Origin: Gemmatimonas phototrophica
Lineage (GTDB): Bacteria > Gemmatimonadota > Gemmatimonadetes > Gemmatimonadales > Gemmatimonadaceae
DNA length: 64,000 bases
Direction of reading: 5' to 3'
Assembly (NCBI GenBank): GCA_945869195.1
Contig: CAMBNV010000007.1
Location: 1 to 64,000 of the forward strand
Shown: one piece after another, positions 1-64,000 of the stretch
Layout: each line of letters opens with the position of its first letter
How positions within the stretch are numbered: the first letter of the stretch is position 1
Made by a program: the position numbers and the translations under genes
Notes under the pieces: model-generated
Database searches by the model: none
Told to the model about the DNA's origin: nothing
The model's input: the letters and a program-made list of their open reading frames with translations, nothing else

Positions 1-91
1 CACCCGGGCCGCCGCCTGGTCCACCCTGCGCCGAGGCTGTCGAGGCCACCAGTACCAGCGCCGCTACCGTAACGATCCGAATGGTCCGCAT
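1..91 (-). CDS. Exported protein, 5' end only
   Basis: The reading frame begins with ATG at 91 on the minus strand and runs off the left edge, so only about 30 residues are visible. They form a typical Sec signal peptide: a basic start (MRTIRI), a hydrophobic core rich in Val, Ala and Leu, and a cleavage-like STASA-Q site. A Gly/Pro-rich mature start follows. A strong Shine-Dalgarno sequence (GGGAGG) lies just upstream of the ATG. The mature protein cannot be identified from this piece. Confidence 0.7.
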   Translation of the reverse strand, partial: MRTIRIVTVAALVLVASTASAQGGPGGGPG

Positions 92-201
92 CGTGCCTCC
101 CAAGAAGTTGACTGTCGGGCGGCGGCGTCCGCCGCCCTGCATTGCAAGAACGCCGACGGACCTCAGATCGTTAACGCAACGCGCGCGAGACGGTCCGCGC
201 G

Positions 202-1614
202 CTACCGTCCGCGCGCGGGACCGCGCCGGCCTGGGCCCGACGACCCACGCGGTGAACCCGACTTGGGCGCACCGCCGCCCCCCGACGCTGCGCCACCGCG
301 CGCGTGTCCGCCACCGCTCGACGCGCCACCAGACGACGAGCCGCCCGACGAGCCGCCCGAAGAGCTGCTCGATGAGCCGCGCCGTTCGAGCTTCGCCTTC
401 GCCCGCGCCCGATCCTCCGCCTTCTTGGCGCGGATCACCGCGATCCGCTCGGCGAGCGGTACTTCGAGACGCTCGTGGGGGACGTGCTTGTAGTTGAATC
501 CGTCGAGCGTGCGGCGCGGGAGCTTGCGTCCGATCGCCTTCTCGATCTGCCGCAGGTCGGTCTCCTCATCGGGCGCGACGAGGGTAAATGCTTCGCCAGT
601 CGCCTCGGCGCGCGCGGTGCGGCCCACGCGATGGATGTAGTCCTCTGGCACATGCGGCACGTCGAAGTTCACCACATGCTCCAGCGCTTCCACGTCGATT
701 CCGCGCGCGACGATATCGGTGGCAACGAGCACCCGCACCTTGCCCCTCTTGAAGTCGCCCAGCGCTTCGGTCCGCTGGTTCTGGCTCCGGTTGCCGTGGA
801 TCTTCGCGTTTGGGATGCCCGCGCGCGTGAGCACGTCGCTCAAGCGGTTGCTGCGATGCTTCGTGCGCGTGAAGCAGATCACGTTGCCAATGACATTGGC
901 GCGCAGCAACGCGATGAACAGGTCGGCCTTGAGCGCTTCCGCGACTGGCCACAGCGCCTGCTCAATTCCGACGGCGGGCAGCGACTGGCGTTCGACGTTG
1001 ATCCGCACCGGCGACTGTAACATCTGGCGCGAGAGGTCTGAGATCGGCTTGGGCATCGTGGCGCTGAAGAACAGCGTCTGACGCTTGGCCGGCAGCTGCG
1101 CCAGCACCCGCTTGATGTCGGGGAGAAAGCCCATGTCGAGCATCCGGTCCGCCTCGTCAAGCACGAGCACTTCGAGGCCCGTGAAGTTCACATAGCGCCC
1201 CGGCTGTGACATATGGTCGAGCAGGCGGCCAGGCGTGGCAATGATCACGTCGGTGTGGGAGCGGAACGCTGCCTCTTGCGGACCCATTCCGACGCCCCCG
1301 AAGATTGCGGCACCCCGGATGTTGGTGTGTTTCGCGAGCACGACGAGGTCGGCGTGGACCTGCGCCGCGAGTTCACGCGTGGGAGCCAGCACGAGTGCCC
1401 GTGTGGCGCGCTTCGGCTGCGCCATCAGGCGGTGTAACGTTGGGAGCAGGAATGCGGCCGTCTTGCCGCTCCCCGTCATGGCGCAGGCGAGCAGGTCATG
1501 TCCGTCGCGGGCCGGGGGAATGGCGTCGAGCTGAATGGGGGTCGGCTTGGGCCAACCGAGATCGCTGACCGCGCGCTGGAGCGCGGGGTCCAATCCCAGA
1601 GATTCGAAGGTCAT
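202..1614 (-). CDS. rhlE: DEAD-box ATP-dependent RNA helicase, RhlE type
   Basis: This is a cytoplasmic RNA helicase that unwinds short duplexes in ribosome assembly or mRNA turnover. All main motifs of the family are readable: the Q motif (PTPIQ), motif I (TGSGKT), PTRELA, DEAD, SAT, ARGIDV and HRVGRTAR. After about residue 410 the protein becomes a basic, Ser/Gly-rich and Arg/Gly-rich tail, a common RNA-binding extension in this family. The start is placed at ATG 1614 because RhlE proteins begin MTFESLGL or similar; a GTG at 1680 would add 22 residues with no family counterpart. Neither start has a clear Shine-Dalgarno sequence, so the exact start is uncertain. The RhlE subgroup assignment is by overall resemblance. 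Confidence 0.9.
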   Translation of the reverse strand: MTFESLGLDPALQRAVSDLGWPKPTPIQLDAIPPARDGHDLLACAMTGSGKTAAFLLPTLHRLMAQPKRATRALVLAPTRELAAQVHADLVVLAKHTNIRGAAIFGGVGMGPQEAAFRSHTDVIIATPGRLLDHMSQPGRYVNFTGLEVLVLDEADRMLDMGFLPDIKRVLAQLPAKRQTLFFSATMPKPISDLSRQMLQSPVRINVERQSLPAVGIEQALWPVAEALKADLFIALLRANVIGNVICFTRTKHRSNRLSDVLTRAGIPNAKIHGNRSQNQRTEALGDFKRGKVRVLVATDIVARGIDVEALEHVVNFDVPHVPEDYIHRVGRTARAEATGEAFTLVAPDEETDLRQIEKAIGRKLPRRTLDGFNYKHVPHERLEVPLAERIAVIRAKKAEDRARAKAKLERRGSSSSSSGGSSGGSSSGGASSGGGHARGGAASGGGGAPKSGSPRGSSGPGRRGPARGR

Positions 1615-1786
1615 GCAGATGGGGCGGGGGAGGCCGGCCTGCCAGAGTGGCTGCTCGGTCGCCGGTGCGGATCGCCGCACCTGTTGCGTTGTAGAAAGAT
1701 AGCGAATCGCCTATTCTATGCACAGCCCCAATCCCCCGCGGTTACGGCCTTCCCACTTACCGCCGACATCCTTCTCGGAGGCACCC

Positions 1787-2440
1787 GTGACGACGCCCCG
1801 CCGCTCTTTTGTTGGCCGCCTCACCGCCCTCCTTGCGGTCGGCGTCGCGCCATCTGCACTCTCGGCCGCCACGCCGGCGCTTGATGGCGCGGCATCAGAG
1901 GAGTCGGACTCGGCGTTCTGGCCAGACGAACGGTGGCTCGAGATGGTCGCGCAGCGCGAGCATCGCCTAATCATCGAGACCGGCATCATCTCAGACGGCC
2001 TCGCATTGCGGCGCGGTCTTAACTTTATCGACGTCCTCAACCAGGACTACGCCGTGCCTGACGCGCGGATTGGATTAGCGATCGGTACCCACACCGCCGG
2101 ACTCGCCTTCATCCTCAACGATGTGATGTGGGCGAAGTACCCGCTTGGCGCAAAGTTCGACGTGAAGAACGCGCAGGGCGCACCGGCGACCGCGAATCCA
2201 TTCCGCACCGCCAGTACCTCCTCGGTGGAGTCACTCAGCAAGCGCGGCGTGGTGTTCCTCGCCTGCAATCGTTCGCTACTGAGACTCGCTCGAGATCTCG
2301 CGGGTCCCGGCGGCAGCGCGCCGACGGTGCATACGGAGCTCGTGGCGAATGTGCTGCCGGAGGCTCAGGTGACGCCAGCGATGGTGGTCGCGCTGAGTCG
2401 GGCACAGTCGAAAGGCGTGCCGTACATGGCGGTGGCCTGA
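1787..2440 (+). CDS. Tat-exported protein of unknown function
   Basis: The 217-residue product begins with a twin-arginine signal (PRRSFVGRL followed by a hydrophobic stretch), so it is probably exported folded. GTG 1787 is chosen because GGAGG lies 5 bases upstream and because it places the Tat motif at the N-terminus; an in-frame ATG at 1718 would bury the signal. The mature part is mixed alpha/beta. It has a short hydrophobic strand, GVVFLACNRSL, near residue 150, resembling DsrE-like folds, but the similarity is too weak to name a function. No partner genes are obvious; the neighbours are the helicase and, converging from the right, the permease cluster. Confidence 0.75.
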   Translation: MTTPRRSFVGRLTALLAVGVAPSALSAATPALDGAASEESDSAFWPDERWLEMVAQREHRLIIETGIISDGLALRRGLNFIDVLNQDYAVPDARIGLAIGTHTAGLAFILNDVMWAKYPLGAKFDVKNAQGAPATANPFRTASTSSVESLSKRGVVFLACNRSLLRLARDLAGPGGSAPTVHTELVANVLPEAQVTPAMVVALSRAQSKGVPYMAVA

Positions 2441-2480
2441 GGTGATGCGCCGGAACGGTGATCGGCACGAGATCGGAGCG

Positions 2481-2518
2481 AACCCGGTACCGCCGCTGTG
2501 ACAACGCCGCACCGGGTT
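2481..2518. terminator. Hairpin between convergent genes
   Basis: Perfect 8-base arms AACCCGGT (2481-2488) and ACCGGGTT (2511-2518) flank a 22-base loop. The element sits between the ends of the convergent 1787-2440 and 2517-3767 genes and touches the latter's stop codon. There is no T-run, so a bidirectional terminator role is inferred from position only. Confidence 0.4.
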
Positions 2519-3767
2519 ACTCGTACCGCAACGCCTCGATAGGATCCAGCTGCGCCGCGCGCCGCGCGGGCAGTACCCCGAACACCACGCCGATTCCCAC
2601 GCTCACCACCACGGCGATAATAGTGAGCCCGACCGGCGGCCTCGCCTCGATGCCGAGCAGGGACGTCACCAGCTGTCCCGCTCCGAGGCCGACGACGATC
2701 CCGATCACGCCACCGATCCCGGTGAGCGTCGCCGCCTCGATCAGGAACTGCACCGCGATGTCCAGCCGCGTCGCACCGAGCGCCTTGCGTACGCCGATCT
2801 CTCGCGTGCGGTCGGTGACCGAGACCATCATGATCGCCATCACTCCGATCCCGCCCACGAGCAGCGCGACCGACGCAAGCACGATCATGACCACGAAGAA
2901 GACGCCGGTGAGCTGGTTGAACACGGCGAGGATCTGGTCTGCCGTGATGAGATCGAAGTTGTTGCGCTGCGCCGGGCGAAGGCGCCGGTGCTCGCGTATC
3001 GCGATCGTGACCTCCTCCTGCGCCTCCGCGACCGTGATCCCGGGGCGCGGCTTGACCGGGATGAAGAGCGCGTTCGTCCGGTCGATTGTGAACTGCGCGT
3101 CGAGGAGCTTGAACGGGATGATCGCGCCGGTGGCCGCCCCCGGCGGCGCGAAGATGTCCTCGGGCGGCACGTAGAGCCCGATGACCTCCATCGGACGGCC
3201 TCCGATGAGGATCGTCTTGCCGAGTGGATCGACGCGCCCGAACAGTCGACGCGCCATCGTCTCATCGATCACCGCCACGCTCGCGCCCGTCGAGACCTCC
3301 TGCCGCGTGAACCAGCGTCCGTCCGCGAGATCGCCGCCCTTGATCTCGGGGAAACCGGCGTCCGCACCCCAGAGCGCCGAGGGTTGCGTCCGCTCTCCCT
3401 GGTAGGAGAGCCGCGCAGCGGTCTGCCCCCAGATCGACGCATAGCCGATCGACGGCAGCCGCTTCACCACCTCCGCATCCTGCTCGGCGATGTCGGGCCT
3501 GATGCGCACCCATGCCGGTGGATTCTGTGGATTGATCGGCGTGCTCGAGTACACCTTGACGAGGTAGAACGTCGTCGGTCCCGCGACTTCGACCGCGCTG
3601 ATGATCTGCGACCGCAGCCCTTCCACGATCGACGCCATCGTCATCACGGTCGCGACGCCGATCACCACGCCGAGGATCGTCAGCGCCGACCGGAGCTTGG
3701 CCACGCGCAACGTGTCCATGGCGATGCCGAGGTTCTCGCGGACCTGATCGAAGCCGGGGATCCGCAC
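2517..3767 (-). CDS. MacB/FtsX-type ABC transporter permease (array copy 5)
   Basis: This 416-residue inner-membrane permease has the MacB layout. One membrane helix near the N-terminus (LTILGVVIGVATVMTM) is followed by a periplasmic MacB-type domain of about 220 residues. A C-terminal FtsX domain with three helices carries the signature VTDRTREIGVRKALGAT and the end motif LDPIEALRYE. Such proteins do not form a channel but couple cytoplasmic ATP hydrolysis to movement of the periplasmic domain. The start is GTG 3767, 4 bases after the stop of the preceding permease. It is the last gene of the array and probably shares the 8023-8823 ATPase. The substrate is unknown; lipids, peptides or drugs are all possible. 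Confidence 0.9.
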   Translation of the reverse strand: MRIPGFDQVRENLGIAMDTLRVAKLRSALTILGVVIGVATVMTMASIVEGLRSQIISAVEVAGPTTFYLVKVYSSTPINPQNPPAWVRIRPDIAEQDAEVVKRLPSIGYASIWGQTAARLSYQGERTQPSALWGADAGFPEIKGGDLADGRWFTRQEVSTGASVAVIDETMARRLFGRVDPLGKTILIGGRPMEVIGLYVPPEDIFAPPGAATGAIIPFKLLDAQFTIDRTNALFIPVKPRPGITVAEAQEEVTIAIREHRRLRPAQRNNFDLITADQILAVFNQLTGVFFVVMIVLASVALLVGGIGVMAIMMVSVTDRTREIGVRKALGATRLDIAVQFLIEAATLTGIGGVIGIVVGLGAGQLVTSLLGIEARPPVGLTIIAVVVSVGIGVVFGVLPARRAAQLDPIEALRYE

Positions 3768-3771
3768 GGGG

Positions 3772-5013
<1,242 letters not shown>

Positions 5014-5022
5014 GGTGCAGGA

Positions 5023-5028
5023 AAGCTA
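5023..5028 (-). promoter_or_regulatory. Putative -10 element of a leaderless promoter
   Basis: TAGCTT on the minus strand lies 9 bases before the GTG at 5013. It belongs to the set of TAGNTT elements found 5-9 bases before start codons in this window. It directly follows the hairpin at 5029-5057, as expected for a promoter placed after a terminator. Confidence 0.5.
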
Positions 5029-5057
5029 AACGGGCGCGGCCGAAGGCCGCGCCCGTT
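5029..5057 (-). terminator. GC-rich hairpin with UUCG loop inside the permease array
   Basis: Perfect 13-base inverted arms (AACGGGCGCGGCC and its complement) flank a 3-base loop. On the minus strand the tip reads C-TTCG-G, the extra-stable UUCG tetraloop, and the descending arm ends in TTT. It lies 25 bases past the stop of the 5082-6347 permease. It would act as an intrinsic terminator, or as a partial terminator or stabiliser for upstream mRNA. Confidence 0.65.
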
Positions 5058-5081
5058 CGCGTGTCCTTCCGACCGCGGACC

Positions 5082-6347
5082 CTACTCGTGCCGCAGCGCC
5101 TCGACCGGATCCATCTTGGACGCTCGGCTCGCGGGCAGCATCCCGAAGACGATGCCGGTCAGCGCGGCCGCCCCGAGCGACGAGAACACGGCGCTGATCG
5201 GCACGCTCGCCGGCACCGGCGTGTACGCGCGGATCACCCACGCGAGCAGTGCGCCGACCACGAGCCCGATCGCCGCACCGAGACTCGTGAGCGTCATCGC
5301 CTCCACCAGGAACTGCCAGAGGATCGTCGCGCGTGTCGCCCCGAGTGCCTTGCGCACACCGATCTCCCTGGTGCGCTCGGTGACGGAGATCATCATGATC
5401 GCGACCACGCCCACGCCGCCGACCATGAGCCCCACGGCCGAGAGACCGAGACCGACGATGAAGATGGCGCCGAAGAGCGAGTCGAACGTCTCCATCAGTT
5501 TATCCTGGCCGACCAAGAAGAAGGTGTTCGTCTGCGAAGGCCTCAGGCCGCGCATGCCGCGCAGCGTCGCCGTCACGGCGTCCATCGCCGCGTCGCGCGG
5601 GACATTGTCCTGAGGCACGACAAGCAACATCATTGAACGCCGCCAGACGTCGAGCCGGCGGTACGCGGTCATCATCGGGATCACCATACGCGGTGTATCC
5701 GGTCCACGGCCGTTCAGGGACTTGAGGAAGCCAGCCTTGGTCTCGAACACCCCGATCACGCGGAACCGGTTCCCGTCGAGGTCGATCTCCTTGCCGATCG
5801 GATCGGAATCACCGAACAGATCGAGCGCGAGTTTGGTATTCACGATCGTCACGAGCGCCGCCGCATCGTGCTCTGACTCGGTGAAGGTACGCCCCGGGAA
5901 GATGTCGGCCTGGTCGGTCTGGATCCATTCCGTGCTCTGCGCATCGTACCCGACGTTCTTGACCTGCTGGTCGCGGTACCCCACCGTGCCGGCGCCCATC
6001 AGCCACGCCGTGGCGTGCTTGATCTCGGACAGTCCCTGCACCGAACGCCATTCGGCGATCGTGATCCCCGGGAACCGACGCTCGGGGCAGTTGTCAGAGG
6101 TAGGGCTACACGCGTTGAAGCCGGGATTCCGGCGCTGGACCTGGAAGCTCGAAGCGCCGAACGCATCCATGTCCTTCTGGAACGACTGCCGGATCCCGTG
6201 CACGGCCGCACCCATCGCCACCACGACGAACACGCCGACTGCCACGCCCGAGATGGTGAGCGCCGCGCGCACCTTGTTCGCGCGCAGCGAGTCGATCGCG
6301 ATCACCGCGCCCTCGAGACTCATGAGGACCTTCTCCCAGGTACGCAT
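5082..6347 (-). CDS. MacB/FtsX-type ABC transporter permease (array copy 3)
   Basis: This 421-residue permease has an N-terminal helix (ALTISGVAVGVFVVVAMG), a periplasmic domain of about 230 residues and a C-terminal FtsX domain. The FtsX domain carries VTERTREIGVRKALGAT and ends MDPVEALRHE. Its C-terminal third is very close to the truncated 7594-8016 copy, sharing GVGVVAIMMISV and RKALGATRATILWQFL, so the two are probably duplicates. The ATG at 6347 follows the upstream stop by 3 bases, so it is translationally linked to 6351-7589. A hairpin follows its stop codon. Confidence 0.9.
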   Translation of the reverse strand: MRTWEKVLMSLEGAVIAIDSLRANKVRAALTISGVAVGVFVVVAMGAAVHGIRQSFQKDMDAFGASSFQVQRRNPGFNACSPTSDNCPERRFPGITIAEWRSVQGLSEIKHATAWLMGAGTVGYRDQQVKNVGYDAQSTEWIQTDQADIFPGRTFTESEHDAAALVTIVNTKLALDLFGDSDPIGKEIDLDGNRFRVIGVFETKAGFLKSLNGRGPDTPRMVIPMMTAYRRLDVWRRSMMLLVVPQDNVPRDAAMDAVTATLRGMRGLRPSQTNTFFLVGQDKLMETFDSLFGAIFIVGLGLSAVGLMVGGVGVVAIMMISVTERTREIGVRKALGATRATILWQFLVEAMTLTSLGAAIGLVVGALLAWVIRAYTPVPASVPISAVFSSLGAAALTGIVFGMLPASRASKMDPVEALRHE

Positions 6348-6350
6348 CGG

Positions 6351-7589
6351 CTATTCCTGACGAAGGGCGGCGATCGGGTCGAGCCGCGACGCGCGGCTGG
6401 CCGGATACAGACCCGCAGTGATCCCGACTCCCGCGCCGATCACGAGCGCGGCGGCCAGCGACCAGGGCGCCACCGCAGCAGGCAACGGGGTGACCGCCGC
6501 GATGACATACGCGAGTCCGACCCCGAGCGCGGCGCCGATCGCGGCGCCGAGCACCGAGAGCGTGGCCGCTTCCACGAGGAACTGCGCGATGATGTCCCTC
6601 CGGCGCGCGCCGAGCGCTTTGCGCACCCCGATCTCGCGCGTCCGCTCCGACACCGCGACGAGCATGATATTCATGATGACCAGCGCGCCCACCACGAGCC
6701 CGATCGCGGGCAACGCGGTGCCGAACAGGATCAGCTTGCCCTTGAGTTCGTTGAAGAAGCCGAGGGCAGCGTCCGAGGTCTCGATCGCGAAGTTGTCGGG
6801 ATCGCTCGGGCCGAGGCGCCGGAAGCCACGCAGCGCCTCATGGACCTGCTCCATACCATCTGCGAGGAGCTCGCTGTTCGGGGCCTGCACCGTGATCGTG
6901 CTGATGTCCCCGCGTGGCCGGATCGCGCGCGAGAGCGGCGACGTGTACGGCGCGATCGCCATCCGGTCCATGGAGAAGCCGAAGACCGACCCCTGTTCCT
7001 CGATCACGCCGATCACGGTGTACGGCTGTCCTCCGACGCGGAGCTGCCGGCCGAGTGGATCGAGCCCGTCGAAATAGTAGCTCGCGACCTCTGAGCCGAT
7101 CACGACCACCTTCGCCCCGGCGTCCACTTCCTGCGGCGAGAACGGACGACCGCTCGTCAGATCGAACTTCTTGATCTCGAAGTAGCTCGCCTCGGTCGCG
7201 ATCGCCTGCACTGAACGCGGCCGCAACCCCGGCACGACGGCGTTGATGAAGGTCTGGTTCACGATCGCCGACTTGAACGACGCCGGCAGCGTCGACCGGA
7301 CCAGGTCCGCCTCAACATCGTAGATCCGGGGGTTCCGCATCGCGGCCCGCTCCTCCTCCTCCGTCCGATTCGGCGCGAAGCCCGGCCGCTGCCGCACGTC
7401 GAACGTGTTCACGCCGATGATCTTCGCCGCGAAATCGTTCTCGACGTAGTCGCTCATCCCCTCGACGATCGAGACCACCGCGATCAGGAACATGACGCCG
7501 ATCATCACGCCGACGAGCGTGAAGAAGCTCTTCATCTTCTGAACGAGGATCGTCTGGATCGCGAGGCGAAAGGCTTCGAAAAGTGGCAA
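6351..7589 (-). CDS. MacB/FtsX-type ABC transporter permease (array copy 2)
   Basis: This 412-residue permease has the usual helix, periplasmic domain and FtsX domain (VSERTREIGVRKALGA, closing LDPIAALRQE). The start appears to be TTG at 7589, giving MPLFEAFRLA; the preceding gene's stop codon is 4 bases upstream. The first residues nearly match those of the truncated copy at 7594-8016 (MPLFEAFRRA), direct evidence of duplication. Its N-terminal half resembles copy 4 (3772-5013). It is co-transcribed with the ATPase and fusion protein upstream. Confidence 0.88.
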   Translation of the reverse strand: MPLFEAFRLAIQTILVQKMKSFFTLVGVMIGVMFLIAVVSIVEGMSDYVENDFAAKIIGVNTFDVRQRPGFAPNRTEEEERAAMRNPRIYDVEADLVRSTLPASFKSAIVNQTFINAVVPGLRPRSVQAIATEASYFEIKKFDLTSGRPFSPQEVDAGAKVVVIGSEVASYYFDGLDPLGRQLRVGGQPYTVIGVIEEQGSVFGFSMDRMAIAPYTSPLSRAIRPRGDISTITVQAPNSELLADGMEQVHEALRGFRRLGPSDPDNFAIETSDAALGFFNELKGKLILFGTALPAIGLVVGALVIMNIMLVAVSERTREIGVRKALGARRRDIIAQFLVEAATLSVLGAAIGAALGVGLAYVIAAVTPLPAAVAPWSLAAALVIGAGVGITAGLYPASRASRLDPIAALRQE

Positions 7590-7593
7590 CGGG

Positions 7594-8016
7594 CTATTCG
7601 CGTCGGAGGGCTTCGACCGGGTCGAACCGCGAGGCGCACGCGGCCGGGATCATGCTGAATAGTACCCCGGTGACCGCGCTCGCGAGCAGGGCCGACACGA
7701 CCGCGGGAGGCGGCGCGGAGGCCACGATCGAGGTCGAGCTGCGGATCGCCAGCGCCACGAGCCAACCCCCGAAGAGCCCGATGATCGCTCCGATCCCCGT
7801 CAGGGTCATGGCCTCGATCAGGAACTGCCAGAGGATCGTCGCGCGCGTCGCGCCCAGCGCCTTCCGCACGCCGATCGCGCGCGTGCGGTCGGTGACCGAG
7901 ATCATCATGATGGCGACCACGCCGACACCGCCGACGATCAGGCCCACCGCGGAGCGGACAATCATTTCGGTGCGGGGGACGTTGAGGGCGCGCCGGAAGG
8001 CTTCGAAGAGCGGCAT
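7594..8016 (-). CDS. Truncated permease: start fused to the FtsX C-terminal domain
   Basis: The frame is open for 140 residues, against 412-421 in its siblings. The first ten or so residues (MPLFEAFRRAL) match the start of the 6351-7589 permease. The sequence then passes, after a short linker, into the C-terminal FtsX domain, with IMMISVTDRTRAIGVRKA and a closing FDPVEALRRE. The first membrane helix and the whole periplasmic domain are missing, and the first of the three remaining helices may be intact. This is best explained by an in-frame internal deletion of a duplicated gene. It keeps an ATG and tight spacing to both neighbours, so it is probably translated. It may be a decaying remnant or a mini-subunit that docks the ATPase. 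Confidence 0.75.
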   Translation of the reverse strand: MPLFEAFRRALNVPRTEMIVRSAVGLIVGGVGVVAIMMISVTDRTRAIGVRKALGATRATILWQFLIEAMTLTGIGAIIGLFGGWLVALAIRSSTSIVASAPPPAVVSALLASAVTGVLFSMIPAACASRFDPVEALRRE

Positions 8017-8022
8017 CGCCGT

Positions 8023-8823
8023 CTAGTGCGACAGGCCGAGCTTCTCGGTGAACTGCTCGCGCCGATCGTCGCTCGCGATCTGCCCGTCCCGGAGGACCAC
8101 TACGCGGCGCGCATGCGCGGCGATATCGGGTTCGTGCGTGACCATGATGACGGTCTGGCCGTTGTCGGCGAGGCCTTCGAAGACGCGCATGATCTCTTCG
8201 GAGGTCCCTGAGTCGAGGTTGCCCGTCGGTTCGTCGGCGAGGAGGATCGAGGGGCGGTTGACGAGCGCGCGCGCGATTGCCACGCGCTGGCGTTGGCCGC
8301 CCGAGAGCTCGTTCGGTCGATGATGCACGCGCTCTCCGAGCTGGACCGCCTCGAGGGCCCCCATCGCCCGCTCGCGACGCTCCCTCGCCGAAACGCCGGC
8401 GTACACGAGCGGCAGTTCCACATTCGCGAGCGCGGTGGCGCGCGGAAGAAGATTAAAGGTCTGAAACACGAACCCAATCTCTTTGTTGCGCACGCGAGCG
8501 AGTTCGTCGTCCTTCATCGTCGAGACGAGTTGGCCGTTGAGCCAGTACTCGCCATCGTTGGGCGTGTCGAGGCAGCCGATGATGTTCATGAGGGTCGACT
8601 TGCCCGATCCCGAGGGGCCCATAATCGCGACGTACTCGTTGCGACGTACCGCGAGGTCAAGTCCCCGGAGGGCACGCACCACTTCGCCGCCCATGTCGTA
8701 CTCACGCTTCAGGCCACGCGTGACGATCACCCAATCCTTCGAGGGGGCGGCGCCCTCACTCTGTACGACGGTCTGGCGCTCGGCATTCATGCTGGGGTGC
8801 GCTGCTTCGGTGTCCGTGCTCAC
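8023..8823 (-). CDS. ABC transporter ATP-binding protein, MacB/LolD family
   Basis: This is the single ATPase of the cluster, 266 residues and cytoplasmic. It shows Walker A (GPSGSGKST), Q-loop, signature ([15 protein letters not shown]), Walker B ([13 protein letters not shown]) and the switch His (VTHEPD). About 35 extra residues precede the usual family start. The start GTG at 8823 overlaps the stop of the fusion protein by 4 bases (GTGA). An internal ATG giving MNAERQ is an alternative. In MacB-type systems the ATPase and permease are often fused; here the ATPase is separate and must serve up to five downstream permease genes, which is inference from co-location. Confidence 0.93.
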
Positions 8824-10091
8824 GGTGTTCCTGCGGCCTTAGTGGCGGCCGGGGTCAGAGGAAGTTCACGAACGAGTTGTCCATCCTTCAACTCGCGGAT
8901 CGCCTGATACGTACCTGCCACGATGCGCTCGCCCGCCTTAAGACCGTCGAGCACCTCAAAGTACTTTTCGCCTGCTATCCCCACTCTTACGCGGCGGAAA
9001 GTCACTTTGTTGTCGGTCCCGACCACGAAGACGCCTTCTACGTCGCGCTTGCCGACCTCGACGGCCGCCGCCGTCGGGGCGGACTGATCGGTGTTTTTGA
9101 GCGCCGAATCCTCGCGAACGGTCAGTGCGATGATGGGGACCGCCAGCGCCTGCTTCCGTGTGTCGGTCACGATCTTGGCCGTCGACGAGAAGTCCGGGCG
9201 GGTGTCCGTCGGAGGATTCAGGATGCGCACCGTGACTTCGTAGTCAATCGCCTGGTCGGTCGTTGCCGCCGTCGCCCCCTTCACTGAACTGTTCGAGATT
9301 TCAACGACGCGGCCGATGAACGTGGTGTCGGGGAAGGCGTCAATCTGGATCACCGCCGAGTCGCCGACCTGGATGCGGCTCACGTCAGTCTCATCGACCT
9401 TCACCTTCGTCTCCAGGATGCTCATGTCGCTGATCGTGAGCAACGTGGCCGCATCCTTATTGAGCGTGCCCATGATCGCCGTCTCACCGAGCTCGACGTT
9501 GAGGCGGGTGATGCGTCCGGTCATCGGCGCATAGATCGTGGTGCGTGACAGCTGGTAGTGCGCGTCCTTCAGCGAGGCATCACCCTGCTTGACGTTTTCT
9601 TCGGCTGCGGTCACGAGTGCTTTGTTCACGTCGAGCTGCGTCGTGAGCTGCTCGAGCTCCTGTGCGGATACCAGCGCGACGTTGACTTTCCGGATGTCCT
9701 GCTGGCGCTCGAGGTTGCGGCCGGCCTGCAGTAGGTTGGCCCGCGACTGCGCGAGGCTGGCCCGCGAGTTCGCCAGGGCCGCCTCGGCGCGGAGCACCTG
9801 CGCCTCGTACGCTTGGGGGTCGATCTGAAGGAGGAACTGTCCCACCTGCACGTAGTCGCCGTCCTTCACCGACAGGCGCGTGATGCGACCCGTGATGTCG
9901 GCCGAGAGGTCGACCTTGGTCCGCGGGATCACCTGGCCACTCGCCGTCACCGACGCGACGAGGTCCTGGTTCGAAACTTCCTCGATGCGAACCTCGGCGC
10001 CCCGTTCCTTCTTCGCCGCTGACACCGCGACGAGCGCACCGATAGCGATTGCGACAACCCCGAATATGCCGTACTTCATCTTTTTGCTCAT
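8820..10091 (-). CDS. Periplasmic membrane fusion protein (MacA/HlyD type)
   Basis: This 423-residue adaptor would link the inner-membrane MacB-type permeases to TolC. It has an N-terminal membrane anchor ([20 protein letters not shown]), a lipoyl/barrel-sandwich part starting [17 protein letters not shown], and a long coiled-coil hairpin around residues 90-170 rich in Ala, Gln and Leu. The second barrel half contains [18 protein letters not shown], and a beta-barrel domain follows. A GAGGAG Shine-Dalgarno sequence precedes the ATG. The gene sits between tolC and the ATPase, the standard order for a tripartite efflux or secretion system. Confidence 0.92.
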
Positions 10092-10105
10092 AGTGGGCTC
10101 CTCAG

Positions 10106-11569
10106 TCAGCGAAGGCTGCGTCCGACGGCTGCTTCCAACGCCGCGAACGCCCGGTGAAATTCATAGATTGCATCGATGCGGTCCGTCTCGGCCCGCTCAT
10201 ACTCGCCCCTCGCCGTCGTCAGGTCGACGAAGGTGTTCGCGCCCACCCGGTACCGCTCCTCGGAGAGTTGGAGCGCCTCACGCGCAGTCGCCGCATTGCG
10301 GGCTTGCAACTCGGATGTTTCAAACGCCGCCTGGAGCGTCACCCGTGCGGACGTGACGTTGGCGGTGAGGGCGAGTTCCTGGCGCCGCACACTATACCGC
10401 GCGTCCGCCTTGCTGGCGGTCGCTTCCTGCATCCGCTGCTCACGACCGAAACCGTCAAACAACGGCAGGGAGATGCTCATCGAGAGATTGTACGGGCTGC
10501 GCGTGAAGCCGAACGGAAAGTCGGTGTTCGCCTCGCGGATCGCCTCAGCCTGTGCCGGTGTGAACTGGATGGCGGCGCACTGGGCGGCGATGCTGTTCAG
10601 CCCGGCGCCTCGCCGGAGCGAGTCAGTCGTCAGGCAACTGCGCTGTCCCGAGAGCGCCTGATTCTGCGCCTGTAGGATCGCGGGGGCCACGTCTGACTGC
10701 TTCTGTGCAACTCCGCCCACCGAGGCGCCGAACGAGAGCGACGGAGTGTACTCGCCGCGCGCTGATCGGAGGCCCGCGTCGGCCACGCGTTCGCGCGCCC
10801 GGGTCGCCCGCAGCGCCGGGTTCACCTGCGTGGCCATTGCGAGCAGGTCGGCCACCGTCGACGTGGGTTCCCCTACGGCAAGGTCGGCCGTGAGTACGAC
10901 CGCGCCGGGCATGGGCACGCCGAGTTGCTCAAAGAGCTGCAGGCGGGCGACCGCGGCCGTGTTGCGGGCGCGCAGTGCGGCGACCTGCTGCGTCCCGAGG
11001 CTCACTTCAGCACGTTTCAGGTCGAGCGATGTGCCCGATCCAACCCCGGCTCTGGCTTGCGCGAGTTCCAGCTGTAGGCGCTGTTGGACGACGAGCGTGT
11101 CCTGCAGGTGCGCGCGCGCCTGCGTCTGCAGCGCAAGTAGAAACTGCGCGGTGACCCCGTTGCTGAGCTGGTACTTCGACGCCTCGACATCGGCGTCGGC
11201 GGCGTCGAGGGCGGCATTCGCGCGCCGGATCGAATTGATCGTATTGACGCTCAACCGGGCGTTTGCCGAAAGGTTCCAGTTGGACGAGATGATATTGGAG
11301 GTGGCACCGAAGGCGACGCCGCCGAAGTACTGCGGACGCCCTTCACGAAAGCTCGTCCCGAAGCTCGCGTCGGCACTCGGCAGGAGTTGGCCGTACGCCG
11401 CGCGCACCCCCGCCGCGGCGCGTGTCCGTCCGGAGATCGACTGGAGGTAGGTCGGGTTATTCTTCTGGGCGATATCCAGCGCCTCCGCCAGCGTCAGACT
11501 CTCACGGGCCTGTGCTGCGGCCGGGATCGCGAGAAGGAGGAGAAAAGTCGCACGCCACAATGCACGCAT
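10106..11569 (-). CDS. TolC-family outer membrane efflux protein
   Basis: This 487-residue protein has a signal peptide (hydrophobic stretch ending AAAQA) and the TolC-family pattern of two related halves with long Ala/Gln-rich helices. The first half starts SLTLAEALDIAQKNNP. The second contains YNLSMSISLPLFDGFGRE, with the typical P-L-F-D-G strand at the membrane barrel. Near the C-terminus, EERYRVGANTFVDLTTARGEYERA is the conserved helix pair. It is the outer-membrane duct for the fusion protein and permeases downstream. The stop lies 14 bases before the fusion protein start, so they are co-transcribed. Confidence 0.92.
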   Translation of the reverse strand: MRALWRATFLLLLAIPAAAQARESLTLAEALDIAQKNNPTYLQSISGRTRAAAGVRAAYGQLLPSADASFGTSFREGRPQYFGGVAFGATSNIISSNWNLSANARLSVNTINSIRRANAALDAADADVEASKYQLSNGVTAQFLLALQTQARAHLQDTLVVQQRLQLELAQARAGVGSGTSLDLKRAEVSLGTQQVAALRARNTAAVARLQLFEQLGVPMPGAVVLTADLAVGEPTSTVADLLAMATQVNPALRATRARERVADAGLRSARGEYTPSLSFGASVGGVAQKQSDVAPAILQAQNQALSGQRSCLTTDSLRRGAGLNSIAAQCAAIQFTPAQAEAIREANTDFPFGFTRSPYNLSMSISLPLFDGFGREQRMQEATASKADARYSVRRQELALTANVTSARVTLQAAFETSELQARNAATAREALQLSEERYRVGANTFVDLTTARGEYERAETDRIDAIYEFHRAFAALEAAVGRSLR

Positions 11570-11607
11570 CTATAAAAATGTCCTGTTAGGGAAAGTCCGG
11601 ACCTACT

Positions 11608-12339
11608 CTACGCCTGACCGGGTGGAAGTGTTTCAGGAAGGGCCTCGTCGCGCACCGCGTCGAGCTCGGCGGCGGGGATCCGCACGCGCAGGAGGCGTCC
11701 GCGGGAGTCCGTCCACGCTTCCCGGAGCACCGGTCCCTCAGATGTCGCGCGCAGCACCCACTTCTGCGCCGGAAAGGCGTCGAGTCCGATGAATACGCTG
11801 TCGGCTCCGACCTCCTCGAGGACCAACGCGCGCATCGCTAAGGCGCGCGGCACGAGCAGCTGCGTGCCGGGGCGACCGCCGAACTGGAGAAGAAACCAGG
11901 TTTCGTGCATGACGTCGTCGTCCGCAGCCACTACCGCGTCGGGGAGGCGGAACTCCCGCCCTGACTCACCGGACGCCACCACCGACCGTCCGGACCAGAG
12001 GCCGCGTCGGAACTCGCCCGAGACGTTCTCGACGGACCGACCGATGGCGAACCGTTCCCACTGGAACCGGAGCGGCGTCCCGGCGGAGTCGGTGGAGAGC
12101 GCCACCACAATCCGGTTCTCACCGCGGAGCACAGTGCCCTGCGCAAAGAACCCGCCCTCGGCCGCGGTGGAGCGCCGGATACTGAAGTCCTCGCGGCCGG
12201 CGCGCACCCCCGCCACGGTGATCGTGAACGTCCCCTCATCAATCACGACGACCTGCGCGCGGGCGCTCGCGGCCGTGCCGGACAAGATGGCGAGGAAGGG
12301 GAGGGCGATCCTCCAGGCGGGCCAACGATGCGTACGCAT
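11608..12339 (-). CDS. Exported protein of unknown function heading the efflux cluster
   Basis: The 243-residue product has a signal peptide (basic MRTHRWPAWR, a hydrophobic core and an ASARA-Q cleavage-like site). A predominantly beta mature part follows, resembling DUF3108-like periplasmic proteins; that likeness is weak. The start is set at ATG 12339 because TAGATT lies 7 bases upstream, matching the putative leaderless promoter pattern; a long upstream extension would read through the divergent promoter. It is 38 bases upstream of tolC on the same strand. It may therefore be the first gene of the efflux transcript and could modify or bind the exported substrate. Confidence 0.7.
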   Translation of the reverse strand: MRTHRWPAWRIALPFLAILSGTAASARAQVVVIDEGTFTITVAGVRAGREDFSIRRSTAAEGGFFAQGTVLRGENRIVVALSTDSAGTPLRFQWERFAIGRSVENVSGEFRRGLWSGRSVVASGESGREFRLPDAVVAADDDVMHETWFLLQFGGRPGTQLLVPRALAMRALVLEEVGADSVFIGLDAFPAQKWVLRATSEGPVLREAWTDSRGRLLRVRIPAAELDAVRDEALPETLPPGQA

Positions 12340-12346
12340 TGAAAGA

Positions 12347-12352
12347 AATCTA
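12347..12352 (-). promoter_or_regulatory. Putative -10 element of a leaderless promoter
   Basis: TAGATT on the minus strand ends 7 bases before the ATG at 12339. There is no Shine-Dalgarno sequence at a usable distance. I see no good -35 match. Confidence 0.5.
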
Positions 12353-12396
12353 GCGGCCCGCACCTCCATTGCTCGCCGGGGAAGGTGCAGGCCGCG

Positions 12397-12402
12397 TATA
12401 AT
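12397..12402 (+). promoter_or_regulatory. Consensus -10 (TATAAT) of a leaderless promoter
   Basis: A perfect TATAAT ends 6 bases before the GTG at 12409. Transcription would start about at the start codon itself. With the element at 12347-12352 it forms a compact divergent promoter region of about 70 bases. No -35 match is evident. Confidence 0.6.
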
Positions 12403-12408
12403 CCCGAC

Positions 12409-15400
12409 GTGAGCTCTCTCTCCGTGGTTGCCGAGCGTCCGAGCGTCGCCTCCCGACTGTTGAGGGATGCGTGGTTGGTCTTGGCCTGCCTGGCCGTTCT
12501 TGTCGCGGCCCGTTGGCTCCAGGTGACCAGCGCGGCCTCGGCTGCGACCCTCACGTTTCTCGTACTGTTGCTGGCCGCGACCACCTGGAAGGTCCGTGCC
12601 GTCGCCCGCGGCCGTCGAGTCGCGTTCGTAATTGGATCGATCGCGTTCATCGTCGCGGCAGGCGCGCACCATGTGGTCCTCGCACGCCTCTCGGGTGCTG
12701 GCGAGGTCGAAGTCGCTCGCCGCGCATCGGCGGGGACCGACGCGCTCGCCCGCGCAGTGACCGCCGCGGGCGACGAGTTACAGCGGTCCGCCAGGGCAGC
12801 CTTGCAGCTACCCGCTGACGCCGACGCGGCATTCACGGTCGCACAGGGACTCGTGTCTGGGGTCGACGATCGGGCGCTGGTCGTGGCGGAGTCGGGGCGA
12901 CCATTCGCCTGGGCGGGTCGCCTGGTCGTGCCGGTTGACTCGCTCCCCGGTCCGGTGGGTGTCATCGCGACGCCGTTCTATATCGTCGCTTATGCGATCG
13001 CCATCGAGGGGAGTCGGAGCGCAGTCGCGACGGTGCTGATCCACGCCGAGCCGCCCGCGGATGGCCTCAGTCGACCGCTCGACCTGCGCGTTGCGCGATC
13101 GACCGGGGTTGTGGGCTTCGCGTACGCGGCCGCGGCCGCCTCAGCGCCCGGCTCGGTGGTCCTCTCGATTGGCGGCGAGCCCTTCCTGGCGGCGAGGGCG
13201 TTGGTCGCGGCACCAGAGGCGCTGCGGCACGATGCGCAGGAGCGCGCTGTTGCGCGGGGAGCGCTCCTGCTGGCGTTCCTTGTCCTCCTGCTGCTCGCCA
13301 CGGCGTGGCGACGTGACGCCGGACTCGCGCCGCGTTTCGCGGTCCTGGCCGTTGCCTTCGTCACGCTGCTCCTTGTGCCCTTGAGCGCGCTGTCGAACCG
13401 CTGGGTGGTCTTTGATCCGACCTTTTTCTTCGTCGGTGCCGGCGGTCCCTTCACGGCGAACGCTGGGGCGCTCGCGATCAGCAGCAGTCTTGTCCTGCTC
13501 GGACTCCTCTCGGCGCTGCGCGCTGGCGCACGACCGCGGTCACGGCTGCAGGCGCTCGTCGTTGCGCTCCTCGTCTCCGTCGTGGGGCCGTTCGTCCTCC
13601 GAGAGCTGGCGCGTGGGATTCAGGTGCCGGCGATCGGTGCCTCGACCGGACTCTGGCTCGCCTGGCAGGTCACGCTCTTCCTCTCCGCCGTGACGGTGCT
13701 CCTCCTCGGCGTCACCGCCGGGCGCGCGGCGCTGGGAGGAGCGCGCGACGGTCTGCCATCGTGGGTGGCCCCGGTGGTCGCCGCGCTCGCCGCGCTCTCA
13801 ACGCCGCTGCTGCTCGAGGCGCCGGGACGACTGCCGGCGTGGCATCCCGTGCTCTGGGTATTAGCGATCGGTGCGCTCGCCTTCGCACGCCGTGCGCGTG
13901 CAATGGTGCTCTCCGTGGCGTTCGTCGCGGCCTGCGGGGCGGTCACACTGGTGTGGTTCTCCAGCGTGCGCGAGCGGGTGCAGCTCGCGGCCGCCGACGT
14001 GCAGGGACTCGCGTCGGCTGATCCCACAGCGCTCACGCTGCTCGACCGATTCGGCGCTACCCTCGATCCGGCAACGGGAGCGCGTTCGAGAGTGGAACTC
14101 CTCGCCCGCTATGCCGTGTCCGATCTTGCCGGCGCGGAGCATCCGACTGAGATCGCGACCTGGGCGCCCGATGGAACACCGGTCGCTGAGCTGCGCGTCG
14201 GCCGCGGGCCAGGCGTGACCTCGGGCGTCGACCTGCTCGCGCTCGAGACGGCGCGTTCTCGTCGACTGGTTCTGCGTGAGGCACCCGGAGAGCCCGGGGT
14301 GCATCTGGTGCTGGCGCTGCCGCACCTCGACGGCATGGTGACGACCGTCGTGCTAGCCCCGCGCAGCGCGCTCATCGCGGCCGATGCGTTCGGCGCCTTT
14401 CTCGGCTTTCCGCCGCCACCGTCGCCTGAGCCACCTTATGCGCTCCGGCTTGGTGATCTCCTTCAGCACGATGCGGCCCCGACGCCACGCATCGGTGTCT
14501 GGTCGCGCGACGGTCCGGAACTGCATGGGGACTGGAACCTCTCCGGGGCTGGCGGGACATTGCGACGCGTGCATGGTACCATCGATCTACGCAGTCTCGA
14601 CGCGCTCGTCGTGCGTGGCGTGCTCCTCGTCCTCCTCGACCTCGCTATGCTCGGCGCGGTCTGGGTGTTAATTGTCGGGGCTGATGGCGCACTCTGGCGT
14701 TGGTGGCGGCTGCGTCGGCAGAACGTCGTACGCAGTTTCCGGGTGCGGCTCTCCGTCGCGCTCTTTGCGTCGTTCGTTGTACCGTCGGCGATCTTCGGAC
14801 TCTGGTCGTTCCAGCGCGTACAGAGGGACGACCGCCAGGGGCGCGACCTCCTTGTGCGCGAGACGCTGCGTGGTGTGGCCGTCTCGACCGAATCGGTGCA
14901 ACTCGCCGCCGCCGCCGCTCGCTTCGACACGCCGCTGTTGCTCTATGCCGATGGCCTCTTGGTGGACTCGAGCGATCCTGTGCTGGACGCGCTCGCGCCG
15001 GTGGGACGGCTCCTTCCACCCGGGGTCGCACGAGTCCTGGCCGAAGGAGATGTGCCGACCGCCGGCCGCGCGGAGGACCTCGGTCCCGCGGCAGTGAGAC
15101 TCGGCTACCGACTGGAGACAGAGAACGGCGTGCAGTTTGTACTCGCCGCCCCAGCGCGACTCGACGAGCGGCTCCTGGACCGGCGTCGGAATGACCTGGC
15201 TGTGTTCCTGCTCTTTGCACTCGCACTTGGTGGACTCGCGGCTCTCTGGGCGAGTGGCGCGGTGGCACGGCAGCTCTCGCGCCCGATCCGTGCGCTGCAG
15301 GTGAGCGCGCTCGCGCTTGCACGCGGTGCGCCGGCGCCGGTGCTCGTTGAGGATCCTCCAGTGGAGTTCACGCCGGTCTTCGACGCGTTCCGTACCATGA

Positions 15401-16452
15401 CGTCAGACCTCGCGGAAAGCCGTGCCGCACTCGAGACCGCCGAGCGGCGGCTCGCGGCCACGCTGCGCAACGTCGCGAGTGGGGTCGTGGCTATCGATGA
15501 TCAAGGGCGTGTCACCTTTTCCAATCCGCGCGCGGAATCGATCCTCGGCGGGTCGCTCGAGACCGGCGCCGAGCTTGCACCGATCCTTGGCGACATACTG
15601 GCGCCGCCGCTCTCTGCGTTTCAGGACGCCGAGGACGACGAGGCGGGGTTTGAGGTAGAGCGCGAGGGCCGGCGACTGCAGGTTCGCCTCGCCCGCCTCG
15701 CCCGCGGCTCGCGGCGCGCGGTCATCACCCTCGACGACGTGACCGATGTCGCGCGCGCCGAGCGTGTGCTCGCCTGGGGGGAAATGGCGCGCCAGGTCGC
15801 ACACGAGATCAAAAACCCACTCACCCCGATCCGGCTGGGCATGCAACACCTGCGACGCGCACATCGGGACGGTCGCGTTGACTTTGACCAGGTGCTCGAC
15901 GAGAACACCACGCGCGTACTCGCCGAGATCGACCGTCTCGATGAGATCGCGCGCGCCTTCAGTCGCTATGGCACCGGCCCAGTGGGCGCCGAACCCCCCG
16001 TCCCGACCGATGTTGCGCAGGTTGCACGGGATGTGCTCGAACTCGAACGGATGGGTGCGGAAAGCATTGCCTGGAATGCCGTGATCCCCGAGACGCCGCT
16101 GCTCGCAGCCGGCCGCGATCGGGAGCTGCGTGAGGTGTTGCTCAACCTGTTAGAGAATGCGCGGCTCGCGCGTGCGCACCGGATCACACTTACGGTCCAG
16201 GCGCTGCCTGACGGCGGCGCCCTGCTCCGTGTTGAGGACGACGGCGACGGGATCCCGGCGCACCTGCTCGATCGGATCTTCGAGCCGAGATTTTCCACGC
16301 GGACCAGCGGCAGCGGGCTCGGGCTCGCGATCAGTCGTCGACTCATCGACGGGTGGGGGGGCTCGATCGCAGCGGAGAGCACCCCAGGACAGGGCACCGT
16401 GCTGCGCGTGCGGCTGGCTCCCGCCAGCCCCCGCGGAGTAACTTCCGAGTAG
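12409..16452 (+). CDS. Giant multi-membrane-pass histidine kinase, NtrY-like
   Basis: This 1347-residue sensor kinase has roughly 14 membrane helices. Three come at the start, then an extracytoplasmic domain, a block of about eight helices, a second outside domain, two more helices, a third outside domain and a last helix leading into HAMP. A PAS-like domain follows (VASGVVAIDDQGRVTFSNPRAE). The kinase core is intact: H-box with His1132 in VAHEIKNPLTPIR, N-box (LLNLLENARLA), DDGDGIP and GSGLGLAI. The HEIKNPLTPI motif and architecture are NtrY-like. GTG 12409 is preferred over ATG 12385 because TATAAT lies 6 bases before it. No response regulator is adjacent; the NtrX-like protein at 25426 is the obvious candidate partner. 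Its stop codon directly abuts the kinase gene downstream. Confidence 0.88.
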   Translation: MSSLSVVAERPSVASRLLRDAWLVLACLAVLVAARWLQVTSAASAATLTFLVLLLAATTWKVRAVARGRRVAFVIGSIAFIVAAGAHHVVLARLSGAGEVEVARRASAGTDALARAVTAAGDELQRSARAALQLPADADAAFTVAQGLVSGVDDRALVVAESGRPFAWAGRLVVPVDSLPGPVGVIATPFYIVAYAIAIEGSRSAVATVLIHAEPPADGLSRPLDLRVARSTGVVGFAYAAAAASAPGSVVLSIGGEPFLAARALVAAPEALRHDAQERAVARGALLLAFLVLLLLATAWRRDAGLAPRFAVLAVAFVTLLLVPLSALSNRWVVFDPTFFFVGAGGPFTANAGALAISSSLVLLGLLSALRAGARPRSRLQALVVALLVSVVGPFVLRELARGIQVPAIGASTGLWLAWQVTLFLSAVTVLLLGVTAGRAALGGARDGLPSWVAPVVAALAALSTPLLLEAPGRLPAWHPVLWVLAIGALAFARRARAMVLSVAFVAACGAVTLVWFSSVRERVQLAAADVQGLASADPTALTLLDRFGATLDPATGARSRVELLARYAVSDLAGAEHPTEIATWAPDGTPVAELRVGRGPGVTSGVDLLALETARSRRLVLREAPGEPGVHLVLALPHLDGMVTTVVLAPRSALIAADAFGAFLGFPPPPSPEPPYALRLGDLLQHDAAPTPRIGVWSRDGPELHGDWNLSGAGGTLRRVHGTIDLRSLDALVVRGVLLVLLDLAMLGAVWVLIVGADGALWRWWRLRRQNVVRSFRVRLSVALFASFVVPSAIFGLWSFQRVQRDDRQGRDLLVRETLRGVAVSTESVQLAAAAARFDTPLLLYADGLLVDSSDPVLDALAPVGRLLPPGVARVLAEGDVPTAGRAEDLGPAAVRLGYRLETENGVQFVLAAPARLDERLLDRRRNDLAVFLLFALALGGLAALWASGAVARQLSRPIRALQVSALALARGAPAPVLVEDPPVEFTPVFDAFRTMTSDLAESRAALETAERRLAATLRNVASGVVAIDDQGRVTFSNPRAESILGGSLETGAELAPILGDILAPPLSAFQDAEDDEAGFEVEREGRRLQVRLARLARGSRRAVITLDDVTDVARAERVLAWGEMARQVAHEIKNPLTPIRLGMQHLRRAHRDGRVDFDQVLDENTTRVLAEIDRLDEIARAFSRYGTGPVGAEPPVPTDVAQVARDVLELERMGAESIAWNAVIPETPLLAAGRDRELREVLLNLLENARLARAHRITLTVQALPDGGALLRVEDDGDGIPAHLLDRIFEPRFSTRTSGSGLGLAISRRLIDGWGGSIAAESTPGQGTVLRVRLAPASPRGVTSE

Positions 16453-18234
16453 ATGCACAACCCAGAACTCAGCGGCCCGGGTCGCCCGACGACCGGCATC
16501 CCATCCCACCTCGACGGATGGGTGTTACCACCCGACTGGCGCTGGGGAAGCAGCGGCGTCTACACGCCCTACCGTCATGCGCAGGAGATTCAGGACGCGC
16601 TCGGGCGCCCGCTCGCCCTCGTGACCGCGCCTGATCCCGCGCACCACGCCTGGCTCTTTTGCGAAGCCCGAGAACTCGCGCATCGCAGCCACCCGATGAT
16701 ACCGACCACCTACCACTTCTGGCAGCAGCATCTTGCGAGTCCCCGCGGTCCAGGCTACCTGCGTCGCTGGATCACCGGCGAGACGATCGGCGAGCGCCTC
16801 CGCCGCAGTGGCGCCGACACCGTGCCGTTTGCGCTGCGGCTGATTCGATCGATTGGTTCGTCGCTGGCGTATCTGCACGACTCGGGGAGCGCGCACGGCG
16901 CGGTCGCGCCCGACACCATCCACTTCACGCCGAGCGGCCGCGCCTGGATGCTCGGATGGCAGTGGGCGGTGCCGCGCGACGAGATCCCTACGGGCGTCGC
17001 TCCCGACGCGCGGTGGACGCCGCAGGCGCCGGAATGGAATGGCAGTTGGGTGCCGTCACAGGCGTCGGACCAGTGGCAGCTCGGCGCCATCGCCTACACG
17101 CTGCTCACGGGAGAGGTGCCGAGGGGGACGTCGTTGCCGCCGCTGCGGCTCGCGAGACCAGACTGTCCCGAGGCGGTGGCCGATCTCGTCGATCGGATGC
17201 TCTCCCCATCGCCGACCGATCGGTTCGCGAGCCTCGCCGGAATGCTCCGCCACATCGAGCGCATCTCGGGAGCTCCAGCGCTCGCCTTCGTGGGGACCGA
17301 GCGGGCGAGCGGCGAACATTCGGCACTCTCCCAGGAGGACCGGCTCCGCTCGGCCACGGGCGATGACTATGAAGTCCTCGCGCCCTTGGGCTCCGGCTCG
17401 TACGGTTCGGTCTGGCGCGTGCGCGACCTCTCCCTCCAACGCGAGGTCGCGCTCAAGATGCTCCACCCCACGGTCGCGCTCAACGCGACGGCGGTCGGCC
17501 GCTTCCAGCGCGAGGCGCAGCTCGCGGCGCAGCTCCAACATCCGGCGATTGTCCCGATCTTCGCCTGGGATTCGAAGGGCGACGTGAACTGGTACATCAT
17601 GGAGCTAGAGGAGGAAGGCTCCGTCGCGGATCTCGTCAAGCGCGCGGGGCCGTTGGCGTTCGCGGAGATCGCGCCACAGGTGGATTCGGTGCTCGACGGA
17701 CTCGCCATGGCGCATGCGCACGGGATTATTCATCGCGACCTCAAGCCCGAGAATATTCTCATCGACCGGTACCGCCGTTGGCGGATCGCCGACTTCGGTA
17801 TTGCGCACGCGATGGGCGCGCGCGCCGCCGGATCGTCGGGCACGCCTGCCTTCGCGTCACCGGAGCAGCTGCTCGGGGAGTTGCAGGGACCGACGACCGA
17901 TCTCTTCGCCGTCAGTGCTATCGTCTACTTCGCACTCACGGGCCGCGCACCATTCGACGGAGCCGACGGGCGTACGATTCTCGCTGCGCAGCTCGCGGGG
18001 CGCGTCGATCTCGGCGCGTTTGAGGAGCCACTCGGGGAGTGGCTGCGTCGCGCGCTGGCCGCCGATCCCTCGGCGCGATTTGCCGACGCGGAGACCATGC
18101 GCGCATCGTGGCGACAGGTGGTGCGGCGGGCGTCACGTGCGGAGCGCCGTCACCGCACTCTGCTCGGCCGCCTGAGACAGCTGCTGAGTGGCTGGCGGGG
18201 CGGCGTATCGGATTCAAAGCGGCCGAATCACTAG
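16453..18234 (+). CDS. Tandem pseudokinase-kinase Ser/Thr protein kinase
   Basis: This 593-residue protein has two eukaryotic-type kinase folds and no membrane helix. Residues about 32-270 are a degenerate copy. The catalytic loop reads HGAVAPDTI (148-156) instead of HRDLKPEN, GWQWA (168-172) stands where DFG should be, and the VAIK lysine is absent (LALVTA). APEW and the following SDQWQLGAIAYTLLTGEVP are still recognisable. Residues about 306-555 are an intact kinase: glycine loop GSGSYGSV, Lys335, Glu354, HRDLKPEN (427-434), DFG (447-449) and SPE. The ATG immediately follows the histidine kinase stop codon, so the two are probably co-transcribed and coupled, although TAACTT 8 bases upstream could be an internal start. 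The pseudokinase may regulate the active domain, as JH2 does in JAK kinases; that is inference. Confidence 0.9.
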   Translation: MHNPELSGPGRPTTGIPSHLDGWVLPPDWRWGSSGVYTPYRHAQEIQDALGRPLALVTAPDPAHHAWLFCEARELAHRSHPMIPTTYHFWQQHLASPRGPGYLRRWITGETIGERLRRSGADTVPFALRLIRSIGSSLAYLHDSGSAHGAVAPDTIHFTPSGRAWMLGWQWAVPRDEIPTGVAPDARWTPQAPEWNGSWVPSQASDQWQLGAIAYTLLTGEVPRGTSLPPLRLARPDCPEAVADLVDRMLSPSPTDRFASLAGMLRHIERISGAPALAFVGTERASGEHSALSQEDRLRSATGDDYEVLAPLGSGSYGSVWRVRDLSLQREVALKMLHPTVALNATAVGRFQREAQLAAQLQHPAIVPIFAWDSKGDVNWYIMELEEEGSVADLVKRAGPLAFAEIAPQVDSVLDGLAMAHAHGIIHRDLKPENILIDRYRRWRIADFGIAHAMGARAAGSSGTPAFASPEQLLGELQGPTTDLFAVSAIVYFALTGRAPFDGADGRTILAAQLAGRVDLGAFEEPLGEWLRRALAADPSARFADAETMRASWRQVVRRASRAERRHRTLLGRLRQLLSGWRGGVSDSKRPNH

Positions 18235-18253
18235 CTGGTCGCCGAGAAGCGTT

Positions 18254-18259
18254 TAGCAT
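18254..18259 (+). promoter_or_regulatory. Putative -10 element before the TonB receptor
   Basis: TAGCAT ends 5 bases before the ATG at 18265 and there is no Shine-Dalgarno sequence. It fits the leaderless pattern seen elsewhere in the window. Confidence 0.4.
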
Positions 18260-18264
18260 TCGGC

Positions 18265-20415
18265 ATGTCACTGACTGTGCGCACGACTCTCGTCTGGTTC
18301 CTCGGCGTCTCGCTACTGGGACGGCCCCTTGGCGCGCAGGCCCGGCCGGACACGACACGCCACGATAGCACCTCCGCCCGGCCGCTCGGGGTCGTACGCG
18401 TCGATGCAGTCCGTACCACGGAGAGTGCCGATCGGCTCCCGTGGGCCGTGAGTACGCTCGACGGAGCGGCGCTGCGACGGGGCCAGGCCACACTCGGCCT
18501 AGACGAAGCCGTCGCGAGTCTGCCGGGTGTCGTCGTGTCCAATCGCTACAACTACGCCCTCGATCAGCGGCTCAGCATCCGCGGCGCGGGGAGCCGTGCC
18601 AACTTCGGTCTGCGCGGAGTGAAAGTGCTGCTCGACGGCATCCCGCAGTCATTGCCGGACGGGCAGAGCCAACTGACCAACGTCGATCTCGCGTCGATTG
18701 CTCGCGTCGAGGTGCTGCGCGGCGCCGCCTCGTCACTCCACGGCAATGGATCGGGTGGCGTCCTCTCCTTTACGACTGACCTTGCCGCGCCCGACCGGCT
18801 GCGTGCAGGCGTGCGCGCGACGTCGGGGTCGTTCGGACTGCGCAAGCTTCAACTCCTCACGAGCGGCCGCACCGGCCCACTCGTGGGCGCGGTCTCAGCG
18901 TCGCGCACCACGGTCGACGGCTTCCGACAGTACAGCGCGGCGGACCTGCGACAGTTGGGCGGTGCGATCGATCAGGCGCTAAACGATCGCGTGACGCTGT
19001 CGTGGCGTGCCGGTGTGGCCGAGACGCCGCTCGCGCTCAATCCGGGCGCGCTCACAGCGGCAGAGTATGCGCTCAACCCCGACACCGCCGCGCTGAACAA
19101 CACCCGACGCGGTGCGCAGCGCGCCGTGTCACAGCGCTACGCCTCGTTTCGCGCGCATCGGGACGATGGCCCCCTCACGTGGAGCGCGAGCGTCTTCGGA
19201 CAGCGGCGCTTCATCGACAACCCACTCGCGACGGCGCCGCCCGCACCCGCAGGCGCGACGAATGGCGTGCGGAACACCATTGACCGGCGCGTGACGGGCC
19301 TCAGGCTCGACGCGTCACGCCTGATCGACCGAGCGTGGGATCCACGCCTCTCGCTGGGTCTCGACGTCCAGCGGTCGCACGACGTGCGGCGCAACGAGCG
19401 TACGACCGGGGGCCTGATTGTCGCGCCGACCGATACGACCTTCCTGTTCCAGGGCGAGACCGTGGTGAGTGTCGGGCCCTCGGCGCAGCTGCAGCTCTCG
19501 CCGTCGCCGAACGTCGCACTGAGCGTGGGCGCGCGGTGGGATCGCCTCTCGTTCGGCGTCGAGGACCACTTCCCCGGCGACGGAGATGACGACAGCGGCG
19601 TGCGGGTGATGACCGCAGCGAGTGGTCATGCGGGAGCGGTCTGGCTGGTCGCGACCGCGTTCAGTCCGTATGTGAACGTCGGCACCGCATTTGAGACGCC
19701 AACCACGACCGAGCTCAACTCGCGCGAGGACGGACTCGGCGGCTTCAACGACGAGCTCGGTCCGCAACGCATCGTCTCGGCGGAGGTTGGCGTGCGCGGC
19801 CGTTTCGGCCCGCGGCTTTCCTACGAGGTCGCGTACTTCGATTCGCGCGCGCGTGATGCGATTGTGCAGTACTTGGAGTCCGCCGGTCGCGCCTATTTCC
19901 GCAACGCTGGTCGCACGCGGAGCCATGGTCTCGAACTCGGCGTTGCCGCGGTGGTCACGCCCTGGCTCACCATGCGCGGCGCCTACACGGGCGGCGACCA
20001 TCGTTTCGTCGAGTATCGCATCCCCTCGGGGTCGCTCCCGGTGCCCGCCCGCGACACCCTCGACGGCAACAGGCTCGCGGGCATTCCGGCGTACAGTTGG
20101 CGTGTTGCTCTGCAGATCGCAGCGGGGGGGATCATCGTCGACACCGAACGCTCGATGCAGGGGGCGTCGTGGGGCAACGACGCGAACACAGTGCGAGTGG
20201 GGGATTGGGGGCGCGGTCAGGTGAATGTCCGCGCGTCGTGGCGCGGCGACCTGATCGGTCACATCGTCGAGCCATTCGTCGCGCTCCAGAACGCGCTCAA
20301 CGAGCGCTATTTCGGAGCGGTGACCCTCAACGGATTCGGCGGCCGTGTATTCGAACCGGCGCCTGGACGCAACTGGTATGCGGGTGTCGAAATCAGCCTT
20401 CCCATCATTCGGTAA
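18265..20415 (+). CDS. TonB-dependent outer membrane receptor
   Basis: This 716-residue protein has a signal peptide ending near LGAQA, a plug domain and a 22-strand-type barrel. The plug is clear: an early region with VVRVDAVRTTES, then LDEAVASLPGVVVSNRYNYALDQRLSIRGAG, GVKVLLDGIPQSLPDG and IARVEVLRGAASSLHGNGSGGV. The C-terminal half has alternating barrel strands with Ser/Arg/Thr-rich loops and ends in a hydrophobic beta strand. It most resembles FecA-like siderophore or metal-complex receptors, but the ligand cannot be told. No TonB/ExbBD or periplasmic binding genes lie in the window. It follows the tandem kinase by 30 bases but seems to have its own promoter. Confidence 0.9.
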   Translation: MSLTVRTTLVWFLGVSLLGRPLGAQARPDTTRHDSTSARPLGVVRVDAVRTTESADRLPWAVSTLDGAALRRGQATLGLDEAVASLPGVVVSNRYNYALDQRLSIRGAGSRANFGLRGVKVLLDGIPQSLPDGQSQLTNVDLASIARVEVLRGAASSLHGNGSGGVLSFTTDLAAPDRLRAGVRATSGSFGLRKLQLLTSGRTGPLVGAVSASRTTVDGFRQYSAADLRQLGGAIDQALNDRVTLSWRAGVAETPLALNPGALTAAEYALNPDTAALNNTRRGAQRAVSQRYASFRAHRDDGPLTWSASVFGQRRFIDNPLATAPPAPAGATNGVRNTIDRRVTGLRLDASRLIDRAWDPRLSLGLDVQRSHDVRRNERTTGGLIVAPTDTTFLFQGETVVSVGPSAQLQLSPSPNVALSVGARWDRLSFGVEDHFPGDGDDDSGVRVMTAASGHAGAVWLVATAFSPYVNVGTAFETPTTTELNSREDGLGGFNDELGPQRIVSAEVGVRGRFGPRLSYEVAYFDSRARDAIVQYLESAGRAYFRNAGRTRSHGLELGVAAVVTPWLTMRGAYTGGDHRFVEYRIPSGSLPVPARDTLDGNRLAGIPAYSWRVALQIAAGGIIVDTERSMQGASWGNDANTVRVGDWGRGQVNVRASWRGDLIGHIVEPFVALQNALNERYFGAVTLNGFGGRVFEPAPGRNWYAGVEISLPIIR

Positions 20416-20431
20416 TCGCGCCCGCGCGGCC

Positions 20432-20465
20432 GGTGAATAAGGGATGGTGACCGATTAGATTCACC
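20432..20465 (+). promoter_or_regulatory. Promoter region of the SET gene with an inverted repeat
   Basis: Arms GGTGAAT (20432-20438) and ATTCACC (20459-20465) are perfect inverted repeats with centres 27 bases apart. The right arm overlaps TAGATT (20456-20461), a putative -10 that ends 8 bases before the ATG at 20470. The arms could be an operator or form a hairpin; the sequence alone does not decide. Confidence 0.4.
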
Positions 20466-20469
20466 AGTT

Positions 20470-21063
20470 ATGACCAAGCCACTCGCATTCCAAGTCCTCG
20501 ACTCCCCCATTTCAGGGAGGGGCGCCTTCGCCATTCGCGCCATCAAAAAGGGTGAACGCCTCGTCGAATACACGGGGGAGCGGATTCCTCACCCCGTCGC
20601 CGACGAACGGTACGATGACGACGCGATGGACGAGCACCACACCTTCCTGTTCACGGTCTCCAGTCGCACCGTGCTCGACGCGTCGCGTGGCGGCAACGAG
20701 GCACGCTTCATCAACCACTCGTGCGCGCCCAACTGCGAGTCAGAGATCGAGAAGGGCCGCGTCTACATCTTCGCGCTGCGCGATATCAAGGACGGCGAGG
20801 AGTTGCACTACGACTATGCCTACGAGCGCAGTGGAGAAGAGACGGAGAGGGAAGAAGCGCAGTACCGGTGCCGCTGCGGCACCAAGATCTGCCGCGGTTC
20901 GATCATGGAGCCCAGGGCCGACTACGAGAAGCGGGTGCGCACGAAGAAGCGGAAGCTGACGCTCGCGCGGCGCGAGCGCGACAAAGCGAAGGACCTCTAC
21001 GCCTTGAGCCACGCCACGCGGCGATCGGTGACCAAGGCGAAGAAGAAGGCGACTGGGCGGTAG
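20470..21063 (+). CDS. Bacterial SET-domain protein lysine methyltransferase
   Basis: This 197-residue cytoplasmic protein is a near-complete SET domain. It has the N-terminal SGRGAFAIRAIKKGE, the cofactor and knot motif RFINHSCAPNC (79-89), and the catalytic-tyrosine region ELHYDYAYE (111-119). A post-SET zinc motif follows with Cys134, Cys136 and Cys141, completed by Cys85 or Cys89 in known structures. The last 40 residues are rich in Lys and Arg and may bind nucleic acid or a substrate protein. The family transfers methyl groups from S-adenosylmethionine to lysines. Bacterial targets are mostly unknown. No histone-like gene is nearby. It has its own putative leaderless start (TAGATT 8 bases upstream). 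Confidence 0.9.
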   Translation: MTKPLAFQVLDSPISGRGAFAIRAIKKGERLVEYTGERIPHPVADERYDDDAMDEHHTFLFTVSSRTVLDASRGGNEARFINHSCAPNCESEIEKGRVYIFALRDIKDGEELHYDYAYERSGEETEREEAQYRCRCGTKICRGSIMEPRADYEKRVRTKKRKLTLARRERDKAKDLYALSHATRRSVTKAKKKATGR

Positions 21064-21065
21064 TC

Positions 21066-21752
21066 TCAGCGGCCCGCGGCGTAGAGCCTCACGACGCGCG
21101 CCGTCCTGATCTGGTCGAGCAACGGGAACTCCCTTGCCAGATACGCTTCGCCCTCGGCGCTAATCTTTCCCTGACTCGGCCCCTTGCCGCTGGGCATGCC
21201 CTCGCCGTACTCCGTGTACAGCGCGTCGACGACGTCGATCCCACGCACCACCTCGCCGATCGGCGCGAAGCGCATACCGTCGAGGCGCGCATTGTCCCGG
21301 AGATTTACGAAGAGTTGAACGGTGCGGGTGTTCGCTCCGCCGGCCGCGAACGAGACGGTGCCGCGGCGATTGCTCTCGCGCACGGTGTCGTCGGGAATTG
21401 TCCGCGCACTCCATCGCGTGCTCAGGGTGGTATCAGCCGCGATGCCCCACTGCACCACGAAGCCACGCAGTGCGCGAAAGAAGCGCGCCCCATCGTAGTA
21501 GCCCGCGGCCACCGCCTCGGCGACGCGCGGCGCGCCCTGCGGGGCCCAGCTGGGCCGGAGCATGACGTCGATGTCGCCCTTGCTCGTCGCGAACCTCACG
21601 AGGATCGAGTCGGCCGCAGCGATTGTCGCGGAGTCGGGCGGGTTTTGCAACGTCGGCCTGGGCTCCGGTGCGGCCGGTGTCCGGCTCGCAGGCCCGCAGG
21701 CGACGAGAACGGCGAGAGCAGCCGAGCAGAGGAACGCGCGAGGACGGATCAC
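21066..21752 (-). CDS. Cyclophilin-type peptidyl-prolyl isomerase, lipoprotein
   Basis: This 228-residue protein has a lipoprotein signal (hydrophobic core and lipobox LVAC) and a cyclophilin domain from about residue 50. Recognisable pieces are RFATSKGDIDVML, YYDGARFFRALRGFVVQWG (active-site Arg and Phe region), RGTVSFAAGG, TVQLFVNLRDN and FAPIGEVVRGIDVVD. It should sit in the envelope and help fold exported proteins by proline isomerisation. GTG 21752 overlaps the stop of the upstream gene by 4 bases (GTGA), so the pair is one transcript. It converges with the SET gene with only 2 bases between them. Confidence 0.88.
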   Translation of the reverse strand: MIRPRAFLCSAALAVLVACGPASRTPAAPEPRPTLQNPPDSATIAAADSILVRFATSKGDIDVMLRPSWAPQGAPRVAEAVAAGYYDGARFFRALRGFVVQWGIAADTTLSTRWSARTIPDDTVRESNRRGTVSFAAGGANTRTVQLFVNLRDNARLDGMRFAPIGEVVRGIDVVDALYTEYGEGMPSGKGPSQGKISAEGEAYLAREFPLLDQIRTARVVRLYAAGR

Positions 21753-22225
21753 AGGATGTCGTTCGTGAGTTGGAGGCGAAGCACGCGCCGCCGCTCCACG
21801 GCGCCGTTCCTATAGTCGAACGGCAACGAGAGGCGCTGTGGGCCCTCGAGCGTCCCGTTCAGCATGCGCACGCCTTTCGTCTCGCTCGTCGAGTCGGTGA
21901 TGAAGCGGATCTCCTGCCCCGTCACTTCGTATCGGCCAGTGACGGTCATCGATTGGATCGGCGCGCTGCGGACGCGTCCACGCGCGTCTGCCGTCGTGAG
22001 CGACCGCTTGAATCGCACCGCCGCACGGAACTTATTCCCCGCGCGCAGCGAAAGCACCATCCGCTCGAACTCCACAAGGTAGATCGTGCCGTCGGTGTCA
22101 CTCACGCGGTCGGCGAGCGGTAGCGGCGCGTCGTCGATCTTCAGGGCGAGGTAGGAGCCGACGGCCTGTGTCCAGGCCTCTGACGGAACGGCGAGTGCGA
22201 GGGCGGCAATGAGTGCGAAGCGCAT
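21749..22225 (-). CDS. Small exported protein of unknown function
   Basis: The 158-residue product has a signal peptide (MRFALIAALALAVPSEAWTQA) and a mature domain that looks all-beta, with alternating strands such as RYEVTGQEIRFITD and RRVLRLQLT. It may be a small lipocalin-like or beta-barrel domain; I do not recognise a family. It is the first gene of a two-gene transcript with the cyclophilin. The ATG at 22225 has TAGCTT 6 bases upstream and no Shine-Dalgarno sequence. Confidence 0.7.
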   Translation of the reverse strand: MRFALIAALALAVPSEAWTQAVGSYLALKIDDAPLPLADRVSDTDGTIYLVEFERMVLSLRAGNKFRAAVRFKRSLTTADARGRVRSAPIQSMTVTGRYEVTGQEIRFITDSTSETKGVRMLNGTLEGPQRLSLPFDYRNGAVERRRVLRLQLTNDIL

Positions 22226-22231
22226 CTGTCG

Positions 22232-22237
22232 AAGCTA
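22232..22237 (-). promoter_or_regulatory. Putative -10 element of a leaderless promoter
   Basis: TAGCTT on the minus strand ends 6 bases before the ATG at 22225. A weak -35 (TTCCAC, 3 of 6 matches) lies 17 bases further upstream. Confidence 0.5.
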
Positions 22238-22336
22238 CGGGGACGGGAGCGGGCGTGGAAGTCGCGCGCGATGGAACGACGTCCGGCGCGCCATTCCGAT
22301 ACCGAGTTGCGCTCGCTGTGGCTGATGGTAGGCCCC

Positions 22337-23854
22337 ATGCTCGCCGCCATACATGCCGCCGCCGTCCTCGGGATCGAAGCCTTCGCGGTCACCGTCGAGG
22401 TCGACGCCGCCCCCGGTCTTCCAGGATGGACGATGGTCGGGCTGCCCTCGGGCAGCGTGAAGGAGGCGCGCGAACGCGTCGCCGCCGCGCTCGTGAATGC
22501 CGGGTTCGTGCTCCCGCCGCGCCGCTGGACCGTGAATCTCTCCCCCGCCGATGTGCGAAAGGAGGGCACGGCCTTCGATCTGCCGATTGCGATAGGCGTG
22601 CTCGTGGCGAGCGGGCAACTCGATGCCGCGGCGACGGCGGACCTTCTCTTCGCGGGCGAGCTCGGACTCGACGGCACGGTCCGACCGATTCGCGGCGCCC
22701 TGCCGCTGGCGCGGGCCGCGCGCGACGCGGGCGCGCGCGCGCTCGTGCTCCCCGCCGCGAACGCGCCCGAGGCGTCGCTCCTGCGAGAGGTGCGGCTCGC
22801 GCCCTGCTCCACACTTCGAGCGCTCGTCGACGCCCTGCGCGCCGGCCGCCTCCCGGAAGCGCCGATTGGGCCGACACCCCATGACCCGGCACCTGATACG
22901 GACTTCGCGGAGGTGGTCGGGCAGCGCGTTGCCAAGCGCGCGCTCGAAATTGCGGCGGCGGGCGGCCATAACCTGTTCCTTGTGGGGCCGCCTGGGGCGG
23001 GGAAGACGATGCTCGCCCGCCGCCTCACGTCGATCCTCCCGCCGCTCGACGACAACGCGCTGCTCGAGGTGGTCGCCGTGCACTCCGTTGGCGGGATCCT
23101 GCCGGCCGGCGCCGTGCCGGTGCGCACCCCGCCGTTTCGCGCGCCGCATCACACCATCAGTCTCGCCGGGCTCATCGGCGGCGGACCGGGGCCGCGTCCT
23201 GGCGAAGTGAGCCTCGCGCACCGCGGCGTGCTCTTTCTCGACGAGATGCTCGAACTCCCGCGCTACGTGCTCGACGCGATGCGTCAGCCGCTCGAGGACG
23301 CGCGGGTGGTGATCGCACGCGCCGCGCACGCGGTCGCCTTTCCGGCGCGTTTCCTCCTCGTGGGAGCGGCCAACCCCTGTTCATGCGGCTTCGACGGCGA
23401 TCCCTCTGGGCGCTGTCGCTGCTCCGCCGCCGACGTTGCGCGTTACCGCGCGCGACTCTCGGGACCGCTCGCCGACCGCATCGACCTGCATGTGCGGGTC
23501 GGCGCCGTCGCGCTCGCGGATCTCAGTCAGCTCGGGCGCGAGGAGTCGAGCGCGTCGATTCGCGCGCGCGTCAACGCGGCGTGCGAACGCCAGCGCATTC
23601 GCTATCGCGTCCTTCCCGGCGTGCGCTGTAACGCCGAGGCGCCCGGACGATGGCTGCAGTCGCATGCCGCCCTCACCGACCCCGCGCGCGAACTCCTCGG
23701 CACCGCCGCCGAAAAGCTCCGACTCTCGGCGCGCGCGTATCATCGCACGCTCCGCGTGGCGCGCACGGTCGCCGATCTCGCGGGTGATGAGCAGGTCGAT
23801 CCAGGTGCGCTCGCCGAGGCGCTGATGTTCCGACCGGCCGTCGATACGCCCTGA
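22337..23854 (+). CDS. YifB/ComM family Mg chelatase-like AAA+ ATPase
   Basis: This 505-residue protein has an N-terminal Lon-protease-like fold (LAAIHAAAVLGIEAFAVTVEVDAAPGLPG, VKEARERV) and a central AAA+ module. The ATPase shows Walker A (GPPGAGKT) and Walker B (LFLDEM). A Cys cluster (NPCSCGFDG, CRCS) precedes ARLSGPLADRIDLHV, and the conserved C-terminal Mg_chelatase_C part follows. ATG 22337 gives the family start; an in-frame ATG lies at 22325 and the open frame extends to 22271. ComM in Vibrio is a branch-migration helicase used in natural transformation; the same role here is only possible. No other competence genes are nearby. Confidence 0.9.
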   Translation: MLAAIHAAAVLGIEAFAVTVEVDAAPGLPGWTMVGLPSGSVKEARERVAAALVNAGFVLPPRRWTVNLSPADVRKEGTAFDLPIAIGVLVASGQLDAAATADLLFAGELGLDGTVRPIRGALPLARAARDAGARALVLPAANAPEASLLREVRLAPCSTLRALVDALRAGRLPEAPIGPTPHDPAPDTDFAEVVGQRVAKRALEIAAAGGHNLFLVGPPGAGKTMLARRLTSILPPLDDNALLEVVAVHSVGGILPAGAVPVRTPPFRAPHHTISLAGLIGGGPGPRPGEVSLAHRGVLFLDEMLELPRYVLDAMRQPLEDARVVIARAAHAVAFPARFLLVGAANPCSCGFDGDPSGRCRCSAADVARYRARLSGPLADRIDLHVRVGAVALADLSQLGREESSASIRARVNAACERQRIRYRVLPGVRCNAEAPGRWLQSHAALTDPARELLGTAAEKLRLSARAYHRTLRVARTVADLAGDEQVDPGALAEALMFRPAVDTP

Positions 23855-23879
23855 CACGGCGCGGGGTGGGCAATAGCTT
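23851..23879 (+). promoter_or_regulatory. Putative promoter of larE
   Basis: CTGACA (23851-23856, 5 of 6 matches to the -35 consensus), a 17-base spacer and TAGCTT (23874-23879) form the best promoter of the leaderless set. The ATG follows 6 bases after TAGCTT. The -35 overlaps the stop codon of the upstream gene. Confidence 0.55.
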
Positions 23880-23885
23880 TCATTG

Positions 23886-24761
23886 ATGCCGCCCGCACAC
23901 GCTCACGCGCCACTTTCCGCCTCCCCCGCCGAAGGCGCACGCGAGAAGGAGGGACGTCTCATGGGGTGGTTCCGTGCGCACGGCTCGGCCCTGATCGGCT
24001 TCTCCGGCGGTGTCGACTCGGCCTACCTCGCCTGCGTTGCGCTCGAGGCGCTCGGCGCCGCTCACGTCCTTGCGGTGATCGGCCGGAGCGCCTCATACCC
24101 CGAAGCCCAGTGGAGGCGCGCCCGCGAGGTCGCGGACCGGTTTGGAGTGCCGGTGCTCGAGGTGAACACCGACGAGCTCAACGATCCGCGCTACACCGCC
24201 AATCCCACCAATCGGTGTTACTTCTGCAAGAGTGAGCTCTGGTCACGTCTCGCGCCGCTCGCGACGGAGCGCGGGCTCGCCGTCGTCGTTGACGGGACCA
24301 ATGCGGACGACCTGAGCGATCATCGCCCGGGAGGACGCGCCGCCCGGGAGCGTGGCGTCGCGTCTCCGCTCGCGGACATCGGCCTGACCAAAGCCGAGAT
24401 CCGCGCCCTCTCGGCGGTGCGGGGCATCTCGACCTGGGATCAGCCGTCCTCGCCCTGCTTGTCGTCGCGCCTGCCGTATGGCACCGCGGTGACGCCGGAG
24501 CGCCTGCACGCCGTAGAGAGCGCCGAGGCGGCACTACGCGCGCTCGGGATCACCGGCAATCTGCGCGTCCGCTACTTCGGCGCGAGCGCGCGTGTGGAAC
24601 TCGATCCGGTCCTCGTCACCTACTGGAGCAGTGGCGAGGCGCGGGCGCGCCTCGATGACGCGGTGCGCGCGGCGGGGTTCATTGAGGTAGAGGTTGATCC
24701 TCGCGGCTTCCGCTCCGGTGCACTCAATGTGTTGGCTGGCATCACTGCGGGGGGGGGCTGA
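23886..24761 (+). CDS. larE: ATP-dependent sacrificial sulfur transferase LarE
   Basis: This 291-residue PP-loop enzyme adenylates the pyridinium dicarboxylate precursor and donates sulfur to make the nickel-pincer nucleotide cofactor of lactate racemase and relatives. Visible features are the PP-loop SGGVDSA (40-46), NRCYFCKSEL (Cys111 and Cys114), GTNADDLSDHRPG, and SPCLSSRLPYG with Cys191, the equivalent of the sulfur-donor cysteine. ATG 23886 is preferred over the TTG just before it because of the TAGCTT spacing. LarB, LarC and LarA are not in the window. The stop codon overlaps the next ATG (TGATG). Confidence 0.88.
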   Translation: MPPAHAHAPLSASPAEGAREKEGRLMGWFRAHGSALIGFSGGVDSAYLACVALEALGAAHVLAVIGRSASYPEAQWRRAREVADRFGVPVLEVNTDELNDPRYTANPTNRCYFCKSELWSRLAPLATERGLAVVVDGTNADDLSDHRPGGRAARERGVASPLADIGLTKAEIRALSAVRGISTWDQPSSPCLSSRLPYGTAVTPERLHAVESAEAALRALGITGNLRVRYFGASARVELDPVLVTYWSSGEARARLDDAVRAAGFIEVEVDPRGFRSGALNVLAGITAGGG

Positions 24762-25429
24762 TGTTCGGTTGCATCTTCCGGATGGGCTGCGCGATGGTGC
24801 TGCTCGTCGTCGGCGCGTTGGGCTGGCACTTCCGCGACGAATGGGTCCCAACGGTGAAGGCGCTGCTGACCGTCGAGGCACCGGCGACCTCGGCGGGCTG
24901 GGCCCCGATCACCGCGGCCGGTGGCACCCGCGCGAAGGAGCGGATCGCGTCGCTCGGTCGCCGCGGTGGACCCGTCTATGTGACGCTCACTCCGAGTGAG
25001 TTCGCGTCCTACGTCCTCGGCCGCTCGCCGGCGACCGCCGGCGTCATCGACACCTCGACGCGGGCGGTCGTGCAGGACGGACTGCTGTTCATTCGTACGC
25101 GCCTGCGCCTCGCCGATATCGGCGGAAAGGACGCGTTGGGGCCGGTCGCACAGCTGTTCAATGAGACCGAGACCGTCATGGTGGCGGGGACATTGGAGGT
25201 CGTGCGACCTGGACTCGGGCAGTACCGACTGAAGGAGGTCGCGGTCCGCGATCTCAAGTTGCCGCATGCGGTCGTGGGGTCGCTCGTGGGGTCGCTCGGG
25301 AAACGATGGGGGCCGACGCCGCGTCCAGACAGTCTGGCGGCCGACGGTCTCGCCGTCACGCTGCCCAGCGACGTGGTCGACCTGCGCATTGCCGACGGGC
25401 AGATCACGCTCTACAAGAGGACGCCGTGA
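24761..25429 (+). CDS. Membrane-anchored protein of unknown function
   Basis: The 222-residue protein has one hydrophobic helix near its N-terminus (CAMVLLVVGALGWHF), so it is probably anchored in the inner membrane with a periplasmic body. The body has beta-type segments and two Arg/Leu-rich repeats of similar shape. I do not recognise the family. It overlaps larE at the start (TGATG) and the NtrX-like regulator at the end (GTGA), so the three are tightly coupled, which suggests but does not prove a signalling link. Confidence 0.7.
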   Translation: MFGCIFRMGCAMVLLVVGALGWHFRDEWVPTVKALLTVEAPATSAGWAPITAAGGTRAKERIASLGRRGGPVYVTLTPSEFASYVLGRSPATAGVIDTSTRAVVQDGLLFIRTRLRLADIGGKDALGPVAQLFNETETVMVAGTLEVVRPGLGQYRLKEVAVRDLKLPHAVVGSLVGSLGKRWGPTPRPDSLAADGLAVTLPSDVVDLRIADGQITLYKRTP

Positions 25430-26796
25430 GTCGTCGTGTCCTGATCGTCGACGACGAGTCGGGTATTCGCGCCGCGCTCGCCCAGCTCCTCGAGTACGAA
25501 GGGTACGAGGTGCGCGCCGTTGCGAGCGGGAAGGCGGGGATCGCTGAGTACACGTCCTGGCGTCCGCAGCTCACCTTTCTCGACGTCAAGATGGCGGGGA
25601 TCGACGGCCTCGAAACCCTCAAGCGTCTGCGGGCCACCGACCCCGCGGCCGTCGTCGTGATGATCTCGGGGCACGCGAGCATTCAGGACGCGGTCGAGGC
25701 GACCCATATGGGCGCGTACGACATCCTCGAAAAACCGCTCGATACCGACCGCATCCTGGTCACCCTGCGCAACGCGATCGGCCATCTCGACCTCCGCGAG
25801 GAGAACGATCGGCTCCGCGCCAAGGTCGAGAAGCACGGTGAAATTGTCGGACGCTCTGCACCAGTGCGTGCGCTCGTCGACCAGATTGCGCGCGTCGCAG
25901 GGACGGCGGCGCGCGTGCTCATCACCGGTGAGAACGGGACGGGCAAGGAACTCGTCGCGCGCGCGGTGCATGCGCAGTCGACGCGGGTCAAAGGGCCGTT
26001 CATCGAGGTGAACTGCGCCGCAATCCCGTCGGAGCTCATCGAGAGTGAACTCTTCGGGCACATGAAAGGCTCCTTCACCGGCGCGATTCAGGACCGGGCG
26101 GGCAAGTTCGAACAGGCCGACGGCGGAACAATCTTCCTCGACGAGATTGGCGACATGTCGCTCGCCGCGCAGGCGAAGGTCCTCCGCGTGCTGCAGGACG
26201 GCGAGGTCACGCGCATCGGCGGGCAAAAGACGCGCAAAGTCGATGTCCGGGTGCTCGCCGCGACGAATAAGCGGCTCGAGGAGGAGATTCCCGCGGGGCG
26301 GTTTCGCGAGGACCTCTTCTACCGTCTCAATGTCGTGCCAATCGTCGTTCCTCCGCTTCGCGAACGTCGCGACGACCTCCCGATGCTCGTTGAGCATTTC
26401 GTGCAGCGGCTGTCGATCGAGGGCACGGCGCCGATCAGGAGCATCGAGGCCGCAGCGCTCGATCGGCTCTCGGCCCACGACTGGCCAGGCAACATCCGCG
26501 AACTGCGCAACACCGTCGAGCGTCTGCTGATCCTCGCGCGCGGCCCCCGGGTGACCGCCGACGATGTTGATCGCCTCGTGGGCGGGCGTGTGGGAGAAGG
26601 GCAGGACGGACTCGGCGGTCTCGCGCGATATAAGACTTACGAGCAGTTCAAGCTCGCGGCCGAGCGCGCGTTCCTGCTCGTGAAGTTGCGGCAGTTCGAC
26701 TGGAATGTGGCGGAGACCGCGCGAGTGCTCGACATGCCGCGCTCCAACCTCTACAAGAAGATCGAGCGCCATGGACTGGCGCGGGAGCAGGGATGA
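25426..26796 (+). CDS. Sigma-54-dependent response regulator, NtrX-like
   Basis: This 456-residue transcription activator has three parts. Residues 1-120 are a receiver domain (LIVDDESG, phosphoacceptor Asp in FLDVKM, Lys in ILEKPL). Residues about 135-370 are an AAA+ domain with Walker A GENGTGKE, the sigma-54 contact loop as GSFTGA rather than GAFTGA, and [12 protein letters not shown] Fis-type helix-turn-helix ends the protein ([24 protein letters not shown]). The HGEIVGRS linker and GSFTGA are usual for NtrX. GTG 25426 overlaps the preceding stop (GTGA). The likely sensor is the NtrY-like kinase at 12409-16452, 9 kb away. No -24/-12 promoter was recognised in the window. Confidence 0.9.
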
Positions 26797-27239
26797 CCGA
26801 CCGAAACTGGGACGCCGAACTCACGAAGATCGACCGGCAGATGGAGCAGGTCAGCGACGAGGCAATCTTCCCCACCAAGCAGGCAGGCACGCCAGCGGCG
26901 AAGACCGCCCTCGCCGAGGTCCAGGGGAGCACGAGCACCTTCGGTGTCTTCGCCCGGCTCACGCTCACGGTCGCCCTTGGTGTGGGCATGGTCTTCTGGC
27001 CCTATTCGGCGCGCTGCGGGATTGGTCTTGCGGCCTACCTCGCCGCGGTCGGGGCGCTGGTGGTCAGCGGCGTCTGGTCGAGCATCTGGACCTTCCGGCA
27101 TCGGTCGGGGCGAGCGCACACGCTCGCGCTATTGCTCGTGCTCTGGGGGCTCGTGCTTGGCGCGGTCGACGTCTTGCCGCGTTCCGGCTATGCGACACCC
27201 ACCGCGGCGCATCCGACGGGGTGGGCCTGCGCGGAGTGA
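26793..27239 (+). CDS. Small membrane protein of unknown function
   Basis: The 148-residue product has a charged N-terminal third followed by about three hydrophobic helices (LTLTVALGVGMVFWP, GLAAYLAAVGALVVSGVW, LALLLVLWGLVLGAVDVL). I do not recognise a family. Its ATG overlaps the stop of the NtrX-like gene (ATGA), so it is the last gene of the larE to regulator transcript. Confidence 0.7.
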   Translation: MTDRNWDAELTKIDRQMEQVSDEAIFPTKQAGTPAAKTALAEVQGSTSTFGVFARLTLTVALGVGMVFWPYSARCGIGLAAYLAAVGALVVSGVWSSIWTFRHRSGRAHTLALLLVLWGLVLGAVDVLPRSGYATPTAAHPTGWACAE

Positions 27240-27290
27240 GCCGAGGGCCGCGTCGACGGCGGTCCCCGGTACTCTCGGCGGCTCGGGCGT

Positions 27291-27296
27291 TAGTTT
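27291..27296 (+). promoter_or_regulatory. Putative -10 element before the aldehyde dehydrogenase
   Basis: TAGTTT ends 9 bases before the ATG at 27306, with no Shine-Dalgarno sequence. It is a weaker member of the leaderless set. Confidence 0.35.
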
Positions 27297-27305
27297 TCGA
27301 GCACT

Positions 27306-28787
27306 ATGACGACCTTTCAGAACTTCATCGCCGGGGCGTGGGTTGCTCCCTCCACCGGCAACTATTTCGAGAACACGAATCCGGCTAACACCGCCGATGT
27401 GATCGGCCGCTTCCCGAAGTCGGGCGCGGCGGATGTGGCGAAGGCGGTTGAGTCGGCGAAGCGCGGCTTCGAAAAGTGGAAGCGCATGCCGGCCCCGGCC
27501 CGCGGCGACATCCTGCGTCGCGTTGGTGAGATCCTCACCGCGCGCAAGGAAGAGATTGCCGACCTCATGACCCGCGAGATGGGGAAGCCCCTCGCCGAGA
27601 CGCGTGGCGACGTGCAAGAGGGCATCGACACCGCCTTCTATGCCGCCGTGGAGGGCCGTCGCCTCTTTGGGCACACGGTGCCGAGCGAGCTGCGCGCCAA
27701 GTGGGCGATGAGCTTTCGGCGGCCGATCGGCGTCGCGGGCATCATCACGCCCTTCAACTTCCCGCTCGCGATCCCCACCTGGAAGATCTTCCCGGCGCTG
27801 GTCTGCGGAAACGCCTGCATCTTCAAGCCCGCCGAAGATGTGCCGCACACTGGGCACGTCTTCGTTGAAATCCTGCTCGAGGCCGGGCTCCCGCCGGAAG
27901 TGATTCAGCTCGTGCACGGCGACGGCGAGGTCGGGGCCGCGATCGTGAACCATCCCGACATTCCGCTGCTCTCGTTCACCGGCTCGACCGAGACCGGCAG
28001 CAAGGTCGGCGAGACGGCGGGGCGGATGCACAAGCGGCTCTCACTCGAGATGGGCGGCAAGAATGCCCAGATCGTGCTCGATGACGCGAAGCTCGATCTT
28101 GCCCTCGACGGTGTCCTCTGGGGCGCGTTCGGCACGACCGGCCAACGGTGCACAGCGACGAGCCGGCTGATCCTGCAAGATGGGATCCACGATCAGTTCG
28201 TTGCGAAACTCCAGGAACGCGCGAGCCAGCTCAAGCTCGGCGACGGTCGCAAGGCCGGCACCGACGTTGGTCCAGTGATTCACGCCGATTCGATCGCGAA
28301 GATCGAGCGCTATGTGGAGATCGGACTCGGCGAGGGCGCCGAGCTCACGCTCGGTGGTCAGCGTGCGCACGGCGCCGGGCTCGAGAAGGGTTTTTTCTTC
28401 CAGCCGACGATCCTCACCGGCGTGAAGGCCGGCATGCGCGTGGAGCAGGAGGAAATTTTCGGACCGGTACTCAGCGTGGTTCGGGTGAAAGACGCCGACG
28501 AGGCCTTCCGCGTGAACAACGGCGTGAAGTACGGGCTCTCGAGCTCGCTCTACACGCAGGATGTGAACATCTCATTCCGGGCGATCAACGAACTCGACAA
28601 CGGCATCACCTACATCAACGCCCCGACGATCGGTGCCGAGGCGCACCTGCCGTTTGGCGGCGTCAAGCAGACCGGCAACGGTCACCGTGAGGGCGGCTGG
28701 GAAGTCTATGAGTTCTACTCGGAAACCAAGGTCGCGTATATCGACTACAGCGGCGCGTTGCAGCGGGCGCAGATCGACAACTATTAG
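27306..28787 (+). CDS. NAD(P)-dependent aldehyde dehydrogenase
   Basis: This 493-residue enzyme oxidises an aldehyde to the acid. The active site is intact: TPFNFPLAIP, FTGSTETGSKVG, catalytic Glu in LEMGGKN, catalytic Cys in GQRCTATSR, EEIFGPVL and the C-terminal PFGGVKQTGNGHREGG. The last motif and NAPTIGAEAHLPFGG resemble semialdehyde dehydrogenases of amino-acid or sugar-acid breakdown, such as 2-oxoglutarate-semialdehyde or aminoadipate-semialdehyde enzymes. The substrate cannot be fixed from sequence alone. The gene stands alone, with unrelated neighbours. Confidence 0.92.
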   Translation: MTTFQNFIAGAWVAPSTGNYFENTNPANTADVIGRFPKSGAADVAKAVESAKRGFEKWKRMPAPARGDILRRVGEILTARKEEIADLMTREMGKPLAETRGDVQEGIDTAFYAAVEGRRLFGHTVPSELRAKWAMSFRRPIGVAGIITPFNFPLAIPTWKIFPALVCGNACIFKPAEDVPHTGHVFVEILLEAGLPPEVIQLVHGDGEVGAAIVNHPDIPLLSFTGSTETGSKVGETAGRMHKRLSLEMGGKNAQIVLDDAKLDLALDGVLWGAFGTTGQRCTATSRLILQDGIHDQFVAKLQERASQLKLGDGRKAGTDVGPVIHADSIAKIERYVEIGLGEGAELTLGGQRAHGAGLEKGFFFQPTILTGVKAGMRVEQEEIFGPVLSVVRVKDADEAFRVNNGVKYGLSSSLYTQDVNISFRAINELDNGITYINAPTIGAEAHLPFGGVKQTGNGHREGGWEVYEFYSETKVAYIDYSGALQRAQIDNY

Positions 28788-29109
28788 AGGGGAGCGGATA
28801 GAGAGGAGAGGGGAAGGGAGTCGCTCCCACGCTTCGTTGAAAACGTGTACTCGCGGCACGAAAGGCCGCCGAGCACGCGACGGAAGAGCCCCGCGTCGTG
28901 CGTTCGTGGCGCTTGCAACTGCTGGTAGGTCGCGCGCGGCACCGCGCCGCGCGCCACGGAGTCCCGCACACGGGTCACATCGATCGCGAGCTGCTGATGG
29001 ACCGGAAAAATCGAACCCGGTTGGGTACCCCAGCGGCTGACGCCCGCGTGACCATCGTCGCTGCCCCCCCCGCATCGCCGCCTTCGGTCTATATCCTTCA
29101 TGGCAGCCG
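28788..29109. other. 322-base gap without a supported gene
   Basis: The gap lies between the aldehyde dehydrogenase and signal peptidase genes. A minus-strand frame of about 105 codons (28784-29101) stays open and has codons ending mostly in G or C, but it has no Shine-Dalgarno sequence, signal peptide or family I recognise, and overlaps the dehydrogenase stop codon. It may be a decayed gene. TATATC at about 29090 could be a -10 element for lepB. Confidence 0.4.
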
Positions 29110-29880
29110 ATGCCCTCCCCTGACGATCACCCCTCGCCCCTCTCCGCCGAACCCCAGGCGGCCCCTCCCGCCACGGCGCCGCCCCGCCGGCGTCGGCGCC
29201 TGCGAGCCTTCGTCTGGGAATGGACGAAGGCCGTCCAGCTCGCGTTCCTCATCTTCGTCCTCTCGCGGACGTTTCTGATCGAACTGTTTCGAATTCCCAG
29301 CGGGTCGATGGAAGGCACGTTGCTTGTCGGCGACTTCCTGGTCGTGAACAAGCTGCTCTACGGCGCCGAGTTGCCATTCATCGGCAGGCGACTCCCGGCC
29401 GTTCGCGATCCAGCCGTGGGGGACGTCGTTGTCTTCCAGTGGCCCGAGGACCCAAACAAGAACTTCGTGAAGCGGCTCGTCGGCCTTCCGAACGACACGC
29501 TCGAGATGCGCCAAGGAACCCTCTACCGAAACGGTGCGGTCCAACGAGAGGTCTACGCGACGCACCGCGACTTCGGGTTCGATCCGACCACCGCGGACTT
29601 CCGATGGCAGCGCGATTTCGTTGTCCCAGGCGTCGACGTGCGGCGATATCATCCGTCGCGCAATAGTTGGGGACCCCTCGTGGTTCCGCTCCGGCAATAT
29701 TTCATGCTGGGCGACAATCGCGACAACTCGCTCGACAGCCGCTACTGGGGATTCGTTCCTGATTCGCTCGTCCGAGGGAGTCCCATCTTCGTGTACTACA
29801 GCTTCTCGCCGGACAGCAGCGAGGCCTTCGATTGGCTGAAGCGCGTGCGGTGGCAGCGGTTGGGCGAACGGATTCGATAG
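29110..29880 (+). CDS. lepB: Signal peptidase I
   Basis: This 256-residue inner-membrane protease removes Sec signal peptides. A Pro/Arg-rich cytoplasmic start leads to one membrane helix (AVQLAFLIFVLSRTF). The catalytic Ser66 lies in PSGSMEGTL and the general-base Lys121 in FVKRLVGLP. The conserved C-terminal box is GDNRDNSLDSRYWG. It supports the many signal-peptide proteins of the window. It is followed by the sigma factor gene in the same direction. Confidence 0.95.
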   Translation: MPSPDDHPSPLSAEPQAAPPATAPPRRRRRLRAFVWEWTKAVQLAFLIFVLSRTFLIELFRIPSGSMEGTLLVGDFLVVNKLLYGAELPFIGRRLPAVRDPAVGDVVVFQWPEDPNKNFVKRLVGLPNDTLEMRQGTLYRNGAVQREVYATHRDFGFDPTTADFRWQRDFVVPGVDVRRYHPSRNSWGPLVVPLRQYFMLGDNRDNSLDSRYWGFVPDSLVRGSPIFVYYSFSPDSSEAFDWLKRVRWQRLGERIR

Positions 29881-29967
29881 CGCGGTCAGTCGGGGGTGCT
29901 TCCGTCGCCACCTGCCGTGCTGCACATTCTGCGAGTGGTCGCAAGCTTGGAACCATTGGGGGTACGC

Positions 29968-30834
29968 GTGAGCCGGAACGGCGGAGGGCAGCACAGGCGC
30001 CACCTGCATGAAGCGGGGTCGCTCGATCTCTATCTGCGCGACATCAGCGTCTTTCCACTGATCTCTCGTGAAGAAGAGGTGCGCCTCGCCCAGCGGATTC
30101 GCCTGGATGATCAGGAGGCACTCGACACGCTCGTGCGCTCCAACCTCCGCTTCGTCGTCTCGGTTGCCAAGAAGTACCAGAACCAGGGCATCTCCCTCTC
30201 GGATCTGATCAACGAGGGCAACCTCGGACTCATCCGTGCCTCGCGCAAGTTCGACGAGACGAAGGGGATTAAATTCATCTCCTATGCCGTCTGGTGGATC
30301 CGCCAAGCGATCCTCCAGGCCCTTTCCGAACAGAGTCGTATTGTTCGCGTGCCTCCCAACCGCGCCGGCGCCTTGTATCGGATCGGCAAACGCGCCAACG
30401 CCCTGCTGCAGGAACTCGGGCGCGAGGCGACGCACGCCGAGATCGCTGAGGGGATGGAGATCACGGAGGAAGAGGTCGCGAAAACGATGTCGATCTCGCA
30501 ATCCCATCTGTCGCTCGACGCGCCGATGTCGCCGGGTGAGGATAACCGACTCCTGGACTACCTCCCGGACACCCAGAGCGCGACGCCAGACGAGGAGACG
30601 ATCGAAAAGGACCTCGTGCACTCGGTGCACGAAGCGCTCGCCGGCCTCAAGGAACGAGAATCGAAGATTTTGCGGCTCTACTTCGGACTCGACGGCTCCG
30701 ATCCGATGACACTTGAACAGATCGGGGCGGTGCTCAACATCACGCGGGAGCGCGTCCGGCAGATTAAGGAGAAGGCGCTCTCGAGGCTACGGCATGTGAG
30801 CCGGGCGCGGACGCTGGAATCTTATCTGGGGTGA
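29968..30834 (+). CDS. Sigma-70 family RNA polymerase sigma factor, primary type
   Basis: The 288-residue protein holds regions 1.2 to 4.2 but no region 1.1 or non-conserved insert, so it is much shorter than E. coli RpoD. Region 1.2 reads LDLYLRDISVFPLISREEE, region 2 has NLRFVVSVAKKYQNQG, LINEGNLGLIRA and KGIKFISYAVWWIRQAI. Region 4 has PMTLEQIGAVLNITRERVRQIKEKALSRLR. Region 2.4 is the standard type, fitting TANNNT -10 boxes. GTG 29968 is chosen because of GGGGGT just upstream and because earlier in-frame codons look non-coding. It could be the main sigma factor or a close group 2 paralogue. Confidence 0.92.
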   Translation: MSRNGGGQHRRHLHEAGSLDLYLRDISVFPLISREEEVRLAQRIRLDDQEALDTLVRSNLRFVVSVAKKYQNQGISLSDLINEGNLGLIRASRKFDETKGIKFISYAVWWIRQAILQALSEQSRIVRVPPNRAGALYRIGKRANALLQELGREATHAEIAEGMEITEEEVAKTMSISQSHLSLDAPMSPGEDNRLLDYLPDTQSATPDEETIEKDLVHSVHEALAGLKERESKILRLYFGLDGSDPMTLEQIGAVLNITRERVRQIKEKALSRLRHVSRARTLESYLG

Positions 30835-30896
30835 GTGGGGAGGGGCGACGTGGGAGAAGGGAGCGGGGCGAAACGGCGCATCGGGGTGGAGTCGAC

Positions 30897-30915
30897 AGGG
30901 CTCGCGCCCTTTTTT
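30897..30915 (+). terminator. Intrinsic terminator after the sigma factor gene
   Basis: AGGGC-TCGC-GCCCT forms a short stem-loop directly followed by a T-run (six T including the last stem base). It lies about 60 bases past the stop codon and is the only classical stem plus T-run terminator I recognised in the window. Confidence 0.75.
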
Positions 30916-31026
30916 CGCTCGAATCGCCCTCAGGCGGTGGCTTCTCCTCCCCCGATTGGCCAACTTTATGGCGGCAGGATGGGACGAAATGAGTGTCGTG
31001 CCCTCATCCCTCCCACCTCACCCCTT

Positions 31027-31032
31027 TACCCT
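31027..31032 (+). promoter_or_regulatory. Putative -10 element before yajQ
   Basis: TACCCT fits TANNNT and ends 8 bases before the ATG at 31041. No Shine-Dalgarno sequence is present. It is a weak member of the leaderless set. Confidence 0.3.
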
Positions 31033-31040
31033 GCTGTACC

Positions 31041-31544
31041 ATGGCCAAAGACGCCTCGTTCGACATCACCACCTCCGTGGACCTTCAAGAGGTCGACAAC
31101 GCCGTCAATCAGGCGTCGAAGGAGATCGCGCAGCGCTACGACTTTAAGGACGCCGCGCTCGCCACGGTTGAGCTCGACCGCACCGAGGGTCTGATCAAAC
31201 TCTCGTCCGACGCCGACATACGCCTGCGCGCCATGTGGGACATTCTCCAATCCAAGCTCATGAAGCGCGGGGTGCCGGTAAAGAATCTCGACGCTGGCGA
31301 ACCCATGCCAGGGGGCGGCGACACCTGGCATCGCGACATCAAGCTCAAACAGGCGCTCGACGGAGAGAGCTGCAAGAAGATTGTCGCGGCGATCAAGGCG
31401 CAGAAGTTCAAAAAGGTCCAAGCATCGATCCAGAGTGACACCGTGCGCGTCGTCTCGCCGGATAAGGACGAACTGCAGGCGGTAATGGCGTTCCTGCGCG
31501 GCGAGGACTTCGGCGTCCAGCTCTCGTTCGGGAACTATCGGTGA
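31041..31544 (+). CDS. YajQ family nucleotide-binding protein
   Basis: This 167-residue protein belongs to the YajQ (DUF520) family, two ferredoxin-like domains that bind nucleotides; a Xanthomonas homologue binds cyclic di-GMP. The start MAKDASFDITTSVDLQEVDNAVNQ, RYDFKD and the C-terminal VRVVSPDKDELQAVMAFLR are typical. The ATG at 31041 gives the family N-terminus. Its stop overlaps the rimO GTG by 4 bases, so both are made from one transcript that also runs into the SpoIID gene. Confidence 0.92.
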   Translation: MAKDASFDITTSVDLQEVDNAVNQASKEIAQRYDFKDAALATVELDRTEGLIKLSSDADIRLRAMWDILQSKLMKRGVPVKNLDAGEPMPGGGDTWHRDIKLKQALDGESCKKIVAAIKAQKFKKVQASIQSDTVRVVSPDKDELQAVMAFLRGEDFGVQLSFGNYR

Positions 31545-32932
31545 AGTTCCGCGTCATTACCCTGGGCTGCGACAAGAACACCGTCGATTCCGAGCGATTC
31601 CTCGCCCAGCTCGTCGATCACGGCGGCGTGCAGGTGGACGATGCCGCCGACGCAGAGCTCATCGTCGTGAACACCTGCGGCTTCATCGATGCCGCCAAGG
31701 CCGAGTCGATTGATGCGATTGTCGCGGCGGGGCGCATGAAGTCCGAGGGCAGCGCGACCGCCGTCGTTGCCGTCGGCTGCATGGTCGAGCGCCACAAGGC
31801 CGAACTCGCGGCCGCGCTCCCCGAGGTCGATCTCTTTCTCGGCGCCTCCGAGTCTGAGCGGTTGATCCCGATGCTGCGCGAGCGTGGACTCATCGGCGAC
31901 CCGGTGACGCAGCATCCCGGGGTGCGGCTCTACGCCGGCGACACGCCATTCGTCCGCTACCTGAAGGTGAGCGAAGGCTGCGACCATGGATGCGCCTTCT
32001 GCGCGATTCCACTCATGCGCGGCAAACACCGCTCGTTCTCGCTCGACGAGATCGTCCGCGAAGCGCAGCTCCTCGAACTGCAGGGGGCGCGTGAGGTGAA
32101 TCTCGTCGCGCAGGACCTCGCACACTACGGGCGCGATCGTCGCGACGGCGCCCGCCTGCCGGAGCTGCTCGAGGCGCTGCTGCGAGAGACGTCGATCCCG
32201 TGGTTTCGCAACATGTATCTCTACTCCGCGGGCATCACGCCACGGCTGCTCGAGATTATCGCCCACGAGCCGCGCATTCTCGGCTATCTCGACATGCCGA
32301 TCCAACACGCGTCGAACGCGGTGCTCGAGCGGATGCGACGCCCAGAACGCCAGCATACTATCCGCGAAAAAGTCGCACGCTTTCGCGAGGCCGTCCCCGG
32401 CGTGGCGATCCGTACGACCTGCATCGTGGGTTTCCCAGGGGAGACCGAGGACGACTTTGCCCAGCTGATGGACTTCCTGCGTGAGATTACGTTCGAACGC
32501 GTCGGCGTCTTCACGTACTCGCCACAGGAAGGTACGCGCGGGGCCGAGATGCTCGACGACGTCCCCGAGGACGTGAAGCGGTATCGGCTCGAGGCGGTGC
32601 AGGAGCTGCAGCGTCACATCACCGCCGAACGGTACGAGTCGCGCATCGGCTCGCGAGCGACGGCGCTCGTCGTCGAGGCCGCCGACGTCGATGGCGTCGC
32701 AATCGCACGGCTGCCCTGGCAGGCAGACGACATCGACGGCGTCACTCGCGTTACCGCCGATGCCGTGCCGGGAAGCCTGATCGAGGTCGAGGTCACCGAC
32801 GTCGTGGACGACTACGACTTCGAGGCGCGCGCGCTGCGTCTTGTCTCCGCACCGCCCGCACCCGACACGGCGCCGCGCAGCGGCCGGATCCTGCCGATGG
32901 TCGGCGCGTCGATGGGGAGTTTCGGACGTTGA
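31541..32932 (+). CDS. rimO: Ribosomal protein S12 methylthiotransferase RimO
   Basis: This 463-residue radical-SAM enzyme adds a methylthio group to an aspartate of ribosomal protein uS12. It has the N-terminal UPF0004 domain with three cluster cysteines (TLGCDKN, VVNTCGF, VGCMVER), the radical-SAM motif GCDHGCAFCAIP, and a C-terminal TRAM domain. The sequence PLMRGKHRS after the SAM motif is typical of RimO rather than MiaB. GTG 31541 overlaps yajQ by 4 bases. Its own stop overlaps the next ATG (TGATG). Confidence 0.93.
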   Translation: MKFRVITLGCDKNTVDSERFLAQLVDHGGVQVDDAADAELIVVNTCGFIDAAKAESIDAIVAAGRMKSEGSATAVVAVGCMVERHKAELAAALPEVDLFLGASESERLIPMLRERGLIGDPVTQHPGVRLYAGDTPFVRYLKVSEGCDHGCAFCAIPLMRGKHRSFSLDEIVREAQLLELQGAREVNLVAQDLAHYGRDRRDGARLPELLEALLRETSIPWFRNMYLYSAGITPRLLEIIAHEPRILGYLDMPIQHASNAVLERMRRPERQHTIREKVARFREAVPGVAIRTTCIVGFPGETEDDFAQLMDFLREITFERVGVFTYSPQEGTRGAEMLDDVPEDVKRYRLEAVQELQRHITAERYESRIGSRATALVVEAADVDGVAIARLPWQADDIDGVTRVTADAVPGSLIEVEVTDVVDDYDFEARALRLVSAPPAPDTAPRSGRILPMVGASMGSFGR

Positions 32933-34365
32933 TGCGTCGAGGCGTGTGTCGCCGCACGCTCACCGTCGCTCTCCTCCTTCCGGCCGTCGGTTCCTGCTTC
33001 TCTCGGTCCCTCGAACCGCGGGGGACCTTGGGCCCGACGCGCGCGCGACCGGCAGCTTCGAGTCCGGCTTCGGGTCCGGCTGTCTCGGCGGCTCCAGTGG
33101 CAGTGCCGGGACCCGAGGTCGCTCCGGCGCCGTTCGATCCAATGCCGAATGATGCCCCGCCGGCAGCGCCGGTTGCTGGCGTCGGGCCGTTGGTGCGCGT
33201 CGCCCTGCGGGTCACGCGCGACACGGCCACACTCGATGCGACCGGCCCCTGGCGCCTCGTCGACGCGCCAGGCGGTGTGCTGGTGCGCTCGCGTCCGGCG
33301 GAGCGCTGGCAGATTGAGAGGCGAGGGCGCCAACTACGCGCGGTGCGTGCTGATGGCACCGCCACCGGCTGGCGCGACGCCGCACTCTCTCAGTTCCCCG
33401 AAAACACCGGCCTCGCACGCTCCGGCGGTAAGGACTATCGCGGCGCGCTCATCTTTGTCGCGACGGATACGGGGATCCTCGTGGTGAACCTGCTGCCGCT
33501 CGAGGACTACCTCCGGGGCGTGGTCCCTCTCGAGATTGGCGAGCGTGGACCGGCCGACTGGGCTGCGGTCGAGGCACAGGCGGTCGCGGCACGGTCCTAC
33601 ACAGTCACGCGGCTCGTTACCGCGCAGAGCGGCGTAGGCCGGAGCCCGGACTTTGACCTGGCCTCGACGGTCAGCGATCAGGTGTACGGGGGCCGAACCG
33701 CCGAACGGCCCTTCGCCGACGCCGCCGTCAAGGCGACGGCGGGGCTCGTCCTCCGCGTCGGTGATCGCGTGGTGAACGCCCCCTTTTACTCGGCCTGCGG
33801 CGGTGAGACGGCCGCGGCGGAGGAAGTGTGGCGCACCGACGGCGAGCCGCACCTCCGTCGCGTCAGTGACCGAGTTGCGGGCACCGACCGGTTCTACTGC
33901 GACATCGCGCCACGATTCGCCTGGACGCGCGCCTATACTGCCCGCGAGCTCGACGATGTCGTGCGTCGCTACGTCGCGGCCTATGCCACGGTCGGCGCGG
34001 GTGGTCCAGGGCATGTGCGAGATCTGCAGGTGGACGGACGGACGCCGAGCGGACGAGTCGCGGCCCTGATCATTCGCACCGATCACGGCAGCTACCGGGT
34101 CCGCGGCAATGACGCGCGCTCCGTCCTGCGCTCGACGGCTGGCGAGCTGTTGAACAGCGCCTATTTTTCCATCACGATGGAGCAGTCCGGTGGGCAGTTG
34201 GTCCGTGCGGTCATCCGTGGCAACGGGTACGGGCATGGCGTCGGGATGTGCCAGTGGGGCGCGATCGGCCGCGCCCGGGCCGGTCAGGACACTCGCACTA
34301 TTCTGCGGACCTATTACCCCGGTACCACCGTCGGCCTGATTCCCGCTGGGCTGCTCATCCCGTAA
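32932..34365 (+). CDS. SpoIID/LytB-domain exported protein
   Basis: This protein of about 477 residues has an N-terminal signal with a Cys (PAVGSC) that may be a lipobox, then a long Pro/Ala/Ser-rich linker and a SpoIID domain in the C-terminal two thirds. Conserved parts are LLPLEDYLRGVVPLEIG, AVEAQAVAARSYT, YSACGGETAAAEEVW and GYGHGVGMCQWGA. SpoIID of Bacillus is a lytic transglycosylase that cleaves denuded glycan; homologues in non-sporulating bacteria act in wall remodelling or carry an amidase-enhancer name. The active Glu equivalent is plausibly in PLEIGE. It may act with the SPOR proteins at 54074-56922, which should bind the same glycan form. Confidence 0.88.
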   Translation: MRRGVCRRTLTVALLLPAVGSCFSRSLEPRGTLGPTRARPAASSPASGPAVSAAPVAVPGPEVAPAPFDPMPNDAPPAAPVAGVGPLVRVALRVTRDTATLDATGPWRLVDAPGGVLVRSRPAERWQIERRGRQLRAVRADGTATGWRDAALSQFPENTGLARSGGKDYRGALIFVATDTGILVVNLLPLEDYLRGVVPLEIGERGPADWAAVEAQAVAARSYTVTRLVTAQSGVGRSPDFDLASTVSDQVYGGRTAERPFADAAVKATAGLVLRVGDRVVNAPFYSACGGETAAAEEVWRTDGEPHLRRVSDRVAGTDRFYCDIAPRFAWTRAYTARELDDVVRRYVAAYATVGAGGPGHVRDLQVDGRTPSGRVAALIIRTDHGSYRVRGNDARSVLRSTAGELLNSAYFSITMEQSGGQLVRAVIRGNGYGHGVGMCQWGAIGRARAGQDTRTILRTYYPGTTVGLIPAGLLIP

Positions 34366-34487
34366 GAGAGACACGTGGCAACAACGCCGTCCCGATCTGT
34401 GCACCACCCCGTCCGCGCCGCGATGCCTGGGGCGCAGATCGCCGCCCAAGCTGACACCCCCGCAGGCGATGCGGCGGAGCTGTGCCT

Positions 34488-35759
34488 ATGAGAGTGCTCT
34501 CCGCCTTGCTGCTCGCATTGATCGTGAGGGCTGCTCCAGCGCAACAGCGCGGCATCCCGGCGGACCCGTTCCCGCTTGGCGGGGCAAGCCTTCGCGTTTC
34601 GGTACTTACCTTCGGACCGGGTGACGCCGTCTTCGAGCGGTTTGGCCACAACGCGCTCCGTATCACCGATCTAGCCAGCGGGGTCGACCTGGCCTACAAC
34701 TGGGGTATGTTCTCGTTCGGGGATCCCCAGTTTCTTGCGCGATTCTTGAGTGGCGACACTCGCTACTGGGTCGAGGCCTTTCCGAGCAGCTGGCTGATCG
34801 AGGCCTACATCGGGCAGGACCGCGAGGTCCACGAGCAGGTGCTCGCGCTCACCGTCGAGCAACGCACCGCAATCGCGGCGCTCGTCACGCACGATGCGCT
34901 GCCGGAGAACAAGCACTACCGGTACGACTACTTCCTCGACAACTGCTCCACGCGCCTCCGCGACGCACTCGACGCGGTGCTCGGCGGATCGCTCCGGCGG
35001 CGCTTCTCCGTGCTGCCCACCCCCCGGTCGTTTCGCTCCGAGTCGGTGCGGCTGCTGACGCCGGCGGGGCTCGCACAGGCGGGCGTCGACCTTGCGCTCG
35101 GCCCCAAGGCTGACGTCCCGATTACGGCGTGGGAGTCGATGTTCATTCCGATGCGCCTACGGGACTATCTGCGGGACGTCACGGTGCCCGGCGCAGACGC
35201 CGCACCGATCCCACTTGTGGCGACTGAAGAGCGCATTTACCGAGCGAACCGTGCGCCAGAGCCCATCGAGCATCACGGCCTTGCGATTGGAGGCTGGGGG
35301 CCGATCCTCGGCGTCTGGATGTTGTTGCTCGCACCGCTAGGCGCCAGTGGCCGCCGTCGCACGCGCATCCCCGCCGCCGTCGTTGCCGCCCTCTGGTACG
35401 GCCTCACCGGCCTGATTGGACTGATCCTCGTTGGCATGTGGTTCGGCTCAGCGCATCAGTTCTGGTACCGCAATCTGAACCTCCTGCTCGTCTCGCCGAT
35501 CGGACTTTTCGCCGCCGTTCCGGTGACACGGGCCATCCTCCGCGGAGCGGCGACGCCGCTCGCGCGGTGGCTTCTCGTCGCGCTCCTCGCGCAGGGCGCC
35601 CTGGCGTTCATTCTCTCATTCGCGGGGCCACAGAGTCTCGGCGGTCCGCTCTGGCTCATTCTGCCAGCGCACCTGGGGATCACGATCACGGTCTGGCGGC
35701 ATCTGAGCGTCGGTGGTCAGGCGAAGGCGCGAGGCGCCGCAATCACGGAGGCCGCGTGA
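34488..35759 (+). CDS. Lnb/DUF4105-type exported membrane protein
   Basis: The protein of about 423 residues has a signal peptide (VLSALLLALIVRAAPAQ), a DUF4105 (Lnb N-terminal periplasmic) domain and about four C-terminal membrane helices. The domain shows VFERFGHNALRITD, YNWGMFSF, LSGDTRYW and YRYDYFLDNCSTRLRDALD; the His and Cys of these boxes resemble an NlpC/P60-like catalytic pair. The reaction of most members is unknown; some related Lnb proteins are transacylases for lipoprotein N-terminal modification. A GCGGAG Shine-Dalgarno sequence favours ATG 34488. Between it and the SpoIID gene are 122 bases with nothing I recognise. Confidence 0.82.
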   Translation: MRVLSALLLALIVRAAPAQQRGIPADPFPLGGASLRVSVLTFGPGDAVFERFGHNALRITDLASGVDLAYNWGMFSFGDPQFLARFLSGDTRYWVEAFPSSWLIEAYIGQDREVHEQVLALTVEQRTAIAALVTHDALPENKHYRYDYFLDNCSTRLRDALDAVLGGSLRRRFSVLPTPRSFRSESVRLLTPAGLAQAGVDLALGPKADVPITAWESMFIPMRLRDYLRDVTVPGADAAPIPLVATEERIYRANRAPEPIEHHGLAIGGWGPILGVWMLLLAPLGASGRRRTRIPAAVVAALWYGLTGLIGLILVGMWFGSAHQFWYRNLNLLLVSPIGLFAAVPVTRAILRGAATPLARWLLVALLAQGALAFILSFAGPQSLGGPLWLILPAHLGITITVWRHLSVGGQAKARGAAITEAA

Positions 35760-35761
35760 GT

Positions 35762-37693
35762 ATGCGCGACCTCGCCGCCGGCGTCGACGTCGGCGGTACG
35801 TTCACCGATTGCGCGGCGATCGCGGCGGACGGCGTCGTGCTCGCGCGAAAGGTGCTCAGCACGCCCCAGGATCAGAGCATTGGCGTGGTCGTCGCACTAG
35901 AGGCGCTCGGACGCGGCGCGGGTCGCGTGGAGCGACTCGTTCACGGCACGACGGTCGTGACCAACCTCCTGCTCGAGCGCACCGGCGCACGCGTCGTGCT
36001 CTGCGCCACCGCCGGCGCGACCGACCTGCTCGAACTGCGTCGGCAGGAGCGCGTCTCGCTCTACGATCTTTCGGCGCAACATCCTGCTCCGCTCGTCGCC
36101 TCGGGTGACGTCGTCGCCGTCGATGAGCGCCGCACGGTGTTCGGCGTCGAGCGCGTCCTCACCGACGCGCACATCGGCGAGGTGGTGCGCACGGCCCTCG
36201 CACTCCAACCGGACGTCGTCGTGATCGCCTTGCTGCATGCCTACGCCGACGATGCGCACGAACGCCGGCTCGTCGAGGCGTTCCATGTGACCGCTCCCGA
36301 CCTCACCGTCGTGGCCTCAACGGCGGTGTTGCCTGAGATCCGCGAGTACGAGCGGACGGCGACGGCTGTGGCCGAGGGCTATGCGCGTCCTGGTGTCGCG
36401 CGCTATCTCCACCGGCTCGCCGAGCGGCTTCACGCCGCCGGATTCCCTGCGCCGGCCGTCATGACATCGAGTGGCGGCATGCGCGTCGCCGCCGACGCGG
36501 CGCAGCATGCGGCGTCGCTCGCGCTCTCGGGTCCCGCGGGCGGAGTCGTTGGCGCGGCGGCGGTGCTACGCGCCGCGGGGATCAACGACGCGCTCACGAT
36601 CGACATCGGCGGGACGAGCGCCGACGCCGGACTCATCCTCGCGGGCGAGCCACTCGTCGAGTCGGGCGGCAGCGTGGCCGGCGTGCCAATCGCGCTGCCA
36701 CGCGTGCTCGTGGAGACGGTCTCAGCGGGCGGGGGCAGCATCGCCTGGATCGACGAGGGCGGCGCCCTGCGCGTCGGTCCACGCAGTGCCGGCGCTCGCC
36801 CAGGGCCGGTGGCGTTCGGCCGTGGCGGGACTGAGCCGACGGTCACTGACGCGCAGGTCGTGCTCGATCGCATCGGCTCTGGCGGATGGAGCGGCGGCGT
36901 GGCGCTTGACCGTGACGCAGCCCACGCGGCGGTCGCTCGAATCGCCGCCAGGCTGGGGGCGACGGTCGAACGCACCGCGGCCGCGATCGTGCGGGCCGCT
37001 GATGCCGAGATGGCACGCGCGCTCCGGCGGGTGAGCGTCGACCGTGGAGTCGACCCGCGCGACTGCGCGCTTGTGGGCTTCGGTGGGGGTGGTCCGCTGC
37101 ACGCCTGCGCCCTCGCCGACGCGCTCGCGATGCGCACGGTGCTCGTGCCGCCCTTCGCTGGCGTGCTGAGCGCGGTAGGACTCGCGATCGCGCCGGCGCG
37201 GCGCGAGGTCGCCGCGAGTTTGCTCGTGCGAGCGTCATCACTCGACGTGGCGGCATTTCGCGAGGCGTGCGACGCCCTCGTGCCGCGCATTGCCGGCCGC
37301 GACCGTCGCTGGCAGTTGCGCGTGCGCTACGAGGGCCAGGGTCACGAGCTCGAGGTTGCCGCCACGCCCGGGGACTCCGGCAGCACCATCTCCACGCGGT
37401 TCGAGGAGGCACATCGCACGCTCTACGGGTTCACGCTGCCGCGCGAAGTCGAGTGCGTCGCCTTGCGCCATCTGGCGAGCGATCCCGGCGCACGGGCGGA
37501 GTTCCGTCGGGATCCGGACGAGGTACCGTTCGACGCCCACGGACTGGTCGATCGCGGTGGCCCCGCATCGTCGGTCCCGGTGCCTGGCCCCTGCGCGATC
37601 ACCCTCCCCGATGCGACGCTCTGGGTGGCCGACGGATGGACGGCCACCGCGCTCGCGATCGGCGGCTGGCGTCTTGACCGGGAGCCCGTATGA
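35762..37693 (+). CDS. Hydantoinase A/5-oxoprolinase family protein, subunit A
   Basis: This 643-residue protein is the ATP-binding subunit of an amidohydrolase such as N-methylhydantoinase, 5-oxoprolinase or a related carboxylase. It has the N-terminal VDVGGTFTD box, HGTTVVTNLLLERTGARV, SSGGMRV, LALSGPAGGVVGAA, IDIGGTSAD and GFGGGGPLHACALA. ATG 35762 and GTG 35756 both follow GGAGG; GTG would overlap the previous stop by 4 bases as is common here. The next gene encodes the partner subunit. The substrate is not predictable. Confidence 0.9.
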   Translation: MRDLAAGVDVGGTFTDCAAIAADGVVLARKVLSTPQDQSIGVVVALEALGRGAGRVERLVHGTTVVTNLLLERTGARVVLCATAGATDLLELRRQERVSLYDLSAQHPAPLVASGDVVAVDERRTVFGVERVLTDAHIGEVVRTALALQPDVVVIALLHAYADDAHERRLVEAFHVTAPDLTVVASTAVLPEIREYERTATAVAEGYARPGVARYLHRLAERLHAAGFPAPAVMTSSGGMRVAADAAQHAASLALSGPAGGVVGAAAVLRAAGINDALTIDIGGTSADAGLILAGEPLVESGGSVAGVPIALPRVLVETVSAGGGSIAWIDEGGALRVGPRSAGARPGPVAFGRGGTEPTVTDAQVVLDRIGSGGWSGGVALDRDAAHAAVARIAARLGATVERTAAAIVRAADAEMARALRRVSVDRGVDPRDCALVGFGGGGPLHACALADALAMRTVLVPPFAGVLSAVGLAIAPARREVAASLLVRASSLDVAAFREACDALVPRIAGRDRRWQLRVRYEGQGHELEVAATPGDSGSTISTRFEEAHRTLYGFTLPREVECVALRHLASDPGARAEFRRDPDEVPFDAHGLVDRGGPASSVPVPGPCAITLPDATLWVADGWTATALAIGGWRLDREPV

Positions 37694-39237
37694 CCGCGCC
37701 GAGACTCGATCCGCTCGAACTCTCCGTCTGGTCATCGCTCGTCGCCATGATCGCCGAGGAGATGGGGTCGGTCCTCATACGCGGGGCGCTTTCGCCGAAC
37801 ATTCGCGAGCGCCGCGATGCGTCGTGTGCCCTGTTCGACGTCGACGGGAGGATGGTCGCGCAGGCGGCGCACATTCCCGTGCACCTCGGTGCGCTCCCTG
37901 AGGCGGTGAGAGCGGTGCGCGAATCACGGCCGCGCGCCGGCGATGTCTTCCTGCTCAACTCGCCCTGGCAGGGGGGGTCGCACCTCCCCGACCTGACTAT
38001 GATCGAGGCGATCGCTGATGAGGCCGGCGCGCTTGCTGGCTATGCGGTCGTGCGCGCGCACCACGCCGATGTGGGCGGCATGAGCCCCGGGTCGATGCCG
38101 CAGGGTGCGACCGAGCTGGTGCAGGAAGGGTTGATCCTTCCGCCCGTCCGTCTCGAGCGCGAGGGCGTTCCCGATCCGGAGCTCCTCGCCCTTATTCTGG
38201 CGAATGTGCGTACCCCGGCAGAGCGGCGCGGCGACCTCGCCGCACAGCGCGCGGCGTGTGCCGTCGGGTCACGCGGCTGGCGCGCGTTGCTTCGGGAACA
38301 TGGTGCGGCGCGCATCGCGACTGTCACCGCGGGTCTGCTCGACTACGCTGAGCGTCGGGCGGTCGCGCGCCTCACGGCGCTTGAGGGCGCCGAGGGCACG
38401 GCGGAGGACGCGCTCGAGGGTGACGGTGTCTCAGAGGACGACGTGCCGCTCCGGGTTGCCCTGGCGGTGCGCGCGGGTGCGCTCCATCTCGACTTCACTG
38501 GTACCTCCCCGATGGTGCGCGGCAATGTGAACTGCCCGATTCAGGTCACACGCGCCGCGGCGCTCTTCGTGCTGCGGGCGCTCTTGCCGGACGACGTGCC
38601 GACCAACGACGGGATCGCGCGTCCAATACACATCACGGTCCCCGAGGACTGCTGCGTCGCTGCGCGCGCGCCGGCCGCCGTCGCCGCCGGCAATGTCGAG
38701 ATGAGTCAGCGCATCACCGATCTGCTCTTCGCAGCACTTGCCTCCGCTGGCGTCGAAGTCCCCGCGCAGGGGCAGGGCACCATGAACAACATCACCTTCG
38801 GTGGTGCCGGGTGGACCTTTTATGAGACGCTCGGCGGCGGCCAGGGTGCGAGCGCGAAGGGGCCCGGCCCCGATGCCGTGCACGTCGGGATGAGCAATAC
38901 CCGGAATACGCCGATCGAGTCGCTTGAGCGGGCGTATCCTTTGGTGATCGAGCGCTACGCCATGCGGCGCGGATCTGGTGGAGCGGGGACGCACCGCGGC
39001 GGCGATGGTGTTGTTCGCGCGTATCGTGTCCTCGCGCACTGCACCGTGACGCTCCTCACCGAGCGCCGCCGCCGCGCGCCGCGCGGGGCGGCGGGCGGCG
39101 GCGACGGGGCCTGTGGAGAGAACCTGCTCAATAACGTGGTGCTACCGGCCAAGTGCCGGCGCGAGCTCCGGCCCGGCGATGTGATCGAACTCCGCACGCC
39201 TGGCGGCGGCGGCTGGGGTTCGCCCGCGCACCAGTAG
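37690..39237 (+). CDS. Hydantoinase B/5-oxoprolinase family protein, subunit B
   Basis: The 515-residue protein is the partner of the 35762 gene, with an ATGA overlap that implies coupled translation and a complex. Family marks are EEMGSVLIRGALSPNIRERRD, DGRMVAQAAHIPVHLGALP, LLNSPWQGGSHLPD, HHADVGGMSPGSMP, TMNNITFGG and RRGSGGAGTHRGGDGVVR. It carries the hydrolytic site in this enzyme class. There is no transporter or regulator next to the pair that would hint at the compound degraded. Confidence 0.9.
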   Translation: MTAPRLDPLELSVWSSLVAMIAEEMGSVLIRGALSPNIRERRDASCALFDVDGRMVAQAAHIPVHLGALPEAVRAVRESRPRAGDVFLLNSPWQGGSHLPDLTMIEAIADEAGALAGYAVVRAHHADVGGMSPGSMPQGATELVQEGLILPPVRLEREGVPDPELLALILANVRTPAERRGDLAAQRAACAVGSRGWRALLREHGAARIATVTAGLLDYAERRAVARLTALEGAEGTAEDALEGDGVSEDDVPLRVALAVRAGALHLDFTGTSPMVRGNVNCPIQVTRAAALFVLRALLPDDVPTNDGIARPIHITVPEDCCVAARAPAAVAAGNVEMSQRITDLLFAALASAGVEVPAQGQGTMNNITFGGAGWTFYETLGGGQGASAKGPGPDAVHVGMSNTRNTPIESLERAYPLVIERYAMRRGSGGAGTHRGGDGVVRAYRVLAHCTVTLLTERRRRAPRGAAGGGDGACGENLLNNVVLPAKCRRELRPGDVIELRTPGGGGWGSPAHQ

Positions 39238-39275
39238 CCCCGCCGCAGATCGTTCGACGCACGACCCGCCGAGGT

Positions 39276-41243
39276 TTATCTCCGCCCGGTTTCTTCCGAG
39301 GGTGTGGTCGTCGTGAACACCTGCGCCTTGACGAAGGTGCTGAGCAGGTCGGGATCGATGTGTCCGTCTTTCGCTTCCATGGTGAGGATATCGAGCGCGC
39401 GCTCGGCCGTCACGGCGCGCTTGTATGGCCGGTCGGCTGCGGTGAGCGCATCATAGATGTCCGCAATCGTCATGATGCGCGTCTGGACCGGGATATCCTG
39501 CTCGCCGACGCCGCGCGGATACCCGGAGCCGTCGAGTCGTTCGTGGTGTCCGAATGCGATCGTCGGAATGCCACTCAGTTCACGCGTCCACGGAATCTTC
39601 TCAAGAAAACGGTACGTGTGCGTGACGTGCGACTCGATCTCACGCCGCTCACGCGCGTCGAGGTTCCCTTTGTTGATCATGAGGAACTGGAGTTCGTTCT
39701 CCGCGAGGAGCGGCCGCTCGACGCCGTCAAAGTCCGTGAACCGCTGCTGGGCGATCTCCTCGAGCTGGCCAAAACTCCCCTCGGGAAGGATCGTCGGCTC
39801 ATTGGCACGAACGACCACATCCAGCCATCGCGACAGCGCATTGCGACGCTCGCGGCGTGTCCGGTCCAGTCGCTGGATCACCTTCGGATAGTCCGCCTGG
39901 CCATGCTGGAGGAGGTGCTCGGCGCGTTCGTGTTCGAACTCGAGGTCCGCCGATTGGAGCAACGCGTGAAAGCGGTGCTGCACGATCGCCAGGTCTGGAC
40001 CGTAGAGCTTCTTCTGTTTCACGAGGACCTGTTCGCGTACACCGACCTTCCCGAAGTCGTGCAGCAGGCCGGCGTAGCGGATCTCGCGGATCTGCTCGCG
40101 CGTGAAAGTCAGCCCCTTGTACCGCCCCTCTCCGGCGTGGGCGACGGCCTCCGCGAGATTCGTAGAGAACATCGCGACGCGGAGGGAGTGACCCGACGTG
40201 GCCGGGTCGCGCGCCTCGATGGCGGTAACCGACGCCGTGACGAACCCCTCGAAGAGTCGCTCGATGTCCTCGTAAAGTCGGCTATTCTCGATCGCCACCG
40301 CCGCATGCGCCGCGAGCGCCGACACGAGGTCGGCCGAGCGCTGGTCGAACGGTAGCACCTGCTGCTCGACGACGTCGTTCGAGGTCAGCGGCGCGTCGCC
40401 AACCCGCTTGCGGTTGATGAGTTGCAGGACCCCGATGAGCTCGTCGCGGTGCGACCGCATAGGGAGCACGAGCATCGACTTGGTGCGGTAGCCAAATGTG
40501 TCGTCGAACGAGCGGTTTTGGCGGTAGGAAACCTGGTCGGGCAGGAGGTAGACGTCGCCGATCATCAAGGGAGTCCCGGTGGCCGCCACGTAGCCTGCGA
40601 TGCTGGCGTGGTCGATGGGAATCGAGAACTCAGTAAATGGTATCGCGGGGAGCGTGATGTTCTGCGAGAGTTTGAACCGCAGTGTGCTCTGGGTTCCCTG
40701 ATCGTCCTGCTCGACGAGGTAGAGTGAGCCCGCGTCGGAGGACGAGAGTTGCAACGCCTGGCGCAGGATCAACTCGAGCAGCGTGTCGAGATTGCGTTCG
40801 GTGGAGAGCGCGACGCCGACGCGCGAGAGTTCCCGCAGGTCTGAGGCACTCGACTGTGCCAGCTGCGCTGCGCGGGAGGCTTCTATGCGCGCGCGGGCGT
40901 GCCGCAGGGCGCCCTGCAGGGCGGCGGTGCCGGCACCTGGACTCGCGTCCGTCGGCAGCCAGCTCGTCAGGGCGAGCGCGTGCATCAGGGCGGAAGGTTC
41001 TGGCTCGCCGGGCTCGCCCAGTCCGATGAGGGCAGCGAAGGGGGCGAGTGTACCGAGTAAATCCGGCCCGCCAGATCGTTCGACGAGCGCCCGGTCCACG
41101 AGGATCACGGTTGGGCGCTCAGGGTCGAGCATCTCCGACGTTGGCAGCAGCTCGACGCGGTGCACGTCGAACGCGTCGCCCGCTCGCAGCTGAGCAAGGG
41201 AGGCGATCGCGCGACCGACGGGAGCGAGGACGAGTGGCTTCAC
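39276..41243 (-). CDS. GAF and HD-GYP cyclic di-GMP phosphodiesterase-like protein
   Basis: The 655-residue cytoplasmic protein has an N-terminal region of about 130 residues of unknown fold, a GAF domain (about 140-325) and an HD-GYP domain (about 345-625). The catalytic residues are intact: His395-Asp396 in LLHDFGKVGV and HHERLDGSGYP at 566-576, so it should hydrolyse cyclic di-GMP. About 100 extra residues (roughly 424-527) sit between these motifs where ordinary HD-GYP domains have about 20. GTG 41243 (VKPLVLAPVG) is chosen because the upstream 77 codons look non-coding; no Shine-Dalgarno sequence is clear. Confidence 0.88.
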   Translation of the reverse strand: MKPLVLAPVGRAIASLAQLRAGDAFDVHRVELLPTSEMLDPERPTVILVDRALVERSGGPDLLGTLAPFAALIGLGEPGEPEPSALMHALALTSWLPTDASPGAGTAALQGALRHARARIEASRAAQLAQSSASDLRELSRVGVALSTERNLDTLLELILRQALQLSSSDAGSLYLVEQDDQGTQSTLRFKLSQNITLPAIPFTEFSIPIDHASIAGYVAATGTPLMIGDVYLLPDQVSYRQNRSFDDTFGYRTKSMLVLPMRSHRDELIGVLQLINRKRVGDAPLTSNDVVEQQVLPFDQRSADLVSALAAHAAVAIENSRLYEDIERLFEGFVTASVTAIEARDPATSGHSLRVAMFSTNLAEAVAHAGEGRYKGLTFTREQIREIRYAGLLHDFGKVGVREQVLVKQKKLYGPDLAIVQHRFHALLQSADLEFEHERAEHLLQHGQADYPKVIQRLDRTRRERRNALSRWLDVVVRANEPTILPEGSFGQLEEIAQQRFTDFDGVERPLLAENELQFLMINKGNLDARERREIESHVTHTYRFLEKIPWTRELSGIPTIAFGHHERLDGSGYPRGVGEQDIPVQTRIMTIADIYDALTAADRPYKRAVTAERALDILTMEAKDGHIDPDLLSTFVKAQVFTTTTPSEETGRR

Positions 41244-41346
41244 GGAATGGGTTGAAAGCGGACGGGAGAACCGCCGAAGTCCACGACTGGTGGACGCTGG
41301 CGATTCAAAGGTTACGGCCGGCGGGAGCTGCTCCGCTAGACGAGCC

Positions 41347-42057
41347 TTATCGGCTGCTTTCGAGCTTCGCCTTGGCCGCCTTCGCGTCGGCAAAGTTTGG
41401 GAATGCGCTGATTGCCTGACTGAGGAGTTCGATCGCCTGTGCACGATTACCAGAATCCTGAGCGCTGATCGCACGCGAGTAGAGCATCACAGCCTGAAAG
41501 GGCACCTTGCGCTGTTGCTCGGTGCGGGCTTCGCTGGACTGGCGTGCCACGGCGGCAATCGCGGGGAGCTTGAGGCCGGCGTTTGCTGCCGCACCGGCGC
41601 GCGTGACGAGATCGAGAAACTCTTCGGTCTTACCGTTCTGCGTCGAGGTCCACTCGATCCGGCCGGTCTCCGTGTCGATCGACTTGAGCGTCAGCACCAT
41701 CTTGCCTGAGCGGTCGGTGATGAACGAGCCCGTCACGAGGTGCTTGGCGCCGAGCAACTTGCCGAGCTGCGCCGCGGTCGCCGCCTCCACGCGGCCATCA
41801 CGGCCGAGATTCTGCTCGTCGAGGAGCTTCTGGATGTTCTCGCGCTCGACCAGGCGGATACCAGGGTTTTGGGCGAGCTCATTGATGAGCAGGTCCGCGA
41901 TGCCCTTCGACAGCGGGGCGAGTTCGATGTTGCTCGCGCCGATCGCACTGTTCACAAACGGCAGCACAGCGATCGTCGGTCGCGTGTCCTCCTGTGCCAG
42001 CACGGGGAGAGCCACGAGCGCCAGTAGGGCGGTGACGCGAGCGATGGGATTGAACAT
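41347..42057 (-). CDS. CsgG/LpoB-like exported protein with TPR-like tail
   Basis: This protein of about 236 residues has a signal peptide (TALLALVALPVLAQ) and a CsgG-like domain: RPTIAVLPFVN, PLSKGIADLLINELAQNPGIRLVEREN, IQKLLDEQNLG and GKLLGAKHLVTGSF. The C-terminal 50 residues look like one TPR hairpin (AVMLYSRAISAQDSGNRAQAIELLSQAISAFPN). Such proteins act in the periplasm or outer membrane, for example as penicillin-binding protein activators or secretion subunits. AAGGAAG before ATG 42057 is a good Shine-Dalgarno sequence. The upstream gene ends only 18 bases away, so it may share the hydrolase transcript. Confidence 0.8.
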   Translation of the reverse strand: MFNPIARVTALLALVALPVLAQEDTRPTIAVLPFVNSAIGASNIELAPLSKGIADLLINELAQNPGIRLVERENIQKLLDEQNLGRDGRVEAATAAQLGKLLGAKHLVTGSFITDRSGKMVLTLKSIDTETGRIEWTSTQNGKTEEFLDLVTRAGAAANAGLKLPAIAAVARQSSEARTEQQRKVPFQAVMLYSRAISAQDSGNRAQAIELLSQAISAFPNFADAKAAKAKLESSR

Positions 42058-42075
42058 CAATCTTCCTTGAGAGGG

Positions 42076-42951
42076 TCAGAGAGTCAGCGATAGTCCTTCT
42101 GCGGCGGCGACCACCTGAAGCGTCGCTCCGCGTGCCTTCACGAGCGCCAAGCATGCTGCGAGTTGGAGGTCCAGCTGATCATCGGTGCGGCGCGGTTCGT
42201 GGTGAAAGAGCACCAGCGTTCCGACCTCCGCTTCCAGCGCCAGCTCGACGGCGTCGTGAAACGTCGAGTGCCCCCATCCACGATGCTGTTCGTATTCGTC
42301 CGTCGTATACGTCGCATCATGGATCAGGACCTGCGCTCCACGAAGGAACTCCACCATCTGTGCTCTCCAGCCTGGGGGCGATGCATAACGCGAGTGTTCC
42401 GTCAACTCATTGTCCGACACGTAAACCAGACCGCCGCTCGGTTTCCCGGGTTCGGTGAACCGATATCCCAGTGCTCCGCCAGGATGTTGCACAGCGAATG
42501 CCGTCACGTCATAGCCCGTCCCCTCGGTCCTGGCTCCCTCGACCAGATCGCGGAAGTCGATCGTCGCGTCGAGCTCTTCGAACGTCACCGGGAATACGAC
42601 CGGCGACATCTGATCTCGCAGCACCTGATCGACGCCCCGCTCGAGCGACTGCGATCCCCAGATCTGGAAGTGATTCCCGCGTCCAAAGATGGGTGCGAAG
42701 AATGGAATGCCTTGGATATGGTCCCAATGGGCGTGCGTCAGGAAAATGTCTCCCCTGATCGGCGCCCCATTGGCTCGCGCTAACAGATCCCGCCCAAGGT
42801 CACGGATTCCCGTCCCTGCGTCGAGGATGATCAGCCATCCGTCGTCGGTCCGTACCTCCGTGCACGGTGTATTCCCTCCATAGCGGACCGTCTCAGGCCC
42901 CGGCGTCGGAATCGATCCTCGCGTCCCCCAAAAGCGGACACGTAAACTCAT
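42076..42951 (-). CDS. Metallo-beta-lactamase-fold hydrolase
   Basis: The 291-residue enzyme shows the metal site HAHWDH in IFLTHAHWDHIQGIPF, the N-terminal FWGTRGSIPTPG, LDAGTGIRDLG, IHDATYT and the late LVLFHHEP. This subgroup resembles phosphodiesterase-type members, but sequence does not settle the substrate. GGGAG lies 5 bases before the ATG. A CRP-type palindrome lies 74-89 bases upstream of the start, between this gene and the Crp/Fnr gene, so control by that regulator is plausible. Confidence 0.88.
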   Translation of the reverse strand: MSLRVRFWGTRGSIPTPGPETVRYGGNTPCTEVRTDDGWLIILDAGTGIRDLGRDLLARANGAPIRGDIFLTHAHWDHIQGIPFFAPIFGRGNHFQIWGSQSLERGVDQVLRDQMSPVVFPVTFEELDATIDFRDLVEGARTEGTGYDVTAFAVQHPGGALGYRFTEPGKPSGGLVYVSDNELTEHSRYASPPGWRAQMVEFLRGAQVLIHDATYTTDEYEQHRGWGHSTFHDAVELALEAEVGTLVLFHHEPRRTDDQLDLQLAACLALVKARGATLQVVAAAEGLSLTL

Positions 42952-43024
42952 GCACGCTCCCGGTTCACACCGAAGGATCGCACGCCGTCGACCGGATCAC
43001 CAAGGAGAGGGGTCACGGGAAATA

Positions 43025-43040
43025 CGTGATTCTGGTCACG
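43025..43040. promoter_or_regulatory. CRP-type operator palindrome
   Basis: CGTGA-N6-TCACG is a perfect palindrome that differs from the CRP consensus TGTGA-N6-TCACA only in the outermost bases. A second perfect palindrome, CGTCATGACG, follows at 43044-43053. Both lie in the 111 bases between the Crp/Fnr gene and the hydrolase gene. Confidence 0.6.
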
Positions 43041-43062
43041 ATGCGTCATGACGGTGTAGGGA

Positions 43063-43743
43063 TTAAATACGTTTCTGCGCGCGTTTGTCGAGCGCCGCGC
43101 GGTCGGTGATGCGAATGCGACGGTGGTCGGTCGCAATCCACCCGGCATCGACGAACTCCCCGATCGCGCGGGAGACTGTCTCACGGCTTGCCCCGATCAC
43201 ATTGGCAATCGTCTGGTGGGTGAGGGGCTTCTCGATTGACTCGCTCCCGCCCTCGGTCGCTGTGTCGAGAATCAGGCGGGCGATGCGTCCAGGAACATCG
43301 AGCAGGACCAGCGATCCGATCTTGTCGTCGGCGCGGCGCAGTCGCCCGGAGAGCTCGACCAGCAACGCCCACGCGACCGCTGGATTCTGCTCGACGCGCC
43401 GCCGAAAGTCCTCTCGCCGCAACACCAGGAGGGTCGAGTCCTCCATCGCAACGACGTGCGCCGAGCGCGGTTGATCGTCAATGAGGGAGAGTTCGCCGAA
43501 ATGGTCGCCGACACTGAGGATCTCGAGGATCACTTCGCGGCCATCCTCGGAGACGAGTACGACCTTCACTCGGCCCACTCGCACCACGAAGAGGGAGTCC
43601 CCCGGATCATCCTCGAAGAGGATCACGCTTCCCTTGGGGTAGCTTCGCTCGCGGACGAGCTGCGAGAAAGCCACCACCTCCGTCTGCTGGAGGGACCGGA
43701 AGAGCGGGACAGTCCCGAGGAAGTGGATGGTGGCGGGCGGCAT
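43063..43743 (-). CDS. Crp/Fnr family transcriptional regulator
   Basis: The 226-residue regulator has a cyclic-nucleotide-binding domain and a winged helix. The phosphate cassette (FGELSLIDDQPRSAHV) keeps the Glu, Arg and Ser that bind cAMP in CRP. The recognition helix reads SRETVSR (186-192), the same key Arg-Glu-Arg set as E. coli CRP, so it should read GTGA half-sites. No Cys cluster of the Fnr type is present. A GTGA-core palindrome lies 23 bases beyond its stop codon, before the hydrolase gene. There is no Shine-Dalgarno sequence before the ATG. Confidence 0.92.
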   Translation of the reverse strand: MPPATIHFLGTVPLFRSLQQTEVVAFSQLVRERSYPKGSVILFEDDPGDSLFVVRVGRVKVVLVSEDGREVILEILSVGDHFGELSLIDDQPRSAHVVAMEDSTLLVLRREDFRRRVEQNPAVAWALLVELSGRLRRADDKIGSLVLLDVPGRIARLILDTATEGGSESIEKPLTHQTIANVIGASRETVSRAIGEFVDAGWIATDHRRIRITDRAALDKRAQKRI

Positions 43744-43904
43744 TTATTGGGGCGGCGCGGCGGGAGAGGACTCTCGTCGCGAAGGTTACGGCGCGGGGGA
43801 GGGGCTGTCAAACGCCCAAATTCCCGTGCGGGAGTGGGTTCACCGTCGTCGGAGCCGTGAACTGAAGGGATACCCCTACCGCTGACGGCCACGGCCTTCC
43901 TTGC

Positions 43905-43934
43905 TTGCGTGGAAGTCCATACTTCGATTATTCT
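43905..43934 (+). promoter_or_regulatory. Putative promoter of the rpmE-prfA transcript
   Basis: TTGCGT (43905-43910), an 18-base spacer and TATTCT (43929-43934) fit a sigma-70 promoter. The leader of about 30 bases contains AGAGG 8 bases before the rpmE ATG, so this gene uses normal ribosome binding. Confidence 0.5.
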
Positions 43935-43970
43935 TCTAGGCTGTTAAAGCCCCAACCAGAGGCACCAAAA

Positions 43971-44180
43971 ATGAAGTCCGAAATCCATCCGACGTATGCG
44001 ACCGCGAACGTGGCCTGCGCCTGCGGAAACAAGTTCCAAACGCGCAGTACCCACTCGGAGATCCATACGGACATCTGCGCCGCTTGCCATCCGTTCTTCA
44101 CCGGCAAGCAGAAGCTCATCGACACCGCCGGTCGTGTTGAGCGCTTCCGCCAGAAGTACAACAAGGCGGCTGCCGTCTGA
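43971..44180 (+). CDS. rpmE: Ribosomal protein bL31, zinc-binding form
   Basis: The 69-residue protein begins [18 protein letters not shown] and has the four zinc cysteines as C-A-C-G and C-A-A-C, so it is the C+ form of bL31. The AGAGG sequence decides the start at 43971; the longer open frame from 43905 includes the promoter. It heads a transcript with prfA, prmC, ylbF, tmk and ctpA. Confidence 0.95.
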
Positions 44181-45253
44181 GCATTCGCGACCGTCTCGCC
44201 GACGCGCTGCGGCGCGCCGCCGAGGTCGAGCGCGACCTACTCGATCCCAAGACCGTCAAGGACGCCAAGCTCTTGGCGTCCCTCGGTCGGGAGCACCAGC
44301 GCCTCGGCCAGGTGGTCGAGCGCGCCCGTGAACTCGAGAAGTTGGACGCGGAGCTCGTCCAGGCGCGCGAGCTCTTGTCGTTTGACGACGCCGAGATGGT
44401 GGCCGAAGCGCGGCATGAGGTCCACCGGATCGAGGCCGCGATTCCGATAGCGGAGGAGGCACTCAAGCCCCTCCTGCTCCCACCCGATCCCCTTCACGAT
44501 CGCAACGCCATCGTGGAAATTCGCGCCGGCACTGGCGGCGACGAGGCGGCGATCTTTGCCGCCGATCTCCATCGGATGTACACCCGATACATCGAGCGAC
44601 ACGGCGGCTGGAAGATCGAGACGATCACGCATTCCGCCGGCACCCTGGGTGGCATCAAAGAGTCGATCTTCAAGGTCTCGGGTCATGAAGCGTTTGGCGC
44701 GTTGCGCTTCGAGTCCGGCGTGCATCGCGTCCAGCGCGTTCCCGCGACCGAGGCGGCGGGGCGGATTCACACGTCGGCGGCGACCGTCGCGGTCCTCCCC
44801 GAGGCCGATGAGATTGATCTCCGAATAGAAGACAAAGATCTGCGCATCGACGTCTTTCGTTCCTCCGGTCCTGGCGGCCAGAGTGTGAACACCACCGACT
44901 CGGCGGTGCGCATTACGCACATGCCCAGCGGACTCGTCGTTAGCCAGCAGGATCAAAAATCGCAACTACAGAACAAGATCAGGGCCATGGAAGTGTTGCG
45001 GTCTCGTCTCCTCGATCTGCGTATCGCCGAGCAGGAGTCCGCCCGGTCGCGGATGCGGAAGAGTCAGGTCTCCACGGGCGACCGTTCGGCAAAGATCCGT
45101 ACCTACAACTATCCGCAGAGTCGCGTGACCGATCATCGCATCGGCTACACGACACACGACCTGACCGGCATCATGGACGGCAAGCTCGACGAACTTATGG
45201 ACGCGCTACGCCTCGCTGACATCGAGGAGAAGCTCTCCGGCGATGCCGGCTGA
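44177..45253 (+). CDS. prfA: Peptide chain release factor 1
   Basis: The factor reads UAG and UAA at the ribosome. Both signatures are present: the PAT tripeptide in [15 protein letters not shown] and the catalytic GGQ in [20 protein letters not shown]. The first canonical start in frame is a TTG at 44273, which would remove about 32 residues of the conserved first helix. Upstream the frame reads [21 protein letters not shown] in good RF1 style, with no ATG, GTG or TTG. I therefore place the start at CTG 44177, which overlaps the rpmE stop as CTGA, with AAGGCGG 7 bases upstream. This gives 358 residues, normal for RF1. ATT 44183 is the other possibility. Confidence 0.85.
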
Positions 45254-45279
45254 GTGCGCGCGCCCCTCGTGATCCGTCT

Positions 45280-46140
45280 ATGACCACGATCGGAGAGCTG
45301 CTCGACGCGCTGGCTGAGGAGTTCGCGCCCCCGGGCGTGCCACCCTCGCGTACCGAGGGGCGTGATCTCATCGCCGGAGTGCTCGACCAGCCGCGCTTCT
45401 GGCCCAGTGCGCACCGTGACGACCTGGTCGACCAAGCTACCGAGACCGAGATCCGCGCCGCCGCCGCGCGCCGAGCCGAGGGGATGCCGATCCAGTACGC
45501 GATTGGTCGCGCGGCCTTCCGACATCTGAGGCTCCGTGTTGACCCCCGTGTGCTCATTCCGCGGCCGGAGACTGAACTGCTCGTTGATCTCGTCCTCGCC
45601 GCGCAGGGCAACGGAAGAGGGCGGGTCGTGGATGTGGGAACCGGTTCCGGTGCGATCGCGCTCGCCCTGGCTGCCGAAGGCACGTTTGATGAGGTGCACG
45701 CGATAGAACTCTCGCCCGACGCGCTGACGGTCGCGCGCGCGAATCTCGTGGCGATTCCCGAGGAGAAGCGGTCGCGACTGCGGTTCCACGAGGGGTCGCT
45801 GCTCAAGCCGGTGCAGGGCACCTTCTTCGACGCTGTGGTGTCAAACCCTCCGTATATTTCGGTGTCTGAGCGCGGCGAGATGCCCGCGCTCGTCCGGGAC
45901 TGGGAGCCGTCGATGGCGCTCTTCTCGGGGGATGGAGGGATGTGGGCGATCCGCGCTCTTGTGCCGCAGGCGGCTGCAGTGCTCGTGCCCGGCGGATTGT
46001 TGGCGATGGAAGTGGATTCGCGGCGCGCCGATCTCGCGGCCGCCGCGGTGCGGGACGATGGCCGGTTTACGGACATCGAGACTCGACTTGACTTGACCGG
46101 CCGCCAGCGCTTCGTGGTGGCCCGACGACAGGAGCAGTAA
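45280..46140 (+). CDS. prmC: Release factor glutamine methyltransferase
   Basis: The 286-residue enzyme methylates the Gln of the GGQ motif of release factors. It has an N-terminal helical domain and an S-adenosylmethionine fold with VVDVGTGSGAIALALA and the substrate motif VSNPPYIS. The gene follows prfA by 26 bases, the classical pairing. The stop overlaps the next ATG (TAATG). Confidence 0.95.
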   Translation: MTTIGELLDALAEEFAPPGVPPSRTEGRDLIAGVLDQPRFWPSAHRDDLVDQATETEIRAAAARRAEGMPIQYAIGRAAFRHLRLRVDPRVLIPRPETELLVDLVLAAQGNGRGRVVDVGTGSGAIALALAAEGTFDEVHAIELSPDALTVARANLVAIPEEKRSRLRFHEGSLLKPVQGTFFDAVVSNPPYISVSERGEMPALVRDWEPSMALFSGDGGMWAIRALVPQAAAVLVPGGLLAMEVDSRRADLAAAAVRDDGRFTDIETRLDLTGRQRFVVARRQEQ

Positions 46141-46493
46141 TGCTGAAAGACAAGGCGGGGGAGATTGGCCGGCTGATCGGCCAGAGCACCGAGTATCAGG
46201 CGGTGAAGCGCGCCAATGAAGCGCTCACCGAGGATCGCGCGGTCGTGGCGTCCCTGAGCCGCATGGATCTGCTCCGCAATGAGGCGCAACAGATGATAGA
46301 GCAGGGCAACCAGCCGACCGAGCAGATGGAGCAGGAGCTCGACACCCTGCTCACGCAGGTACAGGGGAGCACGATCTACCAACGCGTGATCGTGGCGAAC
46401 GAGAACTTCGATAAAGTGATGATGCAGGTGAATCAGTGGATCCTCGAAGGGATCAAGAAGGGCGCGACGAGCTCGATCATCACGTTGGGGTGA
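46140..46493 (+). CDS. YlbF/YmcA-family protein
   Basis: The 117-residue all-helical protein matches the YlbF family in size, helical pattern and conserved Gln/Glu-rich centre (AIG-like start GEIGRLIGQSTEYQAVKRAN, later LLTQVQGSTIYQRVIVANENFD). In Bacillus, YlbF with YmcA and YaaT affects RNase Y and phosphorelay steps. Here the partners are not in the window, and a role in RNA processing is only suggested by neighbours in translation. It is translationally coupled to prmC. Confidence 0.75.
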   Translation: MLKDKAGEIGRLIGQSTEYQAVKRANEALTEDRAVVASLSRMDLLRNEAQQMIEQGNQPTEQMEQELDTLLTQVQGSTIYQRVIVANENFDKVMMQVNQWILEGIKKGATSSIITLG

Positions 46494-46498
46494 TCGAG

Positions 46499-47167
46499 AT
46501 GGCGCGTGGTCGGCTCGTGGTGTTTGAAGGCGGCGAGGGAGCGGGGAAGTCGACCCAGCTTCGTCGCCTCGCGGCGTCGCTCGGCGACGCGGGTATCGCG
46601 CATCGCCTCTTCCGCGAGCCCGGGGGGACGCCCGCCGGTGATCGCATTCGCGACCTGCTGCTGCACCGGAGCGAGCCGCTTGCACCGCGCACCGAGGCGG
46701 CGCTGTTCATCGCCTCGCGGGCACAGCTTGTCGCCGCCGAAGTCGTCCCGGCGCTCGCACGCGGGGAGCACGTGTTGCTCGACCGCTTCCTGCTCTCGAC
46801 GTATGCGTACCAGGTGCACGGGCGCGGCCTGCCCGAGGCCGAGGTCTGCTCGGCGAACCGCATGGCCACGGCAGGGCTCGTACCCGACCTCACGCTCCTC
46901 CTCTCACTGCCACCAAGCGAAGGTCTCTCACGCGCTGGTGCGCGCGGTGGCGCCGACCGGATTGAGCGCGCCGATGCGGCGTTCCATGAGCGCGTGGCCT
47001 CCGCCTTCCGGCACTTCTCGGCCAGCGCGTGGCAGCAGCAACATCCGGAGTGCGGTGTGATCGTCGCCATTGATGCCGTGGGGAGTGAAGGTGACGTCGA
47101 GACGCGGCTGCGTGACGCGATCACTGCGCAGTTGCCTGGGTTTCTCACTGAGCCCGTCCGCGCATGA
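46499..47167 (+). CDS. tmk: Thymidylate kinase
   Basis: The 222-residue kinase converts dTMP to dTDP. It has the P-loop FEGGEGAGKST, the DR-type motif LLDRFLLSTYAYQ and REPGGTPAGDRIR. ATG 46499 gives the family start MARGRLVVFEG; GTG 46490 would overlap the previous stop by 4 bases and add three residues. The LID region (SRAGARGGADRIERAD) is present. Its stop overlaps the ctpA ATG (ATGA). Confidence 0.93.
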   Translation: MARGRLVVFEGGEGAGKSTQLRRLAASLGDAGIAHRLFREPGGTPAGDRIRDLLLHRSEPLAPRTEAALFIASRAQLVAAEVVPALARGEHVLLDRFLLSTYAYQVHGRGLPEAEVCSANRMATAGLVPDLTLLLSLPPSEGLSRAGARGGADRIERADAAFHERVASAFRHFSASAWQQQHPECGVIVAIDAVGSEGDVETRLRDAITAQLPGFLTEPVRA

Positions 47168-48723
47168 AACGCTCACGCGTCCTCGGCTCGATAGTGCTGA
47201 TGCTCGCCGCCGCCTGGTCCTCCGTCTGGCTGATCCAGCGCGCGGTGCGAAGCGACGACCGGTCGGCCCAAGACGGCGCGCAGCTCCTCGAAAGCGTCAT
47301 GCGCCATGTGCGGGAGAACTACGTCGAGCCCGTCGACGCCGAGCAGATGTGGGATTTCGCCGCGGTCGGCCTGCTCGACGAGCTGGGCGACCCGAACTCG
47401 GCCTATCTCACGCCGGAGCGTCTCGAGCGTCTCGATCGGAGTGCGAGCAACTCCTACGTGGGCGTCGGTTTGCAGGTTGATGTGCGCGATGGCTGGGTGA
47501 CCGTGTCGCTGCCACGTGCCGGCTCGCCCGCGGAGCGGGCTGGGCTTCAGCCCGGTGATCATCTCGTCGAGGTCGATGGCCGCGCTATGCGCGGCTGGAC
47601 CGTAGAGGAAGCGCGGGTCGCGTTCAGTGGTCCACCAGGATCGACCATCGCGCTCGTCGTCGAGCGCGGGAGCGGCGCGAGCGCACGGATCTCGGTGTCC
47701 CTTGAACGGACGGCGATTGTCGTTCGAGCGGTCTCTCGTGCCATGGTGCTCGACGGTGGAGTGGGGTACCTCGCCGTGTCGACGTTCAGCGACTCTACAG
47801 AAGTAGAGCTCGTGCGGACGGTGGACTCGTTACGCGCGGCTGGCGCACGCTCGATCATGCTCGACCTGCGCGGCAACCCCGGAGGGCTCCTCGTGGAGGG
47901 CGTCCATGTCGCCGACCTCTTCCTCTCTCCCGGACAGCGGATTGTGAGCACGCGCGGTCGCGTAGCGATGGCGAATGCGATTTATACCGATTCCACACCC
48001 GAACGCTGGCCCGATCTTCCCGTCGTGGTGCTGGTGAATCAACTGACGGCGAGTGCCGCGGAAATCGTCGCAGGCGCGCTGCAGGACAATGACCGCGCGC
48101 TGGTGCTCGGACGCGCAACGTACGGAAAGGGGAGCGCACAAGCGATCTATCGGCTCGTGAACGGTGCAGGAGTCTCGCTCACGAATGCGCGCTGGGTCAC
48201 CCCGCTCGGACGGAGCATCGAGTATCCGCTCGCGGACGAGGAGTTACTCGCTGACGCCGAAACATCGCGTCCTCAATTTATGACGGCGATGGGACGCACC
48301 ATCTTCGGCGGGGGCGGGATCGTGCCGGACGTGGTCGCTGGCGACAGCGTCGCCGACGAAGCCGAGCAGCGTTTTGTGGACGAAGTGGGCCCGGACTACG
48401 CAGAGTGGCGACGGATTGCGCGTTCCTTCGCGACCGCGCGCGTGCGCGAAGGTGCGGTGCACGACTCGCTATTTGCAGTCCCATTGGCGTGGCGCCAGCA
48501 GCTCTACGCGCGGCTCGACCGCGCGGGCGTGGCGGTGAGTGTCGTCACCTACCGTGAGGCGCACGCGGTCGTCGATCGGATCGTGGGCAACGAGGCCCTC
48601 CGGCTCGCGTTCGGTGCGGCGTACGTGCAGAGGCGCGTGGTGCGGGATGACCCCGTGGTGCAGCGTGCAGCCGGGGTCTTGCGAAAGGCGCGCTCGGCGC
48701 GCGCCGTCTTCGCCGCAGAGTAA
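47164..48723 (+). CDS. C-terminal processing peptidase, S41 family
   Basis: The 519-residue periplasmic protease has an N-terminal membrane anchor or signal (VLGSIVLMLAAAWSSVWLI), a PDZ domain (about 100-180, GLQPGDHLVEVDG) and the S41 catalytic domain. Ser297 lies in LTASAAEIV and Lys322 in TYGKGSAQ; the 25-residue spacing matches the Ser-Lys dyad of Prc/CtpA enzymes. A C-terminal extension of about 120 residues follows the catalytic core. Substrates are unknown. It ends 7 bases from the convergent lolA-like gene. Confidence 0.92.
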   Translation: MKRSRVLGSIVLMLAAAWSSVWLIQRAVRSDDRSAQDGAQLLESVMRHVRENYVEPVDAEQMWDFAAVGLLDELGDPNSAYLTPERLERLDRSASNSYVGVGLQVDVRDGWVTVSLPRAGSPAERAGLQPGDHLVEVDGRAMRGWTVEEARVAFSGPPGSTIALVVERGSGASARISVSLERTAIVVRAVSRAMVLDGGVGYLAVSTFSDSTEVELVRTVDSLRAAGARSIMLDLRGNPGGLLVEGVHVADLFLSPGQRIVSTRGRVAMANAIYTDSTPERWPDLPVVVLVNQLTASAAEIVAGALQDNDRALVLGRATYGKGSAQAIYRLVNGAGVSLTNARWVTPLGRSIEYPLADEELLADAETSRPQFMTAMGRTIFGGGGIVPDVVAGDSVADEAEQRFVDEVGPDYAEWRRIARSFATARVREGAVHDSLFAVPLAWRQQLYARLDRAGVAVSVVTYREAHAVVDRIVGNEALRLAFGAAYVQRRVVRDDPVVQRAAGVLRKARSARAVFAAE

Positions 48724-48730
48724 CGCCCCG

Positions 48731-49507
48731 CTACGGCCGGGCGCTGCCGCCGAGCATCGCGGCCTGGTCGATCACCCGTACGCCCTCTGGCGGCGTGAAC
48801 GTGAACACGCCGCGCGGAAGTGATGATCCGATGCGGATGCTTGTAAACGTCAATGTGCGCACGAGTCCGGTCGCCTCCGTGAAGGCGGCGCGCCGTACCA
48901 ACGCGCTCTCGGTGTCAATCCATAACGTGGCGCGCATGAATGATGCGTTCGGGGCGCGGGGCACGAGGTGCAGGGCACGCACTGTGCGGCCTTCCACCGA
49001 GGTGTCCCCCGTCGCGGTCACGGTATAACGTCGCGCAGGATCGGTCAGTACCGAGGATGCGATGTCGAGACTCGCGCCGGCAGTGCGTGGCAGCTTGAAC
49101 ACCTGTCCGCGCGCGGTGCTCGGCGAGTAGAGCCAGAGCACCTGTCCGTCAGACACGATGCGGTCGTCCGCGGGCTCATTAAAGCGGAACGCAAATAGCT
49201 TTGATCCTTTCTGAAAGAACTCGCCCCGGCTCAGCAGGTGTGTGCGCGTGCGCGGATTTTCCAGTTCCTGTGTGAATGCCGCCCGTAGCGTCCGCGCGCC
49301 CTTGTAGGCCCGCCCTGCTCGCTCGAGGAGTGCCACCGGAGTGGCGTCGTTGCGTAGCCCTGGCACCACGGAAGGCGTGGTGGCCGGCGTGGCCGTGTTC
49401 GACTGTGCTTGTGCTGTTGCCGTCACGAGTCCGACTGCCGCGCCGAGCATGGCTACGCCAATCGCACCGCGGATGCCGCGGCGTGCGACACCCGGGCGGA
49501 GCGTCAC
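48731..49507 (-). CDS. LolA-like outer membrane lipoprotein carrier
   Basis: The 258-residue exported protein has a signal peptide ([21 protein letters not shown]) and a LolA-type half-barrel. Typical parts are [57 protein letters not shown] and [17 protein letters not shown]. It should carry lipoproteins across the periplasm. It overlaps the DAHP synthase gene by 4 bases. The lipoproteins at 21066 and 55441 would be among its cargo. Confidence 0.88.
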
Positions 49508-50535
49508 GCCGACGAACCTGAGATGCTGCGTCCGATCGCGTCGGCCACTCGACGCAGTTGTCGCATGGTCTCAGCGAACTGGTCAGGCGTCTGCGACTGC
49601 GCGCCGTCGCTCATCGCCTTCGTGGGTTCTGGATGCACTTCGATAATCACGCCATCCGCGCCGGCGGCAATCGCGGCACGGGCCATCGGCAGCACTCTGT
49701 CCCGGCGCCCAGTGCCGTGGCTCGGGTCGGCGACGATCGGGAGGTGCGAGAGCTGCTGCACGATCGGAATCGCGGTGAGGTCGAAGAGGTTTCGCGACGC
49801 GCTGTCGAAGCTGCGCAGCCCGCGTTCGCAGAGAATCACTTGAGTGTTCCCCTCGGCCAGAATGTATTCAGCAGAGAGCAGGAGGTCCTGAATCGTCGCC
49901 GCCATGCCGCGCTTCAGAAGTACCGGTTTGCCGATCTTACCAACCGTCTTGAGCAGCGAGTAGTTCTGCATATTACGCGCACCGATCTGCAGGCAGTCGG
50001 CGTACTCGGCCACGAGATGTGCCCCCTCGTCGTCCATTGCCTCGGTGACGATGGCTAGACCCGTCTCTCGTTTGGCGAGCGCGAGGAGCTCGAGCCCCTG
50101 CCGGCCGAGTCCTTGGAACGAGTAGGGCGACGAGCGCGGTTTGAAGGCGCCGCCTCGCAGCGCGACGGCACCGGCGGCCTGCACCGCGCGGGCCGCCGCC
50201 ATGATCTGCACCTCGTTCTCCACCGAGCAGGGGCCAGCGATGACCGGCACCTCGTGGCCGCCGAACACCACCCCCGGTGCGATCGTGACCATGGTGGTCT
50301 CTGGCTTCCATTCGCGCGAGACCTGCTTGTACGGACTCGAGACGTAGATGACCTCGGCAACGCCGGGCATATCTTCGAGCGAGGCGCCGTCAATTCGCCT
50401 GTCGTTCCCCACGAGCCCAATCGCGGTGCGCTGCGCGCCCGGCATCGGCTGCGGCGTGTAGCCCCTCTCGCGGATCCACTCGCAGACACGAGCGACATCG
50501 GCTTCGGACGCAGATGGCTTCATCACGATCAGCAT
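49504..50535 (-). CDS. DAHP synthase, type I-beta with N-terminal regulatory domain
   Basis: The 343-residue enzyme joins phosphoenolpyruvate and erythrose 4-phosphate in the first step of aromatic amino acid synthesis. Residues 1-75 form a ferredoxin-like domain ([17 protein letters not shown]), as in the Thermotoga enzyme where it gives feedback control. The barrel shows [60 protein letters not shown] and [15 protein letters not shown] 50535 gives the family start; it is 10 bases after the SMC stop. Confidence 0.93.
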
Positions 50536-50545
50536 GCGGAGGGTC

Positions 50546-53500
50546 TCAGCCGGTGGCAGATGTTTCGGCGAGCGGGCCGGCGGTCTGTTCGCCGTCGTCC
50601 ACGGCGCGGCCATTCATGCGCACGCTCACGAGTGAGGACACGCCAGGTTCCTGCATGGTGACGCCGTAGACCGCGTCGGCCGCTTCGGTCGTCGTGCGCG
50701 GGTTATGGGTGATGACGATGAACTGCGTCTTCTTTTTGAACTGGTTGAGCATCTTCACGAAGCGTCCGACGTTCTGGTCGTCGAGTGGCGCGTCGACTTC
50801 GTCGAGCAAGCAGAATGGACTCGGCTTCGTGAGGAAAATGCCGAAGAGGAGCGAGAGCGCGACGAGCGCGCGCTCACCGCTCGAGAGCAGGTTGATGCGC
50901 TGGGTGCGTTTGCCTCGCGGGCTCGCGTGAATCTCGATGTCGCAGTCAAGAGGCGCATCGGGGTTCTCGAGGCGGAGATCGCATTCCCCGCCACCGAAGA
51001 GCGTCATAAAGATCTCGCGGAAGTGCTCCCGCACCTGTGCGAACGTGGCCAAGAAGAGGTCGCGCGCCGTGATGTCGATTTCCTTGATGGCGGCGTAGAG
51101 TCTCACCTGGGCGTCGGAGAGGTCGGTCCGCTGGGTGGTGAGGAACTCGAGGCGTTTGGTTTCCTCCTCGTGTTCTTCGATCGCGAGCGGATTCACCGGC
51201 CCGAGCTGCTCGATCTGCTTGCGAAGCTCGTCGGCTTCGGCACGCAGCGCGTCCTCCTCCGCCTCGACGACGGTGTAGCCGGCCATCAGCTCTTCAAGCG
51301 GGCGACGCCACTCGGCCTCGAGCCGCTCCTGTACGGCGGCGCGCTTGCCTGAGAGCTCCGTGAATCGGAGCTCGGCCACGTGCAGCCTCTGCGCGTCGTC
51401 GTCGGCGGCGCGCCGAGACGTATCGAGCGCGTGATCGGCGTCGGTGAGCGCGCTGTCGGCGGCGTGGACGCCCTCCTCGGCGAGACCGAACGCCTGGTCG
51501 GCGTCCGTCTGGGTTACGCGTCGGGCGGCGATTTCCTGCTGCCAGACGGTCATCTGTTCCTCGAGGTGACCGTCCTGCTCGGCCAGAGTCGCGAGCTCCT
51601 TTGCGAGCGCTGCGAGGCGACTGACCGCGGACTCACGCTCCCGGGACAGGCGTTCGCGGCGTTCGGTCGCGACCTGGCGACGGGCTTCAGACTGCGCGTG
51701 CGCCACCTGATGAGCGGCGCGCGACTCCCGGGCCTCGTCCTGCATCTGATCGGCCGCGACCAGCAATGCGCGCGCGCCTGCGGCGGCGTCATCGGCCTCG
51801 GCGAGTCGCTGGGTCGTCGCTTCCTGGGCCGCGATACTCGACGTCACGCGCTCGCCGAGTTCATTGTGGCGGCCCGCGAGACGCTCGCGGAGCGCGACCG
51901 CATCGGCGAGTTCACGTGCGGCGCGCTCGCGGACGCGGTCGCGCTCGTTGCGCCCCTGAGCGGCCTGCGACGCGGATTGTTGTGCGGCGGCCGTCACGTC
52001 GGCGGCGTGCGAGGCCGCAGTCTCGGCGCGCACGACCTCGTCGTGCACTTCCTGCGCCGCGAACTGCACGGCGGCGCGTCGTACTTCGATCGTGCCGAGC
52101 AGTACGCGGAGATCCTCGAGCTCAGCGCGACGTCGCAGCGGGCCCGCACCTGCCTCGCGGGCCGGAAGCCAGACCGCACCACGGGCATCGACGAAGCCGT
52201 TGCCGTCGTTCGTCGCGTGCACACGGCCGAGCAGCGCCCGCACCCAGGCACCCGCGGCGCCGTTGGCGCGCACCCGCGCTCCGAGATCGTCTGGTGCACC
52301 CGACGATCCCTGGCTACTGACCGCATCGAGCGGGAGCAGGAGGAGCGCCCCCGGGTTCGCTTCGGCATGCCAGGCGCGAACAGCGTCGGCGGCGGCGCTA
52401 TCACGCACCACCACGGCATGCACCGTCGCACCAAGGAAGCGTTCCACCTGCGAGGCGATCGCCGTGTCCGCTCCGATGAAATCTGAGAGCGGGCCGAGGA
52501 CCGCATCGGAGCCGAACCGTTCGCGCTCACGGAGCAGGCGCGCGGCGGCGGGGGCCAGTCCAACGCGCTCGCGCTCGAGCCCTTCCAGCGCTGCAAGTTT
52601 TCCCTGTGTCGCGGTGTGTTCTTCCTCCACGCGACGTACGTCGGCCCGCGCGACCGCCTCCGCGTCGCGCGCCGCCCGCGCGGCCGCCCGGGCCTCGTCA
52701 AGCGCATTTTCGGCGGCCGCGGCCAGCTCCCGCGCGATCGCGAGTGATTCGTCTCCGGCGCCGAGCTCGCGCTCAGCGAGCGTGAGTCGGGACGACAGGG
52801 CCTCATGCTCCGTGAGCAAAGCCTCGGTTCGCTGCGCGACCTCGGCGAGCTCGCGTTCCGCGTTCTCACGTTCGAGCTCTAGACGGGGCACGCGATCGCG
52901 CAGTTCGCGTACCGCACGGTCCGCGGTGTCGGCAGCGGTGCGGGTTTCTCCGACGGTGCGGCGCGCGAGTTCCTCGGCCTCCACCTTCTCGGCGAGCGCG
53001 TTCGCTGCGGACTCGAACGCGAAGACGCACTGATGTTCGTCCTGCTGTGCGGTCTCGAACTCCCCCTGCACGCGATCGCCGAACGCGGCGCCTTCGGCCA
53101 ACTCCTGCGCGGCGCGTTCGCGTCGCGTGAGCGCGTTGCGGTGGCGTTCCTCGGCCACCGCGAGCTGCTGCTGCAGTTCAAGCACTGCCTGGCGCGCGTG
53201 TGCCGCCACGGTTGCGCGTTCATGGCGTGCGGTCTCGGCCGCCGCGCGCGCGGCATGCGAGGTATCACGCGCGACTTCGGAGTCGCGCACGGCCTGTTGC
53301 GCGGCCGGGAGTGAGGTACGCAACGTCACGAGCTTTGACTCAAGTCCCGCGAGTTCCTCTTGCCACGACGCCATCTCCTGCGCCGCGAGCGTGAGCTCAA
53401 CGGCAAAGCGCCGTGTGATGATCTCCGCATGGCGCTCGGCGCGACGGCGCTGGCGTAGCAGCGAGCGAACCTGAGTCTGCACTTCTGAGGTGAGGTCGTC

Positions 53501-54073
53501 GATGCGCAACAAGTCGGCGCGCGTTGCCTCGAGCTGACGCTCGGTGCTCCGACGACGGTCGCGGTAGAGCCCGACGCCGGCGGCTTCCTCGAAAAGTTCG
53601 CGCCGATCGTCTGGGCGGTCCGAGAGCAGGGCGTCGATCATCCGGCTCTCGATCACCACGCCGGAGTCGGCGCCGAGTCCGGTGCCACGCACGAGGTCGT
53701 GAATGTCGCGCAGGCGACAGGGCGACCGATTGAGGAAGTATTCGCTATCCCCCGACCGCGATAGGCGGCGGGTGATCACGACCTCCTTGAATGGAACCGG
53801 GAGTGCGCCGTCGGAGTTCTCGAAGTGCAACGAGACCTCGGCGATGTTCACCGCGCGTCTCGCCGAGGATCCTTGAAAGATCACTTCTTCCATCTTCGCG
53901 CCACGCAGTAGACGCGCGCGCTGCTCGCCGAGCACCCAACGCACGGCGTCCGAGACGTTGGACTTTCCGCAGCCGTTGGGTCCGACGATCGCCGTGACCC
54001 CGGGCTCGAAGGTTAGGAACGTCGGATCAGCGAACGACTTAAAACCATGCAACTCAAGCTTGGTCAACCGCAC
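50546..54073 (-). CDS. smc: Chromosome segregation protein SMC
   Basis: The 1175-residue protein has the full SMC build: an N-terminal ATPase half with Walker A (GPNGCGKS, residues 32-39), a long coiled coil, a hinge near 510-660, a second coiled coil, and the C-terminal half with the ABC signature and Walker B ([13 protein letters not shown]). The signature reads LSSGERAL, with Ser replacing the first Gly of the usual LSGGE. The GTG start follows the previous stop without a gap. It should act with ScpAB, which are not in the window, to compact and separate chromosomes. The coiled coils are very rich in Ala, Arg and Glu. Confidence 0.95.
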
Positions 54074-55444
54074 TTAGAACATTCTCCCGGTTCGGAAGGC
54101 CAGCACGGGCGCGACGCCGATGTCGCGAAGCGACAAGGCGAGGAGCACGGACTGGCCGGGTGTCTCGAACGCGCCCGCGAAGAGGCTGGCGTGTCCGTCG
54201 TCCTGCAGTAACGCATACGCGGAGATGCCGCGGCCCGCCCACTGCGCGATTGCCGCAGTCCTCTGCTCCGGTGGCATCCGCTCGACGAGCTGCAGCGCGT
54301 ACGGCGCACGCAGCACGCGTCCCATTTCGATTCGCACGAGCCCCCGATCCCGCAACATCGCCAGAAAGGAATCTGCTTCTGCTCGCAAGAGCCACGCGCC
54401 GGTCAGGGCGCGGTACCACGGCCGTCCGTCCGCGCCAAGCAGGACAGCGGTCAGAGTCGGCGCAGGTAGAGCGATCCCCCGTACTACCAGGCCGGAATTT
54501 GCACCCGTGTGGGTATTCGCCGCTACGAGTTCGACGGTGAATCCTGTGGCATTCGTCGAGTCGGCGGGGTTGACAACTGTGCCGAGGGTGATCGTGTCGG
54601 CCGTGCTCTCGTGGGGGTCCGTCAGGGCCGAGTCGGGCATACGCCCGACGGAGTCTGCTAACGCCGCCGCGGCGGTTGCTGCCGTTGCCATTGCTGCCGC
54701 CGGTGCCGCTGCCGCAATCGTGGCACGACGCGAGGCTTCGCGCGCGCGGCCGCGCAGGGCCACGGAGCCCCACCCCCCGGCGCCGAGCAGGGCGATCACG
54801 GTCAGCGTCCGCACGATTCGCGAACGGCGCCGACGCGTCCACGAGGGTGCGGGCATGGGCGGCCGTTCATGGAGCGGCCCGACGGGGAGCAGCTCTGGCT
54901 CTGGCCGATCGATGATCGCGAGCAGCGGGAACGTTCTGGAGAGCACCGGGGGGAGGTCCACGGCGACGACGCCGTCCGCTGCGTGGACCAACGCCTGGAG
55001 ACCCGGCGCGTTCGCGGCGACGACGATCAATAGGAGCGCGTCGACCTCGCGGAACCCCGCGACCAGACGCGGCCAGCGTGCACTCTCCAGCACCAGTCGG
55101 TCCCCGATCCCGAGTCCCCCGGACGGCAGAATGAAGATCCGTTCGTCCTTCGAGAGCGGGCGCGCGATTTCGGAGATCGGCAGGCCATCGCGGATGCAGT
55201 CGAGGAGCCCAAGCGCAGGCGTGCCCGCGTTCGCGGACTCGCCGAGCGCCGCAAGCCCGCCGACGAGATCGGCGATCGCTACCCGCCGTTCGCCGCGCTG
55301 CCCGCCGGCAATCGCGAGCGCAACGAGGGCCGCGATCTCGGGGTCGCGGCCGATCACGAGCGCCGCGGCGACCTGGTCGAGCGCCTCGGCGGTTCGCGCG
55401 CCCTCGGCCGCCCAGGCGTCGGGCGGTACCGGGGCGTGAATCAC
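54074..55444 (-). CDS. Membrane protein with P-loop-like remnant and SPOR-like repeats
   Basis: The 456-residue protein has three parts. Residues about 1-205 look like a degenerate ParA/CpsD-type fold (RRVAIADLVGGLAALG, VDALLLIVVAANAPG, ADGVVAVDLP) that has lost the Walker A motif. A membrane helix lies at about 215-235 after an Arg-rich turn. After a low-complexity Ala/Thr linker, the last 175 residues contain two SPOR-like repeats (FTVELVAAN and YALQLVERM starts; SLFAGAFETPGQS). SPOR domains bind glycan strands lacking stem peptides at division sites. GTG 55444 overlaps the previous stop (GTGA). It directly precedes smc, so a link between division and segregation is possible. The family is not one I can name. 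Confidence 0.7.
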   Translation of the reverse strand: MIHAPVPPDAWAAEGARTAEALDQVAAALVIGRDPEIAALVALAIAGGQRGERRVAIADLVGGLAALGESANAGTPALGLLDCIRDGLPISEIARPLSKDERIFILPSGGLGIGDRLVLESARWPRLVAGFREVDALLLIVVAANAPGLQALVHAADGVVAVDLPPVLSRTFPLLAIIDRPEPELLPVGPLHERPPMPAPSWTRRRRSRIVRTLTVIALLGAGGWGSVALRGRAREASRRATIAAAAPAAAMATAATAAAALADSVGRMPDSALTDPHESTADTITLGTVVNPADSTNATGFTVELVAANTHTGANSGLVVRGIALPAPTLTAVLLGADGRPWYRALTGAWLLRAEADSFLAMLRDRGLVRIEMGRVLRAPYALQLVERMPPEQRTAAIAQWAGRGISAYALLQDDGHASLFAGAFETPGQSVLLALSLRDIGVAPVLAFRTGRMF

Positions 55445-56922
55445 GGAGTGCCTTCGAAGACCCAGTAGGGCAGGCGCGACGCGATGCCAGCGCGCTCAGC
55501 ATCGTCGCGCGCGTCGAACGGCCCGAGCACCACGCGCCAGATCGGGATGCCGTCGCGCGTGCCCGCGATCACCCGCGCCGTGCGCCCGGCCACCTGGATC
55601 CGTTCGGCCATCTCGTTCGCTCGCGCCTCGCCGAGGAGCGTCGCGAACGACACGGACCAGATCTCCCTCTGCCGGGCGCCGGACGGGATCGGCACCCGCG
55701 GCTTCTCCTCGATCGGCGGAGGCAGCGGTGGGCTCGTCACGTTGCCAGTGCGTGCCGCTATCATCGCGTTGAGCGCGCTCTCGGCGGCGGCAGAGTCGGC
55801 AGCGTTCTCTTCGAACGCCACCGGTCTGTCGAGACCGGCCGCGCGCGGACGGAAACCGTTCCAGCGCACCTGCAGCCATCGATCGTTTGCACCGTCAGTG
55901 TAGCGCAGTCGCTCGCGCCCAGACTCGGCGTCCACATGCACGACGTCGGCGCCGCGTGCGACGAGGACTCGGCCATCGGGCGTCACGAGCGGCAGATCGT
56001 CACGCCATTCTCCGGCGAGGCTCGAGATCACGCGCGATGTGCCGATCGAGACGACGTGGATCGAATCGGACGCCGCGACGCGCACCAGCAGATACCTCCC
56101 GTCAGGATCTATGCGCATCGCAAGCGCTGGAGCCGGCAGCGCGATGCGGCTGATCTCTCGTTCGGTGAAACGGTCGATCACACGCAGCGCGCGCTTTGGT
56201 GTCGCCACGAAGAGGCGATCGCCGCTCGGGGTCGCCTCGATCGCGGTGACTTCGGCGTTCAGGCGCACGACGAGGGCGCGCGTGAGGTCGCGTGTTCGGA
56301 GGGCGATGATGCCGCTGTCGGTCACGAACCAGAGCCGATCGCCGATCGCTGTTCGGAGTACGGCGCTGCTCGCCGGAATATCGATGGAGTCGGTCACGCG
56401 CGACTCGGGCGGGATGATGCGCGTGGCCCGTGTACGGCTTGTGCCGTTCTGGACAATGATCAGCGCGCCGTCCGGAGTCGGGACAATCTCATCGGCCCGA
56501 TGGGGTGGCTTCCAACGCCAGGTCCCCACCGAGGTCAGTCGAAGGATGCTCCCCTGCGGATCGAGACCGAAGACTGACCCCCCCTCGGTCCGGACGACGC
56601 CGGCGAGCTGTGCGCTGTCGAGCGTTTCCACCGAGCCCAGTCGAAGGTCGATCGAGTAGGTGTTCCCGTCGGTGCCCCGTCCGAGCACGAGACTTTGAAA
56701 CTCATCAAAGCCGATGAGGGCTTCGGTCGCCGGCGCGCTGGCGATCGAAGCCCAGAGGACGCTGTCGCGTCCCGCCCGATAGGCCCGCGCGACGCCTCCC
56801 GCGCCTGGCACCCGCAGGAGGATGGCGTCCGCGCCAACGCCGGTCGGTACCGACGTCGCGGTGAGACGCGTCTCGCCGCAGGCGGCGACGGCGAGACAGA
56901 GAAGGAGTCGGGTGGCGCGCAC
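55441..56922 (-). CDS. Lipoprotein with beta-propeller and C-terminal SPOR domain
   Basis: The 493-residue protein has a lipobox (LAVAAC) and a long propeller-like region with repeats of about 40 residues (for example DGRLFVATPKRALRVIDRFTER-like units such as PSGDRLFVATPKRALRV). The C-terminal SPOR domain is clear: REIWSVSFATLLGEARANEMAERI and IPIWRVVLGPFDARDDAERA. It is likely lipid-anchored in the envelope and septum-directed. The start GTG 56922 has TAGATT 6 bases upstream, a putative leaderless promoter. It is coupled by a 4-base overlap to the next SPOR gene. Confidence 0.8.
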   Translation of the reverse strand: MRATRLLLCLAVAACGETRLTATSVPTGVGADAILLRVPGAGGVARAYRAGRDSVLWASIASAPATEALIGFDEFQSLVLGRGTDGNTYSIDLRLGSVETLDSAQLAGVVRTEGGSVFGLDPQGSILRLTSVGTWRWKPPHRADEIVPTPDGALIIVQNGTSRTRATRIIPPESRVTDSIDIPASSAVLRTAIGDRLWFVTDSGIIALRTRDLTRALVVRLNAEVTAIEATPSGDRLFVATPKRALRVIDRFTEREISRIALPAPALAMRIDPDGRYLLVRVAASDSIHVVSIGTSRVISSLAGEWRDDLPLVTPDGRVLVARGADVVHVDAESGRERLRYTDGANDRWLQVRWNGFRPRAAGLDRPVAFEENAADSAAAESALNAMIAARTGNVTSPPLPPPIEEKPRVPIPSGARQREIWSVSFATLLGEARANEMAERIQVAGRTARVIAGTRDGIPIWRVVLGPFDARDDAERAGIASRLPYWVFEGTP

Positions 56923-56928
56923 CCTTGC

Positions 56929-56934
56929 AATCTA
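56929..56934 (-). promoter_or_regulatory. Putative -10 element of a leaderless promoter
   Basis: TAGATT on the minus strand ends 6 bases before the GTG at 56922. It would start a transcript covering both SPOR genes, smc, DAHP synthase and lolA. Confidence 0.5.
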
Positions 56935-56948
56935 TCCGGGCGGGGGCG

Positions 56949-59900
56949 TTAGAACGACTGTCCGAGCGTCCACGACCAGTACCCGCGGTTGATCGATCCG
57001 TCGCGTGGCACCGAATAATCCCATCGCAGTAATGCAATGTTGAACAGATTAACGCGAATCCCGACGCCATAGCTACGCAGGGCATATCGCTCCTGCGCGA
57101 AGTCGTAGTTGTCCGGGCGCGCGAACGAGAGGGTCTGGCCCGCCGACCAGGCCATACCGAAGTCGTAGAAAATGAGGCCGTCCACCGGTGGCAGTGAGAT
57201 CGGGAAGAGGCCGAGATCGATGCGGCGTGCGAGCGGGAATCGCAACTCGAGGTTCGCAAACGCGATGCGGCTACCGAGGAGCTGCGAGGCGGTACACGCC
57301 GAGGGGTTCTGCGCCGACGCGCCACAGTCCCCCGAGTAGTACTCGCGGTCGTAGCCTCGGATGAAGTCTGGTCGTCCGATGTACTGCGGGAACTCGCTCT
57401 CGTCCGGACCCACCTTGACGTTCGCCGACAGGCGCGTGGCGAGTGTGAGGAAGTTGAAGAGCAGTGCGTCGTAGCGGCGGTAGTCGACCGTATAGTTGGT
57501 CCACGCGACGTTACCCAGGATGCGCTCGATGCCAAAGCGGTAGCGCTGACCGTAGATGCCGCCGGTCGCTCCGAAGAGGGAGTTGTCCTTCACGTAGGCG
57601 ACGAACGGCGACGCGTAGTTCATGGACTGTTCGTTCACGATGGAGTCGAGGTAAAACTCGGTCGCGTAGCCTTGGTTGTAGTCGATACCTCGGCTGATGA
57701 ACATCGCCGCCCGGTCGATGTTGTTGACCGATGCGCCGTACTCGAACCGCGCGAAGCGATTGAGCGGATAGATCCCGTTGGCAAAGAGATTGCGCATCAC
57801 GTAGCGCGAGAGGACCTGCGTCTCGACGAACTGGCCGCCCCCCCCAGTCTGGTAGCCACCCGCGTAGAAAAAGTAGGGCTGTTGGGCGAGGCCAGCCTGG
57901 TACTGGAAGCGGCCACCAAGGTTTGAATACTCGGCGTAGAGCTGTGCCTCGCTAACGCGGCCATTGAGGCCACCGGAGAGTACGAGTCGTTTGTTCCCCA
58001 CCAGATCCGCGAGGACGATGGCCGTGCCGCCATACACGCCCCGGCCGAAGTTGTCCTGCGCGTAGCCGACGGACGGTCGCATGACGTATTCCGGGCGCAG
58101 CGCACCGCGGTAGGGTTCGGCCTTGAACGTCGCGGGGTCGGGGAGCGAGAGCGTCGCGCTGTCGAGGAGCGCCGCGATCGAGAGGCCAGAACTCTCGGAG
58201 CTCGGAAGGACGCCGGCATATCGCAGTCCATCACCGGAACGGTAGGCGGCACGGCGACGTGGGTTCGCGTCAGCCAGGTCAAGCGTTTTCCTGTCCGCGA
58301 TGCTGTCCGATATCGCCCGGGTTACCGCACCGACCTGGGCTCCTGCGCGAGCAGTGTCAGCGACCGCGGCCGGAACACCCGAGTCGCTCGGGAGGGCGCC
58401 GCCCACCGCCATCACCGCCGTCGGGAGGCGGAACGGGTCCTTCTTGAGTTGGCGCGGATTCACCAGACTCCAGATCGTGAAGTCGCCGTCGTCGTGGTAC
58501 GTGAACGCCAGCTTGTCCGCTTCGCGCGCCCACGACATCGCTGGGCTGTTTTCCGTCACCGAGAGGACGCCGCCGACGAACTTCGTGAGCTGAAAGTGCT
58601 CCTGCTCGGCGAGGTCGTAGAGGAAGATCTGGGAGATTCCCGTGCGATCGGAGATGAACGCCAGTGACTGCCCATCGGGCGCCCACATCGGATTGAGGTT
58701 CTTGCCGTCCTGGCCTGGGATCACCGTCGCCACACCCAACTCGATGTCGTACAGGCTCACTCGCCACGGGCCGAGGTTGAGCGACGCGAGGTCGGTCTGC
58801 GGACCGCGTTCGCTCACGAACGCGATCTGCCTCCCGTCGGGCGACCACTGCGGCATGAGGTCCCCGTAGGGATCGTCGGTGAGCTGCGTGAGGTTCGTCC
58901 CGTCGGCGTCGATGACGTAGAGATCGGAGAGCCCACCCTGGGTGCCGCTAAAGACAATCTTGCGACCGTCCGGCGAGAAGCTCGGACCGATCATCGTCTG
59001 GAGCGGCGTATCGATCCGGCGCGCCACACGCTTGCGGCGCATGTCGTACAGGTACAGGACGTCCTTCCCCTGGCGTTGTGCCGTGAAAGCGAAATAGCGG
59101 CCGTCAGGTGAGAACGCGCCTTGCGAATAGGCGTAGCGCAGCTCCTCGAACTCCGGATCGAGGGTGCTCTTCGTGAGACGCTTGAGACGCTTGCCGGTGG
59201 TCGCGTCGGCAAGGTAGAGGTCGAGAAAGACCTCTGCGCGGAGGAGTGATCCCGTCGAGATGTACGCGATCTGCTTGCCATCGGGCGAGAGCACGGGGGC
59301 GACGTAGATTGGGACGATGCCGCCGGTGCGACGCTCGTTCAGGAGCGGGCTCGCGACACGACGCGGACGCTCCAGGGTCGCGACCTGTGGCAAGTACCGG
59401 CCCTGCACATCTTCTTTCCACTCCTCACCGAGATCCTCGAGATCGAGGCTCGTGTACCGCAGGAATGCCTTGTCGATGCCGAGGCTTGGCGACGCCTGCA
59501 TAATCTCCCCGATCACTTCATCCCCCCACCGACGGGCGACATACTGCCAGATCGCTTCGCCGAAGCGGTACGGGAAGTATTGACCTGGCTGCTCGGTCAT
59601 CTCCTCGACGCTCGGGATGTCGCCGTTGAGGGCGGCGTCCCGCATGACCGCGTCAGTGTAGGCGTGGCGTGGGCCGATCGACAGGTATTCAGCCATGCCT
59701 TCGATGAACCAGAGCGGCGGGTCGACCGACGCGAGTTGCTGCAGTCCGCTCCCGGCGCGTCCCTGCGCGAAAATATCGTACTGGAAAACATGCACCATCT
59801 CATGAGCGAGCACATGCTCGGCCTCGCCGAGGTCGCCGGCGAAGAAGAACATGTTGCGCTGCCGGAGCGCGTCGGTCACACCCCCGGTGCCCTCGCCGAG

Positions 59901-60209
59901 GTCGCCGGTGACGTTGTTCTGTGCGAACTCGGTACGCGAGCCGAAGATAATGATCGGCTTGCGCTCTTTAAATTCGTGCCCGAGCACGCGACTCAGTCGG
60001 GCATAGGTGCGCTCCGCCATCATCCCCGTATAGCGGGCGGCATCTTCGAGCGCCGGATAGAAATGGACGTCGAAGTGCTCGGTCTTGAGCACCTGCCACT
60101 TGAACTGCTGGAACTGGACCTGATTCTGTCCGAAGTAGCTCCCCTGCGCCGCGAGCGGGGCCGTGGCTGCGGTGGCGGTGGCAAGGATGATGAGGCGGGC
60201 GAGACGCAT
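56949..60209 (-). CDS. Metallopeptidase-like / TolB propeller / outer-membrane barrel fusion
   Basis: The 1086-residue protein joins three modules. After a signal peptide comes a gluzincin-type domain with HEMVH (136-140) and the downstream WFIEGMAEYLS (third ligand Glu). Residues about 280-620 are WD40/PD40 repeats of the TolB kind (SPDGKQIAYIS, SPDGRYFAFTA, WSPDGRQIAFVSE, WAPDGQSLAFISD). Residues about 700-1086 resemble a BamA/Omp85-type surface-antigen barrel, ending in a strand with a terminal Phe (WTLGQSF). GGGAG precedes the ATG. It is probably an outer-membrane protein with a large periplasmic part. Proteolysis has not been shown for such fusions as far as I know. Confidence 0.85.
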   Translation of the reverse strand: MRLARLIILATATAATAPLAAQGSYFGQNQVQFQQFKWQVLKTEHFDVHFYPALEDAARYTGMMAERTYARLSRVLGHEFKERKPIIIFGSRTEFAQNNVTGDLGEGTGGVTDALRQRNMFFFAGDLGEAEHVLAHEMVHVFQYDIFAQGRAGSGLQQLASVDPPLWFIEGMAEYLSIGPRHAYTDAVMRDAALNGDIPSVEEMTEQPGQYFPYRFGEAIWQYVARRWGDEVIGEIMQASPSLGIDKAFLRYTSLDLEDLGEEWKEDVQGRYLPQVATLERPRRVASPLLNERRTGGIVPIYVAPVLSPDGKQIAYISTGSLLRAEVFLDLYLADATTGKRLKRLTKSTLDPEFEELRYAYSQGAFSPDGRYFAFTAQRQGKDVLYLYDMRRKRVARRIDTPLQTMIGPSFSPDGRKIVFSGTQGGLSDLYVIDADGTNLTQLTDDPYGDLMPQWSPDGRQIAFVSERGPQTDLASLNLGPWRVSLYDIELGVATVIPGQDGKNLNPMWAPDGQSLAFISDRTGISQIFLYDLAEQEHFQLTKFVGGVLSVTENSPAMSWAREADKLAFTYHDDGDFTIWSLVNPRQLKKDPFRLPTAVMAVGGALPSDSGVPAAVADTARAGAQVGAVTRAISDSIADRKTLDLADANPRRRAAYRSGDGLRYAGVLPSSESSGLSIAALLDSATLSLPDPATFKAEPYRGALRPEYVMRPSVGYAQDNFGRGVYGGTAIVLADLVGNKRLVLSGGLNGRVSEAQLYAEYSNLGGRFQYQAGLAQQPYFFYAGGYQTGGGGQFVETQVLSRYVMRNLFANGIYPLNRFARFEYGASVNNIDRAAMFISRGIDYNQGYATEFYLDSIVNEQSMNYASPFVAYVKDNSLFGATGGIYGQRYRFGIERILGNVAWTNYTVDYRRYDALLFNFLTLATRLSANVKVGPDESEFPQYIGRPDFIRGYDREYYSGDCGASAQNPSACTASQLLGSRIAFANLELRFPLARRIDLGLFPISLPPVDGLIFYDFGMAWSAGQTLSFARPDNYDFAQERYALRSYGVGIRVNLFNIALLRWDYSVPRDGSINRGYWSWTLGQSF

Positions 60210-60221
60210 CGTGCAGACTCC

Positions 60222-60581
60222 CTAGGGGGAAACGGAGACAGTCTGGGCGTCGCCCCAGAGCCGTTCGAGCTGATAGAACGTGCGCAACGCGGGATGAAAC
60301 ACATGCACGACGAAATCGACGTAGTCGAGGAGGACCCAACGACCGCCATCGAACCCCTCGACCGACTGGACCGTCGTGCCATCACGCTGCAGCGCCGCGA
60401 TGACGTGCTGCGCCGTGGCGCGCACATGCGTGTCGGAGGTCCCGCTCGCGACGATGAAATAGTCGGTCATGTCGGTCACCTCGCGAAGGTCGAGTAGCAC
60501 GACGTCATTGGCCTTGCTGTCCAGCAAGACGCTGGCGGCGTGGCGAGCGGAGCGAAGCACGTCAGGTGCGGCGGTGACCAT
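60222..60581 (-). CDS. rsfS: Ribosomal silencing factor RsfS
   Basis: The 119-residue protein binds uL14 and blocks subunit joining in starved cells. Typical parts are KANDVVLLDLREVTDMTDYFIVASGTSDTHVRA and GGRWVLLDYVDFVVHVFHPALRTFYQLERLW. ATG 60581 gives the family start MVTAAPDVL; the open frame extends 61 codons upstream through the terminator region, which is unlikely to be coding. The usual neighbour nadD is absent. It ends 12 bases before the big fusion gene. Confidence 0.9.
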   Translation of the reverse strand: MVTAAPDVLRSARHAASVLLDSKANDVVLLDLREVTDMTDYFIVASGTSDTHVRATAQHVIAALQRDGTTVQSVEGFDGGRWVLLDYVDFVVHVFHPALRTFYQLERLWGDAQTVSVSP

Positions 60582-60702
60582 CGATTTCGTGAAGGGCGTT
60601 TTATGGAGCGAACCCGCAGTGAGCCGAAAGGTTCCGGCGAGGGCGCCTTCGCGCAAGCGCTGTCCTCCTCGACCGCCCGAGGATACCTGGTCCGACGCGA
60701 GG

Positions 60703-60747
60703 GGAACGACAAAGGCGGCCCCCGTCAGGAGCCGCCTTTGTCGTTCC
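60703..60747 (-). terminator. Perfect 17-base hairpin downstream of rplI
   Basis: Arms GGAACGACAAAGGCGGC and its exact complement flank an 11-base loop. It begins 18 bases after the rplI stop on the minus strand. No T-run follows, so it may be a factor-independent terminator of an unusual type or an mRNA 3'-end stabiliser. Confidence 0.7.
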
Positions 60748-60764
60748 GTCTGAGCCAACAGCAC

Positions 60765-61211
60765 TCAGGCCTTGATGACCCAGACCTTAATCTCAGGCTT
60801 CACGTCAGCGTGCAGGCGAATCGCCACCTTGTAGACGCCGAGCGCCTTGATGGGTTCGTGCAGGTCGATCATGCGCTTTTCGACCTCGGTGAACCCCTGC
60901 GCCTCGAGCTGCTGGACGATGTCGGCCGTCGTCACCGACCCGAAGAGCTTGCCTTCCTCGCCGACCTTGGCCGAGAAGGTCAGGGAGACCGCCTCGAGCC
61001 GCGTGGCAACCGCCGAGGCGACATCGCGACGTGCGTTCTCGGCCGCCTCGAGGCGCCCCTTCTCCTGTGCGATACGCTTCCTGTTCCCCGGGGTCGCCTC
61101 ATAGGCGATGCCGCGCGGGAGCAGGAAGTTGCGGCCATAACCGTTAGAGACGTCCACGATCTCGCCGGGATGTCCGAGCTTGTCCACAGCCTGCCGAAGG
61201 ATCACTTCCAT
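60765..61211 (-). CDS. rplI: Ribosomal protein bL9
   Basis: The 148-residue protein has the two-domain bL9 form: an N-terminal RNA-binding part (MEVILRQAVDKLGHPGEIVDVSNGYGRNFLLPRGIA), a long central helix rich in Lys, Glu and Arg, and a C-terminal domain (LFGSVTTADIVQQLEAQG). It follows the DUF2232 gene by 3 bases and ends the rpsF operon. Confidence 0.95.
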   Translation of the reverse strand: MEVILRQAVDKLGHPGEIVDVSNGYGRNFLLPRGIAYEATPGNRKRIAQEKGRLEAAENARRDVASAVATRLEAVSLTFSAKVGEEGKLFGSVTTADIVQQLEAQGFTEVEKRMIDLHEPIKALGVYKVAIRLHADVKPEIKVWVIKA

Positions 61212-61214
61212 TGT

Positions 61215-62246
61215 TCACTCCAAACGTTGGGATCGTAGCCGCGACGCGCGGCGCCAATCGAACCAGGTATCGCCGAGTCCCAACCCGGCGGACACGACTA
61301 CGACGACCGGCCAGAAAATGACGGAGAACAGGAACAGGGCCACCGTCATTACCCGACCAGGCGCTAGGAACCAGACCAGCACGCCCAAGCCGCGTAACGC
61401 GAAGAGGACGCCGAAAAACAGCAGGAGATTGAGCCCCGCGTCGCGCATCGCTCCGAGGAGCGGCAGTGCCACCAGCGTCAATCCAGCCACCATCCCCCAG
61501 ACCAGTCCATCGCTGAACCGGAACTCTCGGAGCCGCGCGAGCGGCGGGCCCAGTCGGGCTCGCCCCACGCGGTGGTAGACCGCCCAACCAATCGCCAGCA
61601 CTGCCAGCGACTGCAACGCGAACAGGGCAGGGTAGAACCGGAGTGCGACGCGCGGCAGGTCGGTGAGCTGCTGCGCCACCGTCTCCGAGTAGACCCCCCA
61701 ACCCGGCGACTTCTGGACTAACTCGGTCCAGTCAGGCGTCGCGGTCAGGGACTCCCATTCCCGCGTCGCTTCAATTGCGCGACGCCCAACCTCACCCTGT
61801 ACGAGCAGAGCCGCGCCCGCGAGCCCGCCGGGCACCACCGCCAGTATGGCCAGCCCTAGAAGCAGGGCAGCCGCCAGCGAGATGAGCGCCTTGGAGAGAA
61901 AATGTTCTCCCACTCCAGAGGCTGCGGTGACACCAAACGTGAGCGCTAGCAGGACCGCCCATCCGCGTGCAAGGTCGAGGAAGAGGCCGGGAGAACCCGG
62001 CGACTGCCAGACCACCAACACGGCGAAGATCGTCCAGAGGACCGCGATCGGGAGTTTCCCCCCGAGCCGCCACCCAGCCAACGCGCTCGCCGCCGTCACC
62101 GGAGCGAGCAGGAGCAGGGCATCCTCTACTGGGACCACCACCCGAACCGCCGAGAGCGTGGACACCAGCACCAACAACAGCACGCCGAGGATTGGGCCCC
62201 ACCATCCCCGCTCCTCTGCGGGGGTCGTGCCCTCGGCCTCAGTCAC
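61215..62246 (-). CDS. DUF2232 (YybS-type) membrane protein
   Basis: The 343-residue protein has about eight hydrophobic helices and resembles DUF2232/YybS proteins, which often lie between rpsR and rplI. GTG 62246 is chosen because AGAGGCGGC lies just before it and because the longer frame runs inside rpsR. The C-terminal end is basic. The function of the family is not known. It is co-transcribed with the ribosomal genes. Confidence 0.8.
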   Translation of the reverse strand: MTEAEGTTPAEERGWWGPILGVLLLVLVSTLSAVRVVVPVEDALLLLAPVTAASALAGWRLGGKLPIAVLWTIFAVLVVWQSPGSPGLFLDLARGWAVLLALTFGVTAASGVGEHFLSKALISLAAALLLGLAILAVVPGGLAGAALLVQGEVGRRAIEATREWESLTATPDWTELVQKSPGWGVYSETVAQQLTDLPRVALRFYPALFALQSLAVLAIGWAVYHRVGRARLGPPLARLREFRFSDGLVWGMVAGLTLVALPLLGAMRDAGLNLLLFFGVLFALRGLGVLVWFLAPGRVMTVALFLFSVIFWPVVVVVSAGLGLGDTWFDWRRASRLRSQRLE

Positions 62247-62253
62247 GCCGCCT

Positions 62254-62478
62254 CTACTGTCCAGACTGGGTACGAATGTACGGAATGAGCGCCAGGTACC
62301 GCGCTTTCTTGATCGCCCGCGCCAGCTGACGCTGGTGACGGGCATCCACTCCGGAGAGACGGCTCGGGAGGATCTTCCCGGTGTCGGTCACGAAGCGGCT
62401 CAGGAAGCGCTCGTCCTTGTAATCGATGAAACGGATACCCGCCTCGGTCACGGGGCAGGTCTTCTTGGGTCGGCGCAT
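62254..62478 (-). CDS. rpsR: Ribosomal protein bS18
   Basis: The 74-residue protein has the bS18 pattern: [27 protein letters not shown], then [33 protein letters not shown]. It forms a heterodimer with bS6, encoded 3 bases upstream, on the 30S platform. Confidence 0.95.
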
Positions 62479-62481
62479 GGT

Positions 62482-62847
62482 CTAGTCCTCGTCGTCGTCG
62501 TCGTCGCCATCACGCGCGCGGCGCGCCGCGAGCTGCTCTTCGGTCATCGGCGGAGCGCCGAGCTCGTGCTCGTGCACCGAGATGAGATAACGGATCACGC
62601 TGTCGTCGAGCTTGAGCGAGCGCTCGAACTCCGGCAGGGCCTTTCCCTCGGCCGAGAACCGCGCGACCACATAGTAGCCGGTGTCCTTTGAGCCGATCTT
62701 GTAGGCGAGCTGACGGCGACCCCAGATGTCGAGCGTGATGGGGTCCGTGGTGCCGAGAAGGGCGTGGTGCTTCTCCAGCTTCTCAGCGATGGCGGTGTCT
62801 TCGAGTACAGAATCGAAGATGTACACCGCCTCGTATGCACGAGACAA
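62482..62847 (-). CDS. rpsF: Ribosomal protein bS6
   Basis: The 121-residue protein has the bS6 fold (YEAVYIFDSVLED, LDIWGRRQLAYKIGSKDTGYYVVARFSA) and a very acidic tail of nine residues, mostly Asp. The start appears to be TTG 62847, set by GGGAGG 9 bases upstream; no ATG or GTG fits the conserved N-terminus. It is the first gene of rpsF-rpsR-DUF2232-rplI. A hairpin in its leader may serve autoregulation. Confidence 0.93.
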   Translation of the reverse strand: MSRAYEAVYIFDSVLEDTAIAEKLEKHHALLGTTDPITLDIWGRRQLAYKIGSKDTGYYVVARFSAEGKALPEFERSLKLDDSVIRYLISVHEHELGAPPMTEEQLAARRARDGDDDDDED

Positions 62848-62876
62848 TGCGGCAATCCTCCCTTTGGTCGTGATCG

Positions 62877-62903
62877 CCTCCTGCGGGTTGCCTACGCAGG
62901 AGG
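62877..62903 (-). promoter_or_regulatory. Leader hairpin of the rpsF operon
   Basis: On the minus strand CCTCCTGCG and CGCAGGAGG form a perfect 9-base stem around a 9-base loop, 30 bases before the rpsF start and upstream of its Shine-Dalgarno sequence. bS6:bS18 complexes are known to bind a motif in their own leader in many bacteria. Whether this hairpin has that motif I cannot decide by eye. Confidence 0.45.
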
Positions 62904-62983
62904 AGAGTGGCGTTCGGAGATGTCGGCCTCGGTGCCGGACACGGGAACGCCATATGTGGAAAGCCCCGCAACCTACCGCTTTT

Positions 62984-63856
62984 TCAGGGAGTAGTCAAGC
63001 GGGCCATGGCCTGCTCCGCAGCGACGTACCCGAAACTCGCGCTAGGGCCGGTCGCGAGCACCTGCGCCCACGCAGCGCGCGCCTCAGCGAACCGCCGGTG
63101 CGCCGCATGCCACTGGCCGATCCCATTGCCGATGGTCTGTTGCTCCAGCGTCGAGGCCCCCGAGGGCAGGAGTGCGGATTCTGGCAGGTCACCCTTCATC
63201 CAGAGCAGTAACCGATGGTAGCTGCCGTTCTCGATCACATCCCAGTTCGCCTTCACGGCTGCCAGGGCGGCGGCGACCCCCTCCTCGCGCTTGAGGTGCG
63301 CCAGCGTAAGCACGAGCCAGAAGGCCGATGCGACGTGCGTGTCGACGTTGGCGGCCAGGCGCACATCCTCTTGCCAGATCGGCAGCGCCTGCGCGTACGC
63401 TCCCGTCACGAAGTAGGTCAGCGCCAGGTGGTATCGGATATTGGAATGCAGCGTGCTCGTCGGAATGCCGCGCGCATTGGGTTGGCCGTCCGGCTCGACC
63501 TCGTCGGGTTCGACGAGCACGACGGCGCGTGCCTGTTCGAGGTCGGCTATCGCCCAGGAGAATCGCCGCAGGGAGAGATAGCGATGCCCGCGATGGCGGA
63601 GCAGCCGGGGCTCGTACGGACTGAGGCGCAGTCCGGCCGTGTAGACGTCAATCGCGGCTTGGAAGGCGCCGGTGTAGCCGAGTCGGCGACCATACCAGAT
63701 GATCGAGTCCACGTTCTCGGGGTGGCGCTCCCACGCGGCATGGGCCGCGGAGAAGGCAGCGGTCGGGTCGGTCTGCGCGCCCAGCGGCGCCGCACAGGCG
63801 CAGAGGGTCGCCGCAGTAACAAGCCACCGCCGGGAGGGCAGACGTAGTCCATGCAT
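62984..63856 (-). CDS. Exported TPR-like protein
   Basis: The 290-residue protein has a signal peptide (VTAATLCACAAPLGAQ) with no clear lipobox Cys at the cut. The mature part is helical with TPR-like pairs (FSAAHAAWERHPENVDSIIWYGRRLGYTGAFQAAIDVYTAGLRLSPYEP; YHLALTYFVTGAYAQALPIWQEDVRL), shown here only as landmarks. It probably acts as a periplasmic scaffold. The function is unknown. TAGATT at 63888-63893 could be its -10 element. Confidence 0.75.
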   Translation of the reverse strand: MHGLRLPSRRWLVTAATLCACAAPLGAQTDPTAAFSAAHAAWERHPENVDSIIWYGRRLGYTGAFQAAIDVYTAGLRLSPYEPRLLRHRGHRYLSLRRFSWAIADLEQARAVVLVEPDEVEPDGQPNARGIPTSTLHSNIRYHLALTYFVTGAYAQALPIWQEDVRLAANVDTHVASAFWLVLTLAHLKREEGVAAALAAVKANWDVIENGSYHRLLLWMKGDLPESALLPSGASTLEQQTIGNGIGQWHAAHRRFAEARAAWAQVLATGPSASFGYVAAEQAMARLTTP

Positions 63857-63887
63857 AGTCAGGATGAGTGCGAAGGGTTGGTCGGCG

Positions 63888-63893
63888 AATCTA
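63888..63893 (-). promoter_or_regulatory. Putative -10 element with a short leader
   Basis: TAGATT on the minus strand ends 31 bases before the ATG at 63856, so unlike the others it would give a leader of about 25 bases. No Shine-Dalgarno sequence is evident in that leader. Confidence 0.3.
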
Positions 63894-63934
63894 GACTAGC
63901 CCCCCTCCCGGCCGCCAGCACCCCCAGACGCGCG

Positions 63935-64000
63935 CTAGACGTTGAAGCGAAAGAGCAGCACGTCACCGTCCTGCACGACGTACTCCTTCCCTTCACTTCG
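63935..64000 (-). CDS. ychF: Ribosome-binding ATPase YchF, C-terminal end only
   Basis: The last 21 codons of a minus-strand gene are visible, ending at TAG 63935-63937. They read EGKEYVVQDGDVLLFRFNV, the very conserved C-terminal strand of YchF (EngD), part of its TGS domain. The rest lies beyond the window. YchF is an Obg-family ATPase that binds the ribosome. Confidence 0.85.
   Translation of the reverse strand, partial: RSEGKEYVVQDGDVLLFRFNV

Follow-up and report, generated by a model that had tools for sequence, protein, structure and literature searches.

A conserved pseudokinase–kinase pair in the Gemmatimonadales, with possible regulation in cis

The window, the whole 64,000-nucleotide stretch of DNA analysed here, belongs to a 2.33-Mb Gemmatimonadota MAG of the family Gemmatimonadaceae. 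On its forward strand lies a gene for a 593-residue protein with two kinase domains in tandem, a first (PK1) that has lost its catalytic residues and a second (K2) that is complete. Its start ATG begins at the first base past the TAG of the preceding gene, which encodes a sensor histidine kinase. The closest named records to the protein are Gemmatimonadota/Gemmatimonadaceae MAGs, with identities of at most 84% across its full length. The features of the locus are the following.

12385..16452, forward strand: long upstream sensor histidine kinase gene (HisKA and HATPase_c, weak PAS and HAMP matches), abutting the pseudokinase–kinase gene
16453..18234, forward strand: pseudokinase–kinase ORF, 593 aa, PK1 then K2
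16525..17268, forward strand: PK1 pseudokinase domain, residues about 25–272, all three catalytic residues lost, as is the glycine loop
16621..16623, forward strand: V57, the beta3-Lys position, an invariant Val in 24 Gemmatimonadaceae orthologues
16900..16902, forward strand: A150, the HRD-Asp position (HGAVAPDT)
16954..16956, forward strand: G168, the DFG-Asp position (MLGWQW)
17269..17367, forward strand: linker, residues 273–305, with the conserved end E295-x-x-L-R-x-x-x-G-D-D
17368..18117, forward strand: K2, complete Ser/Thr kinase domain, residues about 306–555 (Pfam PF00069, E=4.8e-45)
18118..18231, forward strand: C-terminal tail, basic and amphipathic, a possible membrane-binding helix

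A Pfam scan of the 593-residue protein returned kinase matches only, with no FERM, SH2 or NERD domain. K2 scores 154.4 bits against PF00069 (gathering cut-off 31.7), and its catalytic set of K335, E354, D429, N434, D447 and E471 is complete, as it is in 50/50 orthologous domains, so that the second kinase is intact as an earlier, sequence-only reading of this DNA had proposed. PK1 reaches a sub-threshold 19.6 bits with the same model, and Pfam alone would therefore miss it. Its fold emerges from more sensitive comparisons. Searched with phmmer against the PDB, the single PK1 sequence has PknA as its best match (E=9.1e-12), while a 24-sequence profile finds PknA at E=4.6e-18 and PknB at about 7e-15. 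Profile-profile alignment of PK1 with K2 (hhalign) gives a probability of 98.5% and E=3.7e-15 over 218 columns, and Foldseek ranks PknB first for the PK1 model (E=4.2e-7, TM 0.46–0.50, with a poor N-lobe in the model). The best solved relatives of both domains are PknA/PknB-type Ser/Thr kinases, a group whose members have one catalytic domain and usually a transmembrane segment. The proposal of two kinase folds in tandem is thereby upheld, and sequence, profile and Foldseek comparisons all speak against a first half of some other fold.

Residue equivalences in PK1 were taken from the hhalign alignment to K2. The beta3 Lys is replaced by V57 (Thr/Ser next), the HRD Asp by A150 and the DFG Asp by G168 (in LGWQW), precisely the three marks suspected to be missing. 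The residues that PK1 retains are the alphaC Glu (E71), the APE Glu (E194), the F-helix Asp (D206) and the C-lobe Arg (R257), in agreement with the expectation that APE and the following helix motif had been kept; the alphaC Glu and APE would be kept for stability alone too. Across 34 Gemmatimonadaceae PK1 domains, the HRD-Asp position holds Ala in 28, Gly in 4, Cys in 1 and Ser in 1, and the DFG-Asp position, which a Trp adjoins in this family, holds Gly in 32, Asp in 1 and Met in 1; these counts and the 50/50 of K2 are of distinct reading frames rather than independent species, some loci being one species reached by two routes. The single domain with Asp at the DFG position lacks the remaining catalytic residues, as does one further orthologue, L082 (outside the 34), which reads HGD. 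From these losses we infer that PK1 is catalytically inactive, and very likely does not bind ATP.

AlphaFold models of the full-length protein and of PK1 alone, built on 11 close sequences, have good C-lobes and poor N-lobes in both domains (mean pLDDT 60.9 and 54.2). The N-lobe failure reflects the shallow alignment, because the plainly normal K2 is also modelled badly there. No PK1–K2 interface is visible in these models. One possible contact comes from the alignments. Position D305 of K2 (17365–17367) is acidic in 50/50 orthologues, and Arg stands there in 31/61 other kinases; its presumed partner position in PK1, H88 (16714–16716), is invariant in Gemmatimonadaceae orthologues. If these positions are equivalent to PknB R10/D76/L33, as we take them to be, they might form a charge-swapped version of the PknB-type back-to-back contact. 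This is a mere lead, since paralogues in one genus have V in place of H88 and no model depicts the contact.

The first domain is broadly retained. A PK1 orthologue is present in 109/119 sampled Gemmatimonadaceae genomes of the phylum sample, a count made from the listing that leaves out one more genome with a weak match (2.3e-23); genus g7 repeatedly lacks one. Identity averaged over alignment columns is 65% in PK1 and 71% in K2. Pairwise dN/dS against the window protein is about 0.13–0.25 for PK1 and 0.09–0.19 for K2 in the same comparisons, so that purifying selection on PK1 is nearly as strong as on K2. Retention in 109 genomes and purifying selection together rule out chance, or decay in one genome, as the source of the missing residues. 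A tree of 97 kinase domains puts the PK1 sequences in one clade and the K2 sequences in another, both with support 100 and neither nested within other Gemmatimonadaceae kinases, which indicates that the pair is old and was inherited together. A recent duplication of K2 as the source of PK1 is unsupported, since the PK1 clade is distinct and its branch long. In genus g40, two loci (L122 and L123) encode a second, diverged copy of the entire pair in ORFs of ~700 aa, with a first domain that is dead too.

Searches with the PK1 profile ended at the family border (E<=1e-30), which seemed to place the origin of the pair within the Gemmatimonadaceae. That view was abandoned, because K2 searches recovered orthologous proteins in two sister families of the same order (f2 and f3), with K2 domains 41–48% identical (E 1e-68 to 1e-81) and a first domain sharing the ORF with the intact K2. 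These first domains show a different state of loss: the beta3 position is Arg in 30/30, the HRD Asp has become Arg in 29/30 and Ala once (xRR), and DFG reads DLR or DVR with the Asp kept in 30/30. A profile of them matches strongly in most f2/f3 genomes; for the remaining families of the class and phylum, its matches stay at the generic kinase level. The PK1–K2 pair is thus kept by most of the Gemmatimonadales, and no catalytically complete first domain, which would have spoken against the pseudokinase reading, occurs among the Gemmatimonadaceae or sister-family orthologues sampled. In the HGAVAPDTI-type loop, suggested earlier as a mark of homologues, the Ala prevails in the Gemmatimonadaceae, with the Gly, Cys and Ser variants counted above, and the sister families have xRR at HRD. 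As these families carry the same pair with a dead first domain, the order probably inherited the dead–live pair from its common ancestor. The simplest reading of these sequences is a single origin of the pair, at the base of the order or earlier, and loss of further residues from PK1 in the Gemmatimonadaceae. The PK1–K2 pair is genuine, ancient and under selection, and standard domain annotation overlooks it.

The junction between the domains is conserved as well. E295, L298, R299, A301, G303, D304 and Y306 are at least 90% conserved in Gemmatimonadaceae and f2/f3, while the linker stretch N-terminal of E295 varies across the order. The conserved segment, E295–D305, sits where PK1 meets K2.

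The upstream histidine kinase has AtoS and similar models as its top matches, all below cut-off; we describe it as NtrY-like. Its gene lies directly upstream and co-directional at 22/28 Gemmatimonadaceae loci (the window not counted), is convergent and about 1.4 kb downstream at 5/28, and is some 7 kb off at 1/28. The linkage is absent at the f2/f3 loci examined. It is therefore not essential to the pseudokinase–kinase protein, and supports a shared pathway within the Gemmatimonadaceae only. At six f2/f3 loci (L215–L217, L222, L233 and L234), queC-like, queE-like and HD-domain-like neighbours (named by eye) recur, as does a gene for a ~450-aa protein just 5' of the pseudokinase–kinase gene. 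Downstream in the window, a TonB-dependent receptor gene (18265–20415; best model PqqU-like, 281 bits, far below cut-off) recurs beside the pseudokinase–kinase gene in genera g1 and g20 but not as a rule. A SET-domain protein gene conserved in the genus adjoins the cluster (20470–21063); the SET domain, a lysine-methyltransferase fold, is more familiar from eukaryotes.

A basic amphipathic C-terminal tail recurs order-wide. Its last 24 residues have a mean net charge of +4.9, and amphipathicity in 28 hand-chosen tails exceeds that of shuffles (mean z 1.07, SE 0.19). This charge and amphipathicity suggest that the tail may contact the membrane, and peripheral membrane binding is possible. The protein had been called soluble; that no transmembrane segment is evident by eye agrees with this, and the tail qualifies it. 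At five loci (L014, L077, L126, L167 and L174, in G001, G035, G262, G340 and G315), no stop codon ends the pseudokinase–kinase ORF, which continues in frame into the downstream TonB-dependent receptor, so that the basic tail and the receptor signal peptide merge. This is probably no sequencing error, as it is found in two genera; the product might be a polyprotein that signal peptidase cleaves, or there might be an internal start.

Placing a dead kinase domain ahead of a live one is known from eukaryotes, and the likeness to JAK kinases had been raised for this protein. In the JAKs, the JH2 pseudokinase precedes the JH1 kinase and can inhibit it. They are tyrosine kinases with FERM and SH2 domains, however, whereas K2 is a PknB-like Ser/Thr kinase accompanied by no other Pfam domain. 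Kinship to JAK stops at the kinase fold; JAK-like regulation of K2 by PK1 would be a reasonable analogy and only that. In GCN2, the pseudokinase (YKD) likewise stands N-terminal of a Ser/Thr kinase, which it contacts and activates (PMC4014428), but GCN2 has an HisRS-like tRNA sensor and further domains that the 593-residue protein lacks.

Within bacteria, the closest parallel is PglW of type-2 BREX, which, like a subset of DndF, has a pseudokinase immediately before an active kinase in one protein (PMC12839542). The ATP-binding Lys of PglW is in the second domain only, and the protein has autokinase activity (PMC4365076). The NCBIfam PglW model is co-linear with both PK1 and K2. Nevertheless, PglW is 1400–1600 aa long and includes a NERD nuclease and a wHTH/iSTAND half that are missing here; the Gemmatimonadaceae protein scores 115.2 bits with the PglW model (NF033442) against a cut-off of 990, and its gene is chromosomal and nearly universal in the family. 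No BREX genes were noticed adjoining it. With the model for MAD6, the MADS defence kinase (NF047741), it scores 184.4 bits, below the cut-off of 460, and it is not assigned to MAD6, on which the literature searched held no paper.

Bacterial pseudokinases have been defined as kinase folds without one or more of the beta3 Lys, HRD Asp and DFG Asp (PMC12599244), and PK1, a kinase fold without any of the three, fits this definition. The ActPs1–3, GLW, CP1, DYD and DLHK families (PMC12599244) are also kinase folds without catalytic residues, and ActPs3/MviN resembles PK1 in having lost all three. PK1 differs from all of them in its motifs HGA and LGW. The GLW pseudokinases have GLW in place of HRD and a transmembrane segment after the domain, and PK1, with HGA, is not one of them. 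ActPs3 (MviN-type) has a deleted activation loop and a C-terminal transmembrane segment; the PK1 alignment has no large deletion from the DFG position to APE, and no transmembrane segment is apparent by eye. A word search of PMC12599244 for tandem or fused forms gave no match, and none of its pseudokinase families was seen there joined to an active kinase. Unrelated tandem kinases whose first domain lacks the Lys and HRD Asp turned up at L241:3573-4925 and L242:1524-3098 (Myxococcales and Proteobacteria records), with second domains intact or nearly so; other phyla were sampled only via genomes of loci reached in the searches. The dead–live layout shared by PglW, the DndF subset, L241 and L242 recurs in bacteria. 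No literature was found on the PK1–K2 family in Gemmatimonadota or on a stand-alone form. The architecture is familiar from phage-defence proteins, PglW among them, and PK1–K2 is a new, conserved stand-alone variant of it.

Retention of the pair in most of the Gemmatimonadales suggests a role for the dead half in controlling or positioning the live one. We favor, with a probability of roughly 0.6, a reading of these sequences in which PK1 is a non-catalytic fold, very likely not binding ATP, that would exert its effect on K2 in cis, most likely by regulating K2 activity allosterically. The sign of this effect could be either inhibitory, as for JAK JH2, or stimulatory, as for GCN2, with phosphorylation presumably carried out by K2. 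The Gemmatimonadaceae protein would most likely belong to the pathway of the adjoining upstream sensor histidine kinase, and the basic C-terminal helix perhaps holds it at the membrane. PK1 could instead be purely a scaffold or substrate-docking module with no allosteric effect on K2, an idea that deserves attention although we consider it unlikely. Scaffolding is what several bacterial pseudokinases with an established role do; for instance, the MviN pseudokinase recruits FhaA, and EssB/YukC act in type VII secretion (PMC12599244). PK1 likewise has strongly conserved motifs missing in other kinases, LPPxWRWG and GPGYLRRW, which could serve docking, but in all orthologues it is covalently joined to one particular K2, and this fusion, like the conserved junction beside K2, points to K2 as the partner.

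Cis-regulation of K2 can also be extended into a bolder picture, doubtful when taken as a whole, in which an order-wide switch lets PK1 gate K2 in answer to the neighbouring membrane sensor histidine kinase; two-component and Ser/Thr signalling would then be joined via a membrane-held pseudokinase, and ligand binding would have been lost stepwise between sister families. Improbable, and most plausible in those sister families, is that PK1 still binds a ligand or has acquired a new enzymatic function (like SelO or SidJ), for example as a nucleotide sensor. Pseudokinases that bind ATP with Lys changed to Arg are known (PMC12599244), and the beta3 Arg and DFG-position Asp of f2/f3 are invariant, but the Gemmatimonadaceae domain has neither the Lys nor the two Asp residues, and a Trp beside the DFG position. 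That PK1 is a functionless, decaying leftover of a duplication hardly merits belief, as the lost residues are all that speaks for it, against purifying selection, presence in nearly all of the family's genomes and a dead state retained order-wide.

Dead–live tandem kinases may be frequent in bacteria and poorly annotated there; bacterial pseudokinases are largely unstudied. A compact, stand-alone, order-wide pair with two decay states, one with the beta3 Arg and DLR in the sister families and one with all three residues lost in the Gemmatimonadaceae, is a natural series in which to test how a dead kinase comes to control a live one, free of the further domains that PglW, JAK and GCN2 have.

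Follow-up and report, generated by a model that had tools for sequence, protein, structure and literature searches.

A conserved predicted CRP-type operator between a Crp/Fnr-family regulator gene and a metallo-beta-lactamase-fold hydrolase gene in Gemmatimonas phototrophica and its relatives

In the 64,000-nucleotide stretch of Gemmatimonas phototrophica DNA analyzed here (the window), a Crp/Fnr-family regulator gene (P0001, 226 aa; 43063..43743, minus strand; cNMP_binding and HTH_Crp_2 domains) precedes a metallo-beta-lactamase-fold (MBL) hydrolase gene (P0002, 291 aa; 42076..42951, minus strand) that encodes a candidate cyclic-nucleotide phosphodiesterase. A CsgG/LpoB-like protein gene (41347..42060, minus strand; PF03783, 64.4 bits) is next in the presumed operon and is followed by a gene for a GAF and HD-GYP-type protein (39276..41246, minus strand; PF01590 and PF13487) with the motifs HDFGKVG and HHERLDGSGYP, the start of which is uncertain (the open frame extends to 41474). 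Among 20 loci hand-picked from the 51 related genomes that carry the regulator-hydrolase pair, the CsgG/LpoB-like gene lies downstream of mbl in all 20 and an HD-GYP-type gene lies downstream on the same strand in 18; across all 51, the CsgG-like profile gave no match in 6. Between the regulator and MBL hydrolase genes lies a predicted CRP-type operator (43025..43040), where the forward strand reads CGTGATTCTGGTCACG, a perfect CGTGA-N6-TCACG palindrome with its GTGA-N6-TCAC core at 43026-43039. The coordinates of gene and palindrome bear out the preliminary description of this DNA, which had placed the palindrome 74-89 bases before the hydrolase ATG. That description missed a third half-site, GTGA (43013..43016, minus strand), located 9 nt downstream of the palindrome. 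Further downstream are a putative -35-like box, TTGGTG (42998..43003, minus strand; relatives' consensus CCTTG), and a putative -10-like box, GATCCT (42974..42979, minus strand; relatives' consensus YAnYTT).

The two genes are adjacent in 51 of 61 related genomes, and the conservation of the palindrome at this one place is far beyond chance. The perfect GTGA-N6-TCAC core was found in 41 of the 51 gene-pair genomes (21 of 28 genera) and the perfect triple GTGA-N6-TCAC-N9-GTGA in 38 (20 of 28 genera), where 300 shuffled gaps gave at most 2 and 1, respectively; the third half-site accompanies the perfect palindrome in 38 of these 41 relatives. In a held-out set of 17 loci (20 named loci minus 3 identical to genomes already counted), the palindrome was perfect in 14, carried one mismatch in 1 and was lacking in 2, and the perfect triple was present in 12 of the 17, equal to 12 of the 14 with a perfect palindrome. 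Relatives with both genes were expected by the preliminary description to retain the site, and a recognisable site is present in 44 of the 51 and absent from 7 (G021, G024, G027, G031, G032, G055 and G056). The regulator-hydrolase gap is at most 16 nt in four of these seven, and the genes may therefore be co-transcribed there without a site. Column statistics excluded these seven genomes and G034, which has a perfect palindrome and lacks the third half-site (8 of 51 rows, each with >2 of 12 mismatches), and a one-per-genus set (n = 21) comprised the first genome of each genus among the remaining 43. Because the rows were selected for matching the element, its twelve letters are near-invariant partly by construction, and the fair measures are the 38/51 and 41/51 given above; conservation of the N6 and N9 spacers is near background. 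In 20 of the 51 genomes, the regulator gene's stop codon supplies part of the triple. As a 27-bp pattern it occurs once in the G. phototrophica genome, at the regulator-hydrolase gap, and 66 times across the 61 genomes, with 38 matches at this locus and 28 away from it (3 matches for the reversed control pattern). Simple autoregulation through a site upstream of crp was rejected: when as much as 260 nt before crp was scanned at each of the 51 loci, G024, G030 and G002 alone showed a perfect core. G002 and G004 carry just a fragment of crp, so that other sequence was scanned in these two, and the G002 match is the intergenic site itself.

In the alignment of relatives, promoter-like boxes occupy two fixed column ranges after the palindrome, 34-38 and 60-65, neither of which played a part in the choice of rows. 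With one genome per genus, columns 36 and 38 of the -35-like box reached 1.48 and 1.20 bits, and, column 62 apart, columns 60-65 of the -10-like box reached 0.73-0.99 bits. In the G. phototrophica genome itself the -10-like box is poor, and a stringent sigma-70 scan of 42900-44000 returned no match. Since the boxes lie at fixed distances downstream, the predicted operator sites would be centred near -65 and -42 of the putative transcript start. If the -10-like box is right, the third half-site would fall at about -42.5, compared with -41.5 for class II promoters; a CRP site centred near -42 (-41.5) and overlapping the -35 box occupies the classic place for class II activation. Possibly, the third half-site is the left half of a second site, with the right half merged into the -35-like box.

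P0001 belongs to the Crp/Fnr family by its matches to PF00027 (96.8 bits, cut-off 27.5) and PF13545 (72.8 bits, cut-off 27), and it scored 102.3 bits, below the cut-off of 266, against the CRP equivalog model NF008732. It is the only PF13545 (HTH_Crp_2) match detected in its genome, which is rated 98.22% complete, and the same search found matches in all 14 control genomes. On this best available evidence, the palindrome is assigned to P0001 as its putative operator; a different Crp-type protein as the binder was rejected because no second PF13545 match was found in the genome. The residues were compared between 51 P0001 orthologs (some partial) and E. coli CRP; a protein alignment (A2) comprised 27 of the 51 orthologs and E. 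coli CRP. The preliminary description had the cAMP pocket retained, which holds for G71, E72, R82 and S83 and fails for T127 and S128, both of which are replaced. The four retained residues are kept in all orthologs covering the positions (49-50 of 51; E72 in 49, R82 and S83 in 50, the remainder being gaps), whereas the T127 position carries Ala in 46, Val in 4 and a gap in 1, and the S128 position Asp in 50 and a gap in 1. E. coli-style cAMP binding is therefore not to be assumed. Similarly, the recognition helix had been equated with that of E. coli CRP; it reads RETVSR in P0001 and RETVGR in E. coli, and the three helix residues that read GTGA, R180, E181 and R185, are conserved in all 51 orthologs.

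An FHA-GAF class III cyclase is encoded elsewhere in the genome (C1:35973-37517; PF00211, 85.3 bits, cut-off 21.9). Every one of the 51 gene-pair genomes has an ortholog of this cyclase (E at most 1e-40), compared with 2 of the 10 genomes that lack the pair (Fisher p = 1.5e-8, a value that overstates independence because pair absences fall in few lineages). A looser PF00211 search also found a cyclase-type domain in 4 of those 10 (G007, G019, G026 and G047). In 19 of 53 orthologs read by eye (20 loci fetched, one of which, L142 from G030, was a paralog and was dropped), the cyclase has Lys in LDKF and either Thr (18) or Ser (1) before GD; these are the residues of adenylate cyclases, whose specificity pair is Lys / Thr-Asp. 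In the 7-kb cyclase locus, a single perfect core lies some 2.7 kb beyond the end of the cyclase. A search of the genome with NF008359 (class III CpdA) gave no match; in control genomes this model matched in 8 of 14 and exceeded its cut-off in 1. The genome also has seven PF00149 metallophosphoesterase matches, so another cAMP phosphodiesterase is possible.

P0002 matches PF12706 (Lactamase_B_2) at 72.9 bits (cut-off 27). Residues invariant in the 28 of 51 orthologs that were aligned (alignment A1) are HxHxDH, H156, D180, H211, H228-S229 and H251, and a structure model of P0002 built on A1 gave fold matches to RNase Z, YhfI, yeast PDE1 and Apyc1. According to a 2022 paper (PMC9293780), PF12706 is used for atypical class-II phosphodiesterases, e.g., Rv1339 of M. 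tuberculosis, and YhfI serves as their modelling template. The sequence features of these enzymes (PF12706 over cut-off, HxHxDH and the metal-site Asp) are all found in P0002, which is best read as a candidate class-II-like phosphodiesterase.

The palindrome and third half-site together are best read as a CRP-type operator conserved upstream of its target gene. The preliminary description had suggested a feedback unit if the hydrolase acted on a cyclic nucleotide, and this idea gains support since an orthologous class III cyclase is inherited together with the gene pair and the hydrolase falls in PF12706. In the reading we favor, to which we give slightly better than even chances, cyclic-nucleotide-bound P0001 would activate the predicted mbl operon and the MBL phosphodiesterase would close a negative feedback loop. 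The FHA-GAF cyclase would make the cyclic nucleotide, most likely cAMP. Loaded P0001 would then bind the palindrome near -65 and the adjacent site near -42 overlapping the -35 box, bringing in RNA polymerase in the manner of a class II or tandem CRP promoter. The promoter so controlled would serve an operon of the MBL hydrolase, the CsgG-like protein and the GAF-HD-GYP protein, with the MBL enzyme hydrolysing the cyclic nucleotide and the HD-GYP protein lowering c-di-GMP. Control of the operon by P0001 is probably activation.

Several other explanations were weighed against this feedback reading. Within the window, CGTGA-N6-TCACG occurs in 2 copies versus 0.23 expected (two or more in 2 of 100 shuffles), the other copy lying at position 868 under a 492-codon open frame. 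Genome-wide there are 20 perfect copies, 19 of them lying within an open frame of 209 codons or more on either strand (open frames, not proven genes), and for this reason a single occurrence, taken alone, is weak evidence. These numbers would suit a chance match, an explanation that is nevertheless effectively eliminated by conservation: 41 of 51 genomes and 14 of 17 held-out loci retain the palindrome at the same place. It is also very improbable that the conservation reflects an RNA structure, or a terminator, lying between two co-transcribed genes. The genes do share a strand and the palindrome could form a 5-bp RNA hairpin, but the folding energy of the gap is like that of shuffles (z -0.32) and no terminator-like site was found, and the hairpin or terminator was rejected on these two grounds. 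In addition, a simple hairpin would leave the third GTGA unpaired, and its paired positions do not covary, the letters themselves being conserved in 41 of 51 genomes.

The remaining two alternatives accept the operator as real. In one, P0001 is a repressor of the mbl operon, or switches it on and off, with the near -42 site overlapping the -35 box and the upstream dimer filling the place of the polymerase alpha C-terminal domain. The third half-site does adjoin the -35-like box, the centres of the two sites are only 23 bp apart, which is not the arrangement best known for synergy, and regulatory sign is not readable from sequence. Conversely, a site centred near -42 is in the classic class II activation position, weak -10 and -35 boxes suit an activator-dependent promoter, and in the known case of a cAMP phosphodiesterase gene under CRP control the effect is positive (cpdA of Vibrio vulnificus is reportedly positively regulated by cAMP-CRP), which leaves repression rather unlikely. 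In the other, which we regard as a slightly stronger but still doubtful candidate, the substrate of the MBL protein is not a cyclic nucleotide (it could be an RNA end, a linear dinucleotide or a phosphodiester metabolite), and the enzyme is an ordinary regulon member without a feedback loop. Among NCBIfam models P0002 scores highest to RNase Z, RNase Z or its E. coli homolog heads the fold lists, and the score against NF041851 (cyclic nucleotide-degrading phosphodiesterase) is 43.6 bits, far below the cut-off of 400. Moreover, the fetched flanks of 80 named MBL loci lacked a CRP-profile match in 59 and gave only a partial match in one more (L210), and the enzyme family is thus not tied to a CRP, with 60 of 80 loci lacking a full match. 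Against this, every RNase Z model stayed far below its cut-off (TIGR02651, 90.2 bits versus 292.95), on which ground an RNase Z assignment of P0002 was rejected; a putative second RNase-Z-like paralog is encoded at C1:246712-247557, and a substrate unrelated to the cyclase would not readily account for the co-inheritance with it.

A wider and more tentative interpretation, which we think possible but improbable, is that the feedback circuit represents a self-contained Gemmatimonadota second-messenger module of FHA-GAF cyclase, Ala-Asp CRP, dedicated MBL-fold off-switch and three-half-site operator. If so, the CRP, in which Ala-Asp has become fixed in place of the base-sensing Thr-Ser, may sense another ligand (e.g., cGMP) or respond to cAMP in a novel manner, and a single signal would lower both a cyclic mononucleotide and c-di-GMP, as the HD-GYP gene is often in the operon. 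Cyclic-nucleotide signalling in Gemmatimonadota looks little studied, and the circuit was not described in the literature searched, which lacked most subscription papers. The locus offers a complete putative circuit (cyclase, receptor, operator and candidate phosphodiesterase), including one exact DNA element usable as a probe and reporter and a natural series of receptors with an altered base-sensing pair. It also provides a genetic reason to examine a widespread MBL-fold branch, with at least 529 confirmed relatives of P0002, for cyclic-nucleotide hydrolysis.

Among known systems, the arrangement resembles the cpdA systems, such as that of Pseudomonas aeruginosa in which Vfr is said to control cpdA, in that a CRP-type regulator controls (here putatively) the gene of a (here presumed) ligand-removing enzyme. 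It differs in the MBL fold of the enzyme, CpdA having the calcineurin fold (class III), in the adjacency of regulator and target, in the third half-site of the operator, and in the receptor, where Ala or Val/Asp replace Thr127/Ser128. P0002 shares PF12706, the MBL fold and the metal-site Asp with Rv1339-type enzymes (PMC9293780), and YhfI is among its best fold matches; in contrast, P0002, a candidate phosphodiesterase, scores far below the NF041851 cut-off, and the passages of PMC9293780 consulted describe no CRP operator next to such a gene. For the regulator, the best full-length bacterial match among solved chains (phmmer, about 131 bits) was M. tuberculosis CRP (Rv3676; 3d0s, 3i54), which is outscored by the multi-domain 9ya0 over the cNMP domains of the latter. 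Rv3676 has the same domains as P0001 but carries Thr-Asn in the adenine-touching helix where P0001 has Ala-Asp. The likeness of P0002 to RNase Z/ELAC proteins extends to fold (Z 26.2 to 2cbn and 25.1 to 4gcw) and HDAT...HST motifs, whereas its scores below all RNase Z cut-offs and its signalling gene context set it apart. Finally, Apyc1 (7u2r, 7u2s; MBL-fold anti-Pycsar enzymes cleaving cyclic mononucleotides) shares the MBL fold with P0002 (Foldseek E about 1e-10) at an identity of 15-18%.

The preliminary description placed a perfect palindrome, CGTGA-N6-TCACG, in the gap separating a Crp/Fnr regulator gene from a hydrolase gene, and proposed that the two form a feedback unit should the hydrolase act on a cyclic nucleotide. 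The palindrome was found at 43025-43040 of the window, 74-89 bases before the hydrolase ATG as claimed. Both genes are on the minus strand, the regulator (P0001, crp; 43063-43743) coming first and the metallo-beta-lactamase-fold hydrolase (P0002, mbl; 42076-42951) after it. By itself, the palindrome is weak evidence, since the window contains two copies (0.23 expected) and the genome (2.33 Mb, 15 contigs, rated 98.22% complete) contains 20, of which 19 lie under open frames of at least 209 codons. A 27-bp element that adds a third half-site, GTGA-N6-TCAC-N9-GTGA, occurs only once in this genome, at the crp-mbl gap. Folding of the gap was no better than that of shuffles (z -0.32).

Both proteins were searched for in 61 genomes (17 of the same genus including our own, 20 of other genera of the family, and 24 of the order), and crp and mbl were adjacent and in the same order in 51. 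With the gaps anchored at their best match to the element, the palindrome core was perfect in 41 of these 51, with all twelve letters perfect in 38 of the 41, and a perfect core or at most two mismatches in twelve was found in 44, spanning 22 of the 28 genera having the pair. By comparison, when the 51 gaps were shuffled 300 times with dinucleotides preserved, no shuffle gave more than two palindromes and one triple. The N6 and N9 spacers varied freely across the 43 rows with at most two mismatches; as these rows were picked by their match, the twelve letters are nearly invariant there partly by selection, and conservation is fairly judged from the counts out of 51. Across all 61 genomes the triple had 66 matches, 38 at the crp-mbl locus, versus three for the reversed control pattern. 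The 28 matches away from the locus (e.g., four in G030) may include further targets of the regulator. Overall, it is very likely that the 27-bp element functions as an operator.

The element was absent in seven pair genomes (G021, G024, G027, G031, G032, G055, and G056). In the last four of these (L066, L080, L083, and L084) the crp-mbl gap is only 2-16 nt, and crp and mbl look to be co-transcribed in these lineages. In 20 of the 51 relatives (e.g., L033, L067, and L075), the left GTGA includes the regulator gene's own TGA stop codon, so that the crp coding sequence overlaps the operator.

As an independent check, named genomes were scanned with the hydrolase alignment; out of 529 relatives that were confirmed, the best 80 were kept. 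A full CRP ortholog was present in the fetched flank of 20 of these 80 loci; 17 of the 20 records were titled Gemmatimonadetes, Gemmatimonadota, Gemmatimonadales, Gemmatimonadaceae, or Gemmatimonas, and the others "bacterium" (L161), Chloroflexi (L164), and Deltaproteobacteria (L182), the latter two presumably being misnamed bins. After setting aside three loci identical to counted genomes (L154, L161, and L166, equal to G029, G038, and G044, respectively), 14 of the other 17 had a perfect palindrome, 12 of them the perfect triple; one had a single mismatch, and the site was absent in two (L157 and L226). For the other 60 of the best 80 (L172-L181, L183-L225, and L227-L233; many phyla), no CRP-profile match was found in the fetched flanks of 59, some on short contigs, and a partial one in L210. 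These mbl relatives without a full CRP ortholog in the fetched flanks include Verrucomicrobia, Deltaproteobacteria, Massilia, and Nitrospirae.

P0001 carries both Crp domains, and its closest relative among solved full-length bacterial regulators is M. tuberculosis CRP. It is the only HTH_Crp_2 protein detected in its genome, so a Crp-type site would hardly be another protein's, and P0001 is the probable binder of the predicted operator. Residues were compared between E. coli CRP (sequence identical to 1g6n) and 51 orthologs, all of which retain R180, E181, and R185. The claim that the cAMP pocket is kept was correct for G71, E72, R82, and S83, retained in every ortholog covering them (49-50 of 51), and failed for T127 (Ala in 46, Val in 4, gap in 1) and S128 (Asp in 50, gap in 1). 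Across the family, this substitution is fixed. The Asp could take the adenine amino group or pair with guanine, and Ala (or Val)-Asp in place of the base-sensing Thr-Ser may alter ligand preference.

Two more conserved blocks are found downstream at a fixed distance, in alignment columns 34-38 (CCTTG) and 60-65 (YAnYTT). When each genus was represented by a single genome (21 in all), columns 36, 38, 64, and 65 held 1.48, 1.20, 0.99, and 0.96 bits, respectively, versus a median of 0.19 bits outside the twelve letters. If the blocks are taken as putative -35 and -10 boxes, 18 nt apart, transcription would be predicted to begin at about column 72, with the palindrome around -65.5 and the third half-site around -42.5. 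A full site at -42.5 would have its right half on top of the -35-like box, the arrangement of CRP class II promoters. In our own genome the boxes read TTGGTG (-35-like) and GATCCT (-10-like), and a stringent scan of the region identified no sigma-70 promoter, which together would fit, without proving, an activator-dependent promoter.

P0002 was identified as a Lactamase_B_2 protein by profile search, and its metal-site residues do not vary among the 28 orthologs (of 51) that were aligned. Its structure model (mean pLDDT 87) matched the folds of E. coli ZipD/RNase Z (Z 26.2), YhfI (25.7), and yeast PDE1 (22.4), as well as Apyc1 (Foldseek). RNase Z models scored about 90 bits or less against P0002, far below their cut-offs, and the cyclic nucleotide-degrading model NF041851 scored 43.6 bits (cut-off 400). 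In a 2022 study (PMC9293780), the M. tuberculosis cyclic nucleotide phosphodiesterase Rv1339, for which YhfI served as template, is assigned to a PF12706-containing group of atypical class-II enzymes. P0002 fits this broad group as a candidate phosphodiesterase.

The single PF00211 match of our own genome lies within an FHA-GAF-cyclase protein (C1:35973-37517). Its orthologs (E at most 1e-40) were present in 53 of 61 genomes, comprising all 51 with the pair and 2 of 10 without (Fisher p = 1.5e-8, too optimistic because the losses sit in few lineages, three genomes being one genus); the direction of this co-inheritance is nonetheless clear. One of the two pairless genomes, G007, is 77% complete and has a csgG-like match limited to residues 151-235, taken for a contig end. 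The other, G047 (rated 99% complete), keeps the cyclase with only a crp fragment (G047:C12:32969-33220, residues 6-89) and no mbl ortholog, possibly reflecting decay of the circuit. All eight genomes without a cyclase ortholog lack the pair, with G023 retaining crp alone. A looser PF00211 search found a cyclase-type domain in 55 genomes, i.e., all 51 with the pair and four others (G007, G019, G026, and G047). At the substrate-pair positions, 19 orthologs read by eye had Lys paired with Thr in 18 cases and with Ser in one, which we take to be the adenylate-cyclase pattern. The FHA-GAF-cyclase would be the missing piece of the regulator-operator-hydrolase circuit. We lean towards a feedback loop in which the regulator activates the gene of a cyclic-nucleotide phosphodiesterase. 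Kim et al. reportedly found in 2009 that cAMP-CRP activates cpdA, the gene of a cAMP phosphodiesterase, and the principle is already known. Compared to the cpdA system, the enzyme class and bacterial group differ, regulator and target are adjacent, the three-half-site operator has fixed geometry, and the receptor carries a fixed Ala-Asp pair, all of which are new as far as the literature was searched.

Directly downstream of the hydrolase, on the minus strand, are a CsgG/LpoB-like gene (41347-42060) and a GAF-HD-GYP gene (39276-41474). The former was found downstream on the same strand in all 20 loci picked by us from the 51, and the latter inside the fetched stretch in 18 of them. Among the 51 pair genomes, six (G018, G021, G027, G033, G049, and G058) gave no CsgG-like match at E 1e-10, and in three more (G024, G031, and G032) the best match is on a different contig. 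Of the 61 genomes, 36 carry close HD-GYP relatives at E 1e-80 or below. In the window, 15 nt separate mbl from the CsgG-like gene, and co-transcription of the two is therefore likely. The HD and HHExxDGxGYP motifs of the GAF-HD-GYP protein are intact, and if the genes are co-transcribed, control by the CRP-type switch would extend to a putative c-di-GMP phosphodiesterase, making a cAMP to c-di-GMP link via the downstream genes possible. In Klebsiella, crp deletion is reported to raise c-di-GMP (PMC5025149). A perfect GTGA-N6-TCAC was also observed upstream of crp itself in G024 (L032) and G030 (L021), where autoregulation is possible.
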